Origin: Paenibacillus borealis
GTDB taxonomy: Bacteria; Bacillota; Bacilli; Paenibacillales; Paenibacillaceae
Reading direction: 5' to 3'
DNA length: 64,000 nt
NCBI RefSeq assembly: GCF_000758665.1
Contig: NZ_CP009285.1
Coordinates: forward strand, 4,774,001 to 4,838,000
In this document: piece by piece, positions 1-64,000 of the stretch
Numbering within the stretch: the first letter of the stretch is position 1
Layout: each line of letters opens with the position of its first letter
Position numbers and translations under genes: made by a program
Notes under the pieces: model-generated
Told to the model about the DNA's origin: nothing
Database searches by the model: none
What the model saw: only the letters and a program-made list of their open reading frames with translations

Positions 1-447
1 ATGCAGCACAATGCGGTGCGAAGGATCTACCTTCAGACGCTCGATGTGACTCATGAAGTGGGAAGCAAGCTCACTGGTAGGTACCGCACCGTTTCGCAGC
101 CCCCACAGAACTTCTACGCTTTCACCGCTATCACTTACGCGAAGTACACCAAGGTTGGCTTCCGGGTCTTTGATGACATTGCGGAAGTATTTGCCGGATC
201 CGGTTACGATAAAGTATTTGCCGGCCAGCTCAGTTACCGGGAAGGTAAGGGCAATTGTACGCAGCGGCTCGCGGATGTTAATATATTTGGCAACCTCTTC
301 TTCATCCAGCAGATAACTGACGTTACCTCCATTAAGCTCATCCCAGCCCAGGGACCACATGTGGTGGGTGATTTCGGACATTTCCTGGATAAACGGTGCT
401 TCAATACCTGCAATGTAACCTTTGGACTCAATTACTGAAGTACTCAT
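1..447 (-). CDS. rhaD: Rhamnulose-1-phosphate aldolase, 3' end outside window
   Basis: This class II aldolase would cleave L-rhamnulose 1-phosphate to DHAP and L-lactaldehyde in the cytoplasm. The 149 visible residues ([14 protein letters not shown]... to ...RIVLH) contain the RhaD-type stretches [36 protein letters not shown] and [10 protein letters not shown]. The reading frame runs off the left edge just before the expected metal-binding HCHATN segment, so the C-terminal half is missing only because the window ends. The ATG at 447 is preceded by AGGAG. It lies 72 bp downstream of rhaA and is the last visible gene of the fucO-rhaB-rhaA-rhaD transcription unit. Family assignment is firm; the single-domain form cannot be separated from an aldolase-dehydrogenase fusion without the 3' part. 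Confidence 0.9.
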
Positions 448-519
448 ATGTTATCTCTCCTCTATATGCACCTATAAGTGCGCGGATACTTGTTCGTTCG
501 GTTGTTAAAAAACTTTAAT

Positions 520-1776
520 CTATCTTGCAGCCAGTACTTCCTGCTCATAGCTCTTCACTTCAGCCAGCCATTGCTCGCGGACCGGCGTGCCCTGCGATGC
601 ACAGTAATAATCCCATACTGCACCGAATGGATAGGACTTGAATTCTTCTACCAGCGCCAGGCGAGAAGTATAGTCTCCGGCCAGCTCAATGGCGCGAAGC
701 TCCTCTACCGGCTCCAGCATTGCGCGAAGCAGTGCCTTAATAGTGTTGCGTGTTCCAATAACCCAAGCAGCGAGGTGATTGATGCTGCCGTCGAAGAAAT
801 CAAGGCCGATATTCGTACGCGGCAGCAAATCTCCGCGAACCAGTTCACGGGCGATTTCCAGCAGCTCATCGTCCATAGTTACGACATGATCGCTGTCCCA
901 GCGTACCGGTCTGCTGACATGCAGCAGCAGCTGTTCGCTGAACATCAGGATTGAGCTCAGTTTATTGGAGATCACTTCAGTCGGATGGAAATGTCCGGCG
1001 TCCAGGCAGATCGCTTTGCCGCGGGTCAGTCCATAACCCATGTAGAATTCATGTGATCCGACAACATAGCTCTCGGAGCCAATACCGAACAGCTTGCTCT
1101 CAACGGCGTCGATGTTGTATTGCGGATCGATTTCCTCACTGAACACTTCGTCCAGAGATTCTTTAAGACGCATACGCGGTGCCAGGCGGTCAACCGGCGT
1201 ATCCTTATAACCGTCCGGTACCCAGAAATTCGTTACACAGGGCTGTCCCAGCTCGCGGCCGAAATGCTCAGCGATTTTGCGGGAAGCCTTGCAGTGTCTG
1301 ATCCAGAAATTGCGGATTTCTTCGTCTGCATGACTCAAAGTGAAGCCGTCAGCAGCTTTCGGATGTGAGAAGCAGGTTGGATTGAAATCCAGTCCCAGCC
1401 CTTGCTCTTTAGCCCACTCTACCCAGTTGGCGAAGTGGCGCGGTTCCAGCTCATCCAGATCCACCTGCTCGTCGGTATCAGCATAAATCGCATGCAGATT
1501 GACTTTGTGCTTGCCCGGAATCAGCGACAGGGCTTTCTGCAAATCCTGACGCAGCTCATCCGGAGTACCTGCGCGTCCAGGGTAGCTGCCGGTTACAGCA
1601 ATCCCGCCGCTTAGCTCTTTGTCTTTGAACAGGAAACCTTGAACGTCATCACCTTGCCAGCAGTGTACTGAAATCTTGATCTTGGCCAGCTTCTCCAGGA
1701 CCTCATCTACGTTAATTCCATGGGCTGCGTATAATTTCTTCGCTTCGTTATAGCTGTTTGTGATGCTCTGATCCAT
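520..1776 (-). CDS. rhaA: L-rhamnose isomerase
   Basis: Converts L-rhamnose to L-rhamnulose, the first catabolic step. The 418-aa product matches the usual size (about 419 aa) and begins [16 protein letters not shown]. Metal and substrate-binding stretches typical of the family are visible: [35 protein letters not shown] and [11 protein letters not shown]. The ATG at 1776 is chosen because AGGAGG lies 7 nt upstream; an upstream in-frame extension of 18 residues has no such support. The 152-bp gap to rhaB holds short inverted repeats (TTCGTACGAA; GGCTT-CGC-AAGCC), which might set relative expression in the operon, but that is inference. Confidence 0.95.
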
Positions 1777-1928
1777 GCTGTTGCCTCCTAATTGTTTTGA
1801 TAGCATATGCTTCTTTGATAAACTCCGCAAAACTCATTTCGGAAGCATTCACTTAGTTTTGTGAGCATCCGCTCCAATGAATAGCTTCGTACGAAATTGG
1901 CTTCGCAAGCCTTTAACTAAACCTTCAT

Positions 1929-3404
1929 TTATATATTCTCACTCGCAATTGCCGCGGAATGGAGATCATCCCAGCGGGCCAGCAGCTGATCTAGCTGGGG
2001 AACAGGCTGCGGCAGATACGATTTGATCGCAAAGGAAGTGCCGATGACGCTCCGGGCTTCATGGATGTCAGTCATACGGCCTGATTGAATCATCTGCACG
2101 GCCAGGTTGCCCAGTGCTGTTGATTCCGTCGGACCCGCCTGTACTTCCCTGCCGATAATATCGGCGGTCAGCTGACACAGCAGTTCATTGTTGGCGCCGC
2201 CGCCGACGATCTGCAGGACTTCGATCCCTTGGCCTGTAAGGCCTTCAAGCTCAGCCAGATAGCTGCGGTAGGATAGGGCCAGACTGTCAAAGATACAACG
2301 GGCTAATTCGCCCGGAGTCTCTGGAACAGGCTGGCCGCTCTCCGCACATGACTGGCGAATCTCTTCTATCATATTGTCCGGGTTCAGGAAACGCGGATGA
2401 TTGCATGGAATCAGGCTGCGGAAGCCTTCGCTGCCCGCGGCCATTGATGCCAGCTCAGCGAAGCTGTATCTTCCTCCATCCAATCTCCGTACTTCCTGGA
2501 TCAGCCAAAGTCCCATGATGTTCTTCAGGAAACGGTAGGTGCCGTAAGCTCCCCACTCATTCGTATAATTGGCCGCCATGGCTCTGCTGTCATTAATCGG
2601 GCGCTCCAGCTCTACACCGAGCAATGACCAGGTGCCGCTGCTGATGTATGCCGAGGATCTGCCTTGCTGCGCAGGCACACCGAGCACAGCAGAAGCTGTG
2701 TCATGCGTGGCGGCACAGATTAGGCGGCACTGCGGCAGATCATACTGCTGCACCAGATCCGCCGTGATGAAGCCGAGATCTTCTCCCGGCTCCGTAAGAG
2801 GTGCGAACTGCTCTCTACGGAGATGCAGGAAGGACAGCAGCTCCGGGTCGAAATCACGGGTTGCAAGATTCAGCAGCTGCATCGTGGAGGCATTGGTCAC
2901 CTCGTTGATCTTGCGGCCGCTTAGTCTATAGTAGAGATAATCCGGAACCATCAGAATCTGATCGGCCGCTTCCAGCTCTTCCCGGTCATGTGCATACAGC
3001 TGATACAATGTATTGAAGGTCAGCTGCTGGATTCCTGTCTTGGCGTAAACCTTCTCCGGTGAGAGCAGCTTGCCGACTTCGTCCATAACCCCATCAGTGC
3101 GGCGGTCACGGTAGGCGTATACTTCCTTAATCCGCTTGCCTTCCGCATCCAGCAGCACATAATCTACTGCCCAAGTATCAATACCCAGTGTACATTCGGT
3201 AATTCCTGCGCTTTTTGCTTTATGGAGGCCGCTAACAATTTCATTAAACAAATAATCAATGTCCCAGAAGCAGGAGCCCTCCTGCTCGGTAAACCCATTG
3301 CTGAAACGATGAATCTCCTCCAGCTTAAGACTCCCGTCCACGAGGGTTCCGAGTACTAGCCGCCCGCTGGAGGCGCCGATATCGACGGCGATATGATTGT
3401 TCAT
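1929..3404 (-). CDS. rhaB: Rhamnulokinase
   Basis: FGGY-family sugar kinase (491 aa) that phosphorylates L-rhamnulose with ATP. The N-terminal phosphate-binding motif DIGASSGRLVLG, the LGIDTWAVDYVLLD segment, ATHDTASAVLGVPA, SSGTWSLLGVE and the C-terminal GGGANNELLCQ/GPTESTALGN adenosine-binding motifs are all present in the usual order. The start has a good AAGGAG site. It lies 30 bp downstream of fucO and upstream of rhaA. Nothing is truncated. Confidence 0.95.
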   Translation of the reverse strand: MNNHIAVDIGASSGRLVLGTLVDGSLKLEEIHRFSNGFTEQEGSCFWDIDYLFNEIVSGLHKAKSAGITECTLGIDTWAVDYVLLDAEGKRIKEVYAYRDRRTDGVMDEVGKLLSPEKVYAKTGIQQLTFNTLYQLYAHDREELEAADQILMVPDYLYYRLSGRKINEVTNASTMQLLNLATRDFDPELLSFLHLRREQFAPLTEPGEDLGFITADLVQQYDLPQCRLICAATHDTASAVLGVPAQQGRSSAYISSGTWSLLGVELERPINDSRAMAANYTNEWGAYGTYRFLKNIMGLWLIQEVRRLDGGRYSFAELASMAAGSEGFRSLIPCNHPRFLNPDNMIEEIRQSCAESGQPVPETPGELARCIFDSLALSYRSYLAELEGLTGQGIEVLQIVGGGANNELLCQLTADIIGREVQAGPTESTALGNLAVQMIQSGRMTDIHEARSVIGTSFAIKSYLPQPVPQLDQLLARWDDLHSAAIASENI

Positions 3405-3434
3405 AGGGAATCTCCTTAATCTATAGAAGGTAAA

Positions 3435-4586
3435 TTACAGAATTTTGCGGAACAAGGCAATAACTTCTTCTTTGGTAGGAATGAACGGGTTGCCCGGTGC
3501 GCAAGCATCCTTCATTGCATTCTCAGCAAGCAGATCCAAATCCACTTCATCTACACCAAGCTCAGACAGTTTGGCTGGAATCCCAACTTCTTTGGACAGG
3601 GCTTTGATTGATTCGATGACGAAATCCGCGCATTCCTTGTCACTTTTGCCCTCTACCTGCAGTCCGATTGCTTTGGCAATCGCTCTGAATTTCTCAGGCA
3701 CATATTTGGCATTCTCTTCTTCCACATATGGCAGCAGCATCGCATTACATACGCCATGCGGCAGATCATACACACCGCCGAGCTGATGTGCCATTGCATG
3801 CACATACCCTAGTCCGGCATTGTTGAAGGCCAGGCCTCCGAGGAAAATGGCATACACCATCTGCTCACGTGCTTCGATATCATGTCCGTTTGTTACAGTC
3901 CGGGCCAGGTTGCCAAAAATCAGCTCAACAGCAGCAAGTGCAGTAGCATCGGTTACAGGGTAAGCGCCTGGTGTAACCAGAGCTTCAATTGCATGCGTCA
4001 GTGCATCCATACCCGTAGCAGCTGTAAGCGCAGCAGGCTTATCGACCATCAGTTCAGGATCATTCACCGAAATGGTGGCGATACTGTTCTTATCTACCAT
4101 TACCATCTTGATCTTACGTTCTTCATCCGTAATGACATAGTTAATTGTAACTTCACTTGAGGTTCCTGCAGTAGTGTTCACTGCTACGATCGGCAGGGAT
4201 TTGTTCTTGGACTTGTGCACACCTTCATAATCAGCAATGTATCCGCCATTAGTTGCTACAATCCCAATCGCTTTAGCTGTATCCTGCGGCGATCCGCCAC
4301 CGATGGAAATCAGATAGTCGCATTCATGATCATTAAGGAAATCAACGCCGTCATGGACATTTTTGCAGGTCGGGTTCGGCTTCACTTCATCATATACCAC
4401 ATAATTAATTCCCGCTTCATCCAGAACTGCCAGCAGCTTACCGGCGATTCCACTCTTCGTCAGGAACTTATCGGTAACCACGAGTGCTTTCTTCAGGTTC
4501 AGTTCTTGAATATATGGAGCGATTTCCTTCAGACAGCCTTTACCCATAATGTTGATAGACGGAACATAATAGACATGAGTACTCAT
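3435..4586 (-). CDS. fucO: Lactaldehyde reductase, iron-containing alcohol dehydrogenase
   Basis: Group III Fe-dependent alcohol dehydrogenase of 383 aa, the usual length for FucO. It would reduce the L-lactaldehyde made by RhaD to 1,2-propanediol with NADH. The NAD-binding GGGSPQDTAKAIG motif is near residue 97, and the metal-ligand region MDALTHAIEAL with later HAMAHQLGG and DLPHG histidines fits the family. It is the first gene of the rhamnose unit, directly behind the promoter at 4751-4779, an unusual lead position for what is normally an accessory redox-balancing step. Specificity for lactaldehyde is inferred from similarity and context. Confidence 0.88.
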   Translation of the reverse strand: MSTHVYYVPSINIMGKGCLKEIAPYIQELNLKKALVVTDKFLTKSGIAGKLLAVLDEAGINYVVYDEVKPNPTCKNVHDGVDFLNDHECDYLISIGGGSPQDTAKAIGIVATNGGYIADYEGVHKSKNKSLPIVAVNTTAGTSSEVTINYVITDEERKIKMVMVDKNSIATISVNDPELMVDKPAALTAATGMDALTHAIEALVTPGAYPVTDATALAAVELIFGNLARTVTNGHDIEAREQMVYAIFLGGLAFNNAGLGYVHAMAHQLGGVYDLPHGVCNAMLLPYVEEENAKYVPEKFRAIAKAIGLQVEGKSDKECADFVIESIKALSKEVGIPAKLSELGVDEVDLDLLAENAMKDACAPGNPFIPTKEEVIALFRKIL

Positions 4587-4716
4587 TACTTGACCAGCCT
4601 CCCAGGCAAATTAGTATAGAACAATTACAGAAAGCTAAGAATTTCCGCTGAAGTAGGGACGTACATTCTGGCTGTGGCGCCTCAGGCTGGTCTCAGCACT
4701 CCTCATCATCCACAAA

Positions 4717-4730
4717 GGCATACGCTTTCA
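4717..4730 (-). promoter_or_regulatory. cre-like site in the rha leader
   Basis: On the minus strand this reads TGAAAGCGTATGCC, matching the CcpA consensus TGWNANCGNTNWCA at all but three defined positions. It sits roughly 14-27 nt downstream of the predicted start of transcription, a position where CcpA usually blocks elongation. The match is moderate, so the call is tentative. Confidence 0.4.
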
Positions 4731-4750
4731 AAGAGATTATTAACATCCTC

Positions 4751-4779
4751 ATCGTATCGCCGTTAATCTTTGTTGTCAA
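4751..4779 (-). promoter_or_regulatory. Predicted sigma-A promoter of the rhamnose operon
   Basis: On the minus strand a perfect -35 TTGACA (4774-4779) is followed after 17 nt by TACGAT (4751-4756). Transcription would start near 4744 and read fucO-rhaB-rhaA-rhaD. The -35 box overlaps the left arm of the inverted repeat at 4778-4814, a natural place for repression by the divergently encoded DeoR-family protein. Confidence 0.6.
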
Positions 4780-4814
4780 CAAATAAAATATTATTAATGT
4801 TGTTTTTATTTGTT
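4778..4814. promoter_or_regulatory. Inverted repeat, candidate DeoR-regulator operator
   Basis: Perfect 11-bp arms AACAAATAAAA (4778-4788) and TTTTATTTGTT (4804-4814) flank a 15-bp A/T-rich centre. A further ATGTTGTTTTT occurs twice (near 4798 and 4849). The element lies between the two divergent transcription units and touches the -35 box of the rha promoter. Assignment to the neighbouring regulator is inference from position. Confidence 0.45.
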
Positions 4815-4939
4815 TACTGTCTGTTTTGCGAAGATCATAATAGAATAAATGTTGTTTTTCCTGAATTTATTGTACAACACAGAAATAACAGTCTATATTT
4901 AATCTATATAGCTACATAGCTACCGGAAAGGTGATACCT

Positions 4940-5695
4940 ATGCTTGCTGCCGAGAGACGCAAAAAAATAATAGATCTTGTCCATCAGGATAAACGTGTAC
5001 TTGTGTCCGATTTGAGCCGGATGTTCGAAGTCACGGAGGAAACGATACGCCGAGATCTGGAGAAGCTGGAGAAGGACGGGATTGTCAGCCGCACCTACGG
5101 CGGAGCCATGCTGAACAGACATACCAATGAGGATCTGCCGTTCCTGACCCGTGGGGCGCTCAATACGGATATCAAACGCAATATTGCGATCAAAGCACTC
5201 AATCTGATTAATGACGGAGATACGCTTATGGTGGACCCCAGCTCCACTTCCTTTGAATTCCTTAAGCTGCTGGGCAATAAAAGCAATCTGACAATCATTA
5301 CGAATTCGATCAACATTCTGCACGAGTTCGCGAATTCCAGCCTGAGCATTATTTCCACCGGCGGATCACTGCGCCACCGTTCCCTGTCACTCGTCGGTCC
5401 GGTCGCCCATGACACCACCCAACGCTATAATGTCGACATCGCTGTCATCAGCTGCAAAGGCATCGATATGGACCGCGGAGTTACTGATTCCAATGAACCG
5501 GAATGTGAGCTGAAAAAATATATGCTGCGCCAAGCGGAGAAGATAGTGCTGCTGGCCGATCACACCAAGTTCAACAAAACTGCCTTCGCCAACCTGGTAG
5601 AGCTCAGCAGGCTCGATGTGCTGATCACCGACCGCAAACCGACGGATACCTGGCTTAAGCTGCTGGCCGAGAACAATGTGGAGGTGCTGTACTAA
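4940..5695 (+). CDS. DeoR-family transcriptional regulator, probably of rhamnose genes
   Basis: 251-aa repressor-type protein. The N-terminal DeoR helix-turn-helix (residues 1-60: MLAAERRKKIIDLV...VSDLSRMFEVTEETIRRDLEKLEKDGIVSRTYGGA) is followed by a DeoR C-terminal sugar-phosphate sensor domain (GDTLMVDPSSTSFEFLK, ITNSINILHEF, ADHTKFNKTAF). The ATG at 4940 is chosen because it follows an AAAGGTGAT site and gives the standard DeoR start; a GTG 9 nt upstream lies inside that site. Divergent placement from fucO-rhaBAD suggests it is the functional counterpart of the B. subtilis rhamnose regulator YulB/RhaR, but orthology has not been tested. Confidence 0.85.
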   Translation: MLAAERRKKIIDLVHQDKRVLVSDLSRMFEVTEETIRRDLEKLEKDGIVSRTYGGAMLNRHTNEDLPFLTRGALNTDIKRNIAIKALNLINDGDTLMVDPSSTSFEFLKLLGNKSNLTIITNSINILHEFANSSLSIISTGGSLRHRSLSLVGPVAHDTTQRYNVDIAVISCKGIDMDRGVTDSNEPECELKKYMLRQAEKIVLLADHTKFNKTAFANLVELSRLDVLITDRKPTDTWLKLLAENNVEVLY

Positions 5696-5749
5696 GCAGC
5701 ATTGCTGCTGACACAAACCGTTCAGTGCCCTATAAAAGAGTATGTAAAC

Positions 5750-5805
5750 GCCAAAAGGCAAAACCGCTCTTCCCGGATTCGGGATAAGAAGTTTTGCCTT
5801 TTGGC
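5750..5805. terminator. Long hairpin terminator behind the DeoR gene
   Basis: Perfect 15-bp arms GCCAAAAGGCAAAAC (5750-5764) and GTTTTGCCTTTTGGC (5791-5805), with a nested TCCCG-GATT-CGGGA stem in the loop. A-rich 5' and T-rich 3' sides make it usable from either direction, though there is no long uridine tail. Confidence 0.7.
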
Positions 5806-5924
5806 TTAAGCTGTTTGCTGTGCTGCAGTGTCTCTTCCTGACCCTGACTCTATTGGTGTTCACTTCCTCTATATGATAAACTTGCAGAAATTATCTGCTA
5901 TTCATAAAGGAGCGGAAAAATGCT

Positions 5925-6980
5925 ATGGGGAAAAAGAAAAAAACATTACCCGCCGATTTTGGCGAGCGGGTTAAATCGAATGATCTCGCTGCACTCAAGG
6001 CCATTTTTGCGGAATGCGAATGGGATGCACGCGGGGGCTACAGCAAAGGAACCGCGCTCAGCTTCCGGCAAATCCCGGATGAGCTGGTCCGCTGGCTTGT
6101 AGAGCAGGGTGCTGACATCAACGCCCGGGACAAATATGAGCACACCCCTTTGCACTCCCAGGCTGCAGCCTGGTCCGGTAATATCCCGTTACTCCTGGAA
6201 TTAGGCGCGGACCCGGAAGCCCTTGATTATCAGAATGAGACACCGCTGCATGCTGCGGCGGGTTATTACCGGACCCGGGCAATACAGGATCTGGTCGCCC
6301 ATGGTGCAAATATCCATGCGGAGAATAAACGGAAACAAACACCGCTCGCTAAAGGATTATCCCAATGCCGGAATATCGATATTGCCCACATGGTGGAAAT
6401 CTCCCGGATTCTGCTGGATGCCGGAGCAGCAATCACGCCGGAGATGAAAGATTCCGTACGGCGGATCGGCAAGGATTTGGAATTTGTCAGAGCCAGTCAC
6501 AATAACGAGGAGCTGGATAACAAAGCATCCGCCCTGCTGGAGCTGTACCGGCTATTTGATGTCGAGCCTGTAGCGAAATTGGAGAAGCACGATGGAGCCT
6601 CGGCCATTAAGGCCAAGCCAGCTGCATGGTCCGCTCAGCATCAGGAACTCTGGGATTATCTCGTCCCTGCTTCCGGACATGCGCAAACCGTGCAGGGAGA
6701 GGTTATCCGCATTACCGGGCGGGTGTCTCACGAAATCCTGGATAACGGCGGAGGCAACTGGGATGACAATTACCGTAAAATGCTGGATGCCCTGATTGCG
6801 CACTTGGGCACAGGTACGCCGCTGCCTCCCGCCCTCCTTCAGGAAGCAGCTTCATTAGCCAGCAGGCTACGTATGGGTTCTGGCTACGATGAACCGGCAA
6901 GATTAAGCGAACTGGCGGTGCTGTGGGTACTGGCCAATCCTCAGCCGGTAGCCGTGGACCAACCGGATTACACCCGCTAA
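5925..6980 (+). CDS. Ankyrin-repeat protein of unknown role
   Basis: 351-aa soluble protein without signal peptide or membrane segment. Residues about 20-180 hold ankyrin repeats, recognisable from VRWLVEQGADINARDKYEHTPLHSQAA, LLLELGADPEALDYQNETPLHAAAGY, LVAHGANIHAENKRKQTPLAKGL and LLDAGAA. The remaining 160 residues (DYLVPASGHAQTVQGEVIRITGRVSHEILDNGGGNWDDNY...) resemble no family I recognise. The lysine-rich start MGKKKK at 5925 is used; a second ATG at 5920, at a better distance from the AGGAG site, opens a 60-codon frame through the same DNA, so initiation may be inefficient. It stands alone between terminator-separated units. Ankyrin repeats imply protein binding; the partner is unknown. 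Confidence 0.75.
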   Translation: MGKKKKTLPADFGERVKSNDLAALKAIFAECEWDARGGYSKGTALSFRQIPDELVRWLVEQGADINARDKYEHTPLHSQAAAWSGNIPLLLELGADPEALDYQNETPLHAAAGYYRTRAIQDLVAHGANIHAENKRKQTPLAKGLSQCRNIDIAHMVEISRILLDAGAAITPEMKDSVRRIGKDLEFVRASHNNEELDNKASALLELYRLFDVEPVAKLEKHDGASAIKAKPAAWSAQHQELWDYLVPASGHAQTVQGEVIRITGRVSHEILDNGGGNWDDNYRKMLDALIAHLGTGTPLPPALLQEAASLASRLRMGSGYDEPARLSELAVLWVLANPQPVAVDQPDYTR

Positions 6981-6996
6981 GTCTAAACTATACGTA

Positions 6997-8286
6997 TTAC
7001 GAAGGCGCTCCTTTGGAGAGCATGATGTTCAGAATCGCCTGGTCGGTTGCGGCAAGCCCTTCCTGAACCAGAGTCTCCATATTCTTAATCGTATCTTCAA
7101 CCTTCTCAAAGATAACACCGTCATTCAGACTCGCTGAAATATCGTTCATCGCCAGCGTCGCGGACTGGATCGCTGCATTCGTGGCGGTTGAGATCTTCAG
7201 GGCACAGGTCGGTTTCGCACCGTCGCAGATCATTCCGGACGTAGAAGCAATGGTGTTCTGGATGGAGTGCTTGATCTGATCCAGACTGCCGCCCATCAGG
7301 TAAACAATGCCGCTGCCCGCCCCTACTCCGCCGGCAATTCCCGACCCGCACAAGGGCGACAGCCGGCCGATGTAATGTTTGACGTGAATCGTAATCAGAT
7401 TGCTGAGTGCCATCGCTCTTGCCAGTGTCTCCTCATCCTTGCCGAGGAGATCTGCAAGGGCAATGACCGGCAAGGTGCAGGCAATGCCCTGATTCCCGCT
7501 GCCTGCGGTGGTCATCACCGGCATGGCACTGCCGTCCATCCGCGCATCAGATGCTGCCGCCGTCGCGGCAATAATCCGGTTCGCTACATCATTACCAAAC
7601 AGATTGACAGCCGATTGCTGGCTCATTTTCCTTCCAACCTGCAGGCCATATTCCCCGCGCAGCCCCTCGTCCGAGATTGCTCTATTCATTCGTGCCCCTT
7701 CCAGCAGGAAACTAAGCTCCGGGAAAGGTGTGGTCTGAATGAACTCATATATTTCCTCTAGTGAAACCGAATATACCTCCGGGTCCAGCGTTTCAGACTC
7801 CTCGCAATCCGCCTTGTCCTTCCCCGGCTCCAGCTTAACGCCGTCTTTGGACAGGAATACCACATTCGTATGCTCTTTAGCTACAATCGCAGTCGCGGTA
7901 TGATTCAAGCTGCTCACTCTGGCTTCAATATACAATTTCTCAGAAGTATCCTTCAGTTCAACATTCAGCAGCTTCTGCTCGATCATCGCATTAGCCTTCG
8001 TTAGTTCTGCCGGAGTAAGTCCGGAGAGAATCTCCAGCTTCCGGTGAGAGCGGCGGACTACTGCGCCCAAGGCAGCCGCTATCGGCAGCCCGGTCTGCCC
8101 GGTGCCCGGAATCCCTACGCCCATCGCATTCTTAACAATATTTCCGCTGAGGAACAGCTGAATTGCTGTAATCTCCTCCTCAACCAGCTCTGCCGCCAGG
8201 GAGACTGCATAGGCAACCGCAATCGGTTCGGTGCAGCCTTCTGCCGGAACAATTTCTTTTATCAGCACATCCAGTAGGTTAACCAT
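6997..8286 (-). CDS. L-cysteine desulfidase / UPF0597 (serine dehydratase alpha-like) protein
   Basis: 429-aa member of the YhaM/CyuA (UPF0597) family, which degrades L-cysteine to pyruvate, sulfide and ammonia using a [4Fe-4S] cluster. Family hallmarks are EGCTEPIAVA (Cys18), GIPGTGQTGLPIAAALGA, TAAASDARMDGSAMPVM, AGSGNQGI, the CGSGIAGGVGAGSG segment and MICDGAKPTC. Cys18 and the three later cysteines correspond to the conserved set thought to serve catalysis and cluster binding. It is a single gene with no cysteine-related neighbour. Substrate could also be another 2-amino acid; family membership is firm, exact substrate is not. Confidence 0.85.
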   Translation of the reverse strand: MVNLLDVLIKEIVPAEGCTEPIAVAYAVSLAAELVEEEITAIQLFLSGNIVKNAMGVGIPGTGQTGLPIAAALGAVVRRSHRKLEILSGLTPAELTKANAMIEQKLLNVELKDTSEKLYIEARVSSLNHTATAIVAKEHTNVVFLSKDGVKLEPGKDKADCEESETLDPEVYSVSLEEIYEFIQTTPFPELSFLLEGARMNRAISDEGLRGEYGLQVGRKMSQQSAVNLFGNDVANRIIAATAAASDARMDGSAMPVMTTAGSGNQGIACTLPVIALADLLGKDEETLARAMALSNLITIHVKHYIGRLSPLCGSGIAGGVGAGSGIVYLMGGSLDQIKHSIQNTIASTSGMICDGAKPTCALKISTATNAAIQSATLAMNDISASLNDGVIFEKVEDTIKNMETLVQEGLAATDQAILNIMLSKGAPS

Positions 8287-8737
8287 ATCCGAATCACCAT
8301 TCCTCTATCTCTCTCTATATAACTATTCCTATATAGTACCTCAGATTGATAGCCCGGGGGAATCCCCGTTATTAACCATTAGCAAGCGGGGCGGCGGATT
8401 GAAATGGTTAGGGAGAACTGGCGGTACACTGTTAACGTCCCAGTAAAAACCCGAGTTTCCCCAGCCTTTTCAGCCCTTCAGTACAAGCCCATCCCCCTGC
8501 ACCCGCCAGAATAGCATTATGAAATATCTTCAGTGCCAGTGAATACGTCATGCTGCCAATGACAATTTCGACCATGATAAACCGGAAGATATCTTCCTTA
8601 GTGATCAGATAGACTCTAAATTCCTGATTAGGTGACAATGGCTCATCCCCCGTCTGCTTCGTGTTTCTGTACCTATATGCCCCGTGCGGGTTGTCTAATT
8701 CCGGGAGCAGCCTAATCCCCTACACCCCCTCCTCTAA
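8287..8737. other. Intergenic stretch without a supported gene
   Basis: The gap behind the start of the desulfidase-family gene has no clear RNA gene or promoter. A short palindrome CCGGAAGATATCTTCC lies near 8580. A 68-codon minus-strand frame (8432-8638) starts with TTG and lacks homology I recognise; it is not annotated as a gene. Confidence 0.5.
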
Positions 8738-8886
8738 CCTATCGTTGGCACATTGTATTCGGTTTTTCGCATACATTTGGCTCGTTTACCCTATCGTGGG
8801 CACATTGTATTCGGTTTTTCGCATACATTTGGCTCGTCTACCCTATTGTTGGCACATTGTATTCGGTTTTTCGCATACATTTGGCT
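8738..8886. repeat. 52-bp tandem repeat, about 2.9 copies
   Basis: Three near-identical units repeat with a period of exactly 52 bp; the marker CATTGTATTCGG begins at 8751, 8803 and 8855. Each unit contains an imperfect hairpin TGTATTCG-GTTTTT-CGCATACA. Copies differ at only a few positions, unlike the diverged four-site elements elsewhere in the window, so this array looks recent. It lies in a tandem gap upstream of one minus-strand gene and downstream of another. Confidence 0.9.
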
Positions 8887-8973
8887 CCTGCTGCCCACTT
8901 TCGGCGGATTCAAAGGGATTTATCCCTTTGATCTTCCCCTCCAGCCGGCTTCTGGGACCTTCAGCTTAAAGAC

Positions 8974-9010
8974 AAAAAAAGCAGCGTGTTCCCAAAGGAA
9001 TCCGCTGCTC
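8974..9010 (-). terminator. Rho-independent terminator of the zwf-gnd unit
   Basis: On the minus strand AGCAGCG pairs with CGCTGCT and is followed by seven T residues. It lies 55 bp past the gnd stop. Confidence 0.8.
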
Positions 9011-9064
9011 TTCTACTACTAACTTTTTATACACTCCGGGGACTGAAGCTCCCCCGCCTTCCTC

Positions 9065-9958
9065 TTACTTCGACTCCACCGCATGGCCGCCGAACTCGTT
9101 GCGCAGCGCGGCAACCACTTTGCCGGTAAAGGTGTCAGTCTCCAGTGACCGGTAGCGCATCAGCAGCGCCATAGCGATAACCGGCGTAGCCGCCTGCAGG
9201 TCAAACGCGGTCTCCAGCGTCCATCTGCCTTCCCCGGAGGAATGCATGATTCCCTTGATCTCATCCAGCTTGGCATCCTTGGAGAAGGCGCGTTCGATCA
9301 GCTCCATCAGCCAGGAGCGGACGACCGAGCCGTTGTTCCAGACACGGGCCACCTGCTCGAAGTCGAAGTCATAGCCGCTTTTCTCAAGCACCTCGAAGCC
9401 CTCACCAATTGCGGCCATCATGCCGTATTCAATCCCGTTGTGGACCATCTTCAGGAAGTGTCCGCTGCCGGATTTGCCGGCATACAGGTACCCGTTCTCG
9501 ACCGCAGTATCGCGGAAGACCGGTTCGACGACCGCCCATGCTTCCTCATCTCCGCCGATCATATAACAGGCGCCATTGCGTGCGCCTTCCATCCCGCCGG
9601 AAGTTCCGGCATCCAGGAAATAAATCCCGTGGGCGCTAAGCTCATCGTGACGGCGGATCGACTCCTTATAATGAGAATTTCCGGCCTCGATGACGATATC
9701 GCCCTCCGACAACAGTGGGGTCAGCTCTGTGATGACCGAATCCACAAAGGTGTGCGGGACCATGATCCAGAGGATACGCGGGGATTCCAGCTTTCCTGTA
9801 AGTTCTGCCAGACTTCCCGCACTGGCGGCTCCTTTCGCTTCAAGCTCCTGCACCGCAGCGGCGTTCACATCATAAGCCACGACTTCATGTTCGTGCTCCA
9901 ATAGATTCTGGCCGAGATTGAAGCCCATTTTGCCTAGTCCAATTAAACCGACTTTCAT
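9065..9958 (-). CDS. gnd: 6-phosphogluconate dehydrogenase (decarboxylating), short NAD-type
   Basis: Oxidises and decarboxylates 6-phosphogluconate to ribulose 5-phosphate. At 297 aa it belongs to the short form, like B. subtilis YqeC, rather than the 470-aa NADP enzyme. The Rossmann motif GLGKMGFNLGQNL (residues 6-18), GTSGGMEGARNGACYMIGG, and the catalytic KMVHNGIEYGMM are present. The start has GGAGGGATTAGC upstream. It follows zwf by 79 bp on the same strand, so the two oxidative pentose phosphate enzymes are probably co-transcribed. A separate 6-phosphogluconolactonase is not in the window. Confidence 0.9.
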   Translation of the reverse strand: MKVGLIGLGKMGFNLGQNLLEHEHEVVAYDVNAAAVQELEAKGAASAGSLAELTGKLESPRILWIMVPHTFVDSVITELTPLLSEGDIVIEAGNSHYKESIRRHDELSAHGIYFLDAGTSGGMEGARNGACYMIGGDEEAWAVVEPVFRDTAVENGYLYAGKSGSGHFLKMVHNGIEYGMMAAIGEGFEVLEKSGYDFDFEQVARVWNNGSVVRSWLMELIERAFSKDAKLDEIKGIMHSSGEGRWTLETAFDLQAATPVIAMALLMRYRSLETDTFTGKVVAALRNEFGGHAVESK

Positions 9959-10037
9959 TGCTAATCCCTCCGAATGTTATAGTTGTCTGCTCTTAGCTGC
10001 AAATAGTACTGTTCGAAATAGAAGGTATTGCCCCAGC

Positions 10038-11576
10038 TCACGCGCCAGGCCGGATGGCTTCCGGATCCAGCTCTTGTGTCTGGCGGACCGGGGAATGCTC
10101 CCCGTGCTCCGGTTCATCGAGCCACCAGTGATGCTCCCCGAGCAAATCATCTGCTGCCTTGGGTCCAAAAGAACCGGCTGGATACAGGTGAAGCGGAAGC
10201 GTCCCTTCTTCTGTTGCCTCGATTATAGGCTGAACCCACTGCCAGGACAACTCCACTTCATCCCAATGGGCAAAGAAGGTCGCATCTCCGAGCAAAGCAT
10301 CATAAATCAGGTTCTCGTAGGCTTCCGGCAGGTCGGGGTTACCCGACTCATGCTTAATGCTGACTGGCTCGAGTTGTCCGTGCTGGCGCGGATTTTTGGT
10401 ATTGAGCGTAAGGGAGATTCCTTCATTCGGACCAATATCAATCACCAGCAGGTTAGGGTCCAGCGCGAGCTTGCTTCTGTTCTTATTATGCAAATCATTA
10501 AACGGCTCTTTGAATTCTATAACAATCCGCGTGGATTTCTCCTTCATGCGTTTGCCGGTGCGGATATAGAAAGGCACATCATTCCATAGCGGATCATCAA
10601 TCCACAGCCGGGCGGCGATATAGGTCTCATTCTGCGAGGAGGCTTCAATGCCGGGTTCAGCCGTATAAGCTGCCACCTGCCGGCCGCGCATCTCACCCGC
10701 TGCATACTGCCCGCGCACCACATGCTGCGTCACTTCCTCACGGAGCAATGGGCGTACCGAACGGATGACATGGCGCTTCTTGCTGCGGACATCCTCCGGG
10801 GTGCTGCCTTTGGGGAGCTGCATGGCCATCATCATGAGGAGCTGAAGCATATGGTTCTGGAACATGTCGCGCAGCGCACCAGCCTTGTCATAATAACCGG
10901 CCCGCTCTTCCACACCGACCGTTTCACTGGCTGTAATCTGTACGCTCTCGATATACCGGTTCTGCCACAACGCCCGCAGCACAGGATTGGAATATTTCAG
11001 CACCTCAAGATTCTGTACCATCGGTTTGCCGAGGAAGTGGTCAATGCGGAAGATCTCTTCTTCCGTAAAAGCAGCGTTCAAGCTGTCATTAAGCACCCGT
11101 GCCGACTGCAGATCCCGTCCGAACGGCTTCTCGATAATCAGCCGCTTCCATCCCTTCGTGTTACCAAGTCCGCTGGCATTAATGTTCCCGGCAATCTCGC
11201 CGAAGAATTCAGGACCGACAGAGAGATAGAACATCCGGTTCTGCGGAAGTCCCAGCTCTTCCTCGCGGCGCTGCACATGTCCCAGCAGCTTAACATAATC
11301 TTCGGGGCGTCCGACATCAAGCACGCTATATTCAAAAGCCAGCAGGAAATTCTGCAGCTCCGCCGAATCTTCTACCGGCCGCCGCGAAAAGGTGCGCAGT
11401 GAATCCAGCACCTGATGCTGGAAGGTTTCATTCGTCAGCTCTCTTCTGCCAAGGCCTATGACTGAAAGAGGACCGGAAAGCTTACCATCTTTGAACAGGT
11501 TATATAGTGCGGGGTATATTTTCCGTTTGGCCAGATCCCCGGTTGCGCCAAATAGTACGAATGATGATGATTCCAC
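10038..11576 (-). CDS. zwf: Glucose-6-phosphate 1-dehydrogenase
   Basis: Oxidises glucose 6-phosphate to 6-phosphogluconolactone and feeds gnd downstream. The 512-aa product has the NADP-binding GATGDLAKRKIYPALYN near residue 8, the active-site RIDHFLGK, and the C-terminal ENLIYDALLGD segment. I choose the GTG at 11576 because GGGAGG ends 7 nt upstream; the in-frame ATG at 11582 abuts that site with almost no spacing. The gene is divergent from the HxlR regulator at 11775. Its promoter must lie in the 198-bp shared gap. Confidence 0.92.
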   Translation of the reverse strand: MESSSFVLFGATGDLAKRKIYPALYNLFKDGKLSGPLSVIGLGRRELTNETFQHQVLDSLRTFSRRPVEDSAELQNFLLAFEYSVLDVGRPEDYVKLLGHVQRREEELGLPQNRMFYLSVGPEFFGEIAGNINASGLGNTKGWKRLIIEKPFGRDLQSARVLNDSLNAAFTEEEIFRIDHFLGKPMVQNLEVLKYSNPVLRALWQNRYIESVQITASETVGVEERAGYYDKAGALRDMFQNHMLQLLMMMAMQLPKGSTPEDVRSKKRHVIRSVRPLLREEVTQHVVRGQYAAGEMRGRQVAAYTAEPGIEASSQNETYIAARLWIDDPLWNDVPFYIRTGKRMKEKSTRIVIEFKEPFNDLHNKNRSKLALDPNLLVIDIGPNEGISLTLNTKNPRQHGQLEPVSIKHESGNPDLPEAYENLIYDALLGDATFFAHWDEVELSWQWVQPIIEATEEGTLPLHLYPAGSFGPKAADDLLGEHHWWLDEPEHGEHSPVRQTQELDPEAIRPGA

Positions 11577-11774
11577 TTTCATTCCTCCCGTAATTATCAA
11601 ATGTTTATGTGGTTACTTATTATTACTCACAAACTTTATAACACACATCATACGACTGCAGAATCCATTCGTCAACCTCATTTCGACATTTACGAAAAGT
11701 ACTTATTTTCACGCACTTTTCACTATGTTATAGTAAGGTGGATATTTATAATAACTAAATAAGGTGGAATCCGC

Positions 11775-12089
11775 ATGACACAGGAGCTTAAGCCCTTGCT
11801 CGCCAAAGTCGAGCACGTCCATCATATCATCGGCAAGAAGTGGGTGAATCTGATTATCCATGTACTGATGGAGGGCACTAAACGGTTCAGTGAGCTGCAT
11901 AATATCATCCCCGATTTGAGCAAACGCATGCTCAACGAGCGCTTGAAGGAGCTTGAAGAATGCGGTCTGATCAGCCGTGCGGTCATCCCTGACCGTCCGG
12001 TAAGGACGGAATATTCGCTCACTGCCAAAGGGCAGGAGCTGGGTACAGCGCTCCTGCCCGTCGAAGCATGGGCGATGAAATGGCTGTAA
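11775..12089 (+). CDS. HxlR-family transcriptional regulator
   Basis: 104-aa winged-helix protein of the MarR-like HxlR family. The typical segments are present: KVEHVHHIIGKKWVNLIIHVLMEGTKRFSEL, IIPDLSKRMLNERLKELEECGLISR and the wing RPVRTEYSLTAKG. It lacks the leading cysteine that redox-sensing members use. It starts with ATG behind AAGGTGG. Being divergent from zwf, it may control zwf-gnd or itself; the sequence does not decide this. Confidence 0.85.
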   Translation: MTQELKPLLAKVEHVHHIIGKKWVNLIIHVLMEGTKRFSELHNIIPDLSKRMLNERLKELEECGLISRAVIPDRPVRTEYSLTAKGQELGTALLPVEAWAMKWL

Positions 12090-12119
12090 TGCCGCTGATA
12101 CCGCTGTGTGAGCATGCCA

Positions 12120-12152
12120 AACAGCAGGTCCCGCGGAAGCAGACCTGCTGTT
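12120..12152. terminator. Hairpin between HxlR and MFS genes
   Basis: Arms AACAGCAGGTC (12120-12130) and GACCTGCTGTT (12142-12152) form a perfect 11-bp stem. It lies in a convergent gap and can serve both genes. Confidence 0.7.
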
Positions 12153-12187
12153 GTTAGCTTTGTCAGTATCAACCAAGCAGTACAGAA

Positions 12188-13417
12188 TCAAGATACCAAT
12201 GTCTTCTGGTCGTCCCCTATGCTGCCTGCCCGTACATATCTGGCGTTGAAATAGAGCAGTACGATGTTGGACACCAGCAGCGAGGCTGCGGCGAAGCACC
12301 AGATGAAGGCATACCCGAGATTCTTGGCCATGATTCCCAGGATCAGCGTAATCAGGAAACCGGCGAGTGATTTGAGCGCTGACAGTCCGGAGGAGAAGGT
12401 CGCCCGCTTGGCCCGGGGAATGAAATCCTGTATCCAGACACCTGAAGAAGACATATCCATCCCGAGTCCGAATTCAAACAGCAGCAGACCGGCAATAAAT
12501 ACAGCCTTATGGGGAAACAATCCAACCAGCAGCAGTCCGAGTGCAGAGATTACAGTTCCGCAGACGATGATCCGGACGGCAGCAACCTCTTTTTTGGCAA
12601 GATAGGAGACCAGGAAGCTCGATACACTAATTACTCCCATGAACAGAATCAGCAGGAGCCCGAGCGCACTGACCGGAAAGTCCAGCTCATTCACCCCATA
12701 TACCTGCCAGGACAACAGAAAGGCCAGCATCGCGGTATGTGTCAGGATGCTGCGCAGAAGGATAAACCGCATCTCTGTGCTGCGGGCGAAATCGGCCGAG
12801 CTGGCATAGATCTCCCGGAGGATGCTGCTCTGCGTTCTGCTTCCGTAGTTGTCGCTGAAGCTGAGCCAGGTATATACGCCGAGTCCTACCGCCAGCACGC
12901 CAGCAATGGCTACCGGAAGAACATAATGAATATTGCTGCCCACCGTACCCAGCAATGCGCCGACGATGGCAAACGCCGAGACAAACCCGCTGATGCGGGG
13001 CAGGGCAATTTTTTTATAATCCGGCATTCCCAGCTCTTCCAGCTGATCAATGTACCAGGCCTGGGGAGAATCCGAGATCATCGATACGCCCAGAGACATC
13101 ACTATGGAGGCGAGGATGAATAAGGCGAGACCCTCAGCAGCGGCAAAAAACCAAAGTCCCGCTCCCCACACTATGAACCCGGCCGCCGTCATGCGCTTTC
13201 TCCCATAGATGTCGGACAGATTCCCGCTCGGGTAATCAAAGACGGCCATGGACAGTGAAGAAACGGCAAACACGATGCTGATCTGAAAGGCATCCACGCC
13301 GCGCAAGCTCATCAAAATGATAAAAACCGCGCCATAGAGCTTATCAGCCACATTATACCCCGACAATATGACGCCCAGAAATACACTGTATTTCCGTTGA
13401 AGCTGATTGTTCTCCAC
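12188..13417 (-). CDS. Major facilitator superfamily transporter
   Basis: 409-aa membrane protein with about twelve hydrophobic segments. The loop 2-3 motif appears as GNLSDIYGRKRM near residue 65, and SLGVSMISDSPQAWYIDQLEELG resembles drug and unknown-solute MFS exporters. The start is GTG (GTG GAG AAC AAT) with a GGCGGG site 7 nt upstream; no ATG is available in frame. It is convergent with the HxlR gene. The substrate cannot be told from sequence. Confidence 0.8.
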   Translation of the reverse strand: MENNQLQRKYSVFLGVILSGYNVADKLYGAVFIILMSLRGVDAFQISIVFAVSSLSMAVFDYPSGNLSDIYGRKRMTAAGFIVWGAGLWFFAAAEGLALFILASIVMSLGVSMISDSPQAWYIDQLEELGMPDYKKIALPRISGFVSAFAIVGALLGTVGSNIHYVLPVAIAGVLAVGLGVYTWLSFSDNYGSRTQSSILREIYASSADFARSTEMRFILLRSILTHTAMLAFLLSWQVYGVNELDFPVSALGLLLILFMGVISVSSFLVSYLAKKEVAAVRIIVCGTVISALGLLLVGLFPHKAVFIAGLLLFEFGLGMDMSSSGVWIQDFIPRAKRATFSSGLSALKSLAGFLITLILGIMAKNLGYAFIWCFAAASLLVSNIVLLYFNARYVRAGSIGDDQKTLVS

Positions 13418-13551
13418 TTTGCATCCCGCCTTTCACCTCGCTGATATTCCAGCCCAAGTTAATTATTGGGATTATATTATAATTGTTTCCTTTTCAAAGT
13501 GAATTATTGCACAGCTGGGCGGCACTCTCATCCCGCTCCCGGGTCAACGGG

Positions 13552-13782
13552 TTAGAACCATGAAGCCACGAGATCATTGATCGGCTTGTAAATGACCATG
13601 ATGAGCAGCAGCGGGCTTGGAACCTGAATCCGCAGCAGGGTGCACACCGTCGCCGCCATTCCGCCAATCCAGAGTACACCGTAAACCATAAGATCACGCC
13701 GCTTGGATCTGCCCTTCAGTGAAGGCAAATCTGCTGCAATACAGACTGCGGCTATAATGACAAACATCAGTACCAGCAACAT
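13552..13782 (-). CDS. Small two-helix membrane protein, GerD-subunit-like
   Basis: 76-aa protein with two hydrophobic helices (about residues 2-18 and 31-65) joined by a basic loop LKGRSKRRD. It begins 6 bp past the stop of the germinant-receptor C gene, and its AAGGAGTGA ribosome site overlaps that stop, so translation is coupled. Small 2TM 'D' proteins are known in some GerA-type receptor operons of Bacillus. Assignment here rests on topology, size and position, not on a motif. Confidence 0.65.
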   Translation of the reverse strand: MLLVLMFVIIAAVCIAADLPSLKGRSKRRDLMVYGVLWIGGMAATVCTLLRIQVPSPLLLIMVIYKPINDLVASWF

Positions 13783-13788
13783 TCAGGC

Positions 13789-15009
13789 TCACTCCTTGAT
13801 ATCGTCAAGAAAAGAATTGTCTATCGTACCAATCCGGTTGATTGTCACACTGGCATCGTAATGAATGGTCATTGCTTGGAGATAGCCTTCCTTATTCTGC
13901 TCCTGCAGCTTGGCCCAGGTCTTGGGGCTGGTACGGTAAATGGACTGGCCGAAGCCAAAAATATCAACATTAAACCGTTCTTTCATGTTCTCAACCGATT
14001 GCTTCATCCGGGCAACAATGCGCTCCTCCGTCTCCTCCTCCAGATATTTAATCTTGCTCTCCGTATCCAGCTTATCTGATCCCTCCACTTCCTCCACATT
14101 GCATACAGCCTCCACTTTCAGATAAATATGCGGTTCGCCGCCGATAATTTTCACTTTCCGTCTGGTTGTAGACGACAGCCCCTCAACGATGACTAGGCTT
14201 CCGTTATCTTTGATGTGTCCAGTATTTTTAGTTACGCCATCAATGACATAATTGTAACCAACCGTTTCATTTTCATCCATCCAGCCGATCAGCTTATCCT
14301 TTTTGAATACGGCTACACTATCATAATGCAGTCTTGCTTTTGGTGAAGTCCGCTCAATATTGCCTTTCTCCCCGCCTGCCTCAGGATCTCCCTGCACCTC
14401 TACTCCGGTCAATACCGGATTCTCCCCTTCATAGAGCAAATCCTCAATAAACTTATCAAGCGTGACCGCGACTGTCTTGGACGATATTTTGTAGGATTTG
14501 TCGAGGGCGTTGAATAATTTATTCGCGGGCAGCCTGTCCAGCGGGGTAAGGACCTTTAGAATATTCTCTGCAGTCGTCTTATGTGCCACCATTACGTAGA
14601 AGTCCATCCGCGGCTCGCGGCTTCTTTTGAGCACATCCAGTGTTTCACCAACCCCCTCACGCGCCAGCTCTTCTCCGATAACGAGTACACGGATATGCCC
14701 CAGATAAGGCGAACGCGAACTGACCAGATTGAACTTGCGGAGCGATTCATAGATCGTCGGCACTGTAAAATTATAAGTAACAACGGGAACCCCGCCAGCC
14801 CCTGAACCCCCGGCCCCCTGTGAAGTAATCGAGGAAGGAATGACGACCTGCATGGATACCTTGTAGCCCGACTCGGCTTTATCCAGCCCCAGAGCCAGCA
14901 CAAAAGCCAGTTCATTTAACTCCTTCCGTTCCCAGCAGCCGCTGAGCAGCATGGGAAGCAGCAATAGGGGAATACATGCGGTCAAGGCTTTCCTGATTCT
15001 TGTATACAT
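13789..15009 (-). CDS. gerAC: Spore germinant receptor C subunit (Ger(x)C lipoprotein)
   Basis: 406-aa lipoprotein of the Ger(x)C family, anchored on the outer face of the spore inner membrane. The signal peptide ends in the lipobox LLSGC (Cys25), followed by WERKELNELAFVLALGLDK, which is typical of family members. The C-terminal domain has RMKQSVENMKERFNVDIFGFG. It starts 2 bp past the A-subunit stop with its GAGG site inside that gene. The specific receptor type and germinant are unknown; the symbol marks the family only. Confidence 0.9.
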   Translation of the reverse strand: MYTRIRKALTACIPLLLLPMLLSGCWERKELNELAFVLALGLDKAESGYKVSMQVVIPSSITSQGAGGSGAGGVPVVTYNFTVPTIYESLRKFNLVSSRSPYLGHIRVLVIGEELAREGVGETLDVLKRSREPRMDFYVMVAHKTTAENILKVLTPLDRLPANKLFNALDKSYKISSKTVAVTLDKFIEDLLYEGENPVLTGVEVQGDPEAGGEKGNIERTSPKARLHYDSVAVFKKDKLIGWMDENETVGYNYVIDGVTKNTGHIKDNGSLVIVEGLSSTTRRKVKIIGGEPHIYLKVEAVCNVEEVEGSDKLDTESKIKYLEEETEERIVARMKQSVENMKERFNVDIFGFGQSIYRTSPKTWAKLQEQNKEGYLQAMTIHYDASVTINRIGTIDNSFLDDIKE

Positions 15010-15011
15010 CT

Positions 15012-16520
15012 TTAAGGTTCCTCACGTTTGGAAGTGTTCATCCGCTGCAGATTCTGCGTTTTATTCTCCACCGGTCTTGTCTTCAGCAGCGGCCAGGGAA
15101 GCCTGAAGATGGAATCCTTAAGGTCTGCCGCCCTGAACGGGCCAATCGGACTCATGTAAGGAACGCCGAAGGAACGCAGACTGACCAGATGCAGCACCAG
15201 CAGGAACACTCCGCACAAGATTCCGTACAGCCCCATGAACCCGGCGAGCCCAATCAGGGCAAACCGGATAATTCTCGCGGCAATGGCCATCCCTGCTTCA
15301 GGAATGACAAAGCTTGAGATCGCTGTGATCGACACAATGATAACCATCGCCGAGGAGATGAACCCTGCCGCAACCGCCGCTTGCCCGATGACCAGCGTAC
15401 CGACGATAGAGACAGCCTGACCGACATTCTTGGGAATTCTCACCCCTGCTTCGCGCAGGATTTCATAGGTGAATTCCATCAGCAGCGCCTCGATAAAAGC
15501 CGGAAACGGCACTGTTTCCCGCTGGGCCGCAAGACTGATTACCAGATTGGTCGGGATCATCTCCTGATGATAGGTGGTAATGGCTACATAGAACGCAGGC
15601 GCAAACAAGGTAATAAAGAAGGCCAGGAACCGTACACACCGCAGCAGTGTGGAGATATCCGCCCGCTGATAGTAATCTTCCGCCGACTGAAAAAACGATA
15701 CAAAAATCGTAGGCGCCAGCAGTACAAAAGGGGTTCCGTCGACCAGGATCGCCACCTTCCCTTCCAGTATCCCTGCAGCAATTGTATCGGGACGGTCACT
15801 GTTATAGATCGTGGGAAAAGGGGTCACCGCCGTATCCTGAATGAACTCCTCGATATAGCCGCTCTCCAAAATACTATCCGTATCAATGCTATTCAGGCGG
15901 CGTTTAACCTCTTGTACCAGCTCTTCATTCGCAATATGGCTGAGATACATAATCGAGACACTCGTCTGGGTCACGCGGCCGATCTGGATCGTCTCAAGCC
16001 ACAGCTGGCTGTCTTTGATTTTGCGGCGGATTAAAGCAGTGTTCGTTCTGAGATTCTCCGTGAAGCCTTCCATGGGTCCCCGGACCACAGACTGCGAGGT
16101 TGGCTCACTGACGCTGCGGTCTTCCCAGCCGGGCAGTCCGATCCGCAGCGCTGAAGCGCTCCCCTCCACCATGAGCATCACATTCCCGGATAACAAATCG
16201 TGAACGAAATGCTTATAGTCATGGATCACAGTAAGATCGCCGGCCATAAGCACGCGTTTTCTCAGCATTTCTATTTTGCCGTCAGGAGCCAGTTCTTCCA
16301 GCAGACCGGAAACCCGCCCCTCCTGGAGCGAGTACAGAATTGAGTTATGCAGCAGCTGTGTATCTATCAGACCATCGATATAGAATATAGCAAGCTCCGT
16401 ACGTTCCCCCAGCTGCAGCCGTTTGCGCACCAGATCTGAGCTCTGCCCAAGCAGCTTGTACAAGTGATCATCATTGTCTTCCAGCCGGCAGGATAACTCA
16501 CCGTTAACCGCATCTTTCAA
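15012..16520 (-). CDS. gerAA: Spore germinant receptor A subunit (GerA/SpoVAF family)
   Basis: 502-aa GerA-family protein. A soluble N-terminal half (residues 1-250, with ERTELAIFYIDGLID and DTAVTPFPTIYNSDRPD) is followed by four or five membrane segments (for example LRCVRFLAFFITLFAPAFYVA and AVSIVGTLVIGQAAVAAGFIS). The segment VALILVDGTPFVLLAP-type (here KVAILVDGTPFVLLAP) is conserved in the family. The start appears to be TTG at 16520 behind GGAGGGGAACGAAA. It heads an A-C-D unit; the B subunit is transcribed the other way. Confidence 0.9.
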   Translation of the reverse strand: MKDAVNGELSCRLEDNDDHLYKLLGQSSDLVRKRLQLGERTELAIFYIDGLIDTQLLHNSILYSLQEGRVSGLLEELAPDGKIEMLRKRVLMAGDLTVIHDYKHFVHDLLSGNVMLMVEGSASALRIGLPGWEDRSVSEPTSQSVVRGPMEGFTENLRTNTALIRRKIKDSQLWLETIQIGRVTQTSVSIMYLSHIANEELVQEVKRRLNSIDTDSILESGYIEEFIQDTAVTPFPTIYNSDRPDTIAAGILEGKVAILVDGTPFVLLAPTIFVSFFQSAEDYYQRADISTLLRCVRFLAFFITLFAPAFYVAITTYHQEMIPTNLVISLAAQRETVPFPAFIEALLMEFTYEILREAGVRIPKNVGQAVSIVGTLVIGQAAVAAGFISSAMVIIVSITAISSFVIPEAGMAIAARIIRFALIGLAGFMGLYGILCGVFLLVLHLVSLRSFGVPYMSPIGPFRAADLKDSIFRLPWPLLKTRPVENKTQNLQRMNTSKREEP

Positions 16521-16614
16521 TTTCGTTCCCCTCCACTTCCCTATCCATTCACTCTGTTGTAGTTTGGTAGCACCGCTTGATAATTATTCCTGAATCGTTG
16601 CCAGTGCTTGAAAC

Positions 16615-16643
16615 ACATAATTCTGGAAGGAGATGCCATACTA
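16615..16643 (+). promoter_or_regulatory. Candidate sigma-G promoter for gerAB
   Basis: ACATA (16615-16619) and CATACTA (16637-16643) are separated by 17 nt, close to the forespore sigma-G pattern GHATR-N17/18-CATNHTA with one -35 mismatch. Germinant receptor genes are normally sigma-G dependent, which supports the reading. The gerAB start is about 55 nt beyond the expected transcript start. Confidence 0.45.
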
Positions 16644-16703
16644 AGATGGTTTCCGGGAAGATATAACCTGCGGGCTATAGTAAGGTGTAAATGGAGGATA
16701 GAC

Positions 16704-17804
16704 ATGAGTATTGAAAAAGATCGGATCAGTACGGCGCAGATGGTAATCCTCGGACTTTTCACTTTTATCGGGGATATGGCTCTGGTCTACCCGGCAGCCA
16801 TGACATCTGTAGCTCATCAGGATGCCTGGATTGCTGCCCTGATCAGTATTCCGCCGGGAATCGCATTGGTCTTCCTGTTCGTCACTGTTGCGAATATTAA
16901 TCCGGACAAAAACATTATTGAACTCAGCCAGCAGATTCTGGGGAAGTGGATTGGCAGTGCGGTAGGCGTATATTATCTGTTCTTCTTCATCATCGCGGCC
17001 TCTACCTATGTCAGAGAGATCGAGGACTTCATGTGTACTCAGATCTATGAGGGAACTCCGGGTGGTGTCATCCGGTTCATGAGTATTGTTATACTTGTCT
17101 ACGGGCTGCGTCTGGGTCTTGAGACGGTCGGCAGAGCGGCTCAGGTGTTTTTTCCGCTGTTCGCTTTATTCCTCGTTTGCCTGATGGTGCTCTTATTTCC
17201 GCAGGTCCAGCTGGAGCGAATCCAGCCCATTCTGAATACGCCTTTTCCGGATATGCTGCATGCCGTCTTGTTCGGTGTGTTTTATCCGTTTGGGGAAATA
17301 TGTGTATTTTTCATGGTCTATCCCTACACCCGCAAGAGCCGTAAGATCAACCGGGATATCCTCCTGGCCCTCATCCTTGGAGCGCTGGGTCTGAATCTGA
17401 TACTGTTCCTCTCACTGACCGTTCTCGGCGCTTATTTCTCAGAGCATAATTTCTATGCAGCCTATATCCTGGCCCAGAAGATTAATATAGCCAACTTTCT
17501 GCAGCGTCTCGAAGCACTGATGGCCACGGCCTGGATTATCACAACCTATTTCAAAACAGCACTCTACTTCTATGCCTTCGTTCTCGGAACCGCCCAGCTA
17601 TTCAAATTAAAAAGCCACCGGCCGCTGATCTTCCCTGTGGCCTTCCTGATCTACGGACTCTCCCAGCTCATCGCCAAGAACATAATATTCTATGTAAAAG
17701 AGATCCCGGACTACTGGGTAGACTGGGATCTCACGCTTTCGCTCGTACTGCCGCTGATTATGCTGATTGTATATAAAGTGAGACAGCGTACGGCTGCTTC
17801 TTAA
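16704..17804 (+). CDS. gerAB: Spore germinant receptor B subunit (GerAB/APC-type permease)
   Basis: 366-aa protein with about ten membrane helices, of the GerAB family that resembles amino-acid permeases and is thought to bind germinant. It begins MSIEKDRISTAQMVILGLFTFIGDMALVYPA, the standard N-terminus of the family. The ATG at 16704 follows GGAGG by 7 nt; an upstream in-frame extension lacks a site. It is divergent from the A-C-D unit rather than placed between A and C as in the classic gerABC order. It ends 9 bp from the convergent GH43 stop. Confidence 0.9.
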   Translation: MSIEKDRISTAQMVILGLFTFIGDMALVYPAAMTSVAHQDAWIAALISIPPGIALVFLFVTVANINPDKNIIELSQQILGKWIGSAVGVYYLFFFIIAASTYVREIEDFMCTQIYEGTPGGVIRFMSIVILVYGLRLGLETVGRAAQVFFPLFALFLVCLMVLLFPQVQLERIQPILNTPFPDMLHAVLFGVFYPFGEICVFFMVYPYTRKSRKINRDILLALILGALGLNLILFLSLTVLGAYFSEHNFYAAYILAQKINIANFLQRLEALMATAWIITTYFKTALYFYAFVLGTAQLFKLKSHRPLIFPVAFLIYGLSQLIAKNIIFYVKEIPDYWVDWDLTLSLVLPLIMLIVYKVRQRTAAS

Positions 17805-17813
17805 GCTGTATAG

Positions 17814-19421
17814 CTATAGGCTATGCCCGCCTGAGAAGTCCAGTCCTGTATACTCGAAGTAGTCAAAATACGCCGCCTTCGCCTGCTGGTCCAGATCCTG
17901 GGCGCAGATCCCGGCATAAGAGCCGGTGAAGCCCAGCTTGCCGCCATGCTCATCCGAGAGGGTGCCGAAATCAAGCGGCGTACACATCGCCGTCCAGGCC
18001 TCCCCGTCCGGTGAAGCGTAGAACATAATATCTCTGCCGCTAATCTCTGCCTTCAAATAGTAACGCTCCCAGTCCTTCACCGAAATCTGCATGGAGGATA
18101 TTTCCCCATATTTGCCGGCCTGACACATTACGACGCCTAAAGCTACCCCTCTGAGTTCATCCGCCGTTACACGCAGATAATAGTAATCCTTGTCATCATA
18201 GTAGAGCACCAGTCCGGCCATCTGCATGAAGCTGTCCGGCTTGAATTCCAGGCAGGTAGTTACGGTGCAGGCAAAATGCTGAATCGGCCTCCCGATCAGA
18301 CTCTGGTCAAACAGCGATGCCAGGGATTCCCGGCCGCGCAGCCGCAAGAAGCCGGGACGCTCCCGGAGGCTCACCCACGATTCATCGAACGGCACGCGCA
18401 GACTCTGGTAAGGATAACCCAGCACAGGGCCGTCAAAATCATCGCGCTCCGGCAAGGCCTCGAACGGATACGGCGGAAGCTCCGGCGCTGCAGTCCGCAA
18501 GGCCGGCAGCTTCCCGCCCTGTGCGAGGCGCAGCCAGCCGTCCTCTGTCCAGACACAGCGCTGGATGGCCGTCTCCCGGCCCAGCGGATTCAGCTTGCCC
18601 GTTCCCGGGATCGGGCGGGTGCACAGATGAGCCATATACCATTCCCCGGACTGCGTCTCCACCAGCGAGCCGTGCCCCGCCTGCTGGAAGGCATAGGTCA
18701 GATCATGGGCCGTAGTCATAATCGGGTAATCCGGATCGGTCTCGAAAGGTCCGAATATGCTGCGGCTGCGGGCCATCGTGACCATATGATTCACTCCGGT
18801 GCCTCCTTCAGCAACCAGCAAATAGTAGTAATCTCCGCGCTTGTACAATTGCGGACCTTCGGTTACCCCTGTTGGAGTTCCTTTGTATATCTCATGAATA
18901 GGGCCGGTCAGTCTGCCGCTTTCCGGGTCATATTCCTGCATCACGATGCCGGAAAAGCTGCTGTGACTCTGCCGGAAATCCCAGCGCATGTTCAGCAGCC
19001 ACTTGCGACCGTCGCTGTCATGGAACAGGAACGGGTCGAATCCGCTGCCGTTCAGCCGCACCGGCGGGCTCCACGGTCCTTCAAGGCAGGTAGCGGTAAT
19101 CAGATAGTTATGCAGATCCTTATACACGCTGGAGCGGGACTTCACATCCGTAAACAGCAGGTAATACAGGCCGTTATCGTAGGATAGTGCCGGAGCCCAG
19201 ATAGAGCCGGAGCTTCCGTTGCCGCGCAGATCCACCTGTGAGGTCTCGGTCAGAACACGGGTAAGTGTATGCCAGTGCACCAGGTCACGGGAATGATGAA
19301 TCTCTACACCGGGGAACCATTCGAAGGTTGAGGTTGCGATATAATAGTCATCACCCACCCTGAGGAAAGACGGATCGGGATGAAAGCCGGTCAGCACCGG
19401 ATTGACAATGGTTGGAGCCAT
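17814..19421 (-). CDS. Glycoside hydrolase family 43, beta-xylosidase type
   Basis: 535-aa intracellular enzyme, no signal peptide. Residues 5-300 form the GH43 five-bladed propeller: the catalytic base Asp lies in HPDPSFLRVGDDYYIATS, the pKa-setting Asp in GSGFDPFLFHDSDG, and the acid Glu in GVTEGPQLYKRG. Residues about 325-530 form the XynB-type C-terminal beta-sandwich (LRGRESLASLFDQSLIGRPIQHF, KLGFTGSYAGICAQD). Such two-domain enzymes remove xylose, sometimes arabinose, from xylo-oligosaccharides. The ATG at 19421 follows AGGGGGT by 8 nt. The divergent AraC gene is a likely regulator. Confidence 0.9.
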   Translation of the reverse strand: MAPTIVNPVLTGFHPDPSFLRVGDDYYIATSTFEWFPGVEIHHSRDLVHWHTLTRVLTETSQVDLRGNGSSGSIWAPALSYDNGLYYLLFTDVKSRSSVYKDLHNYLITATCLEGPWSPPVRLNGSGFDPFLFHDSDGRKWLLNMRWDFRQSHSSFSGIVMQEYDPESGRLTGPIHEIYKGTPTGVTEGPQLYKRGDYYYLLVAEGGTGVNHMVTMARSRSIFGPFETDPDYPIMTTAHDLTYAFQQAGHGSLVETQSGEWYMAHLCTRPIPGTGKLNPLGRETAIQRCVWTEDGWLRLAQGGKLPALRTAAPELPPYPFEALPERDDFDGPVLGYPYQSLRVPFDESWVSLRERPGFLRLRGRESLASLFDQSLIGRPIQHFACTVTTCLEFKPDSFMQMAGLVLYYDDKDYYYLRVTADELRGVALGVVMCQAGKYGEISSMQISVKDWERYYLKAEISGRDIMFYASPDGEAWTAMCTPLDFGTLSDEHGGKLGFTGSYAGICAQDLDQQAKAAYFDYFEYTGLDFSGGHSL

Positions 19422-19603
19422 AATTGTTACCCCCTGGTTAATGTAAGTCACAGATTGGATTGGATTAGATTGATTAGATTGTACCGATAGGATTCTATAG
19501 AAGAATACCCGCTTTTATTGTAGCGCCTGAGAGAGCAGAAAGTTATAATGGGTTATAATAAAATGTTTGTATTTTGTCATGTTGGAGGCGTTAGCATAGC
19601 GTT

Positions 19604-20464
19604 ATGAAACAGCTATTCGAACCTGTTCTGTTTGCAAACCGTCAGTCTCTGATCTGGGACTATCACATCTATACCGATGATCATTACAAGGGATATTACC
19701 ACTGGCACCAGTGCTGTGAAATCATGTTCGTGCACGGCGGACAGGGCAGCATTGTGGTCAATCAGCAGATGTATGATATCCGCCCGGGCATGCTGTTTTT
19801 TTTCCAGCCCTATCAGCTGCACCGGATCTATTCTGAAGTTTCACCCGAGTGTCCGTTCGTACGCTCCATCTTCTATCTTGATCCCCATACTGCCGAGAAC
19901 CTGCTGCAGGGCTTCGCCAAACGCAAAGCGGTCTTCTCAGCGCTGTGGCAGGGCAGCAATACCTATTGCGGCTTCGATCTTGGCGACCGGATTGAAACCA
20001 TGGAGTGGTTCTACCGGAATTACAATGAGTTAAGGATCAAATCATCTGAGGAAGACCCGGAGGATATCACTATGCTGCTCCTGCAGTTGCTCAGCTGTAT
20101 CGGAACAGGCGATCAATCGCTGATCCATACCGGAGAGCGGCGGAATCTCCGCTATTCGGAGCAGATTATGAACTGGATCGAGGCGCATTATCAGGAAGAG
20201 GTTAATCTGGATCAGCTTGCGGAGGAGACTCATCTCTCGAAATCCTATGTCTCGCGGATCTTCCATCAGGAGACAGGCGGCCGGCTGGTTGACTATCTCA
20301 CCGCCCGGCGGCTGAAGCAGGCCTGCCGGCTGCTCGGAACGACCGATATGCCTGTGGAGCAGATTGGCATCGCTGTCGGATTCCCAAACGCCTCCTATTT
20401 CAACCAGCTGTTCAAACGGGTGCTGGGAACCACCCCGCTGAAATACCGGAAGGGGAACAAGTAG
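19604..20464 (+). CDS. AraC-family transcriptional regulator
   Basis: 286-aa regulator with an N-terminal cupin-like sensor (residues 20-130: YYHWHQCCEIMFVHGGQGSI, IRPGMLFFFQPYQLHRI) and a C-terminal double helix-turn-helix (about 180-280: VNLDQLAEETHLSKSYVSRIFHQETGG and IGIAVGFPNASYFNQLFKRVLGTTPLKYR). GGAGG lies 15 nt before the ATG, farther than usual, and an in-frame TAG shuts off any longer start. It is divergent from GH43 and upstream of GH88, so it may control either. The inverted repeat at 20512-20548 just downstream is a candidate target. Confidence 0.88.
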   Translation: MKQLFEPVLFANRQSLIWDYHIYTDDHYKGYYHWHQCCEIMFVHGGQGSIVVNQQMYDIRPGMLFFFQPYQLHRIYSEVSPECPFVRSIFYLDPHTAENLLQGFAKRKAVFSALWQGSNTYCGFDLGDRIETMEWFYRNYNELRIKSSEEDPEDITMLLLQLLSCIGTGDQSLIHTGERRNLRYSEQIMNWIEAHYQEEVNLDQLAEETHLSKSYVSRIFHQETGGRLVDYLTARRLKQACRLLGTTDMPVEQIGIAVGFPNASYFNQLFKRVLGTTPLKYRKGNK

Positions 20465-20511
20465 CTTATTCGGATCCCTGCTTGCTAGCCCGCTCAGGTC
20501 ACCGACTTTAT

Positions 20512-20582
20512 TTGAATATGACAATATTACGATATTTCGTCATATCAAATCACAACTTTCTGTAATCATAGGACGCTATACT
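20512..20582 (+). promoter_or_regulatory. Inverted repeat and weak promoter of the GH88 gene
   Basis: TTGAATATGAC (20512-20522) and GTCATATCAA (20539-20548) form an inverted repeat differing by one inserted base. A -10 box TATACT lies at 20577-20582, with no good -35 at 17-18 nt. A weak core promoter preceded by a dyad is what an activator-dependent AraC-type promoter looks like. The regulator assignment is inferred from the neighbouring gene. Confidence 0.5.
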
Positions 20583-20615
20583 GAAGCCATATTCTAATTA
20601 ATGGAGGCATCAGCT

Positions 20616-21722
20616 ATGAGTACAGCATATTGGCAGGAAGTTATGAACCGGCTGGATACGAAGGTATCGCGGATGATAAAGCAGATCGGCGGGAAATGTC
20701 CGCATTTCGCCGGAGAAGACGGTAAGTTCGATGATATCGCCTCCGACTGGTGGACGACCGGCTTCTGGCCGGGTATGCTCTGGATTATGCATGATATGAC
20801 CGGCAAGGAATACTATAAGGAAGCCGCTTGGCACTGGGACGAGACATTGGAGCAATGGTTCGTGAAGCCGACCGTGGAGCTGCATCATGACGTAGGTTTT
20901 CAGTTTTTGCCTACAGCCGTAATCAAGAACGTTCTGACCGGGGATGAGGATGGCCTGCGCCGGGGTCTTGAGGCTGCCACCTTCCTGGCCGCACGTTATA
21001 ACCCTGCCGGTAAGTTCATCCGCGCCTGGAATGAGGACAAACATGGCTGGGTGATCATCGACTGTATGCTGAACATCTCCCTGCTGTTCTGGGCAAGTAA
21101 GGTGACTGGCGATCCGCGCTATAGACATATTGCGGTCAGCCATGCGGAAACTGCAATGCAGTATGGTGTGCGTGAGGATGGATCGACCAAACATATCCTC
21201 TCCTTCGATGCCGAGACTGGCGCCTATATCGAGAATTTCGGCGGCCAGGGCTATTCCGCAGAATCGTGCTGGAGCCGGGGGGCTGCCTGGGGCCTATACG
21301 GGTTCATTAATACTTACCGCCACACCGGGGATGAACGTTTCTCGAATACAGCGAAGCGGATTGCCCACTATTTCATCTCCGCCCTTCCGGAAGATCACGT
21401 ACCGTACTGGGACTTCCGCCTGGCAGACGACAAGCGGATGTTCAGAGACAGCTCCGCCGCATCGATCGCTGCATCAGGCTTGCTGGAGCTGGCTGACATC
21501 GTGCCGCTTGGCGAGAAAAGCCTATACGCCAATGCCGCAGAACGGATCCTGCGTTCGCTGACCGAGAACTATGCCACCTGGGATCAGCCGGAGCATGAAG
21601 CTATTCTGCTGCACGGCACCGGCAGCGGCGACTCCTTCATCGATGTATCGCTGATCTACGGCGATTACTACTATGTTGAAGCTGTTGCCAAGCTGAACGG
21701 CTGGAAGCACCGGATTTTCTAG
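20616..21722 (+). CDS. Glycoside hydrolase family 88, unsaturated glucuronyl hydrolase
   Basis: 368-aa (alpha/alpha)6-barrel enzyme that removes the 4,5-unsaturated uronic acid left at oligosaccharide ends by polysaccharide lyases. It aligns by eye with the Bacillus sp. GL1 enzyme; the two catalytic aspartates are seen as Asp92 in HHDVGF and Asp149 in IIDCMLN. SCWSRGAAWGLYGF and PYWDFRLADD...RDSSAASIAASGLLE also match. The ATG at 20616 follows GGAGGCATCAGCT; there is no signal peptide, so it is cytoplasmic. The released uronate would feed KduI/KduD encoded at 41.5-43.9 kb. GH105 is the alternative but the sequence fits GH88 better. Confidence 0.9.
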   Translation: MSTAYWQEVMNRLDTKVSRMIKQIGGKCPHFAGEDGKFDDIASDWWTTGFWPGMLWIMHDMTGKEYYKEAAWHWDETLEQWFVKPTVELHHDVGFQFLPTAVIKNVLTGDEDGLRRGLEAATFLAARYNPAGKFIRAWNEDKHGWVIIDCMLNISLLFWASKVTGDPRYRHIAVSHAETAMQYGVREDGSTKHILSFDAETGAYIENFGGQGYSAESCWSRGAAWGLYGFINTYRHTGDERFSNTAKRIAHYFISALPEDHVPYWDFRLADDKRMFRDSSAASIAASGLLELADIVPLGEKSLYANAAERILRSLTENYATWDQPEHEAILLHGTGSGDSFIDVSLIYGDYYYVEAVAKLNGWKHRIF

Positions 21723-21740
21723 TCTGGTTAATGCATAACG

Positions 21741-21780
21741 CAAACAGCGGGCCCCCGTACTCTGGGAGACCCGCTGTTTG
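21741..21780 (+). terminator. Terminator hairpin behind the GH88 gene
   Basis: CAAACAGCGGG (21741-21751) pairs perfectly with CCCGCTGTTTG (21770-21780). The following uridine run is short (CCGTTT). Confidence 0.7.
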
Positions 21781-21937
21781 CCGTTTAAACTAATGATACT
21801 TAAGATCAATGGTGATTCACTACAAGTATTCTACAGCTACTATTATACAAAGCTGCATCTATCGGCTGATTGTCTGTAACGCCAAGCCCACTCAGGATCA
21901 TACAGGTGTCACAGCGTCACGATTCGATTCCGGTTCG

Positions 21938-22120
21938 AAATCCTGCACGGAATACAACATTTCCTTCATTTCATTCCCTCAAATCCAATAATGTTGTATA
22001 AAATACATCATTCATCTTCTTTCAGGCAGCCTTGCAGGAAAATTCCTGCATTTCAGTTCATACAACAATCCGCTCAAACGCACCGGTATTTCGGGTTCAA
22101 AGTTGTAATTCTTACAACAT
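21938..22120 (-). repeat. Interspersed element, TTGTA family, copy 1
   Basis: About 183 bp. Read on the minus strand it matches the copies at 49816 and 54788 along its whole length: GTTGTAAGAATTACAAC, then GTTGTATGAA exactly 52 bp on, then TTTTATACAACAT, then ATGTTGTATT...GCAGGATT. The central part is 5 bp longer than in the other two. It lies in the convergent gap between GH88 and GH52. No coding capacity is seen. Confidence 0.85.
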
Positions 22121-22250
22121 TTTACCTTCGCAGGTGAAATAACGCTAACCGTTCGCGGCTGAGCGAAAGCTTTGACAGCCACACATACGAAATGCTATAA
22201 TGGCTCCGCGTGTTTGGATAACCATTTCAGCTTTTTACGAATTTACGTTG

Positions 22251-22297
22251 CGTTTCTACGTTTCTACGTTTCTACGTTTCTACGTTTCTACGTTTCT
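22251..22297. repeat. Octamer microsatellite (TTTCTACG), 5.6 copies plus
   Basis: TTTCTACG is repeated head to tail from 22253 to 22292 with a partial sixth copy, flanked by degenerate CGTTT and CACTTTTC stretches. It lies 40 bp past the GH52 stop. Such arrays change length by slippage. As it is downstream of both neighbouring genes, an effect on translation is unlikely. Confidence 0.9.
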
Positions 22298-22336
22298 CAC
22301 TTTTCCTCACTTCCCCACTTATCAGCTTGCAAATAC

Positions 22337-24454
22337 TTACCCCCGCTGCTCCTCCAGCCACAGAACCGCCGTCACACCGCGCGGATAATATTTACTGCCG
22401 GTGATCTCGCCGGAGATAATCTGGTCGCTCCAGCTCCAGATCGAGAGCTGCGGATGTGTAAGCCAGGTTACATGTGCCGAATCGGCTGCATGGCCCTTGT
22501 CATCCCACTCCAAACCAAGAATCTGTCTGGCGATGAACTGGCACAGATAAATCTTGCTCAGCCAGCTGTTGTTGCTGGTGGAGGAGATTTTCCAGCCGCC
22601 GTCTCTGAACAGGCACACCCCTTCAACAAGCACGGCCTGCAGATGAGTGTCCAGCGCCGCGATGTATTCGCCGAACCGCCCCCCGCGCTCCAGCGCCTCC
22701 TTGCAGCCGGTAAAGTAAGGGAAAACGAGGCCTTCAATCGCCGGAATGATTTTGGAATCGTTGCCTTCTCCGATTACCGCCGGGATATAGCCGTCCTCTG
22801 TAACGCTGGCTACAATGGTTGCCGCACAGAGCTCTGCCTGTCTGCCGGCTGTCTGTGACAGCTCCGTATTGCCGTTATCGCGGAAGATCTTCTCCATCGC
22901 CAAATATGCAGCCCAGCATTTGCCTGCCAGGTAAATGTTGTTGCGCGCCTGGCCCAGCGACACATCCAGGCTGTCATACGTTGTAATCTCCGCTCCGCCC
23001 ATTGTCCGCGAGCTGTCCAGTGCCATCACACCGTTACGCTTCGCAGGATCCGGATGATCCCGGTTCAGCATGCTCTGCAGGCAGCTCTCCAGAACCGTAA
23101 GGTTGCGTTCCATCCAGCTCTTGTCACCTGTATGCTCCAGATATACCGCTGCAGTAAGAATCCAATTGACCAGCTGCTCATGGGTCATGTGCGAGAAGCA
23201 GCCGTCAATACCGTACAGCTCATAAGAGGAATAACCGGGACGCGAAACAGCATTGGCTACTCCCATATCATGAGTGAAGCTTAGCCCGCCCGGATACTCG
23301 GTCTTGTCTCCAGGGAAACGGACAGTATCCACGTAGCTGTACCGGTCCACGAACATATCCAGCTCATTGCGTACGGTCCACGGATTCATCTTCAGCTCAT
23401 AGAACAGCTGGTCAACCGTAAGATCGAATGTGTTCATCATCCGGTATTCGCCTTCGTTCACGACCCAGAACGGCTGATCTTTGTACTCCAGCAGCTCGGT
23501 TGAGCCATAATAACTGCGGATGGCGTGAGCCAGCATGAATGTCTGATCTTCGCTGAGCCCTGTTCCTTCCAGCATAGTGTTAGCCTGCTCTGCCTGATGC
23601 TTCAGCTGATCGAAACGGGATAGCGCATATTCTGCAACCGCCTCTACATTGCTGTAATAGCGGTTATAGTAATAACCGGCGTCCATTCCCGAGGTTACAT
23701 AACCGGACCGGTGGAAGCAGACTGCGAACCGGTAGACCTTCCGCTCCCCTGCGGGCACATCCATGACCAGCGCTCCTACCTGACCGAGCCCGAAGGTCCA
23801 GTTCTCCTCCAGCTCTGCTGTCAGAATATCCTCCATGGTGAAGTGCATGGCGGATTTCACGCTTCCCTGTTCGGCGGCAATCGCCAGGAACCGGCCCTGG
23901 CCGACACCTGTCAGCTCTGCCTGGCCGCCTTCGAAGCGTCTCAAGGCGTTATACGGATCATTGCCCTGGAAGCCGAAGAAGGCCCGGCGGACGGAATCAC
24001 CCGAAGTATTGTCAACTTCCAGCTCTACCAGCACCGCCGGCAGCAGTACTTCCTTGAGTTCCGCGTCTGCAGCTGTTTCCGGGTCCGGAACCGGCCGGAC
24101 CGGTGAGAGAATACGGAAGGTCAGATCACCCGCCTGCCAGCTGTCCGTAGCCAGGCGGAAATCGCGGGTGACCTCGCCGTCCGCAAAATGATAGAGAATC
24201 TGCGGCTTATCCGGGTTCGGATCCGGGTTCTCGATGTCATAACGCTTACTCTCGTCGTCGCTGCCCTGCTCATGGAAAGGCAAAGTATCGAAGCCGCTGC
24301 CGTCCTTGCGCTCCAGGCCAATATATATGTTCTGTCTCGGCGGTTTGCCCGCTTCCAGGTCGAAGCCGCCGGACGCTCCCTTAAATCCCAGGGTGAAGCT
24401 GGAAAATGAACCAATCGGTGAATGATGGGCATTAAAGAAATTATTCGTAGGCAT
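22337..24454 (-). CDS. Glycoside hydrolase family 52 beta-xylosidase
   Basis: 705-aa retaining beta-xylosidase, the same length as Geobacillus stearothermophilus XynB2 and clearly similar throughout (MPTNNFFNAHHSPIGSF start, RYDIENPDPNP, FTHDMGVAN, GGWKISSTSNNSWLSKIY, GSKYYPRGVT end). The known nucleophile Glu and acid Asp correspond to Glu334 in WVVNEGEYRMMN and Asp494 in TTYDSLDVSLGQARNN. No signal peptide: it would trim imported xylo-oligosaccharides in the cytoplasm, alongside GH43. GGAGGGAG lies 12 nt before the ATG. Divergent from an AraC-cupin pair, its probable regulators. Confidence 0.96.
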   Translation of the reverse strand: MPTNNFFNAHHSPIGSFSSFTLGFKGASGGFDLEAGKPPRQNIYIGLERKDGSGFDTLPFHEQGSDDESKRYDIENPDPNPDKPQILYHFADGEVTRDFRLATDSWQAGDLTFRILSPVRPVPDPETAADAELKEVLLPAVLVELEVDNTSGDSVRRAFFGFQGNDPYNALRRFEGGQAELTGVGQGRFLAIAAEQGSVKSAMHFTMEDILTAELEENWTFGLGQVGALVMDVPAGERKVYRFAVCFHRSGYVTSGMDAGYYYNRYYSNVEAVAEYALSRFDQLKHQAEQANTMLEGTGLSEDQTFMLAHAIRSYYGSTELLEYKDQPFWVVNEGEYRMMNTFDLTVDQLFYELKMNPWTVRNELDMFVDRYSYVDTVRFPGDKTEYPGGLSFTHDMGVANAVSRPGYSSYELYGIDGCFSHMTHEQLVNWILTAAVYLEHTGDKSWMERNLTVLESCLQSMLNRDHPDPAKRNGVMALDSSRTMGGAEITTYDSLDVSLGQARNNIYLAGKCWAAYLAMEKIFRDNGNTELSQTAGRQAELCAATIVASVTEDGYIPAVIGEGNDSKIIPAIEGLVFPYFTGCKEALERGGRFGEYIAALDTHLQAVLVEGVCLFRDGGWKISSTSNNSWLSKIYLCQFIARQILGLEWDDKGHAADSAHVTWLTHPQLSIWSWSDQIISGEITGSKYYPRGVTAVLWLEEQRG

Positions 24455-24629
24455 AACGTAAATGCACTCCCTCCAGGCTGTGTCCCGGCATTACCGGGCT
24501 CATAGCTCTATGTTAGCGCCGGCCCCGTTAATGCAACAGGCGCAAAGCCGCCAATTATTTGGACAAATCAATCGGACACGGCGGCCTATGCTATAATAAA
24601 GCCATCTTTTAGCGAAAAAGAGGTTGAAT

Positions 24630-25592
24630 ATGAACGTATTAGATCCCGGTACACAGCACTCCATGGACGGCCGGATGTCCCCGGATATACAGGCTGCTTT
24701 TCATATTTTTGCCGCCCACTGGCGCAAGGTTAACAGGGAGTGGCAATACCCGGTGCATACCCATCCCATGTTCGAGATTAACATCGTTCTGCAGGGGTCA
24801 CAGCAAATGGTGGTCGGCGGGCAGTCCTATACCCAGCACAGCGGTGACATTCTGTTTATCCGTCCGGGTATTGCACACTCCAGCCTGGGCACGGTTTCAG
24901 AGGATGAAATGACCTATTATTGCCTGCATTTCGACATCGATGATCTGGTCCTGCGCCGTTCCCTTATGACGATGGATACCGTCAGCCTTACCGGCAACAC
25001 TCCGGAGCTGCAGGCAATCCGTACGTCGCTTGATGCGATCATCAGCTCGACAATTCTCCCTGAAGCCAGCGATGCCCAGCGGAGCCGGCTGGTAACGCTG
25101 AATGCTTCGCTGCAGCTGTTCACCGCACTCAGCGGCTGGGTGCTGGCCGCAATGCCTTCGCCTGCCCGGGGAACACTGCCGGGGGTTACAGAGAAAACTG
25201 TCGCCCTGGCAAATGCCATTGAAGGACTGCTGCAGGAATCCGTATTCACCGCAGCAGTAACCGGCAGCCGGGCCGGAAGCATTGAAGACATCGCCGCCAA
25301 ACTCGGCTACAGCCCGAACCACTGCAACCGCGCCTTCCGGCAGATCTACGGACTTCCGCCGAGGCAGTATCTCTCCGGCCTGATTATCCGCCATGCCAAG
25401 CTGCTGCTGCTGGATAACAGCCTGTCTGTAGAGAGCATCGCCTACCGGCTCGGCTACCGCGATGTCTCCCATTTCAGCAAACAGTTCAAGCGCTGGACCG
25501 GCCTGCCTCCCATGGGCTACCGCCAGCTTACGGAGGAGCCTGGGAAGACAGACGACGGGGCATCATTCTCTAATACGCGGGGAGGCATTTAA
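24630..25592 (+). CDS. AraC-family transcriptional regulator
   Basis: 320-aa protein. Residues 20-110 form a cupin sensor (WQYPVHTHPMFEINIVLQG, GDILFIRPGIAHSSLG); residues 210-305 carry the AraC double helix-turn-helix (IEDIAAKLGYSPNHCNRAFRQIYGLPPRQYL and VESIAYRLGYRDVSHFSKQFKRWTGLPPMGYR). The ATG at 24630 follows AGAGG by 6 nt. It is divergent from the GH52 gene and its stop overlaps the start of the next cupin gene. A role in xylan-sugar sensing is inferred from context. Confidence 0.88.
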   Translation: MNVLDPGTQHSMDGRMSPDIQAAFHIFAAHWRKVNREWQYPVHTHPMFEINIVLQGSQQMVVGGQSYTQHSGDILFIRPGIAHSSLGTVSEDEMTYYCLHFDIDDLVLRRSLMTMDTVSLTGNTPELQAIRTSLDAIISSTILPEASDAQRSRLVTLNASLQLFTALSGWVLAAMPSPARGTLPGVTEKTVALANAIEGLLQESVFTAAVTGSRAGSIEDIAAKLGYSPNHCNRAFRQIYGLPPRQYLSGLIIRHAKLLLLDNSLSVESIAYRLGYRDVSHFSKQFKRWTGLPPMGYRQLTEEPGKTDDGASFSNTRGGI

Positions 25593-25945
25593 TGAAGATA
25601 TACAATTTCCAACAAGAATCCGGCAAACCCATATCAGCCTTCAATTCCGATTTCATTATCTCCAAGATCATTCATACAGGATCAGATGCTCATATCGGCT
25701 GCGTATATCTTGGTCACCAGGGAGTGATCGGTTATCATCAGGCGACATGTCCGCAGCTGCTGCTGATTATGAACGGTGAAGGATATGTCAGGGGCGGAGA
25801 AGAAGAATTTACAGCGGTCCGGGCAGGCCAAGCTGTCTTCTGGGAGCAGGATGAATGGCATGAGACCCGGACCGATTCGGGAATGACTGCGATTATTATA
25901 GAAAGTGATTCGCTGAATCCTGCTGCCAATATGACACTGGTATAA
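25592..25945 (+). CDS. Small single-domain cupin protein
   Basis: 117-aa protein of cupin fold: residues 35-100 include GVIGYHQATCPQLLLIMNGEGYVRGG and AGQAVFWEQDEWHETRTD. Its ATG overlaps the TAA of the AraC gene by one base (TAATG), so the two are translationally coupled. The set resembles an AraC protein whose sensory cupin has been supplied twice, or a sugar-binding/epimerising partner. No catalytic motif identifies a reaction. Confidence 0.75.
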   Translation: MKIYNFQQESGKPISAFNSDFIISKIIHTGSDAHIGCVYLGHQGVIGYHQATCPQLLLIMNGEGYVRGGEEEFTAVRAGQAVFWEQDEWHETRTDSGMTAIIIESDSLNPAANMTLV

Positions 25946-25988
25946 GAGGGAGCACAATATTGTATTACTCAGCAACCGCTGGTGAATA

Positions 25989-26163
25989 GGACTGAGATTC
26001 CGTTATTTGAGCAAATCAGGCGAAATTACCTGCCAATCGGACTGAGATTCCGCTAAGTGTCCTGCCACGTGTCTTTTGGAGCCCAAAAACACAAGATAGC
26101 GGAATCTCAGTCCGCTTCCGCCTTATGGAGCGTTATTTTGGCAAAATAACGGAATCTCAGTCC
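25989..26163. repeat. Four-site element, GGACTGAG family, copy 1
   Basis: The 17-mer GGACTGAGATTCCGYTA occurs at 25989 and 26039, and inverted at 26097-26113 and 26147-26163. Spacing is 50 bp between the direct pair, 75 bp across the central pair and 50 bp between the inverted pair, giving a 175-bp dyad. The 33-bp spacers and 41-bp centre are unrelated in sequence to those of the second copy at 35762. It lies in the convergent gap between the cupin gene and the permease gene. Confidence 0.93.
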
Positions 26164-26267
26164 ACTTGAGGAGCAAGATCACCCAGATGGCGAATTCGGG
26201 GCGAATTACTTGGTCAATTATCGGCAGATTAGGCACTCAGCGCATCACAAGGCCCTCCTATATATAC

Positions 26268-26311
26268 AAAAACTCCGCAAACCATTACATAATGGCCCGC
26301 GGAGTTTTTTT
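26268..26311. terminator. Bidirectional terminator
   Basis: AAAAACTCCGC pairs with GCGGAGTTTTT across a 20-nt loop, followed on the plus strand by T7 and on the minus strand by a shorter T run. It serves the cupin gene and the ABC permease unit. Confidence 0.85.
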
Positions 26312-26336
26312 ATTTTCCCAGGAGAGCACACACCTC

Positions 26337-27173
26337 TTACCCTTTGGTGGCCCCTGACGCAATTCCCTTAACGAAATACTTCTGGAGGAAGATAAATACG
26401 ATCAGCACAGGCACCACCGACATCGCGGTTCCGGCAAAAATCATATCCCAGCGCGAGGAGAATTCCCCGATATACCGGTAGATTTCTACAACCATCGTCT
26501 TGGCCTGGCCGGAAGGCAGCACCAGCATCGGCATCAGGAAGTCATTCCAGATTCCCAGTCCGTTCAGCACCACCATACTTGCCGTAACCGGTCCGAGCAG
26601 CGGGAAGACGATTCTCCAGAAAATCCCGTAGCGGGAGCAGCCGTCAATCTCTGCCGCCTCTTCAACCTCCCGTGGTATACCTTTGACGAAGCTGGTATAG
26701 AGCAGGCAGCCGAAGCCTACGGCACCGGCGACATAGATCATGATAGGTCCGGCCAGACTGCCGTACAGACCGAGCATTCTCAGCTCCTTGAACAGCGGAA
26801 TCATATACGCCTGGAACGGAATCATCATACCGGCCAGGAAATAGACGAAGACCAGCCGCGTCCAGCGGGCATTTCTGCGTTCAATCGCGTAACCCGCCAT
26901 CGGAATAATCAGCACCTGGGCGACAATCGCCACAACGGTCAGAATCAGGCTGTTGAGGATCGCGCGCGGAAACTCCGTCTCCGTGAGCAGATATTTGAAG
27001 CTGTCTAAGTACAGTGTCTTCGGAAAAGCGATCGCGTCACGCATAATTTCGGCGTTGCTTTTGAACGCGGACATCAGATTAAAGAAAATCGGGAAGAAAA
27101 AAACAACCGCCACCAGGAGCGTAATGACAAACAGGACAATTTCAGTGATTCTCCGCTTGGTCTGCATCGTCAT
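26337..27173 (-). CDS. ABC sugar importer permease (MalG type, CUT1)
   Basis: 278-aa inner membrane permease with six helices. The ABC-docking EAA loop is EEAAEIDGCSRYGIFWRIVFPLLGP near residue 185. It follows the MalF-type permease by one base, with its GGAGG site inside that gene. The two permeases and binding protein at 28197 make a carbohydrate-uptake ABC system with no ATPase gene nearby, so a shared MsmX-type ATPase probably powers it. The sugar is unknown; neighbours suggest an oligosaccharide from plant cell wall. Confidence 0.92.
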   Translation of the reverse strand: MTMQTKRRITEIVLFVITLLVAVVFFFPIFFNLMSAFKSNAEIMRDAIAFPKTLYLDSFKYLLTETEFPRAILNSLILTVVAIVAQVLIIPMAGYAIERRNARWTRLVFVYFLAGMMIPFQAYMIPLFKELRMLGLYGSLAGPIMIYVAGAVGFGCLLYTSFVKGIPREVEEAAEIDGCSRYGIFWRIVFPLLGPVTASMVVLNGLGIWNDFLMPMLVLPSGQAKTMVVEIYRYIGEFSSRWDMIFAGTAMSVVPVLIVFIFLQKYFVKGIASGATKG

Positions 27174-27174
27174 C

Positions 27175-28113
27175 TTAGAGCTGCACCTCCCGTTTCTGCA
27201 GGAATTTAACCTGAATGACCGTAATGATCAGGATAATCAGGAACAGAACCATGGCCAGCGCCGTGCCGAAGCCTTGTCTCAGTTCACCGAAGCCTACTTT
27301 GTAGATAATATAAGTTAATGTCTCTGTCTCAAAACCCGGGCCGCCGTCAGTCATTACGGCAATCTGGTCAAATATCTTCAGCGCGCTGATCATGGAGAGC
27401 ACCATGCACACGGTCATCGAACCCGCAAGCAGCGGGAACGTAATATGCCGGAACTGCTGCCAGCCACCTGCGCCGTCAATGCTGGCCGCTTCATTAAGCT
27501 CCTGCGGAATGCCCTGCAGTCCGGCCAGATAGATGATCATATAATAACCCGCGCCTTTCCAGACCGTTGACAAAATAATCGACAGCATAGCGTATTTCGG
27601 ATTGCCCAGCCAGTCCACGATATAGTCGCCTAAACCGACGGAGGTCAGGATCTGATTAAACACGCCGAAGTTGTAATTCAAAATCATTGCCCAGACAAAG
27701 CCCATGACGATCCCGCTGAGCAGAGTCGGGAAGTAGAAGATGCTTCTGAACAAATTGCGGAACCAGCGTACCTTGTCGACCATTAAAGCCATCGCAATCG
27801 CGGCAATATTCTCAAGCAGCACCAGTGTTACCGTCATAATCATTGTGTTCTTCAAGGCATTATGCACCCGCGGACTCTGGAAAATCTCGATGAAATTGGC
27901 GAAGCCGATATACCGGACATCGCTGCTGATCCCGTCCCATGACGTGAAGCTTAAGTAGACGCTGCCTGCTGTAGGGACGATGACAAACAGTGTATATAAA
28001 AGGAATGACGGCAGGATGAACAACAGCGCGTAGGACTGCCATTTTTTCTTTTTCTTGTGTGGCTTCTCTGCGGCTGTGAATGATTTGTCTGTATTAACAA
28101 TGGATGTAGCCAT
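27175..28113 (-). CDS. ABC sugar importer permease (MalF type, CUT1)
   Basis: 312-aa permease. A basic cytoplasmic start with KPHKKKKKWQSYALLFILPS is followed by six helices and an EAA loop NEAASIDGAGGWQQFRHITFPLL near residue 215. It lies between the binding-protein gene (83 bp upstream) and the MalG-type partner, and forms the heterodimeric channel with the latter. Confidence 0.92.
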   Translation of the reverse strand: MATSIVNTDKSFTAAEKPHKKKKKWQSYALLFILPSFLLYTLFVIVPTAGSVYLSFTSWDGISSDVRYIGFANFIEIFQSPRVHNALKNTMIMTVTLVLLENIAAIAMALMVDKVRWFRNLFRSIFYFPTLLSGIVMGFVWAMILNYNFGVFNQILTSVGLGDYIVDWLGNPKYAMLSIILSTVWKGAGYYMIIYLAGLQGIPQELNEAASIDGAGGWQQFRHITFPLLAGSMTVCMVLSMISALKIFDQIAVMTDGGPGFETETLTYIIYKVGFGELRQGFGTALAMVLFLIILIITVIQVKFLQKREVQL

Positions 28114-28196
28114 GGTTCCTCTCCCCTCCCTGGGACGCGCTTGTTTAGAGAAGGATAACCTCTGCCGGAGCAGAGGCTATCTTCCGGCGCTTTTAT

Positions 28197-29549
28197 TTAC
28201 ATTGAATTGGCTTTGACCTGATTGTCATATTCGGTATCGGCCTTCTTCATATAGTCCGTTACGTCCGCATCGTTCACTACCATATCCTGGAGCAGCTTAT
28301 AGTACCAGTTGCGGAATTGCGGAGGAATCAGGTTATCTCCCCACCAGTTGTTGATGGCCAATGATTTGGTTACGTTCGTGTCGGCAATGAGATCAAGTGC
28401 AACCTGCATTTGCTCACTGGTCTCATAGGTTACTTTCTCTTTGGTGGAAGGAATGGCATTGATCGAAGCCAGATAGACCGAGTACTGTTCCGGTTCAAAG
28501 AAGAAGCGGATGAAGTCTTTGATCGCTTCCGTTTTATCGGCATCCTTGGCGGCATCAGTAGATAAGGACCAGCCGGCCGGTGACGGGAGACCGATGACAT
28601 TTAATTTGCCTGCACGGTCCGGAACAGCATAGAAGCCGAACTCGAAGCTTGGGTCAGCTTCAGCGATCTGGGTGAACATCCATGTGCCGGAGAACAGCTG
28701 TGCGGCTTTGCCGGATACCAGAATCGAAGCGGTCTGATTATCTGCGGTGCTCAGCCAGCCTTTATCCACATAGTTCTTGAACAGCTCTTTGAAATCGGTT
28801 ATGCCCTGAACCACATCAGGATCGGCGAAACTGACGGTCTTGGCTGTACGTTTGGAGTTCCAGTCCGGATCTTTGCTGTAGACATCGTCGATCAGGAATT
28901 TATTGACCCAGAAGCCCATATGGAAGATATCCTTGCCGCCTACTACCAGCGGGGAGATACCTGTAGCTTTCAATTTTTCCTGGATGGCAATGAACTCGTC
29001 ATAGGTTTTGGGAAGCTCGGTGATCCCTGCGTCAGCGTAGGCTTTTTTGCTGTAAATGATCCCTTGCGGGGCGTTCACCTGCATTGGAGCGTTCCATACC
29101 TTGCCGTCCACCTGTGGAGGAGACTCGAACAGATCCAGCAGATCAGCGGGCAGCTCTACGATTTTGCCGGCATCCGCGAATACCTGGGTATCCCGCATTT
29201 CCACGAGATCCGGGAACTCGCCAACCGCATCCTTGGTCTTCAGCCAGTCCAGATAAGCGGCAGATGAAGTTTCACTTAAGTCTTTGATGGTCACGTTAGG
29301 ATTGGCTTCCATGAACTTCTTAACGGTATCGGCAATGGCCTTCTTGGTCGCCGGATCACCTGACGCATAACCGATGGTGAAGCTGACGTCTTTCTTGGCA
29401 GCATCAGTTGCTGCTGTATTTCCTGCCGGAGCTTCAGTCGCCGCTGCGTTGCCGCCGCTGGCATTGTTATTGTTATTTCCGCCGCATGCGGTAAGTACAG
29501 TTGTTGCTGCGAGCAGCATGACGGATAATTTCGTAATGGTGTTCTTCAT
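28197..29549 (-). CDS. Sugar-binding lipoprotein of the ABC importer
   Basis: 450-aa family 1 extracellular solute-binding protein. Signal peptide MKNTITKLSVMLLAATTVLTACGG has the lipobox LTAC (Cys22), followed by an Asn/Ala/Thr-rich linker. The mature part includes FTIGYASGDPATKKAI, GEFPDLVEMRDT, APQGIIYSKKAYADAG and NNWWGDNLIPPQFRNW. GGGGAGG lies 11 nt before the chosen ATG. It has its own promoter and cre-like site (29614-29666), so importer expression is separable from the two-component unit upstream. It is a close paralogue of the protein at 29792-31144. Confidence 0.92.
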   Translation of the reverse strand: MKNTITKLSVMLLAATTVLTACGGNNNNNASGGNAAATEAPAGNTAATDAAKKDVSFTIGYASGDPATKKAIADTVKKFMEANPNVTIKDLSETSSAAYLDWLKTKDAVGEFPDLVEMRDTQVFADAGKIVELPADLLDLFESPPQVDGKVWNAPMQVNAPQGIIYSKKAYADAGITELPKTYDEFIAIQEKLKATGISPLVVGGKDIFHMGFWVNKFLIDDVYSKDPDWNSKRTAKTVSFADPDVVQGITDFKELFKNYVDKGWLSTADNQTASILVSGKAAQLFSGTWMFTQIAEADPSFEFGFYAVPDRAGKLNVIGLPSPAGWSLSTDAAKDADKTEAIKDFIRFFFEPEQYSVYLASINAIPSTKEKVTYETSEQMQVALDLIADTNVTKSLAINNWWGDNLIPPQFRNWYYKLLQDMVVNDADVTDYMKKADTEYDNQVKANSM

Positions 29550-29613
29550 ATCTTTAGTAACCTCCCCTTTGGTGTACAACCCGGAAACTGCCGGCCGATG
29601 TGTGCATCACCGC

Positions 29614-29628
29614 TCGTAAGCGTTTCCT
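29614..29628 (-). promoter_or_regulatory. cre-like site at the importer promoter
   Basis: The core CGTAAGCGTTTCCT (plus strand) keeps the central AAGCGTTT of cre sites but misses three defined positions. It covers about +3 to +17 relative to the predicted promoter at 29638-29666, the classic repression position. Confidence 0.45.
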
Positions 29629-29637
29629 TGTGTTCCA

Positions 29638-29666
29638 AGAATAGCATTCAGCTCCCAGGGTTTGAA
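29638..29666 (-). promoter_or_regulatory. Predicted promoter of the ABC importer genes
   Basis: On the minus strand TTCAAA (29661-29666) and TATTCT (29638-29643) are separated by 17 nt. Both boxes match consensus at four of six positions. It lies about 90 bp upstream of the binding-protein start and downstream of the terminator at 29737-29769. Confidence 0.45.
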
Positions 29667-29736
29667 TGAACTAATTTAAGGGGGATATGCGGTAAATTTA
29701 AGAAGAATAGAAGCAGACCGGGACAGATAAGGAATG

Positions 29737-29769
29737 CAAAAAAAACGAAAGTCCACAGACCCCCGTTTT
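29737..29769 (-). terminator. Terminator after the second binding-protein gene
   Basis: On the minus strand AAAACG pairs with CGTTTT around an inner GTC-TGTG-GAC stem, followed by a T8 run. It separates the response regulator-kinase-binding protein unit from the importer unit. Confidence 0.65.
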
Positions 29770-29791
29770 CTTCACCTGCTATTGTGTACTC

Positions 29792-31144
29792 TCACTGCCG
29801 GTATTCCTGTACCTGCCTGTCGTATTCAGTATCGGCCCGTTTCATGTATTCTAGTACATCGCCATCCTTCACAACCATCTCCTGCAGCAGCTTGTAGAAC
29901 CAGTTGCGGAACTGCGGAGGAATCAGATTGTCTCCCCACCAGTTATTGATCATCAGCGACTTGGTCACCTTAGGGTCAGCCATCAGGTCAAGCACTACCT
30001 GCATTTGTTCCCCAGGCTCACGCTTAAGCTCCTGTTTGGTGGAAGGAATAGAATCGATGCTGTCCAGGAACCTGGAATAGGGCTCCGGTGAGAAAAAGAA
30101 CCGGATGAAGTCTTCGATCGCCTGCTTTTTGCGCGGGTCCCCCGCAGCCTGGGCAGACAGCGACCAGCCGGTAGGCGACTGCAGGCCGACCACATTCACT
30201 TTCCCTTTGCGGTCCGGAACAGCATAGAAGCCGAATTCAAAGCCGGGATCCGCTGCCTTGATCTGTGAGAACATCCAGGAGCCGGAGAACAGCTGCGCAG
30301 CCTTGCCGGATACCAGAATGGACGCCGTCTGGTTATCCCCTGTGCCAAGCCAGCCTTGATCCACATCATTCCTGAACAGCTGCTTGAAATCTGTCATCGC
30401 CCGGACGACATTATCATCGGCAAACCTGACTTTACCGGCATTCCGTTTCGCATTCCAGTCCGGATCGGCGGCATATACATCATCAATCAGAAATTTATTG
30501 ACCCAGAACCCCAGATGAAAAATATCTTTGCCGCCGACGACGAGCGGAGTGATTCCGCTTGCCCGCAATCTTTCCTGGATCTCCAGAAATTCAGCATAGG
30601 TTGCCGGAAGTGCCTTAATGCCTGCATCGGCATAAGCTTTCTTACTGTAAATAATCCCCTGCGGTGCAGAGACAAACAGCGGGGCATTCCATACCTTGCC
30701 GTCTATCTTCGGCGGATGGTCGAACAAGTCTGCTATATCATCCGGCAGCGGAACAATCTTATCTGCACCGGCAAAAGCCTCGGTGTCCCTCATCTCTACG
30801 AGATCAGGGAACTCACCCACGGCATCCTTAACCTTCAGCCAGTCCATATAGGCAGAGGAGCTAGTCTCACTGACATCCTGAATCAGGATATCCGGATAGG
30901 CTTCCATAAAAGCCTTGATGGTAACCTCGATGGCTTGCTTGGTCGCCGCATCGCCAGAGGCGTAACCAATGGTAAAGCTCACTTTCCCGCTTCCAGGCGC
31001 CGTATCTGAGCTGCTATTCGGATCAGCCGCATGATTTCCGGCAATCCCGCCTGATCCGGCCTGGTCTCTGCAGCCGCACAGGATAAGGGCTGCCACCAGC
31101 GGCAATATCGCCAGTCTCACGTTTGTAACCTTCTGTATCGGCAT
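29792..31144 (-). CDS. Second sugar-binding lipoprotein, linked to the sensor kinase
   Basis: 450-aa paralogue of the importer's binding protein, the same mature length and long shared stretches (GEFPDLVEMRDT, APQGIIYSKKAYADAGI, VGGKDIFH, DNQTASILVSGKAAQLFSG, NNWWGDNLIPPQFRNW). Its signal peptide differs: ILPLVAALILCGC with lipobox LILCGC. The ATG at 31144 follows AGGAGGTCACAGGGG and is 14 bp past the kinase stop, so it is transcribed with the kinase and response regulator. That placement suggests a role in presenting ligand to the sensor, or an alternative receptor for the importer; both are inference. Confidence 0.88.
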   Translation of the reverse strand: MPIQKVTNVRLAILPLVAALILCGCRDQAGSGGIAGNHAADPNSSSDTAPGSGKVSFTIGYASGDAATKQAIEVTIKAFMEAYPDILIQDVSETSSSAYMDWLKVKDAVGEFPDLVEMRDTEAFAGADKIVPLPDDIADLFDHPPKIDGKVWNAPLFVSAPQGIIYSKKAYADAGIKALPATYAEFLEIQERLRASGITPLVVGGKDIFHLGFWVNKFLIDDVYAADPDWNAKRNAGKVRFADDNVVRAMTDFKQLFRNDVDQGWLGTGDNQTASILVSGKAAQLFSGSWMFSQIKAADPGFEFGFYAVPDRKGKVNVVGLQSPTGWSLSAQAAGDPRKKQAIEDFIRFFFSPEPYSRFLDSIDSIPSTKQELKREPGEQMQVVLDLMADPKVTKSLMINNWWGDNLIPPQFRNWFYKLLQEMVVKDGDVLEYMKRADTEYDRQVQEYRQ

Positions 31145-31158
31145 CCCCTGTGACCTCC

Positions 31159-32928
31159 TCATTCTGTGATAACCGGGAACGTCAGCGTAATAGACGTCCC
31201 GACATGCTCTCTGCTGTTCACAGACAGGCCATACGCCTCCCCGAAGCTGGAGCGGATGCGCTCATGCACATTTTTCATACCGACATTCTTACTTGGAGCC
31301 TCCGGGTCTTCCAGAATCTTGTTGATGCGGGACAGCGTTTCCCTGCTCATCCCCACGCCATCGTCATATATCGTAATTGCCACCACTTGCTCTCTCCGTT
31401 CGACCGTAATGCCGACAGTCCCTTTTCCCTGCAGGCGCAGGCCATGCTGAACCGCATTCTCCACCATCGGCTGCAGGGACAGCTTCAGGATAGGCCAGTC
31501 CAGATTAACATCAGGGGCAATGTCCAGATGCAGCTCGAAGCGGTTCTCATACCGCACAGAAATGATATAGAAGTAATTCTGCAGATGGGCGAGCTCACTG
31601 GCAATGCTTACGCGGTCTTCCCCGTAATCGATGACGTATTTCAGCTCATTGGAAAGTGCCAGAATCATATCCGCCACTTCCCCCGCTTCCTTATCCACGG
31701 CGTTCATCCGGATCACTTCAAGGGTGTTATACAGGTAATGGGGCCGGATCTGGCTCTTCAGCGCGTTCAGCTCGGTCTGTTTCTGCTTAATCTGGGCCAC
31801 ATAGGCCTCATCAATATAGACCTGCAGCCGCTCCACCATCCGGTTGAACCCGTGGGCCAGCCTGCCCATCTCATCATTGCTGTTCACGGAGAGCTGGATA
31901 TCCAGCTTGCCCGACTCCACCACGGCCATCTGCCTGATCAGCTCCCGGATGGGAGCCGCGAGACGTCTGGAGAACCAGGCACCCATGACAATCATTACAA
32001 AAGCACAGATGCCAATGGCAATATACACCGTTGCCCGCGCCGACAGCAGCTGTTCGAACAGGTTGCCGCGGTGGATTTTGGCAATGACCTGGCCATTCAA
32101 AAAAGGGATGCTCTCACTGAGCACAATCATCTCATCATTGGATTGAGCAGCAGTTGGAACCCCCGCCGTACCGGCAGGCTGGTTGCTGAAATAGGTCCGC
32201 CCCTCCCCGTCGAGCAGATACAGCTCATCCTTCTCCCCAAGACTCAGCTCCCGGAAGAACTGCTGGAATAACGAGGTGTCGATATCAAGAAAAAGCGTTC
32301 CGACTACCTTCGGCTCTTTGGTCACCCGTCCGGAGGTATCAATCAGGCTGCGCCCGATCGTGAACACCTGGCGGTCTGAACCATAGAAATAACTGTCCTG
32401 ATGGGTCGGGAAAATAGCCACCTTCGAAGGGTCATCTGCCATGGCGGACAGCCACTCCGCATTCGGAACCGTCTCCATATTCAGCGACCGGTTGCTGCGC
32501 TCCTGTACATACATTTTACCGTCAGACTGGCGGATGAACTGGACACTTGAGATATATGAATCACTGAACAGTACCGTCTTCAGGAAAGACTCTATCGGAA
32601 TGGTGTTGATCTGCTCCAGCTCATTCACATTCTGTGTCTGGTTCTGCGAATAGCTCTCGATGAACCCTTCATAACGGCCCGTATACATCAATTTGGACAC
32701 TTCATTATACTGATTGAACGCAGAATTCAGATTATAGCTCATATAGAGCACCATTTGCTGCAGATTGCTGGTCGTATACCGCTCCACATAACCGGAGAAG
32801 GTCTGTACGGAGAAAAAACTCAGCGCAAACAGCGGAATTAGCCCGACCAGCAGGAAGGATGCAGAAAATTTAACGAAAATACTCTTCGGTCCCCTTCCCC
32901 AAATCGGCATAGGCCATCCTCTTTTCAC
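31159..32928 (-). CDS. YesM-type sensor histidine kinase
   Basis: 589-aa membrane kinase. One helix near residues 20-42 and another near 293-312 bracket a large extracellular dCache-like sensor; a HAMP domain (LAAPIRELIRQMAVVESG...NDEMGRLAHGFNRM) follows, then a HisKA_7TM-like His_kinase domain with acceptor His in SQIRPHYLYNTLEVIRM and the N-box LQPMVENAVQHGL plus DDGVGM. The start may be GTG at 32928 or ATG at 32910 (MPIWGRGPKS), which has GAGG 7 nt upstream. It lies 23 bp behind its response regulator. Confidence 0.92.
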   Translation of the reverse strand: MKRGWPMPIWGRGPKSIFVKFSASFLLVGLIPLFALSFFSVQTFSGYVERYTTSNLQQMVLYMSYNLNSAFNQYNEVSKLMYTGRYEGFIESYSQNQTQNVNELEQINTIPIESFLKTVLFSDSYISSVQFIRQSDGKMYVQERSNRSLNMETVPNAEWLSAMADDPSKVAIFPTHQDSYFYGSDRQVFTIGRSLIDTSGRVTKEPKVVGTLFLDIDTSLFQQFFRELSLGEKDELYLLDGEGRTYFSNQPAGTAGVPTAAQSNDEMIVLSESIPFLNGQVIAKIHRGNLFEQLLSARATVYIAIGICAFVMIVMGAWFSRRLAAPIRELIRQMAVVESGKLDIQLSVNSNDEMGRLAHGFNRMVERLQVYIDEAYVAQIKQKQTELNALKSQIRPHYLYNTLEVIRMNAVDKEAGEVADMILALSNELKYVIDYGEDRVSIASELAHLQNYFYIISVRYENRFELHLDIAPDVNLDWPILKLSLQPMVENAVQHGLRLQGKGTVGITVERREQVVAITIYDDGVGMSRETLSRINKILEDPEAPSKNVGMKNVHERIRSSFGEAYGLSVNSREHVGTSITLTFPVITE

Positions 32929-32951
32929 TCTTTGATCACCCTCCGGTCCGC

Positions 32952-34550
32952 TTAGTTCCTAACCGACTGCTTGTACTCCTGCGGCAGCTTGCCGAATTGC
33001 TTCTTGAACATATCGCTGAAATGCCGTGCATTGTTATAGCCGACCCGGTCAGCAATCTCATAGACCATCAGATCACTCTGCAGCAGCAGACGCTGCGCAT
33101 GGCTCATCCGTACTTCGGTAACATAATTCTTGAAATTCTGTCCGGTATGCTTCTTGAAAAAGCTGCTGAAATAATAGGGATTCATGTACACCATTGCAGC
33201 TATGGACTCCAGTGTAATATTCTCGGCATAATGCTCCTCCACATAGGTTTTCACCTGCGTTAGCTGCGGCATTTCCTTGCCGGAGCTCCGGCAGCTCAGC
33301 TGATCGGTCATTTTGGACAGAACCGCTTCGAATTCCTGGCGCAAGGCACAGAAGGTCGGGGCATCCGCCAGCTTTTCCAATAGCGGCTTCCCTCCTTGAT
33401 TCAACAGCCCCGCATCCGCGCCGAAATCAGCCATATCCTGTTCGAGCTGGATCACGGCATTGTACACATAGGACACCGCCTGGTTCCGGCTATCCCCTGA
33501 GAGCAGACGTACAGTTTCCAGCAGTTCAGCGGTTAATGCCTTCACCCGCTCCTTGTCGAGCGATTTGAGCGCTTCCGGGAAGCTGCTCTGGATGGCGGCA
33601 AGTGCGGATAACGGCACAGCAGCCTCCAGCGGCTCAGCAGGATAGGAAATCACCCGGTTCAGTCCGGCGAAATATCTGAATTTTAGCGCTTTCAAAGCAG
33701 ACTGGTAGGAATCCGCCGCCTCTTCAATACCGCTTGCCGGTTCGCCGATGCCTATAGACACCTGCAGCTTCAGGAAGCTGTTGATTTTGTGATGCAGATC
33801 CTCCATTAATTGCTGCGGCTCATTCAGATGCTCATGCTGCAGCAGCACTCCGAAGCGTTCACCTTTGCGGAACACATACCCGTTGCCTCTGCCGTCCACC
33901 GTCTCCTTGATGATGTTCAACAAGGCGAATTCCACCAGCTTGCGTTCCCGTTCCTCCCAGCGCGAAGGCTGGCCGCTGTATTCATCCGTCTCAATAACGC
34001 ATACGCTGGCATAGCGGGTAATCGCCGTGTTGCCCATCCGGGCAAGTGTAGCAGCAGCGGCCTTATTGCCGTCGGTCAGCTGCTCCAGCTGCTCCTCAAC
34101 CGTAACAGACAGGTTCTTCCGCTCATAGGATTTGAGCATTTCCTTGTTGCGCTCCTCCTCCGATTCCTGGCGGATCGCCGTAGCTGCACGGATCACCACC
34201 TGCTCCAGCTGGCCCGTATTCACCGGTTTGACCAGGTAATCCAGTGCCCCGTATTGCACTGCCTGCTGTGCATAAGCGAATTCCTGATAAGCGCTGATAA
34301 AGACCACCTTAATCGGCCGCTGCGCCTGATGAATCTCACGGATAATATCGATGCCGGAATAACCCGGCATGCTGATGTCGCTGATAATCAGATCCGGAAG
34401 GCAGCTGTCGATCATCGCTTTCAGCTCTATCCCGTCACATGCTTCTCCTACTATATTAAGCCCGAGGCTCTCCCAGGAAATGAGCTTCTTCAGCCCGCGC
34501 AGAATGACCGGTTCGTCATCCGCGAGCAGCACCCGTATCGGTCTGTTCAT
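32952..34550 (-). CDS. YesN-type response regulator with AraC DNA-binding domain
   Basis: 532-aa regulator. The receiver domain (residues 3-120) has the acidic pair in LLADDEP, the phosphoacceptor Asp in DLIISDISMPGYSG and the conserved Lys in DYLVKPVN. A long middle region (about 150-420) is typical of YesN proteins. The C-terminal AraC domain (about 430-530) shows ITLESIAAMVYMNPYYFSSFFKKHTGQNFKNYV and YEIADRVGYNNARHFSDMFKKQFGKLPQEYK. GGAGGTGCAGCA precedes the ATG. It heads the regulator-kinase-binding protein unit and probably activates the importer genes downstream. Confidence 0.93.
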   Translation of the reverse strand: MNRPIRVLLADDEPVILRGLKKLISWESLGLNIVGEACDGIELKAMIDSCLPDLIISDISMPGYSGIDIIREIHQAQRPIKVVFISAYQEFAYAQQAVQYGALDYLVKPVNTGQLEQVVIRAATAIRQESEEERNKEMLKSYERKNLSVTVEEQLEQLTDGNKAAAATLARMGNTAITRYASVCVIETDEYSGQPSRWEERERKLVEFALLNIIKETVDGRGNGYVFRKGERFGVLLQHEHLNEPQQLMEDLHHKINSFLKLQVSIGIGEPASGIEEAADSYQSALKALKFRYFAGLNRVISYPAEPLEAAVPLSALAAIQSSFPEALKSLDKERVKALTAELLETVRLLSGDSRNQAVSYVYNAVIQLEQDMADFGADAGLLNQGGKPLLEKLADAPTFCALRQEFEAVLSKMTDQLSCRSSGKEMPQLTQVKTYVEEHYAENITLESIAAMVYMNPYYFSSFFKKHTGQNFKNYVTEVRMSHAQRLLLQSDLMVYEIADRVGYNNARHFSDMFKKQFGKLPQEYKQSVRN

Positions 34551-34804
34551 TGCTGCACCTCCGCATGGTTGAGATATATATGATTACTTTATTGCCATGA
34601 GCGATGAGATTCATCCAATTATACTGTATCATGACATCCCCGGCAGCCGGGTGAAGCTTTTTAAGAAGAAAGAGCAGTTTTTTAAGCATCTGTACCGCAC
34701 CTGAACATGGGCGAAGCTGGGAACACCGGCCGGACTCATGGTACAATACAACCAGAATTGATCTGCTATGCAGGGCAGGTGAACTTAAGACTCTTATATA
34801 ATCC

Positions 34805-35578
34805 TTGAAAAAGTTGGTGACCTGCTTGATCTACCTCATTAAATTCGCATACAGCTTTGTTCTGCCGCCGGGAATCTTTGTGATCCTGCTGCTGGGGATG
34901 GTGGTCTGGCTGTGGAAAAGCAGCCGCCGGCCGGCGGTTGTGCTGCTCGCAGTGAGTCTGCTGCTCTATCTGTCAATGACCCCTGTGGTCAGTGACTTGC
35001 TGATCGGCAGTCTGGAACGGCAGTACAAGCAGCCTTCTGCTGCAGAAGGCGATGTTATTGTCATCCTGGGCGGCGGCGCTACCTCCGGCACTCCGGATCT
35101 GGACGGGCAGGGCAATATGTCCGGTCCGGCGGCGAACCGGCTGCTGGCTGCCGCCCGGCTGTACCGGCAGACCGGACTGCCGGTTATTTTCTCCGGCGGC
35201 CAGGTGTTTGCGGATAGCGGCAATGAAGCGGATATCGCCCGGCGGCAGCTGATCGGACTCGGTATCCCGGCAGAAGACATCCTGCCGGAGAACCGCTCGC
35301 TCAACACCGAGCAGAATGCGGTCAACACCGCTGCACTTATGCAGGAGCACGGTTTCAGCCGTCCGGTGCTGGTCACTTCCGCCTTCCATATTGCGCGCAG
35401 CATGGTGCAGTTTGAGCACGCCGGACTAACGCCGCAGCCTTTCCCGGTGGATTACCAGGCCAGCCGCCCCATGTCACTCTACGTAAGCAAATTCACTCCC
35501 TCTGCCGGGGCTGTCTCAACCACCGGGCTGGCGCTGAAGGAGTATCTGGGGCTTGTGGCAGCGAAGCTGTTGCCTTAA
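34805..35578 (+). CDS. DUF218 (YdcF/SanA-like) membrane protein
   Basis: 257-aa protein with two or three N-terminal helices (about residues 8-60) and an extracytoplasmic DUF218 domain: VIVILGGG, AANRLLAAARLYRQTGLPVIFSGGQ, ILPENRSLNTEQNAVNTAAL and VLVTSAFHIARSM. Members of this family affect cell-envelope integrity, but the reaction is not established. The start is TTG at 34805 or GTG at 34817; neither has a good ribosome site, and TATAAT ends only a few bases upstream, so the start is uncertain. Confidence 0.8.
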   Translation: MKKLVTCLIYLIKFAYSFVLPPGIFVILLLGMVVWLWKSSRRPAVVLLAVSLLLYLSMTPVVSDLLIGSLERQYKQPSAAEGDVIVILGGGATSGTPDLDGQGNMSGPAANRLLAAARLYRQTGLPVIFSGGQVFADSGNEADIARRQLIGLGIPAEDILPENRSLNTEQNAVNTAALMQEHGFSRPVLVTSAFHIARSMVQFEHAGLTPQPFPVDYQASRPMSLYVSKFTPSAGAVSTTGLALKEYLGLVAAKLLP

Positions 35579-35761
35579 CTGTTCAAACTGCAAATCGGGC
35601 ATGAAGGGCAAAACCGAGTAACTCTGAACGCTTGTGGTCTGCAATCCGCTCGTATAAGAATAACATTGATTACCTTGCTGACCGCTGTTCAGCCTTAACG
35701 GAACAAATCCGGTCTCTCGCGGAATGAGCTTCGCCCTGAACGGAGCAAACCGAACGCTCGC

Positions 35762-35936
35762 GGACTGAGATTCCGTTATTTCGCTATATTCTCTCTTTTT
35801 GGAACGCTCGCGGACTGAGATTCCGTTATTGGCGGCCATTTGCTCTGAAAAGAGCCATTCCGCATCACTTAGCGGAATCTCAGTCCGCAAACTGCCGGAA
35901 TGGCCTCTTTTCCGGCAAATAAAGGCCTCTAAGTCC
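35762..35936. repeat. Four-site element, GGACTGAG family, copy 2
   Basis: GGACTGAGATTCCGTTA occurs at 35762 and 35812; inverted TAGCGGAATCTCAGTCC at 35870-35886; and a decayed inverted copy TAAAGGCCTCTAAGTCC at 35920-35936 (13 of 17 bases match). Spacing is 50, 75 and 50 bp, identical to the copy at 25989. The two direct sites share a further 10 bp on their left (GAACGCTCGC). The element lies in a tandem gap between the DUF218 and APH-like genes. Confidence 0.92.
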
Positions 35937-36058
35937 GCATACTCCTGAACGAACGCATCCGTTCACCCCGATGATCCTTACTTTGTGGATGGGCTGCTGG
36001 GCATTAAGGATCCTGCACTATAATACGCACATCCCTAGTGAAAGCGAGGAATAGCCTG

Positions 36059-36862
36059 GTGACTCAGCACGAAGAAATATTAACCGGCGGAAATGTGAAT
36101 CACATTGTCCGTAAGGCGGACACCGTCCGCCGTCCTGCAGGGGATTGGAGTCCTAATGTCCATGGACTGCTGCAGCATTTAGAGAAGCAGGGCTTCGGGG
36201 GAGCGCCACGTTTTCTCGGAATGGATCCATCCGGACGTGAAATACTGAGCTATATTCCGGGAGAAGTTCCTGGCAATGATTACCCTGAACTCAAAGCCTA
36301 TATGTGGTCTGACGGGACACTCGCCAGTCTGGCGCGCCTTTTGCGCAGCTATCATGACGCAACTGAAGGCTATAAGTCAGATTCAGAGGGAAGCTGGCAA
36401 CTCAGCTATGCCAGTACCAAAGCACATGAAGTGATCTGTCATAATGACGCCGCCCTGTACAATGTGGTTTTTCAGAATGCTGTACCAGTGGCATTCATTG
36501 ATTTCGACATGGCCGGACCCGGGCCGCGGATGTGGGACATTGCCTACTCCATCTATACATCAGTTCCGCTGGCCAGCTTCGCACCTGACTACTCATCCGG
36601 GTCCACCGTAGCGTACCAATCCAATGTACATGCGGCAGACCGGCGCCAGCGGATACAGTTATTTTTTGAGGCATATGGAATTCCCGTCCCTAACGATCTG
36701 CATACATGGATTATTGAGCGTTTGACCGTCCTGTGCGGAACGCTGAAGAATGGTGCCGCGAGCGGCAATGCTGCTTTTATAAAAATGGTTGAGGAAGGAC
36801 ATTTGGCGCACTATGAGCACGAGATCCGGTTTATAGCCGGGCATTACGCAGAATGGAGTTAG
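36059..36862 (+). CDS. Aminoglycoside phosphotransferase (APH)-family kinase
   Basis: 267-aa kinase-fold protein. The Brenner motif HxDxxxxN appears as VICHNDAALYNVVF near residue 133, and the Mg-binding DFD as AFIDFDMAGPGPRMWDIAY. The N-terminal GGNVNHIVRKADTVRRPAGDWSPNVHGLLQHLEKQGF is typical of small-molecule kinases in Firmicutes that are not resistance enzymes. The start is GTG at 36059 with GAGGA 8-9 nt upstream. A TATAAT box lies at 36019-36024 with no strong -35. Substrate unknown; antibiotic resistance should not be assumed. Confidence 0.8.
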   Translation: MTQHEEILTGGNVNHIVRKADTVRRPAGDWSPNVHGLLQHLEKQGFGGAPRFLGMDPSGREILSYIPGEVPGNDYPELKAYMWSDGTLASLARLLRSYHDATEGYKSDSEGSWQLSYASTKAHEVICHNDAALYNVVFQNAVPVAFIDFDMAGPGPRMWDIAYSIYTSVPLASFAPDYSSGSTVAYQSNVHAADRRQRIQLFFEAYGIPVPNDLHTWIIERLTVLCGTLKNGAASGNAAFIKMVEEGHLAHYEHEIRFIAGHYAEWS

Positions 36863-36875
36863 CCAAAAACCGCCA

Positions 36876-36917
36876 AAGAAGCCGGATTCCCTAGACCTCC
36901 AGGAATTCCGGCTTCTT
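36876..36917. terminator. Bidirectional terminator
   Basis: AAGAAGCCGGA (36876-36886) pairs with TCCGGCTTCTT (36907-36917). It lies in the convergent gap between the APH-like and ybaK genes. Confidence 0.8.
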
Positions 36918-36926
36918 GCTCTGCTG

Positions 36927-37403
36927 CTATTCTTTGATCAGATCTGTAAATACAGCAGACACCACATCTGCCAGCAGCTTAGGCTCAAGCTCCATCTGCA
37001 TGCCGATCCGGCCTGCACTGACGGCAATCGTCTGCAACTCCTCTGCACTGCTGTGAATAAACGTGGGATACAGCTTCTTCATGCCAACGGGCGAACATCC
37101 GCCGCGCACATAACCTGTCCACTTCAGCAGCTCCTTCAGCGGGAGCATCTCGATCTTCTTCGCCCCGGCGGCTCTGGCCGCTTTCTTGAGATCCAGCTCT
37201 TCGGCCACCGGAATGACAAATACATAGGGCTGCGGCCCGCTGTGCGAGACCAGTGTCTTAAAAACAACCTCCGCCGGGAGGCCGATCTTCTCAGCAACTG
37301 CGCTCCCGTGAATCTGGCCATCCTCATTATCATACGTATGAATGGCGTATCCGGCCTTTTTTGCATCAAGCATACGCATGGCATTGGTTTTGTTCACTTG
37401 CAT
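36927..37403 (-). CDS. ybaK: Cys-tRNA(Pro)/Cys-tRNA(Cys) deacylase
   Basis: 158-aa trans-editing protein of the YbaK/EbsC family, which hydrolyses mischarged Cys-tRNA(Pro). Characteristic segments are GYAIHTYDN...HGSAVAEKIGLPAEVVFKTLV (with the active-site Lys), VIPVAEELDLKKAARAAGAKKIEML, GYVRGGCSPVGMKK and SAGRIGMQMELEP. The ATG at 37403 follows GGAGG by 11 nt. Single gene, complete. Confidence 0.93.
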   Translation of the reverse strand: MQVNKTNAMRMLDAKKAGYAIHTYDNEDGQIHGSAVAEKIGLPAEVVFKTLVSHSGPQPYVFVIPVAEELDLKKAARAAGAKKIEMLPLKELLKWTGYVRGGCSPVGMKKLYPTFIHSSAEELQTIAVSAGRIGMQMELEPKLLADVVSAVFTDLIKE

Positions 37404-37477
37404 GTCCCTGCTACCTCCAACCACTCTCCGGCGCGCCGGAGCTTTGTTCTCTCACCCTCAAAAATTGCCTTCAGCGG

Positions 37478-37729
37478 CTAATCCCGCGGATAATTCACCT
37501 GCATAATATCCATGAACGGAACCTTGATAATTTCTTCGTTATATCGTAGGTGTACCTTGCCGGTACGCGAATCCATCTCCACAATCACTCCGCGAACCTG
37601 TTCTTCCTTCCCCCAGACCGTCAGCAGAATCTCGGAATCCTCCTGTTTCGCCTCGACCAGCTGATTGCCCAGCTCTTCCAGCACGAATTCGTCGCGGGTA
37701 GGACGTTTTGCCACTTTTGCCTTCGCCAC
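37478..37729 (-). CDS. YolD-like small protein
   Basis: 83-aa cytoplasmic protein. The C-terminal half ILLTVWGKEEQVRGVIVEMD...KVHLRYNEEIIKVPFMDIMQV has the beta-strand pattern of YolD-like proteins, while the N-terminus is short and basic (AKAKVAKRPTRDEF). The GTG at 37729 is chosen because GGAGG ends 6 nt before it. YolD homologues sometimes accompany Y-family polymerases, but none is next to it here. Family placement is by pattern and moderately secure. Confidence 0.65.
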   Translation of the reverse strand: MAKAKVAKRPTRDEFVLEELGNQLVEAKQEDSEILLTVWGKEEQVRGVIVEMDSRTGKVHLRYNEEIIKVPFMDIMQVNYPRD

Positions 37730-37873
37730 TCTATGCCTCCAGTAAGCCATTACAAATTTATGATACTTCCGGGTGTAAATGCTCCCGTATATTATAACAC
37801 GACCTTTACCCCGGGTTTACAAAATAATACCGGCCTTTGCAGCCAATTTTACGGTAAGCCCCTAGCCATGCCT

Positions 37874-39298
37874 TTATTCTTTATGCAAAAGCGACGCACC
37901 CGCTATCCCGGGATGGGTCATTTCATACGGATCCAAGATCAGATTCAGCTCTTCCTCGCTGAGTACGTTGTATTTCAGGCATAAAGCGCGCACAGATTCG
38001 CCGGTCAGAATCGCTTCTCTGGCAATACGCGACACCACCTCATAACCCAGATGCGGATTCACGGCGGTAATGATGCCGACACTCTGCTCCACTTCCCGCT
38101 GCAGCTTCTCTTTATTGGCCACGATGCCTGCCAGGCAGTAGTCCGTAAACACCTTGAAGGAATTGTTCATAATGCTGATCGACTGGATCAGATTGAACAC
38201 CAGCACCGGCTCCATGACGTTCAGCTCCAATTGGCCCGCCTGGGAAGCAAGACAGATCGTATGATCATTGCCGATGACCTGAAAAGCGACCTGATTGATC
38301 ACCTCGGCCATCACCGGGTTCACCTTGCCGGGCATGATGGAAGAGCCGGGCTGGCGGGCCGGAAGTGTAATTTCGCCCAAGCCGGAGCGTGGCCCGGAAG
38401 CCATCAGGCGCAAATCATTGGCGATTTTGGACATGTTCATCATGCAGACCTTCAGCGCTGCCGAGACTTCGGTGTAGGCATCGGTATTCTGCGTAGCGTC
38501 CACCAGATGTTCCGCGCTCACCAGCGGCAGTCCGCTGATCTCGGCGAGAAGCTCCACTACCCGCTTGATATAGCGCGGTTCTGCGTTCAGTCCGGTGCCG
38601 ACTGCAGTCGCTCCCATATTCACCTGATAGAGATGATGCCGCGTATGCTCAATCCGCTGAATATCGCGTTCCAGCACCCGGCTGTATGCCTCGAATTCCT
38701 GGCCCAGACGGATCGGCACCGCATCCTGCAGGTGGGTCCGCCCCATTTTGATAACCGGATCAAATTCTGCCGCCTTCAGCACAAACACGCCATGCATGCT
38801 CCGCATCGTCACCAGCAGCTGCTCCAGCAGAGAGAGCGTGGCAATATGAATCGCCGTCGGAAAAGCATCGTTCGTGGACTGCGCCATATTCACATGCGTG
38901 TTGGGACTAAGCTGCATATAATCGCCTTTGTCCCGGCCCAGCAGCTCCAGAGCACGGTTCGCGATCACTTCATTCGCGTTCATGTTCAGCGAGGTACCGG
39001 CCCCGCCTTGAATCGGGTCAACGATGAACTGGTCATGCCACTTTCCGGTGATTACCTCGTCCGCTGCCGCAACTATAACGTCTCCCAGTCCTTTATAGAG
39101 TCTGCCGATCTCCATATTGGCCAGCGCTGCCGATTTTTTGACAATGCCCATAGCTTTAATCAGTTCCTGATGCACGCGGTACCCGGTAATCGGGAAATTC
39201 TCGACCGCACGCAGCGTCTGTATTCCGTAGTAGGCGTGTTTCTCCACCTGTTTGCTGCCTAAGAAATCCTTCTCCAGCCGGTACTCCATCTGTGTCAT
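37874..39298 (-). CDS. aspA: Aspartate ammonia-lyase
   Basis: 474-aa aspartase/fumarase superfamily enzyme that converts L-aspartate to fumarate and ammonia. It begins MTQMEYRLEKDFLGSKQVEKHAYYGIQTLRA; YYGIQTLRA favours aspartase over fumarase. The signature loop GSSIMPGKVNPVMAE lies near residue 320, and GRTHLQDAVP and STNDAFPTAIH are also present. The ATG at 39298 follows GGGGGGAG by 6 nt. No asparaginase or transporter is adjacent. The long open frame on the opposite strand (38051-39262) is a shadow of this gene. Confidence 0.94.
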   Translation of the reverse strand: MTQMEYRLEKDFLGSKQVEKHAYYGIQTLRAVENFPITGYRVHQELIKAMGIVKKSAALANMEIGRLYKGLGDVIVAAADEVITGKWHDQFIVDPIQGGAGTSLNMNANEVIANRALELLGRDKGDYMQLSPNTHVNMAQSTNDAFPTAIHIATLSLLEQLLVTMRSMHGVFVLKAAEFDPVIKMGRTHLQDAVPIRLGQEFEAYSRVLERDIQRIEHTRHHLYQVNMGATAVGTGLNAEPRYIKRVVELLAEISGLPLVSAEHLVDATQNTDAYTEVSAALKVCMMNMSKIANDLRLMASGPRSGLGEITLPARQPGSSIMPGKVNPVMAEVINQVAFQVIGNDHTICLASQAGQLELNVMEPVLVFNLIQSISIMNNSFKVFTDYCLAGIVANKEKLQREVEQSVGIITAVNPHLGYEVVSRIAREAILTGESVRALCLKYNVLSEEELNLILDPYEMTHPGIAGASLLHKE

Positions 39299-39441
39299 AC
39301 TGCTCCCCCCAAGTCTCCGTAGTAGATGCTTTGCTGCCAAAATAGTGATCTTATTGTTTCCTATGATCTACTAAGATATTACCCTTTTTCCCGTATCATG
39401 TCCTGCAAATGCTGATAGGCGCCGCAGTCTGCAGATAACGC

Positions 39442-39480
39442 AAAGAACCCGGCAGGTATGGATGAAGTCCCGGGCTCTTT
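39442..39480 (-). terminator. Terminator behind the 561-aa unknown gene
   Basis: AAAGAACCCGG (39442-39452) pairs with CCGGGCTCTTT (39470-39480) with one wobble. On the minus strand the stem runs into TTCTTTG. Confidence 0.65.
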
Positions 39481-39505
39481 GCATGGATTTGAAATGGGAA
39501 CAGGC

Positions 39506-41191
39506 TTACACGGAGTAATGATCAAAGGATACCGGTCTGCCGTTAACCTGCGCTTGAGATGCAGCCTGCGCCTGTATGCCGCCTGCGTTGATGCTGAGCT
39601 GCAGATGCTCATTGCTGAGCCAGGTAGTGTACTCCGCAGACAGAATTCCTCCCGCTCCAAACTCGGGTGCCCGCTGCGCGGCGGCTGCAGCAAATTCATC
39701 AAGCCCGCTTATGCCCAGCTCCGCAGCCTGGCTGACGCTTAGCGCTTCAACAACGACTCCGCCCGGCATCCCTCCAGAGATCACCTCAAGATAATCCGGG
39801 CGCTCCAGCAGCTCATAACCATGCGATAAGTAGACTGCGAAATAAACACTACCCGCATAACCGAACAGCGCTGAAGGCTGCTTGATCCATTCCCCTTTAG
39901 GAAGCACACCTGTTATCGCTGTGGCCTCTCCCTCGGGAACCGGGAACAAGGATATGATAGTATTCTGATGATACAGCACTTCCATATAAGGACTTTGGTG
40001 CCGCGGATCGCCTGCATGGTAACCCTGCCCCGGATGGAAGAAGTATAGCCGGTTCACGCCTTCGGCTGCACCCACCGGGAGCGAATACGCCCAGCGCAGC
40101 TGCTCGTTGTCGAACTCTTCAACCCGCTCCCACATGCCGCCTGCCGCGTAATCCGTGGTGATATACGCGTATGAATGCAGCGGAGGCTGGCGTTCCGGAT
40201 CTCCGGCAACCACCTTCTCGGTTTGCTTGAACACCTCTGCCGCTGCTCCGCGGTTCAGGACAGCCGAACGCACCTGCTCCGGCGCTTCATAGAACAGGAA
40301 GCCGGCATATTCGGTACGCGGCATCTCCGCCGGCAGCTTGAAGTCCCCGAACTGCACATAGTCGTGCAGCACATTGCCGTCAGCCGGCACATCATGCGGC
40401 CAGCCCCGGGAATGGGCACCTACCCATGCACCCTGCAGGTACCACTGGCTCCGCTCATTCCAGAGATAATCCAGCATCTCGCCAAGGGTACGCTTAATGC
40501 CGCTGTCTGTCTCCAGCTCCCAGGCGCAGGTGAACGCCTGCATCCAATGCCAGAACCACGGGAGGCTGCCGTACTCCGGCATTCCTCTCTCGCGGATATG
40601 CGCCAGCGTGATTTCCAGGCTGTGCCGTCCGTCTTCCTGCAGCTCGTCATCCTCAAAGAACTTGCCGAAGATCAGCTTGGCCGCCGTATATTTCGCTTCA
40701 TGGTGGCCGAATGTTGTTACCGGCTTACGGAAGAAGCCGCTGCGGTAGATATGGCCGATGGCCGTATGGAAGGCAATGCGCAGTCCGGCGCTGAACTGGC
40801 TGGAATATTGCTTGCAGAACCAGACCATCAGGCTGCCCATGATCTCTACCGGCAATTCATGCGGTGCAGCTTCTCTGGGATGTGGATTCAGACCAAGCGG
40901 CCAGTGGCCATAGAGTTCCGTGCCGGGCTGGCGGTTCTGCAGCAGGACGGTTTCCAGCATTACGGCTTCAGCCTTCCGTTTCGCTTCCTCCCTATCGAAA
41001 GGCAGCTCCAGCGTATCGTCTACCGCAGCGGCAAATAAATAGGAAGCATAATAGAAGTTATTCCGCACATCATCATGGAACCAGAGGCCGCTTCCGAGCA
41101 GCGGACGGCGCTCCGCCTCCAGTGCGATTGAATAGATAATTTCCTGCTGGCGTACTTTATAAGAAGTCTGATCCTGAAGCCTGTCTGCCAT
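39506..41191 (-). CDS. Unrecognised 561-aa protein, possible carbohydrate-active enzyme
   Basis: No family recognised. The protein starts MADRLQDQTSYKVRQQE (ATG at 41191, GGAGGGTGA upstream), has no signal peptide and is rich in aromatic residues. Residues 20-300 look all-helical with repeated aromatic-acidic turns (SGLWFHDDVRNNFYYASYLFAAAVDD, TTFGHHEAKYTAAKLIF, GSLPWFWHWMQAFTCAWELETD, GAWVGAHSRGWPHDVP), as in (alpha/alpha)6 toroids of polysaccharide lyases and glycosidases; residues 330-561 look beta-rich (YITTDYAAGGMWERVEEF, NTIISLFPVPEGEATAITGVLPKGEW). It is divergent from kduI, and its promoter overlaps a near-perfect cre site, so a role in uronate-containing sugar use is likely. The fold is an impression, not a match. 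Confidence 0.7.
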   Translation of the reverse strand: MADRLQDQTSYKVRQQEIIYSIALEAERRPLLGSGLWFHDDVRNNFYYASYLFAAAVDDTLELPFDREEAKRKAEAVMLETVLLQNRQPGTELYGHWPLGLNPHPREAAPHELPVEIMGSLMVWFCKQYSSQFSAGLRIAFHTAIGHIYRSGFFRKPVTTFGHHEAKYTAAKLIFGKFFEDDELQEDGRHSLEITLAHIRERGMPEYGSLPWFWHWMQAFTCAWELETDSGIKRTLGEMLDYLWNERSQWYLQGAWVGAHSRGWPHDVPADGNVLHDYVQFGDFKLPAEMPRTEYAGFLFYEAPEQVRSAVLNRGAAAEVFKQTEKVVAGDPERQPPLHSYAYITTDYAAGGMWERVEEFDNEQLRWAYSLPVGAAEGVNRLYFFHPGQGYHAGDPRHQSPYMEVLYHQNTIISLFPVPEGEATAITGVLPKGEWIKQPSALFGYAGSVYFAVYLSHGYELLERPDYLEVISGGMPGGVVVEALSVSQAAELGISGLDEFAAAAAQRAPEFGAGGILSAEYTTWLSNEHLQLSINAGGIQAQAASQAQVNGRPVSFDHYSV

Positions 41192-41329
41192 TTCCCTCAC
41201 CCTCCAACATATATTTTCTGTATCACGAGCCCCTAATCCGGGAGTCATGCCCGCGTGTGTATACATAGAACAACTATCCCTCTTCTATTAGGTATACTCC
41301 ACCCTGGAAACTCAATGCTTTCCAGCTCT

Positions 41330-41358
41330 ATTGTGCACGCTTTCAGTTCAGATGGCAA
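41330..41358 (-). promoter_or_regulatory. Promoter with overlapping cre site, 561-aa gene
   Basis: On the minus strand TTGCCA (41353-41358) and CACAAT (41330-41335) are 17 nt apart. The cre TGAAAGCGTGCACA (41332-41345, minus strand) matches TGWNANCGNTNWCA at all but one defined position and covers the -10 region, a position for direct CcpA repression. Confidence 0.6.
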
Positions 41359-41410
41359 TCTCTAAAACTAACAAATAAACTAAAATAAACGCACTAAAAA
41401 AGATTATCAC

Positions 41411-41459
41411 TTGCCAAATGAACGTAAATGGATTAAATTGTACCTATACGAACGAAAAT
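41411..41459 (+). promoter_or_regulatory. kduI promoter with direct-repeat operator candidates
   Basis: TTGCCA (41411-41416) and TAAATT (41434-41439) are 17 nt apart. GAACGTAAAT (41420-41429, in the spacer) and GAACGAAAAT (41450-41459, past the start of transcription) form direct repeats exactly 30 bp apart. They are candidate sites for the DeoR-family protein encoded next to kduI. Confidence 0.55.
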
Positions 41460-41487
41460 ACATTTTTCTAAGGAGATTGAATATTCA

Positions 41488-42321
41488 ATGGAAAGACGTT
41501 TTGCATCGCATCCGAATGAAGTTAAGCAGTTTGACACTGAGCGCCTGCGCAAGGAGTTCCACATCCCGGTTATTTTTGCTCCGGATGAACTGAAGCTTGT
41601 CCTGACCCACGAAGACCGCATGATCGTAGGCGGGGCTAATCCGGTCAATGAGGATGTTGTACTTACAACGGACCTTAAGGAGCTTGGAGTGACTTACTTC
41701 CTGGAACGCCGTGAGCTGGGTATTATCAATGTCGGCGGCAAAGGTTCGGTTGTTGTAGACGGAACTGAATATGAAGTTGACTTCAAGGAATGCCTGTATG
41801 TAGGCCAAGGCTCCAAAGATGTTATTTTCAAAAGCGCGGACAGCGCCAAACCGGCGAAATTCTATCTGAATTCCGCTCCGGCCCACCAGTCCTACCCTAC
41901 TACCAAGACCACGCTGGCTGAATCCGAATCCGGTGCCATGGGCGGACTTGAGAATTCCAACGAACGTACAATTCACCGTTTCATTCATACAAACGGCGTG
42001 CAGAGCGCACAGCTTGTTATGGGAATGACTCAACTTAAACCGGGCAGCATGTGGAACACCATGCCATCCCACACTCACCCGCGCCGGATGGAAGCTTATT
42101 TCTACTTCGATCTGCCGGATGATTCCATCGTCTTCCACCTGATGGGCGAACCTACAGAAACCCGCCACATTGTAATGCACAATGAACAGGCTGTCATTTC
42201 TCCAAGCTGGTCCATTCACAGTGGTGTAGGAACTCATAACTATACTTTCATCTGGAGCATGGCCGGAGATAATAAACGTTACGATGATATGGACCCCGTA
42301 GGCATGAAAGAATTACAATAG
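41488..42321 (+). CDS. kduI: 5-dehydro-4-deoxy-D-glucuronate isomerase
   Basis: 277-aa zinc-dependent cupin isomerase (family length about 278). It converts 5-keto-4-deoxyuronate, the product of unsaturated galacturonate or glucuronate ring opening, to 3-deoxy-D-glycero-2,5-hexodiulosonate. The metal-binding pattern is PSHTHPRRMEAYFYF (His-x-His-x4-Glu) with a later His in WSIHSGVGTHNY. ATG follows AAGGAG. It leads the kduI-regulator-kduD unit and takes the product of the GH88 enzyme. Confidence 0.96.
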   Translation: MERRFASHPNEVKQFDTERLRKEFHIPVIFAPDELKLVLTHEDRMIVGGANPVNEDVVLTTDLKELGVTYFLERRELGIINVGGKGSVVVDGTEYEVDFKECLYVGQGSKDVIFKSADSAKPAKFYLNSAPAHQSYPTTKTTLAESESGAMGGLENSNERTIHRFIHTNGVQSAQLVMGMTQLKPGSMWNTMPSHTHPRRMEAYFYFDLPDDSIVFHLMGEPTETRHIVMHNEQAVISPSWSIHSGVGTHNYTFIWSMAGDNKRYDDMDPVGMKELQ

Positions 42322-42355
42322 AAGCAAATCAACTACGGAAAGATGAGGCAGGCGG

Positions 42356-43111
42356 ATGAACCCGATACGGCGGCACGAGATGATTATGGAAGTTATGCTG
42401 AACCAGAAGGATGTAACAGTGAACGAACTGAGCGACAAGCTCCAGGTGACGGGAAAAACAATCCGCGAGGACTTAAGCAAGCTGGAGGAACAAGGACTGA
42501 TCATGCGTGTACACGGCGGAGCTGTGCTGGCACAGAGCGATCAATTCGGCATTCTGCCCTCCAAAGACCCGCTGGATAAATATTCCGAAGAGAAATCGGA
42601 GATTGCGCTGCGTGCACTGGCACATATCGACAAGGATGACATCATCGCACTCGACGGCGGGAGCACCACGCTTGAGATTGCCCGGCGGCTGGAGAATATG
42701 CCCCTGACGGTCATAACCAATGATGTGTACATCATTAGCGAACTGGTTCCCAAAGACAACATACGTCTGGTCGTTCCCGGAGGTTACCGTGTCCGCAATA
42801 TGCTGGCCGGCCCTGAAGCGGTCTCCTATGTACAGAAGCTTAATATTCAAAAAGCCTTTCTCTCGGCGACAGCCGTTCATATCGAGCATGGCCTGTCCAT
42901 CTATACCGGAGATCTAATCGATTTCAAACAAGCTCTAGTATCCACGGCCCGCCAGGTATTCGCTGCCTGCGATCATCACAAATTCGGGCACACCGCTCTG
43001 CGCACCTTTGCTTCACTGCAGGAAGTCGATGTGCTGCTGACAGACAGCGGGCTTGCGCCTGAGACTGTGGAACTGTTCCGCAAGGCCGGCGTCAACATCG
43101 AGTGCGGGTAG
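42356..43111 (+). CDS. DeoR-family regulator inside the kdu operon
   Basis: 251-aa regulator. The N-terminal helix-turn-helix is MNPIRRHEMIMEVMLNQKDVTVNELSDKLQVTGKTIREDLSKLEEQGLIMRVHGGA in standard DeoR form (given here only as its landmarks TVNELSDKLQVTGKTIREDL), and the sensor domain has ALDGGSTTLEIARRLE, TVITNDVYIISEL and CDHHKFGHTAL. It lies 34 bp behind kduI and 66 bp ahead of kduD, so it is likely an autoregulated local repressor. Its domain architecture matches the rhamnose-linked regulator at 4940. Confidence 0.88.
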   Translation: MNPIRRHEMIMEVMLNQKDVTVNELSDKLQVTGKTIREDLSKLEEQGLIMRVHGGAVLAQSDQFGILPSKDPLDKYSEEKSEIALRALAHIDKDDIIALDGGSTTLEIARRLENMPLTVITNDVYIISELVPKDNIRLVVPGGYRVRNMLAGPEAVSYVQKLNIQKAFLSATAVHIEHGLSIYTGDLIDFKQALVSTARQVFAACDHHKFGHTALRTFASLQEVDVLLTDSGLAPETVELFRKAGVNIECG

Positions 43112-43177
43112 TTTAAATATCAATTTAAGCCCTATAAGCGATACTCAATCATGCAACTCAAAGGAGAGAATTATAAT

Positions 43178-43933
43178 ATGTCATCATTATTCAGTTTGGC
43201 AGGTAAAACAGCAATTGTAACGGGAGCCGCCCAGGGTCTTGGACAAGGGATCGCCCTTGCCTTCGCAGAAGCCGGCGCAGATGTAATTTCCGCTTCCCTT
43301 AATGCAAGTGACGAAACTGTAGCAGCTGCTGAAGCTTTTGGCGTAAAAGCACTCAGCATCGCTACGGACCTAAGCGATCACACTAAACTTCAGGGTATGT
43401 TCGACGAAGCTGTTGCCTTCACCGGTAAAGTAGATATACTCGTGAACTGCGCAGGGATGATCCGCCGCACTCCGGCCAAGGATCACAGCGAAAAAGACTG
43501 GTTCGATGTAATCAACCTCAACCAGAACACTGTATTCCTGCTGTCCCAGATCGCCGGCCGCCACTTCCTCGAAAGAGGCAACGGCAAAATCATCAACATC
43601 TGCTCCATGCTCTCCTACCAGGGCGGCATTAACGTACCAGGCTACACTGCAAGTAAGCATGCCGTAGCAGGTCTGACTAAAGCTTTCGCTAATGAATGGG
43701 CTGGTTCCGGCCTGAACATTAACGCCATCGCTCCTGGATATATGGCTACTGAGAACACAGCTCCAATCCGTGCGGATCAGAGCCGCTCCGATTCAATCCT
43801 TGACCGCATTCCTGCCGGCCGCTGGGGAACTGCTGAAGATGTTAAGGGTCCTGCTGTGTTCCTGGCATCCGCTGCTTCCGACTACCTGAACGGACATATC
43901 CTTAATGTTGACGGCGGCTGGTTGGCCAGATAA
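43178..43933 (+). CDS. kduD: 2-dehydro-3-deoxy-D-gluconate 5-dehydrogenase
   Basis: 251-aa short-chain dehydrogenase that reduces the KduI product to 2-keto-3-deoxygluconate. The NAD-binding TGAAQGLGQG (residues 16-25), NCAGMIRR, the catalytic Ser-Tyr-Lys set in CSMLSYQGGINVPGYTASKHAV, and NAIAPGYMATENT are present. The ATG at 43178 follows AAAGGAGAG. KDG kinase and aldolase needed next are not in the window. Confidence 0.94.
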   Translation: MSSLFSLAGKTAIVTGAAQGLGQGIALAFAEAGADVISASLNASDETVAAAEAFGVKALSIATDLSDHTKLQGMFDEAVAFTGKVDILVNCAGMIRRTPAKDHSEKDWFDVINLNQNTVFLLSQIAGRHFLERGNGKIINICSMLSYQGGINVPGYTASKHAVAGLTKAFANEWAGSGLNINAIAPGYMATENTAPIRADQSRSDSILDRIPAGRWGTAEDVKGPAVFLASAASDYLNGHILNVDGGWLAR

Positions 43934-44091
43934 TTCCAGCACTGAAGCTGGAATTGGAACATAAATTTATGATTCGGCCTGCTCCAGATATAGAGATAAT
44001 TAGCGCCGTATACAGACACTGAGCGCATATAGATTTCAATTCCGATGGTGTCTGGCGGCTGCTGTTCAGAGCTTCCTCCAGACATCACAAA

Positions 44092-44120
44092 CCCCGGATG
44101 CTTCGGCATCCGGGGGTCTT
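44092..44120. terminator. Strong terminator after kduD
   Basis: CCCCGGATGC-TTCG-GCATCCGGGG is a perfect 10-bp stem with a stable UUCG-type loop, followed by GTCTTTG. It lies between convergent genes. Confidence 0.85.
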
Positions 44121-44127
44121 TGTATAC

Positions 44128-44658
44128 TCAAACCGGCCCGTCCTTGAACACGATGAACTCCTCAGGATGTGCCCGGATGTAACCGGCGATGATCTGCAGG
44201 CTGTGTGCTGTAAGCTCCTGGTATTGTGTATACAGGGTGATTACTGCTTCGTGCAGCTCCGGGTCCGCTTCCAAATCTGTAATCGCCGCGTCGCTCCAGT
44301 CCGTCCCAACGCGCAGGTTCCTCGCCTCGAACAGCTCCTTCGACTCCTCAAGCAGGCGAATCAGCGGAGTATCTCCAAAAAACTGCAGTCCCTCCAGCAC
44401 GCTGTTCCAGTACCCCGGCTGATCCAGCAGATAACAAATCCAGCCGTAGTATTCTTCTGCCGACCTAGAACTATGGTCATACAGAATCCGGAACATACAT
44501 AGAGCCCTCTGTCCCCTGCCCAGCTGTGAGATGGCCTCATTCTTCACTGCCGTAGATTTCGCTCGGATCTTCACGAACGTTGGCTCCATACAGGCATAGC
44601 CGAGCCGTTCGTCACTTAGCATATTAAAAATCTCACGTTCCATCGTTACCGGTACCAT
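44128..44658 (-). CDS. Hypothetical protein, possibly DUF4375/DMP19-like
   Basis: 176-aa soluble protein, mostly helical, beginning MVPVTMEREIFNMLSDERLGYACMEP. The stretch RALCMFRILYDHSSRSAEEYYGWICYLLDQPGYWNSVLEGLQFFGDTPLIRLLEESKELF vaguely recalls DUF4375 proteins (landmarks EEYYGWICYLL and LEGLQFFGDTPLI), where a DMP19-type fold is found; this is a weak impression. The ATG at 44658 follows GAGGAG. No operon partner. Confidence 0.6.
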   Translation of the reverse strand: MVPVTMEREIFNMLSDERLGYACMEPTFVKIRAKSTAVKNEAISQLGRGQRALCMFRILYDHSSRSAEEYYGWICYLLDQPGYWNSVLEGLQFFGDTPLIRLLEESKELFEARNLRVGTDWSDAAITDLEADPELHEAVITLYTQYQELTAHSLQIIAGYIRAHPEEFIVFKDGPV

Positions 44659-44858
44659 TATTTCGGCTCCTCTGCTATTAAGAAATGGAGAGTATCTGTA
44701 CAATAGCTAAATAAACGAATGCAGTTACATTCCCTCTACGCCAACTCCACTGGATATTTCTGTATTTCTGTTTCTATGGTAAGCTGTAAAAAATATAATC
44801 GTCAAGACCCGCTGCATTATGCATCCTGCTCTGGCGCAATTGATGAAGGAGCTTCTGT

Positions 44859-45482
44859 ATGAGCGAAGAAATACTAACTACTTTTGATGAGCAAGGCAAT
44901 ATAACCGGAACCGCTCCCCGCGATGAGGTTCACCGCCTGGGCCTCTGGCACGAAACCTTCCACTGCTGGTTTGTCCGGAAGGATGACAGCGGGCTGATGA
45001 TCTACCTCCAGCTGCGCAGCCGGCACAAGAGAGATTATGCCGGTCTGCTTGACATTACTGCCGCCGGCCATCTGCTGGCAGACGAGACTGTGGAAGATGG
45101 TGTCCGTGAGGTACAGGAGGAGCTGGGCCTTAAGCTTGCTTTTGCGGAGTTGAAGCCGCTGGGGATCATCCCCTACCAGATGGATACGGCAGGGTTTATG
45201 GACCGGGAGCGGGCGAATGTGTTTGTTTACGAGAACAACTATGCCTTAAGTGACTTCATACTGCAGCAGGAGGAGGTTGCCGGGATCGTCCTGGCCCGCT
45301 TCACTGAGTTCCGCAGCTTCATCGCTGGAGCCGGCAGCACTCTCCATGTGCAAGGCTTCCGGGTAACCGCGGGCGGTGAACGGGCAGAGATTGATGAACA
45401 AGTCGACCACGCACAGCTCGTACCCCATGAGACTGCTTACTATTTGCGGGTGATTGAGGGAATCGAAGCTCTATATAGCTGA
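44859..45482 (+). CDS. Nudix hydrolase
   Basis: 207-aa Nudix-fold protein. The Nudix box GX5EX7REUXEEXGU is seen from AGHLLADETVEDGVREVQEELGL around residue 68 (key residues Gly, Glu, Arg-Glu, Glu-Glu). The N-terminal layout (TAPRDEVHRLGLWHETFHCWFV, LQLRSRHKRDYAGLLDI) resembles the isopentenyl-diphosphate isomerase-like or YfcD-type Nudix subgroup. AAGGAG precedes the ATG. Substrate unknown. Confidence 0.88.
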   Translation: MSEEILTTFDEQGNITGTAPRDEVHRLGLWHETFHCWFVRKDDSGLMIYLQLRSRHKRDYAGLLDITAAGHLLADETVEDGVREVQEELGLKLAFAELKPLGIIPYQMDTAGFMDRERANVFVYENNYALSDFILQQEEVAGIVLARFTEFRSFIAGAGSTLHVQGFRVTAGGERAEIDEQVDHAQLVPHETAYYLRVIEGIEALYS

Positions 45483-45537
45483 ATTCTATCTGCCGCGCAG
45501 GCATAATGAATAATACTTTTAACTAAGTAAGCGGGTA

Positions 45538-45718
45538 ATTGCATTATGTACAACAAAATCTGGTTAAAAGAGCCAGAAATAGCATTCTATTGTATTTGCT
45601 GCAATTGATTTTACTGAATACTCCTCATAGAGGGTGAAATCCAAAAATCTAATGTACGAATTACAATAGAACGCGAAATGCATAGGATTATCCCATATTT
45701 GACTGTACGAAATACAAC
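45538..45718. repeat. Four-site element, diverged TTGTA family
   Basis: Four 17-bp quasi-palindromes of type (G/A)TTGTA-N5-TACAA(C/T): ATTGCATTATGTACAAC at 45538, ATTGTATTTGCTGCAAT at 45589, AATGTACGAATTACAAT at 45651 and ACTGTACGAAATACAAC at 45702. Spacing is 51 bp within each pair and 79 bp across the centre; total 181 bp. Outside the sites little similarity to the three closer copies remains. It lies in the convergent gap between the Nudix and GH42 genes. Confidence 0.7.
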
Positions 45719-45782
45719 AGATTCCTGCGGGGTCACCAGTTCAGCCCCTATGAAACGCAAGTTCATTCTACATATTATCGCC

Positions 45783-45823
45783 AAAAAAGGCAGAACCCGT
45801 TTCAGCGGGTCCTGCCTTTTATT
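45783..45823. terminator. Bidirectional terminator before GH42 stop
   Basis: AAAAGGCAGAACCCG pairs with CGGGTCCTGCCTTTT around a short loop, with A-rich and T-rich flanks on the two sides. It serves the GH42 gene and transcripts from the Nudix side. Confidence 0.85.
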
Positions 45824-45841
45824 AACTTTATTCAGCCTGCT

Positions 45842-47920
45842 TTATGCCTTAGCAGTCGGCCGTTTCAGCATTACCAGTCCGTTGACTGGCAGCTTCAGCT
45901 CAGCAGGTGCAGCTGTACCGGATTCGAGATCCGTATACTCCTGACCATCCAGCGTTACCACTTGCTCGTTGCCGCTGAAATTCTGTACAAACACATAATC
46001 ATGCTCGCCGTCACTACGCAGCTGAGCCGTTACTCCTGTCGGAAGCTCGCTGTTCAGGGTGCGGCTGATCCGCTCCTTGCCGGTAATCGCGGCGTACAGA
46101 TCGACATAGAACTGCGGGTCCTTCACACGCGTGGCCAGATGATAGGCTTTGCCCGCTCCCAGCTTGTTCACGGTCAGCGCCGGACGTCCGGCATAGAAGT
46201 CGCTGCGGTAATGGCCGAGCGCTTCGGCACCTTCCAGATGAATCAGTTCGGCAATTTCATGCGCATCGTAATCTCCGGTCAGCTTCAGGGTGTTGCCAGG
46301 ATCCATCACAAGGCCGTTCAGATCGCGGCTGTGCAGTCCTTCCGTCTCTTCTGCCCAGATACCGAGGGTTCTGCGCAGCGGTCCAGGGAAGCCGCCCAGG
46401 TGGCACAGATCCGTCTCGCCGACTACACCTGACCAATACGTGGCCAGGAATGTGCCGCCCTGCTCCACGTACTTCTCGATCCGCTTGCCGTTCTCTTCGC
46501 TGATCAGATACAGCATTGGAGCAATGACCAGCTTGTAGCCGGACAGATCATCACCTGAGCCGACCACATCTACAGGGATTCCCAGCTCCCACAGTCCACG
46601 GTAATGCTGGAGCACGGTTTCTTCGTATTTCAGGCCGGAATTGCGGATGCCCTGGGCATCCTTGACTGCCCAGCGGTTGTCCCAGTCGAACAGGATCGCT
46701 GTTTCGGCAGGAGTGGTTGTACCCACTACATCCGTTAACCCTGCCAGTGTGCGGCCAACCTCGGCCACATCTCTGAATACACGGGTCTCAGCATGTCCGC
46801 TGTGGTCGATAACTGCCCCGTGGAACTTCTCGCTGGAGCCGCGGCTTTTACGCCACTGGAAGTATTGCACGGAATCCGAACCATGCGCTACTGCCTGCAG
46901 CGAAGAAAGCTTATGCATGCCCGGACGCTTCAGCTTGCTGACCGTCTGCCAGTTGGTGAGCGAAGGTGTGCTTTCCATGAGCAGGAACGGCTTCTTCTTG
47001 AAGCTGCGGTACATATCGTGGTGCATCGCTGTCCAGGCAGCCAGCCGGGCATCATCATCGTCCTCGGTATAACCCCAGTCCGGATAAGCATCCCAGGATA
47101 CCACATCCAGGATTTTGGCCATCTTACGGTAGTCAACACCGTCAATCATATGCATGTTAGTCGTCACCGGCAGCTCAGGATTGAAGCTGCGCACGGAGTC
47201 AATCTCATGCTGGCAGAAATTGATCGTCTGGTCACTTACGAAACGCCGCCAGTCCAGGTTGAGGCCGTGAACCTGAGTCTCACCGTGCGGAGCAGGGGAT
47301 TCGATCTGTTCCCATGAGGTGTACGTATGGCTCCAGAAGGTCGCCCACCAGGCATGGTTCAGCTCGTCCAGATCCCCCTTATATTTAACCTTAAGCCACT
47401 CTCTGAAGGCATTCTGGCAATATTCACAGTGGCACTCGCCGCCGAATTCGTTGGAGATATGCCAGCCGATGACTGCCGGGTGATGAGCATAACGCTCAGC
47501 CAGCTTGGAGTTCATCAGCGCGGTTTTTTCACGGTAGACAGGAGAAGTGAAGCAGTGATTATGGCGGACCCCGTGCAGATTACGCACCCGGTTCCGTTCA
47601 ACCCGCAATACTTCCGGATATTTCTCCGACATCCAGGCAGGACGTGCTCCGCTTGGCGTAGCCAGGAAGGCATAAACTCCATTTTCCTTAAAGGTATCCA
47701 GCAGCTGATCCAGCCACTCGAACGTAAACACGCCTTCTTCACGCTCCAGCGAAACCCAGGAGAAAATTCCGACAGACATGACATTGCAGCCTGCCAGCTT
47801 CATCATCCGGATATCTTCTTTCAGTACCTCAGGGTATTTCAGCCATTGCTCGGGATTATAGTCGGCACCATGCAGCATTACAGGAGCCTTGCTGCTGATT
47901 GCAGGAACTTTGCTGCTCAT
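45842..47920 (-). CDS. Glycoside hydrolase family 42 beta-galactosidase
   Basis: 692-aa cytoplasmic enzyme. The TIM barrel starts LHGADYNPEQW; the acid/base is Glu158 in HISNEFGGEC and the nucleophile Glu316 in PFLLMESTPS. Cys123, Cys163, Cys165 and Cys168 match the zinc site of family members. A trimerisation-type domain and small C-terminal beta domain follow. The chosen ATG (47920) gives MSSKVPAISS; the nearest GAGG is 14 nt upstream, so the start is less sure. It likely acts on galactan- or arabinogalactan-derived oligosaccharides, controlled by a cre site and the divergent AraC gene. Confidence 0.94.
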   Translation of the reverse strand: MSSKVPAISSKAPVMLHGADYNPEQWLKYPEVLKEDIRMMKLAGCNVMSVGIFSWVSLEREEGVFTFEWLDQLLDTFKENGVYAFLATPSGARPAWMSEKYPEVLRVERNRVRNLHGVRHNHCFTSPVYREKTALMNSKLAERYAHHPAVIGWHISNEFGGECHCEYCQNAFREWLKVKYKGDLDELNHAWWATFWSHTYTSWEQIESPAPHGETQVHGLNLDWRRFVSDQTINFCQHEIDSVRSFNPELPVTTNMHMIDGVDYRKMAKILDVVSWDAYPDWGYTEDDDDARLAAWTAMHHDMYRSFKKKPFLLMESTPSLTNWQTVSKLKRPGMHKLSSLQAVAHGSDSVQYFQWRKSRGSSEKFHGAVIDHSGHAETRVFRDVAEVGRTLAGLTDVVGTTTPAETAILFDWDNRWAVKDAQGIRNSGLKYEETVLQHYRGLWELGIPVDVVGSGDDLSGYKLVIAPMLYLISEENGKRIEKYVEQGGTFLATYWSGVVGETDLCHLGGFPGPLRRTLGIWAEETEGLHSRDLNGLVMDPGNTLKLTGDYDAHEIAELIHLEGAEALGHYRSDFYAGRPALTVNKLGAGKAYHLATRVKDPQFYVDLYAAITGKERISRTLNSELPTGVTAQLRSDGEHDYVFVQNFSGNEQVVTLDGQEYTDLESGTAAPAELKLPVNGLVMLKRPTAKA

Positions 47921-48010
47921 ATTATTACATTCATCCTCTCGTATAGGGTTCGATGTTAGAATGGGACTTTTCACTGATATAACTTCATCATCAGCCCTGT
48001 CCCTTTAGCT

Positions 48011-48055
48011 TGTAACCGTTTATACTATTTATAATAAAGGATAATTAGCTGTCAA
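48011..48055 (-). promoter_or_regulatory. GH42 promoter with cre at the transcription start
   Basis: On the minus strand TTGACA (48050-48055) and TATAAA (48028-48033) are 16 nt apart, a strong sigma-A promoter. The cre TGTAACCGTTTATA (48011-48024, plus strand reading) matches the consensus at all but one defined position and covers the start site, so glucose repression by CcpA is predicted. Confidence 0.7.
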
Positions 48056-48066
48056 TGGTAGTATAA

Positions 48067-48080
48067 TAATAGCGTTTCCA
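48067..48080. promoter_or_regulatory. Second cre-like site near the AraC start
   Basis: TGGAAACGCTATTA on the minus strand misses two defined cre positions. It lies 28 bp upstream of the AraC ATG and could repress that gene. Confidence 0.4.
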
Positions 48081-48108
48081 TAGCACAAAATGAATATGAG
48101 GTGTTTAC

Positions 48109-48975
48109 ATGCTCCCCTTCTCCCTGATCGAAATGCCGCGTGACCTGAATGCGTTCCCCTTGTACCCTTATTCGGTCGGCCGCCATATCCAGTATCACCA
48201 CGTGCGTCCGGCCGGATTCCCGGTGCATCAGATTTTCCTGATCCGCAGCGGCAGCGGACGGTTCCGCGACCTTGAGAACGGCACTGAAACGGTGCTGAAG
48301 CCTGGAATGGCCTATGCATTCCCACCCGACCGCGGGCACGAATACTATCCGTTGTCACATGAGCCGTGGCATGTAGGTTTCATCGGCTTCCATGGACGCC
48401 AGTCTGCATCTGTGCTGGAAGGACTCGGCCTGCTGCCGTCTGCGCTGTTCCATCCTGAACGGTTTGAGGAATGCTGGAATATGATCGGCGGAATCTGGCA
48501 TACGGTGAATGGAAGCAGCACTGGCCGCCAGGAGGAACAGTCGATGCAGGATCTGTCCGTGACCCTCTACAGACTGCTGTTAATGCTGCGCAGGAGCGAA
48601 TCTACCGCCGGTGCGGCGACCCGGCTGGAGAGCGAGAATGTACGTAATGAAGCCCTGAATAAAGCCGTCAGCCTCATCAATGAGCATTTCACGGAGCCGC
48701 TGCTGATTACGAACCTGGCCGCTGCTGTCGGTTACTCTGTCCAGCATTTCCAGCGTCTGTTCCTCCAGGAATATGGCGTAACCCCGCATAAATATCTGCA
48801 GAACCTGCGGCTGCAGCGCGCGCTGCAGATGATAACCGAGGACCCTGAGCGTCCTGTGCAGGATATCGCCCTCAACCTTGGGATGGACACCAATTATTTT
48901 ATCCGCGTCTTCCGCAAGGCGCATGGGGTGACTCCAGGGGTGATGAGGAACCGGCTGCACGGGAGTATAGAGTAA
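48109..48975 (+). CDS. AraC-family transcriptional regulator
   Basis: 288-aa protein. The cupin sensor spans about residues 20-90 (HHVRPAGFPVHQIFLIRSGSGRF, PGMAYAFPPDRGHEYYPL); the AraC domain spans 185-285 (EPLLITNLAAAVGYSVQHFQRLFLQEYGVTPHKYL and VQDIALNLGMDTNYFIRVFRKAHGVTPGVMR, given as landmarks). GAGGTGTTTAC precedes the ATG. Divergent from the GH42 gene, which it probably activates in response to a galacto-oligosaccharide. Confidence 0.88.
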   Translation: MLPFSLIEMPRDLNAFPLYPYSVGRHIQYHHVRPAGFPVHQIFLIRSGSGRFRDLENGTETVLKPGMAYAFPPDRGHEYYPLSHEPWHVGFIGFHGRQSASVLEGLGLLPSALFHPERFEECWNMIGGIWHTVNGSSTGRQEEQSMQDLSVTLYRLLLMLRRSESTAGAATRLESENVRNEALNKAVSLINEHFTEPLLITNLAAAVGYSVQHFQRLFLQEYGVTPHKYLQNLRLQRALQMITEDPERPVQDIALNLGMDTNYFIRVFRKAHGVTPGVMRNRLHGSIE

Positions 48976-49120
48976 GCAGCATATACTTGCTCCATCCGTT
49001 ACACCAACTGCATAAGCCGTGCAGCCCCCCAGGTATGAAGAATAACCAGTTCAACTGACTCAAAGGTGTGCTTGGGGGATTGGGGGGTAATTGTCATGGA
49101 CAAGTTCAGCCCGCAAATGT

Positions 49121-49696
49121 TTAAGCCAAATGCTCCACACAGTTGTACAGCAGGCAATTCCATTTATTATTGGTTTTGGTGAGCAGGGTCAGCGAAGTAT
49201 TATCTATGTAAGTAGTGGTGAACACTTGCGGCAGCAGGTGCTGCAGCGTCAAGCCGATTAAGGCACCGTGGCTGACAACGAGTACTTTTTTATCCGGATA
49301 GCGGGTATAGAGCTCCTCCAGAAAAAGAGCGCCTCTGCGTGATACATCCTCTGCCTTCTCCATCCCGAGTTCCAGGCTGCGCCAGTCCGGCGCCCATCTC
49401 CCTAACCATTCTGCCTCATTCAACCCTTCCAGCTGTCCGCAATCCATTTCACATATCCGTTCGTCAATCAGGCGCTCCCCTATCCCTGCAGCAGCAGCAA
49501 TAATCTCTGCGGTCTCCCTGGCCCGGTACAAGTGGCTGGATATCATGATGTCCCACCGCTCCTTACTAAGCCTTCCGGCAAGCCTGCCCGCCTGTTCCCT
49601 GCCCTCCCCGTTAAGCGGGATATCCGCAAGTCCCTGAGCCCTTCCTGCGATATTCCACTCTGTGAGCCCATGCCTGATTAAACCGATTATTGCCAT
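49121..49696 (-). CDS. Histidine phosphatase superfamily protein
   Basis: 191-aa phosphoglycerate-mutase-like phosphatase. The catalytic RHG is at residues 8-10 (IGLIRHGLTEWN), the acid Glu in ICEMDCGQLEG and the second His in VVSHGALIG. The size and motifs fit the broad-specificity PhoE/CobC-type subgroup. The ATG at 49696 follows GGAGG by 8 nt. Substrate unknown. Confidence 0.88.
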   Translation of the reverse strand: MAIIGLIRHGLTEWNIAGRAQGLADIPLNGEGREQAGRLAGRLSKERWDIMISSHLYRARETAEIIAAAAGIGERLIDERICEMDCGQLEGLNEAEWLGRWAPDWRSLELGMEKAEDVSRRGALFLEELYTRYPDKKVLVVSHGALIGLTLQHLLPQVFTTTYIDNTSLTLLTKTNNKWNCLLYNCVEHLA

Positions 49697-49815
49697 TGGA
49701 ATGACCTCCATCATGATCGTCTATTGTTCACTGCAATTTAATTCATCGAAAACCCTCGTTAGCTGTGGCACAGCGAACTGAGCTACTTACTCACTTTTGC
49801 ATGGGCATGGGCACT

Positions 49816-49995
49816 ATTGTTGTACGAATTGCAACTTTAATCCCTTAATATCCGGGTGTTCAAGCGGATTGTTGTACGAAATACAAGAATTATTCCGCTC
49901 AGCCGCTTGGTGGTCGGGAAATCATGCTTTTTATACAATAATTTCCGATTTGGGCCGAACTAATGAGGAGAATGTTGTATTATGTGCTGGATTAT
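49816..49995 (+). repeat. Interspersed element, TTGTA family, copy 2
   Basis: About 180 bp, plus orientation. Sites GTTGTACGAATTGCAAC (49819) and GTTGTACGAAATACAAG (49871) are 52 bp apart; TATACAAT ends at 49939 (69 bp from the start of site 2); GTTGTATTATG starts at 49974, followed by GCTGGATTA. The same offsets (52, 69, 35) recur exactly in the copy at 54788. It lies in a tandem gap upstream of the phosphatase and downstream of the ABC exporter. Confidence 0.88.
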
Positions 49996-50034
49996 CAAAA
50001 AGTCACCGGTTCGCCGGATCTCCACCACTCCGCC

Positions 50035-50093
50035 GAAAAAAGACAGCCGCAAGCAAGCCTTCTCCTAAGAAGTCCTGACCGCAGCTGTCTTTC
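50035..50093 (-). terminator. Terminator of the ABC exporter unit
   Basis: On the minus strand AAAGACAGCTGC pairs with GCGGCTGTCTTT (one mismatch) across a 30-nt loop and is followed by a T6 run. Confidence 0.7.
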
Positions 50094-50107
50094 TGCACTT
50101 CCCCTAT

Positions 50108-51847
50108 CTAAACCGCCGCAAACTGGCTATTATACAATCGGGCGTAATAGCCCCCGCTCCCCAGCAGCTCCTCATGCGTACCGCTCTCCACAATATCTCC
50201 GTCTTTCATGAACAGAATGAGATCTGATTCACGAATGGTAGATAACCGGTGGGCAATGACGAAGCTGGTCCGTCCGGAGATCATCGCCAGAAAAGCCTTC
50301 TGGATCCGCACCTCCGTCAGCGTATCAATGCTGCTCGTGGCCTCATCCAGAATCAGCATCGGCGGATCAACGAGCATGACACGGGCGATAGTAAGCAGCT
50401 GCTTCTGGCCTTGGGAGAGATTATCTCCCGAGCCGCTGATTTTCGTATTATAGCCCTCGGGCAGCCGCTTGATGAAGCTGTGTGCATTCGCGGCTTTGGC
50501 AGCAGCAATAACCTCTGCTTCCGTTGCTTCCGGCTTGCCGTAAGCGATATTATCGCGGATCGAACCTCCGTACAGCCAGGTATCCTGCAGCACCATACCG
50601 AAGTTACGCCGCAGACTATCTCTGGTAATCGAAGTAATGTCGTTACCGTCTATCCGGATGGTGCCGCTGTTGACCTCATAGAAGCGCATCAGCAGGTTGA
50701 CCAGCGTGGTCTTGCCCGCTCCGGTCTGGCCGACAATTGCCACGCGTGTGCCCGGCTTCACTTCCAGACTGAAGTTTCTGATCAGCGGCCGTTCCGGGGT
50801 ATAGGCGAAACTCACCTTGTCGAGGGTAATGGTGCCCTGGCTTCCCTTCATCACAGTAGCACCCGGAGCATCCGGAGTTTCCTGCGGCAGATCCAGAATG
50901 GTGAAAATGCGCTGCGCCGATGCCGTCGCTGACTGCAGCTGGGTAATGACCCCGGTTATCTCATTGAACGGCTTCGCGAACAGATTCGAGTAGATCAGGA
51001 AGCTGGACAGATCCCCGACGGAGAAGTGTCCGCCAATCACAAGCGCACTGCCGATCATCGCGATCACCGAGAAGGTGATGTTGTTCACCAGACGTGTAGT
51101 CGGATTAGACAGAGAGCCGTAGAACTGTGATTTGATCCCTGTCTTGTACAGCTCATTATTCCGCTCCGCGAACGCTGCAAAAGAACGGTCCTCGTAGTGA
51201 TAGGCCTGCACAACCTTTTGTCCGCCGACGATCTCTTCCACATAGCCGTTCAGCCCGCCGAGGATTTTGGCTTGCTCACGGAACATCTGCTGGGAACGCA
51301 TCGTAATGAAACGGGCGACGAAGAAGGTCGCCGGTGCTGACAGCAGCACCACCAGCGTCATCACGGGGCTGATATAGAGCATTAGCCCGATAGCCCCGGC
51401 AATGGTAACAATTCCGGTCAGCAGCGCGGAGAAGCCCTGCAGCAGCCCGTCAGAGACAGCGTCCATATCGTTCACGAACCGGCTGATGCTGTCGCCTTGC
51501 GGATGATTGTCGTGGAATTTCAGCGGCAGCGCATCCAGCTTGTCAAACAGCTCACGGCGGAGATCGTAGACTGTCCGGTATGCCAGCTTGTTCGTATAGT
51601 AAGTGAGCAGCCAGCCGAAGAAGCTGCCAACCAGATATACGGCTCCCAGGATCAGCAGCAGGCGGAAAATAGCCGGGAATTCTACATGATCCGGTCCAAT
51701 CATATGGTCAACTGCGCGGCCGATCAAGAGCGGTCCGATCAGGCTGGCAATCACACTCAGAATGGCGCAGATGACTGCACCAATGGTTATCCTCCGGTAT
51801 TGGCTTGTATATCTAAACAGCCGTTTCCAGGTCGTTGTACTGTTCAT
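50108..51847 (-). CDS. Heterodimeric ABC exporter, catalytic half-transporter
   Basis: 579-aa half-transporter: six-helix exporter domain (residues 15-310) fused to an ATPase domain (340-575). Walker A is GQTGAGKTT, the Q-loop GMVLQDTWLY, signature LSQGQ, Walker B LILDEATSSID with the catalytic Glu, and H-loop AHRLS. The partner gene overlaps by 4 bp (ATGA). It resembles YfiC/YknV-type exporters of Bacillus. Substrates of such pairs are drugs, peptides or lipids; none can be chosen here. Confidence 0.92.
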   Translation of the reverse strand: MNSTTTWKRLFRYTSQYRRITIGAVICAILSVIASLIGPLLIGRAVDHMIGPDHVEFPAIFRLLLILGAVYLVGSFFGWLLTYYTNKLAYRTVYDLRRELFDKLDALPLKFHDNHPQGDSISRFVNDMDAVSDGLLQGFSALLTGIVTIAGAIGLMLYISPVMTLVVLLSAPATFFVARFITMRSQQMFREQAKILGGLNGYVEEIVGGQKVVQAYHYEDRSFAAFAERNNELYKTGIKSQFYGSLSNPTTRLVNNITFSVIAMIGSALVIGGHFSVGDLSSFLIYSNLFAKPFNEITGVITQLQSATASAQRIFTILDLPQETPDAPGATVMKGSQGTITLDKVSFAYTPERPLIRNFSLEVKPGTRVAIVGQTGAGKTTLVNLLMRFYEVNSGTIRIDGNDITSITRDSLRRNFGMVLQDTWLYGGSIRDNIAYGKPEATEAEVIAAAKAANAHSFIKRLPEGYNTKISGSGDNLSQGQKQLLTIARVMLVDPPMLILDEATSSIDTLTEVRIQKAFLAMISGRTSFVIAHRLSTIRESDLILFMKDGDIVESGTHEELLGSGGYYARLYNSQFAAV

Positions 51848-53583
51848 TGTACGGCCTCCTCGCTTGAGAGCTGGGACATGCAGATTTCCTGGTAGACCCC
51901 GCAGCTCTCCAGCAATTCCTCATGACTGCCGATACCGGCAATCCGCCCTTCATCGAATACGATAATCTGATCTGCCTGTCTTACAGTACTCACGCGCTGG
52001 GATACAAGCAGAACCGTCATATCCCCGCTGTTCTCGTTCAGCGCCCGGCGCAAAGCCGCATCCGTGGCGAAATCAAGCGCACTGGAGGAATCATCCAGAA
52101 TGAGAATCGGCGGACGCCCTACAACCGCGCGGGCGATCGTCAGCCGCTGCTTCTGTCCTCCGGACAGATTATGTCCTCCGCGCGCGACAAGCGTATCCAG
52201 CCCCTCCGGCAGCTTGGTGATGAACTCTTCCGCCTGGGCCACAGCCGCTGCAGACATAAGCTCTTCCCTGGTTGCTGAGGCCTTGCCCCAGCGGATGTTG
52301 TCGGCAATCGTACCCGTGAACAGCATGGCCTTCTGCGGCACGATACCGATTCTGCTCCGCAGCTGCTCCAGCCGGTATTCCCGCACATTCACACCTTCTA
52401 CCAGAATTTCACCCTCCACCGCATCATAGAACCGCGGAATCAGGTTCACGAAGGTCGATTTGCCGGAGCCGGTACTGCCGATCAGTCCGACCCTCTCTCC
52501 CCGGTGAATGTCAACCGTGATATTCTCCAGAGCAAGCTCACCGGTTGTATTATAGCCAAACGAAACATTGCGGAAGGAGATCACCGGCGCTGAATCATCC
52601 CGCCGGGCGGCCGGGGCATCTGCCGCAACTTCGGCAACGGATGCCGTCATCGCCAGCACCTCGTTGACCCGGTTGGCAGAAGATGAGGCTTTGGTAAACA
52701 GAATTACAAGATTCGATACCACAATCAGCGCAAGCAGGATCTGGGTCACATAGTTGATGAATGCGATAATCTCCCCCTGTGACAGCCGTCCGGCATCGAT
52801 ATGAATGCCGCCTGCCCACAGAATGGCGATAATCGCTGCATTAACCACCAGCGTGGTCATCGGTCCGAGCCAGGCGGATATACGTCCGACCCGGATTGCG
52901 GTCTGCGTCAAATCCTCGGAAGCTTCATTGAAGCGCTGCTTCTCCCGGCGGCTCTCTGCGAAGGCGCGGATGACGCGGATACCGGACAGATTCTCGCTGA
53001 GCACCAGTGCCAGACGGTCCAGCTTCGCCTGATATTTGCGGTAGAGCGGCGAGCTGCGCGTAATGATGAAATAGAGAATGACGCCGAATACCGGAGTAGC
53101 CGCAATCAGAATCAGCGACAGCCGGAAATCCAGGATCATCGACATGATAATCGCCCCAATGCAGATGAACGGTGCCCGTATGACCAGCCGGATCAGCATG
53201 GCTACGGCCAGCTGCAGCTGATTGACATCATTCGTGATCCGGTTGATCAGCGATGGTGTGCCGATAATATCAAGCTCTGCGTATGACAGCGATGAGATAT
53301 GCTTGAACATTTTGTTGCGCAGCGATGTGCCGAAGCCCTGTGATGCGCGTGCTGCGTAATATTGGCAGATCATAGAGCAGCCGAAGCCGAGGATGGCCAT
53401 CAGCACCATCAGGGAGCCCATGCGGTAGACATATGCGCTGTCCTGCCTGCCAATTCCGTTGTTGATAATCAGGGCCACAATCGTCGGCAGCAGCAGCTCC
53501 AGAATCGCCTCCAGCAGCTTGAAGATCGGCCCGATGATCACTTCTTTCCTGTAAGGCTTTAGATAAACAGCAATTTTGAACAC
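51844..53583 (-). CDS. Heterodimeric ABC exporter, half with degenerate ATP site
   Basis: 579-aa partner, starting MFKIAVYLKPYRKEV at GTG 53583 (GAGG 6 nt upstream; a further GTG 12 nt upstream is less well placed). It has a six-helix domain, Walker A GSTGSGKST, signature LSGGQ, but Walker B LILDDSSSALD: the catalytic Glu is Asp, and the H-loop is SQRVS, lacking His. Asymmetric sites like this define heterodimeric exporters such as BmrCD and TM287/288. It is first in the two-gene unit and divergent from a LysR regulator. Confidence 0.92.
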   Translation of the reverse strand: MFKIAVYLKPYRKEVIIGPIFKLLEAILELLLPTIVALIINNGIGRQDSAYVYRMGSLMVLMAILGFGCSMICQYYAARASQGFGTSLRNKMFKHISSLSYAELDIIGTPSLINRITNDVNQLQLAVAMLIRLVIRAPFICIGAIIMSMILDFRLSLILIAATPVFGVILYFIITRSSPLYRKYQAKLDRLALVLSENLSGIRVIRAFAESRREKQRFNEASEDLTQTAIRVGRISAWLGPMTTLVVNAAIIAILWAGGIHIDAGRLSQGEIIAFINYVTQILLALIVVSNLVILFTKASSSANRVNEVLAMTASVAEVAADAPAARRDDSAPVISFRNVSFGYNTTGELALENITVDIHRGERVGLIGSTGSGKSTFVNLIPRFYDAVEGEILVEGVNVREYRLEQLRSRIGIVPQKAMLFTGTIADNIRWGKASATREELMSAAAVAQAEEFITKLPEGLDTLVARGGHNLSGGQKQRLTIARAVVGRPPILILDDSSSALDFATDAALRRALNENSGDMTVLLVSQRVSTVRQADQIIVFDEGRIAGIGSHEELLESCGVYQEICMSQLSSEEAVQ

Positions 53584-53743
53584 AGTAATCCTCACCTAAC
53601 CTACGTAGTATGTATTCTCTCTTGAAAAAAACAAAAGACCCGTTATGATTATGTCATACCTGCTTACATATTAATAATATTGGTTTCGTATCTATGCCAT
53701 ATGATTAACGTATCTCAGAACAATCTATACCGGAGGTTAGAGG

Positions 53744-54613
53744 ATGGATATCCGCCAATTGAAATATTTCCTGGCGATTGCCGAGGAGGGACAAATCACC
53801 TCAGCAGCCAGGAAGCTGCAGATGGCCCAGCCTCCGCTCAGCCAGCAGCTGAAGCTGCTGGAGGAGGAGCTCGGGGTCAAGCTGGTTGAACGCGGCCCGC
53901 GCAGCATCCAGTTAACAGATGCGGGAATTATTTTGCGTAACCGGGCCCAGCAAATTCTAGAATTAACGGATTCGACCACCAGAGAAATCAATGATTTTGC
54001 CAAAGGATTGAAGGGCAGTCTCTCGATCGGCACGGTCTCCTCTTCCGGAGCTACACTGCTGCATGACCGGCTGGGCGAATTCCACAAGAACTATCTGGGG
54101 GTTACTTTTGAAATCCATGAAGGCAATACGTTCATGATCATCGATCTGCTGAACAAAGGTATCGTCGAAATTGGCATTATCCGCACCCCTTTTAATACCA
54201 GCAATCTGGAATGTCTGTATATTAATTCGGAACCGATGATTGCGGTTATGACTCCTGATTATGACTGGAATTCCGGCGAAGCGGGCCTTGAACTTGGAGA
54301 GCTGCAGAATAAACCGCTTATTATCTACCGCCGTTTCGAGCAGCTCATACGGGAGACCTGTCTGGAGCATGGCTTCGAACCCCAGATCTTCTGCATGAAC
54401 GATGATGCGCGGACCACCTTGCTCTGGGCCAACGCTGGACTTGGCATCGGAATCATTCCCAAATCTGCTTTTGAGCTGGCGAATCACGGCAATCTGATCT
54501 ATAAGGAGATCCGGTGCGAATCGCTGCATACCCGCGTGGCCGCAGTCTGGATCAAGGACAAGTATTTATCTTCGCTGGCTATCAAGTTTATTGAGACTTT
54601 CAGAGCACGCTGA
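53744..54613 (+). CDS. LysR-family transcriptional regulator
   Basis: 289-aa regulator. The N-terminal helix-turn-helix is MDIRQLKYFLAIAEEGQITSAARKLQMAQPPLSQQL (landmark ITSAARKLQMAQPPLSQQL), followed by the effector-binding domain with GSLSIGTVSSSGATLL and DLLNKGIVEIGIIRTPF. The YFLAIAEEGQITSAARKL...QPPLSQQ pattern is found in CzcR/CatM-like groups. Divergent from the ABC exporter, which it may control. Confidence 0.88.
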   Translation: MDIRQLKYFLAIAEEGQITSAARKLQMAQPPLSQQLKLLEEELGVKLVERGPRSIQLTDAGIILRNRAQQILELTDSTTREINDFAKGLKGSLSIGTVSSSGATLLHDRLGEFHKNYLGVTFEIHEGNTFMIIDLLNKGIVEIGIIRTPFNTSNLECLYINSEPMIAVMTPDYDWNSGEAGLELGELQNKPLIIYRRFEQLIRETCLEHGFEPQIFCMNDDARTTLLWANAGLGIGIIPKSAFELANHGNLIYKEIRCESLHTRVAAVWIKDKYLSSLAIKFIETFRAR

Positions 54614-54787
54614 GCTCTGGACGAACTTTCCACTCCGGCTTCCGGCAGCCGTTATCCGGCCCGGATATTCTGGAGGATGTCCAATTTCTGCTTCATTCAT
54701 CCTGTTGTCCACGTCGCCTCCATCCGCTCTCTAGAGATTCTTTGCCCCCTGAACCCTGGATGCTTAAATTTCACACGTATAGGCTAA

Positions 54788-54966
54788 ATGTTGTACGTAC
54801 TACAACTTGGCTTCCTGAATACCGGGGTGTTCACACAGATTGTTGTATGAAATACAAGAAATGTTCCGCTAATCCGCCTGGAGGAGCGATAATGCTGCCT
54901 TTTGTACAACATTTCTGAATTATAGCCGGAATTATCGTGAAATTGTTGTATTTTGGGCAGGATTAC
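54788..54966 (+). repeat. Interspersed element, TTGTA family, copy 3
   Basis: About 179 bp, plus orientation. GTTGTACGTACTACAAC starts at 54790, GTTGTATGAAATACAAG at 54842 (52 bp), TGTACAAC ends at 54910 and GTTGTATTTTG starts at 54945, followed by GCAGGATTA. Offsets are identical to the copy at 49816; several spacer words are shared too (CCGGGGTGTTCA, GGAATTAT). It lies in a tandem gap downstream of LysR. Confidence 0.88.
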
Positions 54967-54975
54967 ATAAGTGAT

Positions 54976-55002
54976 AGTTCTAAGTCCCTCTTAGTTAGAA
55001 CT
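54976..55002. promoter_or_regulatory. Inverted repeat upstream of the small secreted protein
   Basis: Perfect 8-bp arms AGTTCTAA (54976-54983) and TTAGAACT (54995-55002) with an 11-bp centre, 25 bp upstream of the start codon. It could be an operator or an mRNA leader hairpin; no regulator can be named. Confidence 0.4.
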
Positions 55003-55026
55003 AATTAATCCGGAGGATTGAGGCTA

Positions 55027-55533
55027 ATGCTTACCGCAAAGAGATCGTTAGTCACAATGGTTATTTCCACTGTAATACTTTGCTCTTATGGATTTGCAGC
55101 TGCAGCTCATTCAGACTTGATCAGTAAGGAAGAAGCTGCTGTAACCGTTCTCGACAAAGAGAGATTGAATTCACTGGGAATACAACTCAATCCGCCAACA
55201 TCAAGTAATATGGTAATTACAAAGAAACAAGCTATTTCCTTAGCTCACAAGAGTGCACCCAGGTTTGCATCTGAGGCAAAAGAGGTTGTTATAGAATATC
55301 AGCTGATGACCTATCCATATTTGACTGCCTTCTCAGAACAGGCGCTGAGTAAGAATGTACAACTAAGACGTGAAGGTTATTTAAATAAAACCCCCGTCTA
55401 TATCGTGAACTTCAAAGGTATTCAGGGTACCGGCCATGCTGCAAAAGGGCAAAAGGTGCCTACGTATAACGAATTCAATGTTGTAATCGATGCCGGCAAC
55501 GGTGAAACATTATTTTCATTTACTTACCAATAA
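55027..55533 (+). CDS. Small secreted protein, possibly PepSY-like
   Basis: 168-aa protein with a clear signal peptide (MLTAKRSLVTMVISTVILCSYGFAAAAHS; landmark hydrophobic core VTMVISTVILCSYGFAAAA). The mature part has an acidic-basic helix (ITKKQAISLAHKSAPRFA) and ends with strands PVYIVNFKGI and EFNVVIDAGNGETLFSFTY, which recall PepSY-type domains; this is tentative. The ATG at 55027 is used because GGAGG is 10 nt upstream, while the TTG at 55018 abuts it. A/T-richer than its neighbours, it may be acquired. Role unknown. Confidence 0.7.
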   Translation: MLTAKRSLVTMVISTVILCSYGFAAAAHSDLISKEEAAVTVLDKERLNSLGIQLNPPTSSNMVITKKQAISLAHKSAPRFASEAKEVVIEYQLMTYPYLTAFSEQALSKNVQLRREGYLNKTPVYIVNFKGIQGTGHAAKGQKVPTYNEFNVVIDAGNGETLFSFTYQ

Positions 55534-55537
55534 AAAC

Positions 55538-55570
55538 ACCCCGCACTGGTCTGCACCAGTAGCGGGGTAT
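55538..55570. terminator. Bidirectional terminator, htpG and secreted protein
   Basis: ACCCCGCACTGGT pairs with ACCAGTAGCGGGGT with one bulge. On the minus strand it is followed by GTTTTTATT, a good tail for htpG. Confidence 0.85.
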
Positions 55571-55610
55571 TCTTGTATGCATCGGTCCTCTGTCCAGCAC
55601 GAACGCCGGT

Positions 55611-57494
55611 TTAGACCATGATTTTGCAAATATCGTTCGTGAACTGCACCGGATCGTTAACCTGCAGACCTTCGATCAGGAGCGCCTGGTTGTACAGGAG
55701 GTTAGTGTACAGACCCAGCTTCTCCTTGTCGCCTTCGGCAGCAGCCTTCAGCGATTTGAAGACATCATGGTGAATGTTGATTTCCAGCACCTTATCCGCT
55801 TGTACATCCTGGCCGCCGTTAGGCATAGCCTTGAGGATTTTCTCCATCTCGATGGTCAGCTCGCCTTCAGTAGACAGGCAGACCGGATGGGATTTCAGCC
55901 GCTTGGACGCTTTGACTGCCTTCACTTTGCCGGACAGGATGCCCTGCATCGCTTCGAACAATCCTTTGTTCTCATTTTCTTCCGCTTCAGAAGGCTTGTC
56001 CTCGGCGCTTTCTTCAATACCCAGGTCACCGCTGGAGACATTCTTGAATTCCTTCTCTTTGTAAGACATGATCATCTTGATTGCGAATTCATCGATATCG
56101 TCCGTGAAGTAGAGGATCTCATACCCCTTGTCCAGCACGATTTCCGTCTGCGGCAGCTTCTCAATCCGTTCAACCGATTCACCGGAGGCGTAATAGATGA
56201 ACTTCTGGTCTTCCGGCATTCTTTCCACATATTCAGCCAGCGTAACCAACTTCTTCTCCTTCGAGGAGTGGAACATCAGGAGGTCCTGCAGCGTTTCTTT
56301 TTCCATACCATAGTCATTGTAGACCCCGAACTTCAGCTGTCTGCCAAAAGATTTGTAGAACGTCTCATATTTCTCACGCTCATCCTTCAGCAGGCTCAGG
56401 AGCTGGCTCTTGATCTTGCTCTTAATGTTCTTCGCAATCAGCGTCAGCTGGCGGTCATGCTGCAGCAGCTCACGGGAGATGTTCAGCGACAGATCCTCGG
56501 AATCCACCATCCCCTTGACGAAGCTGAAGTAGTCCGGCAGCAGATCCCCGCATTTGTTCATAATCAGCACGCCGTTGGAGTAGAGCTCCAGGCCTTTTTC
56601 ATATTCCTTGGTGTAATAGTCGAACGGAGTATTCTCCGGAATGAACAGGATCGCATTATAGACCACCGCGCCGTCGGCACTGATATGGATATGCTTCAGC
56701 GGCTTGTCGAAGCCGTAGCGTTTCTCCGCATAGAAGTTGTTGTAGTCTTCTTCCGTCAGCTCGTTTTTGTTCTTGCGCCAGATCGGCACCATGCTGTTCA
56801 CGGTCTGCTCTTCGATGACATCGACGAATTCATTCTCGGCGTCCTCTTTAGGCTGTCTGCCGGTGATGTCCATCTTGATCGGGAAGCGGATGAAGTCCGA
56901 ATATTTCTTGATGATCGACTTCAGGCGGTACTCTTCCAGGAACTCATCGTAGTTATCGTCCTCGGTGTTCTCTTTGATCTTCAGCGTGATTTCGGTTCCG
57001 ACAGCATCCTTCTCACAAGGCTCAATCGTGTAACCGTCCGCACCCTGGGATTCCCACTTGAACGCCTGGTCGCTGCCCAGCGCTTTACTGATCACTGTAA
57101 CATCGTCAGCCACCATGAATGCGGAATAGAAACCTACCCCGAATTGTCCGATGATGTTGTGTCCGTCCTTGGCTTCATTATCCTTCTTAAAAGCAAAAGA
57201 GCCGCTGTTCGCGATAATCCCCAGGTTGTTCTCCAGCTCTTCCTGCGTCATCCCGATTCCGGTGTCGGAAATCGTAAGTGTGCGGGTCGCCTTGTCGGCG
57301 GTCACTTTAATGTAGTAATCCTCTTTATTGAACACCAGGCCTTCGTCGGCCAGTGCTTTGTAATAGATTTTGTCGATAGCATCGCTTGCATTCGAAATCA
57401 GTTCCCGCAGAAAAATCTCCCGCTGCGTATAGATGGAGTTAATCATCATTTCCAGCAGTCTTTTGGATTCGGCTTTAAACTCTTTTTTGGCCAT
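55611..57494 (-). CDS. htpG: Chaperone protein HtpG (Hsp90)
   Basis: 627-aa ATP-dependent chaperone of usual length. The GHKL ATPase motifs are present: [26 protein letters not shown] and [15 protein letters not shown]; the middle domain has [22 protein letters not shown] lies 13 nt before the ATG. A perfect CIRCE operator at 57545-57571 places it under HrcA, unlike B. subtilis htpG. The 577-codon frame on the opposite strand is a shadow. Confidence 0.97.
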
Positions 57495-57544
57495 GAATAA
57501 ATAAATCTCCTTTCAAAAATAACCTTCGGATTGCGGATCATGGT

Positions 57545-57571
57545 TTAGCACTCCACTCGACCGAGTGCTAA
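57545..57571. promoter_or_regulatory. CIRCE operator (HrcA site) of htpG
   Basis: TTAGCACTC (57545-57553), nine bases, GAGTGCTAA (57563-57571): an exact match to the CIRCE consensus. It covers the first transcribed bases of htpG, 51 bp upstream of the start codon. Confidence 0.97.
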
Positions 57572-57581
57572 CACTACCTTT

Positions 57582-57611
57582 TATATAACATATTCTCGTT
57601 TTTGATGTCAA
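57582..57611 (-). promoter_or_regulatory. Predicted sigma-A promoter of htpG
   Basis: On the minus strand TTGACA (57606-57611) and TATATA (57582-57587) are 18 nt apart. The start of transcription would fall just before the CIRCE element. Confidence 0.65.
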
Positions 57612-57715
57612 TATCTTGCTGCATACAGAGGTCCGCTGAAAAAAGAAATGAATTCTATTTTAGTCCATGTTAGCATTCGAAATGTACTCATTATGGTGAA
57701 AGAAAGGACAATGAA

Positions 57716-58186
57716 ATGATGAAGATTCAGCTCGAAACGGTTCCGGCAACACGCATTGCTTATGTACGCCAGACAGGTCCTTATGGTCCTCATAACGCGC
57801 AGGCGATGGATCAACTAAAGCAATGGGCAAGGAAACATCAGCTGCTCACGGGATCAGCCGTCCTCTTCGGGATTCCGCAGGACAACCCGGAGACTACACT
57901 GCCTGAGCAATGCAGATACGATGCCTGTATTAGCCTGCCTGAGGATGCTTCGACGGCTGCTCCAGCAGAAGGCTCAGTCCTTTACGGCCAACTGTCCGGC
58001 GGAACCTATGCGATTGTCACCATTGAACATACGACTGAGGCTATGCAGCAAGCATGGGCAGAGCTGATCCCGGCGCTGCACGGCAGCGGACGGCAAATGG
58101 ACAGCAATAAACCCGTTATGGAAAGATACACGGGAGACATGATCCGCAATCATCTTTGCCAGTTATGCATCCCGGTAGTGATGTAA
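57716..58186 (+). CDS. GyrI-like small-molecule-binding protein
   Basis: 156-aa stand-alone GyrI/SbmC-type domain: LETVPATRIAYVRQTGPYGPHNAQAMDQLKQWARKH, GIPQDNPETTLPEQCRYDACISLPE and QLSGGTYAIVTIEHTTEAMQQAWAELIPALHGSG follow the E. coli GyrI layout (landmarks YVRQTGPYG and RYDACISLPE). These domains bind hydrophobic drugs or inhibit gyrase in some bacteria. AAGGA lies 7 nt before the ATG. It is convergent with the MBL gene, 12 bp apart. Function is not shown by sequence. Confidence 0.82.
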   Translation: MMKIQLETVPATRIAYVRQTGPYGPHNAQAMDQLKQWARKHQLLTGSAVLFGIPQDNPETTLPEQCRYDACISLPEDASTAAPAEGSVLYGQLSGGTYAIVTIEHTTEAMQQAWAELIPALHGSGRQMDSNKPVMERYTGDMIRNHLCQLCIPVVM

Positions 58187-58198
58187 GTCTGCTTAGAA

Positions 58199-58906
58199 TT
58201 AAGCTTGGGCTGAAGTAATATCCCAAACCAGTTTTCCTTCATGGAAGCAGTAATAGGTGCGCGCCTGAAGTGCTTTTAACCGTTTCAAAGACTCTTCTGC
58301 ACTCGCCAGGTCCAGACAGTATTGCGGATTCGCGACAGCCAGTTCATTCTCCTCGTTTACTGCCGCGTCACCTGTAATAACACTGCTCAGCTCAGGGAAA
58401 TACAGAGAAATATGACCAGACGTATGCCCCGGGGTAGCAAGGATTTGACACTTTCCACCTAGAATCCACTCGCCATCCCGGACAGTCTGATCGGCCGGAA
58501 CATGCTGCAAATCCATCAAAAGCTGGACAAACGCTTCTCCTGAAGCCAGCTCGTCCACCGGCATCTCCACCAGCAGAGCTTCAGCCTGGACCAGCCGTTC
58601 AGATTTCACCTGACCTGAGATATACGGTGCCTCTATTTCGCTCGCAATGATCATGGTAGAAGGGTATTTCGCTTTGAAATCATGCAAGGCACCAATATGG
58701 TCGTCGTCATAATGGGTAATGATGATATTCCGCAGATTCTGCGGGTCGTATCCATGCTTCCGCATCGCATTCTCTATTAGCGGCATGAACTCCGGGTATC
58801 CGGTATCCACTAAGGTTAATTCTTCCCCGGATACAATGAGGCTCGGGTAAATATAGTAAGGCTGTCCTTCATATTCAAACTGAATGGGTAGCTCAACGAT
58901 GTTCAT
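58199..58906 (-). CDS. Metallo-beta-lactamase-fold hydrolase
   Basis: 235-aa cytoplasmic hydrolase. The metal motif is THYDDDHIG (residues about 65-73): the canonical HxHxDH has Asp instead of the second His, a variation seen in several MBL subfamilies. Later ligands are in TPGHTSGHISLY, TGDAAV and CFHEG. The ATG at 58906 follows GGAGGTTAAT. Not adjacent to resistance genes; likely a thioester, lactone or phosphoester hydrolase. Substrate unknown. Confidence 0.85.
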   Translation of the reverse strand: MNIVELPIQFEYEGQPYYIYPSLIVSGEELTLVDTGYPEFMPLIENAMRKHGYDPQNLRNIIITHYDDDHIGALHDFKAKYPSTMIIASEIEAPYISGQVKSERLVQAEALLVEMPVDELASGEAFVQLLMDLQHVPADQTVRDGEWILGGKCQILATPGHTSGHISLYFPELSSVITGDAAVNEENELAVANPQYCLDLASAEESLKRLKALQARTYYCFHEGKLVWDITSAQA

Positions 58907-58967
58907 ATTAACCTCCGCGTGTATAGATTGGAACAATGCATACCGCTGTACCTTCAAGCCTGCACCC

Positions 58968-59864
58968 TCACAGCGCTACGGCCTTAGCCTTCGCATCCTC
59001 CCGCAGCATTTGGATCAGCGACTGGAGCGGCAGCGACTTCCACTTCTTCGGATGAAGCAGGAGCTGCAGATCGAAATGGATCTCCGGATGGGCAAAAGAC
59101 AGCTCGGCAAGATTCCCCCGCTCGATCTCCTCCTCAGCCACAATTCTCGGCAGCAGCGCGATGCCCAGACCGTTCCGTACACAGCGCTTGATCGCTTCCA
59201 GATTCGACAGCTCAAAACCGACCCGGAACACAATCCCGTTCTCCCGGAGCAGGTTCTCGAACAGGCTGCGGTAAATGCAGCTCTCCTCAGAGACAATCAG
59301 CTCGCAGTTATTGAGGTCCTGCAGCGTCACCTGCGCCAGGCTTGCCAGCGGATGACTGGCAGGGGCCACGAGGACGAGCGGCTCCTCCCGGATGATTGTA
59401 CGCTCAAGCAGGGTATCCGCTGTGCTGCGGTCCAGGAGGAGGCCAATATCGACCTCGCCGTCTCTGATTTTGGAGACCAGATTAGCCTCCTGCTCCGTTT
59501 GCAGATGAATGTTCAGACCGGGGAACATGGTCCGCAGCTGCTGCAGGAACGGCGGCAAATAAAAAGCGGCAAGTGAATCAATCGTCCCAATCGTCAGCGT
59601 GCCGCCGATCTGCTGGGCGATCGTTTCTTTGGAGCGGTCGTACAGATCAAGAATCTCCACGAACAGCTTCAGCAGCTCTTCTCCCGGCGGAGTCAGGCGC
59701 AAGGCCCGGCCATGCCGTTCGATCAGCGGTACACCGTATTCCTTCTCAATCTTCTGGATCTGCATCGTCACGCTGGATTGCGCATAGCCCAGTTCTTCTG
59801 CCGCGCGGGTGAAGCTCTGCCGCTTCGCGACCTCGCGGAACGTCCGCATATATGTTAAGTCCAT
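58968..59864 (-). CDS. LysR-family transcriptional regulator
   Basis: 298-aa regulator with N-terminal helix-turn-helix (SFTRAAEELGYAQSSVTMQI) and effector domain (GGTLTIGTIDSLAAFYLPPFLQQL, DGEVDIGLLLDR, CVRNGLGIALLPR). It is divergent from the dapA-like gene 119 bp away and a palindrome lies just upstream of its start, an arrangement in which LysR proteins normally control both genes. Confidence 0.9.
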   Translation of the reverse strand: MDLTYMRTFREVAKRQSFTRAAEELGYAQSSVTMQIQKIEKEYGVPLIERHGRALRLTPPGEELLKLFVEILDLYDRSKETIAQQIGGTLTIGTIDSLAAFYLPPFLQQLRTMFPGLNIHLQTEQEANLVSKIRDGEVDIGLLLDRSTADTLLERTIIREEPLVLVAPASHPLASLAQVTLQDLNNCELIVSEESCIYRSLFENLLRENGIVFRVGFELSNLEAIKRCVRNGLGIALLPRIVAEEEIERGNLAELSFAHPEIHFDLQLLLHPKKWKSLPLQSLIQMLREDAKAKAVAL

Positions 59865-59878
59865 CTTCTCACCCTAAC

Positions 59879-59893
59879 ATCAATATTATTGAT
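59879..59893. promoter_or_regulatory. LysR-type palindrome
   Basis: ATCAATATTATTGAT is a perfect 15-bp palindrome centred on T, 14 bp upstream of the LysR start codon in the divergent gap. It contains the T-N11-A form of LysR boxes. Confidence 0.55.
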
Positions 59894-59983
59894 AACCTAC
59901 ATCATTTATTATAGCTAACGACGATGCAATAATCCATGGTACAGTAGGATAAAAGGATTTTACAATTTTGGAGGACGATATTC

Positions 59984-60859
59984 ATGTTAACAGAAGAACA
60001 GATTTATGGAATCTATGTTCCCGTGGTAACCCCGTTCCATGCCGCTGGCGAGATTGATTTGGAGTCGTATCAGCGTTATGTGAACAACATCATCAAGAAC
60101 AGTATTCATGGTCTGGTCGTTAATGGAACCACTGGAGAATCGCCGACAGTCAACATACAGGAATTACAGACACTCGTGGATGCTTCACGGGAGCTTTTGA
60201 AGTCCAGTTCGATACCGCTTGTGGTGGGTACGGGTACGAATGATACCGCCTCTACCGTAGCCCGTACAGAGCTTGCCGCGAACTCAGGTGCCGATGCCGC
60301 ACTGGTTGTTGTCCCTTATTACAGCCGGCCTTCGCAGGAAGGCATTATCGCCCATTTCCGCAAGGCAGCTGAGGTCGGCCTTCCTATTATCGCCTATGAT
60401 ATTCCCGGGCGTGCCGGTGTTGGCATGTCCGTAGACACCGCCCGTACGATCCTGGAGATGAATAACGTAGTGGGGTTAAAAGACTGCTCCGGCTCTCCGG
60501 TGCTGGTCTCCGAGCTGTCCCGCCACGGCTCCAAGCCTGTGCTCTGCGGCGATGACTTGAACTTCTTCGATATGCTGGGCTGCGGAGCCGCCGGTGGCAT
60601 GCTGGCCTCGGCCAATGTACATACCGCCTCCTATCTCAGCATCTATGAGCAGTACAGAGCCGGCCAGGTTGAGGCCGCCCGGGCTGCCTTTGATCAGCTG
60701 GTGCCGCTCATGAAGCTGCTGTTCAAGGAATCCAATCCGGCGCCGATCAAATGGCTGCTGAGCGCACGTGGCGAGATTTCCTCAGATACCCTCCGCCTGC
60801 CGATGACCTCGATCAGCTCTGCGCTGCGCGAAGAGCTGGGCGCTTATCTGGCCGGGTAA
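59984..60859 (+). CDS. dapA: DapA-family aldolase (4-hydroxy-tetrahydrodipicolinate synthase-like)
   Basis: 291-aa class I aldolase of the DHDPS/NAL family. The Schiff-base Lys is Lys166 in VGLKDCSG, Tyr138 lies in AYDIPGRAG, and Thr49-Thr50 in NGTTGESPT. PYYSRPSQEG and Arg143 are as in true DHDPS, so lysine/dipicolinate synthesis is possible. It is however isolated from other dap genes and paired with a LysR regulator, which suits a catabolic keto-acid aldolase as well; sequence alone leans to DHDPS. Confidence 0.82.
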   Translation: MLTEEQIYGIYVPVVTPFHAAGEIDLESYQRYVNNIIKNSIHGLVVNGTTGESPTVNIQELQTLVDASRELLKSSSIPLVVGTGTNDTASTVARTELAANSGADAALVVVPYYSRPSQEGIIAHFRKAAEVGLPIIAYDIPGRAGVGMSVDTARTILEMNNVVGLKDCSGSPVLVSELSRHGSKPVLCGDDLNFFDMLGCGAAGGMLASANVHTASYLSIYEQYRAGQVEAARAAFDQLVPLMKLLFKESNPAPIKWLLSARGEISSDTLRLPMTSISSALREELGAYLAG

Positions 60860-61077
60860 CACTTTCACACGGTAATAGCTATTATCAAACTGCTATGTAC
60901 AAACTGCTAATACTACAACACAGAACAAGATCACCCGAGGGTGAATCAACACCTTACTAAAGGCTAGATCTGGCCCTCCATTTACGGCTAAATTCCCTGT
61001 TGAAATTAGTAGCTGCATAAAATGACGGTCATCCTTGCATTGCCGCATCCCGCTGGCTCTGGCTCTGCAAATATTAG

Positions 61078-61256
61078 TTGGATAAACGTATCTTAATTTG
61101 GAGGTTTGGGAGTATTTGAGGTAATTAGATGGATAAACGTCATTTAATTACATGCATTCACCCAAATGTAGACTATTCCCGGTATATTAAGTGCTGTTTA
61201 TCCAACTGTTGCCGGGCTAAGGCGCCTCCGTTCATAAGCAAGTGGAGACAATCCAA
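61078..61256. repeat. Four-site element, TTGGATAAACG family
   Basis: TTGGATAAACGTATCTTAAT (61078) and ATGGATAAACGTCATTTAAT (61129) are 51 bp apart. Inverted copies are ATTAAGTGCTGTTTATCCAA (61186-61205) and a decayed AGCAAGTGGAGACAATCCAA (61237-61256, 13 of 20 bases match), again 51 bp apart. The central span is 77 bp; total 179 bp. It lies in the 710-bp convergent gap between dapA and the helicase, which otherwise shows only two terminators. Confidence 0.85.
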
Positions 61257-61371
61257 CTAGTTCCTACCACCCACGCAGCTACAGCTTTACCCATACGGTT
61301 CCCAGCTTCTTTAGCCGTTTCTACAAAGTTATCGACATTTTGGGTATTTTATAAATTTCTAATCAACAAGA

Positions 61372-61414
61372 AACCACCACTTTCAGTCAGAGACTGATAA
61401 GCGGCGGTTTTTTC
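61372..61414 (+). terminator. Terminator, plus strand
   Basis: An imperfect stem from AACCACCACTTTCAGTC to GACTGATAAGCGGCGGTT ends in T6. It is over 500 bp past the dapA stop, so it may end a longer transcript or an unrecognised RNA from this gap. Confidence 0.55.
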
Positions 61415-61480
61415 ATTATTCATAGGATATATAAGAAACTGCCGCTTCGGGCAAATTCAGCGGGAAGATACAGTAGCGTA

Positions 61481-61510
61481 AAACAAAACAGCCTTCCGGA
61501 AGGAAGGCTG
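61481..61510 (-). terminator. Terminator of the DEAD-box helicase gene
   Basis: On the minus strand CAGCCTTCC-TTCC-GGAAGGCTG is followed by TTTTGTTTT. Confidence 0.85.
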
Positions 61511-61569
61511 CAAGTTTAGTTCAATATATTTGGGTTGTTAAGCTCTCCTTGCTCTCCCCCTATTACAGC

Positions 61570-63189
61570 TTATTGCGACCGGCCTGCATTAGCGGCAGGA
61601 CGGCTGCCAGAGCGTCCGCTTTGGCTTCCGCCGGGTCTGTTACCGGACTGGCTTGAACGGCCGTATTGGCCTCCAGCCGGTTTATTACTTTGGTTGCCGC
61701 CTGGACGGGCGGCAGATCTTTCACCGGGACGGCTGCCGGAGCCTGCTCTGTTGCCCGATTCGCCAGCAGGACGGCTGCTGCCAGCTCCGTTGCCTGCATA
61801 ACTACTGCCCGATGCGCTTTTCGCTCCGTTACCCGCGTAGCTATTACCCGACGCACTTTTCGCTCCGCTGCCTGCATAGCTGTTACCCGATGCGCTTTTC
61901 GCCCCGCTGCCTGCATTGCCATAACCGCCACCCTGCTTGCCTTGCGTGAACCATTCCGATTTCGGCTTGCGTGCCGGGTTCGTTTTGGCTTTCTGCGACG
62001 GTTTGGCCGGTGCTTTGCCAGGACGGTCTGCCAGCAATGCCAGATTGCTCTTGGACATCGGATAAGCATGATCCTTCACTTCCGGAATCACCTTGCCGAT
62101 CAGCTTCTGGATATCCTTCAGGTACGGAATTTCCTCAGCTTCGCACAGCGAGATGGCGATTCCGCTCATTCCCGCACGTCCGGTCCGGCCAATCCGGTGA
62201 ACATAAGTTTCCGGAATATTCGGCAGGTTGAAGTTGATGACATGGGACAGCTCATCAATATCAATCCCGCGGGCGGCGATATCTGTAGCTACCAGCACCC
62301 GTGTTGCACCGCTCTTGAAGTTTCTCAGCGCATTCTGGCGGTCATTCTGCGATTTGTTGCCGTGAATGGCCTGGGCGGTAATATTGATCCGGGTCAAATC
62401 CCGGGTTACCCGGTCAGCCCCGCGTTTGGTGCGGGTGAAGACGAGCGCCGACACGATCGAAGGATCCTGCAGCAGACGGTTCAGCTGATTCTGCTTATTG
62501 CCGTTCTCCAGCAAATAAATCGATTGCTCAATTCTGTCCACGGTGGAAGATACCGGAGTAATCTCAATTTTCACCGGGTCCACCAGCAAAGTCTTCACCA
62601 GCTGAGAAATCTCCGTCGGCATCGTTGCCGAGAAGAACAGCGTCTGCTTCTTGGCCGGCATCTTGGCTATAATCCGCTTCACATCGTGAATGAAGCCCAT
62701 GTCCAGCATGCGGTCCGCTTCATCCAGTACAAGAATCTGCACATGCTGCAGATCCACATGTCTCTGGCTGATCAGATCGATCAGTCTGCCCGGGGTAGCA
62801 ATCAGAATATCTGCACCTTGGCTAAGCGCCCGTTCCTGGGCCTTCTGGGATACCCCTCCGACAATCGCTGTCGAGCGGATCGTTGTGAACTTGCTGTATG
62901 CCTGAATATTCTCGGAGATTTGCAGAGCAAGCTCTCTGGTCGGTGTCAGAATCAGTGAACGAATACGTTTCGCTCCGCCGGTTCTGGACGGCTGCTGGCT
63001 GAGCAGCTGAATAATCGGTAATGAAAAAGCTGCGGTTTTCCCGGTACCTGTCTGGGCACAACCCAGAATATCTCTGCCGGCCAACGCCGCAGGGATGGAT
63101 TCTTCCTGGATTGGAGTCGGGGATGTATAGTTTTCCAGGCTGAGTGCCTTGAGAATCGGGGGAATCAAGTTCAAATCGTTAAATGTCAT
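61570..63189 (-). CDS. DEAD-box ATP-dependent RNA helicase with repetitive tail
   Basis: 539-aa helicase. The core (1-370) has the Q motif TPIQEESIPAAL, motif I AQTGTGKTAAF, Ia PTRELALQ, II DEADRMLD, III SAT, V ATDIAARGID and VI HRIGRTGRAG. From about residue 415 a Gly/Ser/Asn-rich basic tail contains three 13-residue repeats AG(S/N)GAKSASG(N/S)SY and then RPGG-type repeats. Such tails bind RNA non-specifically and may drive condensation. It resembles RhlE/CshA-type cold-shock helicases. AAGGAGAT precedes the ATG. Confidence 0.93.
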   Translation of the reverse strand: MTFNDLNLIPPILKALSLENYTSPTPIQEESIPAALAGRDILGCAQTGTGKTAAFSLPIIQLLSQQPSRTGGAKRIRSLILTPTRELALQISENIQAYSKFTTIRSTAIVGGVSQKAQERALSQGADILIATPGRLIDLISQRHVDLQHVQILVLDEADRMLDMGFIHDVKRIIAKMPAKKQTLFFSATMPTEISQLVKTLLVDPVKIEITPVSSTVDRIEQSIYLLENGNKQNQLNRLLQDPSIVSALVFTRTKRGADRVTRDLTRINITAQAIHGNKSQNDRQNALRNFKSGATRVLVATDIAARGIDIDELSHVINFNLPNIPETYVHRIGRTGRAGMSGIAISLCEAEEIPYLKDIQKLIGKVIPEVKDHAYPMSKSNLALLADRPGKAPAKPSQKAKTNPARKPKSEWFTQGKQGGGYGNAGSGAKSASGNSYAGSGAKSASGNSYAGNGAKSASGSSYAGNGAGSSRPAGESGNRAGSGSRPGERSAARPGGNQSNKPAGGQYGRSSQSGNRPGGSQSGRSGSRPAANAGRSQ

Positions 63190-63376
63190 TTTATCTCCTT
63201 AATTTTGAGTACATATATTTAGTAAGTCATTAATCACAATCACTGTATATAGCTTCTGCGGCGTCTCCACATAGCGCCCGTCAAAGTCATAACACATAAT
63301 GATAACACAGAAAAGCAAATAATGAAAACTTTCATTTCTTTATTTTCAGTAAAATTTCAATTTACCTCCAAACAAC

Positions 63377-63403
63377 AAAAAAAGCAGAGGATTTCTCCCC
63401 TGC
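63377..63403 (-). terminator. Terminator behind pduL
   Basis: On the minus strand GCAGGGGA-GAAA-TCCTCTGC (one wobble pair) is followed by T7. It ends the pduL unit 27 bp past the stop. Confidence 0.88.
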
Positions 63404-63429
63404 CCGTTGCCTTGCAATAATATATAAGA

Positions 63430-64000
63430 CTAATCTACGATTTCAGCAGTATCGCCGTTATTGGCACCTGCAGCGTTAGCTTCGTCGGTGTCGATATGCA
63501 TATCAAGCTTGAAATTGTCGGATACACGGGCGATTACGTTCTCCAGCACCAGGCCACGTTCGCCTCCAAGGCGTACCTTCAGGAGCTGCTTGTCGGCAAT
63601 GCCCCAAGCTTCTGCTTCAGAAGTGTGGAAGTGGATGTGACGGGCTGCCACAATGACACCTGTCTCCAGTTCAACTTCACCGGCTGGACCTTTGATAGTA
63701 ATGCCTGGTGTTCCTTCAATATGGCCGGATTCACGTACAGGTGCCTTCACGCCGAGGCTGAATGCGTCTGTGCGCGATACTTCCAGCTGGGAAGCCGGAC
63801 GGGCCGGGCCGAGAATTCTCACTTTGTCGAACTTACCTTTGGTACCGATTACTGCGACTTGCTCATTTGCTGCGAATTGTCCTGGCTGGGAAAGGGGTTT
63901 GAACTCAGTCAATTGGTAACCTGCGCCAAACAATGCTTCCACATGCTCCTGCGTAAGGTGAATATGTCGGGCCGACACACCTACGGATACAGTCTTGCTC
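63430..64000 (-). CDS. pduL: PduL-type phosphotransacylase, 5' end outside window
   Basis: At least 190 residues of a PduL family acyl transferase, which swaps phosphate and CoA on acetyl or propionyl groups. The zinc-binding motifs are VSVGVSARHIHLTQ near the start and IVAARHIHFHTSEAEAWG in the second half. The frame stays open to the right edge (SKTVSVGV...), so the true start lies outside. No shell protein or other pdu gene is visible; in Firmicutes lacking microcompartments PduL can act as the general phosphotransacetylase. Confidence 0.88.
   Translation of the reverse strand, partial: SKTVSVGVSARHIHLTQEHVEALFGAGYQLTEFKPLSQPGQFAANEQVAVIGTKGKFDKVRILGPARPASQLEVSRTDAFSLGVKAPVRESGHIEGTPGITIKGPAGEVELETGVIVAARHIHFHTSEAEAWGIADKQLLKVRLGGERGLVLENVIARVSDNFKLDMHIDTDEANAAGANNGDTAEIVD

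Follow-up and report, generated by a model that had tools for sequence, protein, structure and literature searches.

The locus and its four-site unit

The window (the whole stretch of 64,000 nucleotides analysed here, positions 4,774,001 to 4,838,000 of contig NZ_CP009285.1 of Paenibacillus borealis, hereafter the host) carries, at a locus with a cupin gene (25592-26336) and beside the end of a leftward permease gene, a non-coding unit of four short sites, two direct and two inverted. The features are listed below; profile R1 is a sequence-only model built from 19 host copies of the unit, the window copy (25983..26168) among them.

25989-26163, whole four-site unit: 175 bp in total, steps of 50, 61, and 50 bp, read directly from the sequence
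25983..26168, + strand, whole span covered by the R1 match: + strand score 135.9 bits, - strand score 76.8
25989..26005, + strand, site 1, GGACTGAGATTCCGTTA: direct reading and genome-wide geometry
26006..26038, no strand, left spacer, 33 bp: sequence differs among copies, length mostly retained (comparison of copies and orthologues)
26039..26055, + strand, site 2, GGACTGAGATTCCGCTA: direct reading
26056..26096, no strand, centre, 41 bp: alignment of copies
26097..26113, - strand, site 3, inverted (reverse complement): direct reading
26114..26146, no strand, right spacer, 33 bp: comparison of copies and orthologues
26147..26163, - strand, site 4, inverted (reverse complement): direct reading
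26268..26311, - strand, intrinsic terminator closing the leftward permease gene: CTCCGC/GCGGAG stem with a T-run on either side
35762-35936, + strand, second copy in the window, 9.8 kb away: 99.2 bits with R1 on the + strand, 82.4 on the - strand

The layout is as given in an earlier note on this DNA, which described two direct and two inverted 17-mers, 50 bp apart within each pair, around a 41-bp centre. The centre holds an asymmetric motif, ACAAGATA, before site 3; in the alignments it is one of the features by which the element is oriented. The minus-strand T-run of the terminator ends 104 bp from site 4. The second copy has the same unit geometry, with three exact sites (35762-35778, 35812-35828, and the inverted 35870-35886) and a decayed fourth (35920-35936). 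All seven exact matches of the 14-mer GGACTGAGATTCCG in the window lie inside these two copies; with three mismatches allowed there are 10 matches vs. 6.4 expected from shuffles, and the loose count within the window is thus uninformative by itself.

By eye, a short inverted repeat (TATTACTCAGC..GCTGGTGAATA) stands directly before site 1 of the window copy, at 25960-25988, and the left flanks of other host copies often have one in the same place (e.g., CCTCC..GGAGG at 5378005). Elsewhere in the window, two adjacent and similar minus-strand reading frames (28197-29579 and 29792-31162) have the look of putative sugar-binding lipoproteins.

A dispersed family with fixed geometry in the host chromosome

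When searched with at most one mismatch, the 14-mer has 67 matches in the 8,156,808-bp host chromosome and the reversed control pattern has none. The matches group into 33 clusters, within which 45 of 48 distances are exactly 50, 61, 111, or 161 bp, the other three being off by one; with the gap of the inner pair left free between 37 and 66 bp, 24 inner pairs were found in the host genome, 22 at 75 bp and two at 74 bp. The constant distances proposed in the earlier note are thereby borne out genome-wide, and the random spacing of 17-mers that it had named as a refutation does not occur. Its same-face argument took 50 bp as about five helical turns and is weak: with a turn of 10.5 bp the distance comes to 4.76 turns, which would place paired sites not quite on one face of the DNA.

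Eleven of the 33 clusters consist of a single match. Seven of these were inspected, and six have further decayed sites no more than 1 bp from the family spacing (one of the six with two sites only); the remaining four single-match clusters fall inside elements already catalogued. The seventh inspected cluster, at position 661936 of the host chromosome (L002), is an exact 14-mer that lies within a long reading frame and has no second site nearby. Over 24 host copies, the mean information per column is 1.03-1.79 bits in the sites, 0.65-0.71 in the spacers, and 0.29 and 0.31 in the flanks, in a profile with a few rows wrongly oriented; orientation is corrected in the 19-copy alignment. Copies lacking one 50-bp unit also occur in the host. 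The host unit at 25989-26163 is confirmed as a member of a dispersed family; the observation of the earlier note was correct and understated the matter.

Three loci (L135 in genome G002; L163 and L166 in the host) have gained or lost a unit of about 50 bp, as if by exchange between direct sites. Other repeat families share gaps with the element in the host: tandem GATGCTTAGCGGAGTTGGC units and CTTCCGGCGGAATCAGGGGCATTTC units, in the left flank of L164 and the right flank of L143. A small hairpin module with a sequence close to ATCACCCTAACGGGTGA recurs in the right flanks of the host copies at 5825116 and 2844415 and at the outer end of the longer repeat form of G002 described below.

Distribution in the genus and family

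At an E value of 0.1, with both strands counted, R1 gives at least 96 matches in the host (G000), at least 125 in G040, and at least 114 in G058; these are lower bounds, as 150 of about 1900 candidates were scored per genome. The genus and family searches were run with stricter filters. At E 0.01, 74 of 100 genus genomes were matched, the host included, and 26 were without a match; another search of the genus for the spread of the element gave 11 of 100 genomes. At E 1e-4, 136 of 295 family genomes were matched, in 14 of 19 genera. Most of the listed matches cover almost the full model. Scanning the genome and its relatives, a check that the earlier note had suggested, returned a family far beyond the window.

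Twenty copies aligned from other genera again have four sites, with the core CGGACnnAGAnnCCGYTATT and spacers that cannot be aligned. By the cut-offs chosen, 30 of 49 copies (29 from the genus and 20 from other genera) have exactly the same geometry, and several of the remaining 19 deviate by one or two bases in a single step. Larger insertions are present in two copies, G029 (8 bp; excluded from the 49-copy count) and L325 (6 bp). The array is two direct and two inverted sites of about 20 bp that share this core, at steps of 50, 61, and 50 bp. In some copies from other genera, a site reads TAACGG-N9-CCGTTA (e.g., L326 site 2), an internal dyad that would suit one dimer per site.

By eye, in a comparison of the window locus (25592-26336) with loci L261, L263, L264, L265, and L277, the cupin gene is present without the element in G080 and G055, and G094, G084, and G049 have neither the gene nor the element there. 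Copies are gained and lost, as seen in the losses of 50-bp units and in the G080 and G055 cupin loci. Searches of plasmid and phage collections with the 271-bp region, and of viral contigs with the two-site pattern, gave no match.

Constraint on the sites at orthologous loci

Orthologous loci of the host, G058, and G040 were paired by their flanking sequence with the element masked. Of 53 candidate pairs, 22 were dropped on account of a flank that matched over less than 500 bp or more than 2100 bp, and the 31 with both flanks make up 17 locus groups. An earlier ungapped comparison had included unit-deleted copies, and in it the outer sites hardly differed; an earlier gapped run had picked the pairs with the smallest gaps and excluded three groups, which lowered the indel counts. 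The values given here come from gapped alignment, with pairs picked by flank score and all 17 groups counted. The comparison covers copies found by the profile, so that decayed copies are missed.

Differences among the three species fall on 45 of 1138 site positions (4.0%) and on 211 of 1792 spacer positions (11.8%), and the rate is lower in the sites than in the spacers in all 17 groups. Flanks, which are partly coding sequence, differ at 1179 of 7904 positions (14.9%). Indel events per kb are fewest within sites (3.5), more frequent within spacers (8.4), and most frequent within flanks (27.2); seven of the 17 groups have no indel across the 175 bp, and the others have some, including gaps of unit size. 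Slow sites together with few spacer indels are the pattern that selection on both the words and their spacing would give. The claim that the sites are kept and the spacers are not holds up in this comparison, and spacers as conserved as the sites, which would have spoken for plain duplication, are not found.

Fold and covariation

Another proposal for the unit is a folded RNA or a single-strand hairpin, with nested stems that join site 1 to site 4 and site 2 to site 3. The window copy folds far better than its shuffles (z -8.8 and -9.8); this strong fold arises because the sites are inverted, and any such inverted repeat would give it. In alignment A3 (29 exact-geometry copies from many genomes, L327 with its first site out of register being omitted from the 30), the stems outdo slid versions of themselves (77.9% vs. 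31-44% of cells paired), as inverted identical words must, and one or more two-sided changes are seen in 15 of the 40 pairs.

Set against these points, RNAalifold gives a covariation term of 0 for the 19 host copies. The pairing in A3 is 77.9% vs. 76.9% in shuffled columns, a level reached by 42 of 500 shuffles; the covariation score of 0.124 vs. 0.112 was reached by 50 of 500; the 15 pairs with two-sided changes compare with 16.3 in shuffles; and one column pair fails to pair in 18 of the 29 copies. Over 58 copies, the site-site agreement ratios are near the composition expectation for the would-be partners (site 1 with site 4, 1.004; site 2 with site 3, 1.019), and the highest ratio (1.045) belongs to sites 1 and 3, a combination that would not pair. 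Rfam has no match at the gathering threshold in the whole window, and at E values up to 5 there is one chance match in 24500-27500, outside the element. The covariation check thus yielded no excess over shuffles for the nested stems that the earlier note had allowed for, and a fold leaves the lack of covariation unexplained. We regard this explanation as largely refuted and very improbable. A DNA array that would be bound by a protein fits best and is favoured over a folded RNA. Of the readings offered before, protein-binding sites agree most closely with the slow sites and constant distances; the binding protein itself is putative.

Gene context and orientation relative to replication

Neighbouring genes were called with a codon-weighted ORF caller for 80 copies, 77 of which have both neighbours called. 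The description of the copies as dispersed and intergenic proved sound, as 75 of these 77 overlap no called gene. The 3' end faces the element in 71 of the 77 copies for the right-hand gene and in 38 for the left-hand gene. None of the 77 lies in a divergent gap, vs. 4 of 27 comparison gaps from the same loci and 3 of 16 gaps in the window. Among comparison gaps of at least 200 bp, 0 of 27 are convergent in the same loci but 6 of 16 in the window; since the window already has so many, no convergent enrichment is claimed.

Such placement would be expected of a 3'-end element that acts on transcription or mRNA (an extra terminator, roadblock, or insulator) for the upstream leading-strand gene, for which the position of 71 of 77 copies after the 3' end of the right-hand gene and the lack of divergent gaps both speak. 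Yet in 43 of 72 such copies a separate terminator, 26 to 928 bp away from site 4, stands between the right-hand gene and the element. In addition, the host and G058 have 23 convergent gaps, in which the element follows the 3' ends of both genes, and in 20 of them its orientation follows replication; replication, not the gene alone, therefore goes with direction. We consider a role of this kind improbable.

The asymmetry of the centre and spacers gives every copy a direction (as in the two strand scores of the window copy, 135.9 vs. 76.8 bits). The direction of replication was taken from dnaA positions, with the terminus assumed to lie opposite, on the main contig and with the better strand used at each place. 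In the host, GC skew agrees with dnaA, being positive at 16 of the 17 loci of one arm and at none of the 15 of the other. Of the 203 listed copies in ten genus genomes, 178 are directed toward the origin, as are 69 of the 71 that score at least 100 bits; one of the two exceptions at that score sits 0.516 of the way round the chromosome, beside the assumed terminus. Among the listed copies, the ratios of toward to away are 30:2 (G000), 29:4 (G058), 26:1 (G047), 51:3 (G052), 6:0 (G066), 8:1 (G080), 8:2 (G086), 10:4 (G084), 9:7 (G083), and 1:1 (G074); a longer list gives 6:6 for G074 and 8:3 for G045. The corresponding ratios in other genera are 14:0 (g18), 29:36 (g17), 2:4 (g5), 1:2 (g2), and 0:2 (g13). 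Polarity toward the origin is real, yet it is not general, being weak or absent in G083, G084, G074, G045, and genus g17. Where polarity is lacking in other genera, the scores of the two strands are often almost equal, and direction may then be ill defined.

A longer form and the case for mobility

In G002, 18 of 19 copies are contained in a longer repeat, and G052 also has a long form; the four-site unit is internal to the long form and does not lie at its ends. Median core identity is 90% in G002 (with L142 the odd one out), 73% in G052, and 69% among the 19 host copies; the G002 copies therefore multiplied recently, and those of G052 are more mixed. In 12 of 38 copies of G002 and G052 (6 of 18 in G002 alone), the T-run of an opposite-strand terminator ends 99-104 bp from site 4, as it does in the window copy at 104 bp; in the other copies the T-run is nearer or farther, and the detector found none in 14 of the 38. 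These T-run positions would be accounted for if copies inserted next to terminators, into the template of the lagging strand.

These features are compatible with a mobile element that is non-autonomous and purely selfish (MITE- or REPIN-like, with no host function), in which the four sites would be transposase sites, two per end, acted on in a single-stranded lagging-strand template near terminators. In its favour are the long form in both genomes, the high identity in G002, the T-run distances, the strand polarity in part of the family, and the presence of Y1 transposases in 56 of 100 genus genomes. On the other side, the host has no match for Y1_Tnp, the sole transposase family looked for, and of 12 Y1 loci in relatives one alone (L225) is accompanied by a partial element, which lies some 0.9 kb away from the gene and does not flank it. 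The four-site unit lies inside the long form rather than at its ends. The sites change more slowly than the spacers at fixed loci in all 17 groups, so that selection after insertion is needed, and a purely selfish element leaves this unexplained. We see this account as a contender that probably does not hold.

A mobile origin, one of the options considered in the earlier note, is supported by the long form in G002 and G052, but Y1 has no match in the host. No clean target duplication was seen by eye: G080 and G055 have the cupin gene but the gap resisted alignment. The comparison of empty sites that the earlier note had recommended likewise gave no clean empty site at the window locus, where G094, G084, and G049 lack the cupin gene too.

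Relation to known systems

Small repeats of Firmicutes include bcr1 in the Bacillus cereus group and BOX in pneumococcus, which are mobile-looking, modular, intergenic, and non-coding; we know of no four-site geometry, replication polarity, or site-only constraint in either. The ends of Tn7, Mu, and Tn552 have two or more transposase sites each and are inverted relative to each other, and one pathway of Tn7 has a replication-linked orientation. Unlike these, the array has yielded no transposase (in the search for Y1), defined ends, or clean target duplication. It resembles MITEs in being short, non-coding, present in many copies, and built of inverted repeats. To our knowledge, no repeat with four sites at 50/61/50 bp has been described. 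Among the open-licence papers listed for Paenibacillus or Paenibacillaceae, judged by titles and the starts of abstracts, none was taken to deal with this element; a 13-base site string occurs in one paper, on single-cell amplification.

REPINs and REP doublets, which are associated with RAYT transposases, consist of short inverted conserved words at preferred distances (PMC3116915, PMC3733652). They resemble the array in being extragenic, high in copy number, and less conserved in the spacers than in the words. They differ from it in several respects. A REPIN has two sites rather than four; the GTAG or CGTC tag that ends a palindromic REP is absent here, where by inspection of the alignments the words begin CGGAC and end CCGYTATT; the REPIN hairpin is kept by compensatory changes, of which the array has no excess over shuffled columns; and the RAYT (Y1) gene is flanked by repeats, whereas the host has no Y1 and the partial element at L225 is not flanking. 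A further difference is that orthologous copies in three species have sites that change more slowly than spacers.

Group IIC introns insert at intrinsic terminators, and introns without an endonuclease are described as primed from replication forks (PMC4424553). Part of the long form here similarly meets terminator T-runs, at 99-104 bp in the 12 copies noted above. No Rfam match to group II intron RNA (domain V and the like) was found at five G002 and five G052 long-form loci. We place the array among the dispersed intergenic repeats and give a smaller chance to its being something new.

Interpretation

The unit at 25989-26163 may be one copy of an old dispersed chromosomal repeat whose four-site array serves as DNA on which a sequence-specific protein sits at several sites simultaneously, a reading to which we give about an even chance. 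The most economical account is that a mobile repeat turned into a four-site putative protein-binding array or had one from the start. A sequence-specific protein would bind the sites, and the bound protein would bridge them into one complex. Copies would have spread by inserting next to terminators in the template of the lagging strand. The host may now keep them for a role at the level of the chromosome, e.g., to bundle, to insulate, or to mark the 3' side of leading-strand genes.

A bolder proposal is that the array is a new class of chromosome-organising element: four sites, polarised with replication in part of the family, placed after genes, kept across a bacterial family, and bridged by a putative protein, spread by mobility and then adopted by the host. 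We put this forward tentatively and consider it rather unlikely as a whole.

Beyond what the earlier note had seen, the element has replication polarity, placement after genes, and a spread through a bacterial family. Dispersed bacterial repeats are often assumed to be neutral or selfish. Words that change more slowly than their spacers at fixed places in three species, together with an orientation to replication in part of the family, make this repeat a testable case for a protein that would read multi-site DNA arrays along the chromosome.
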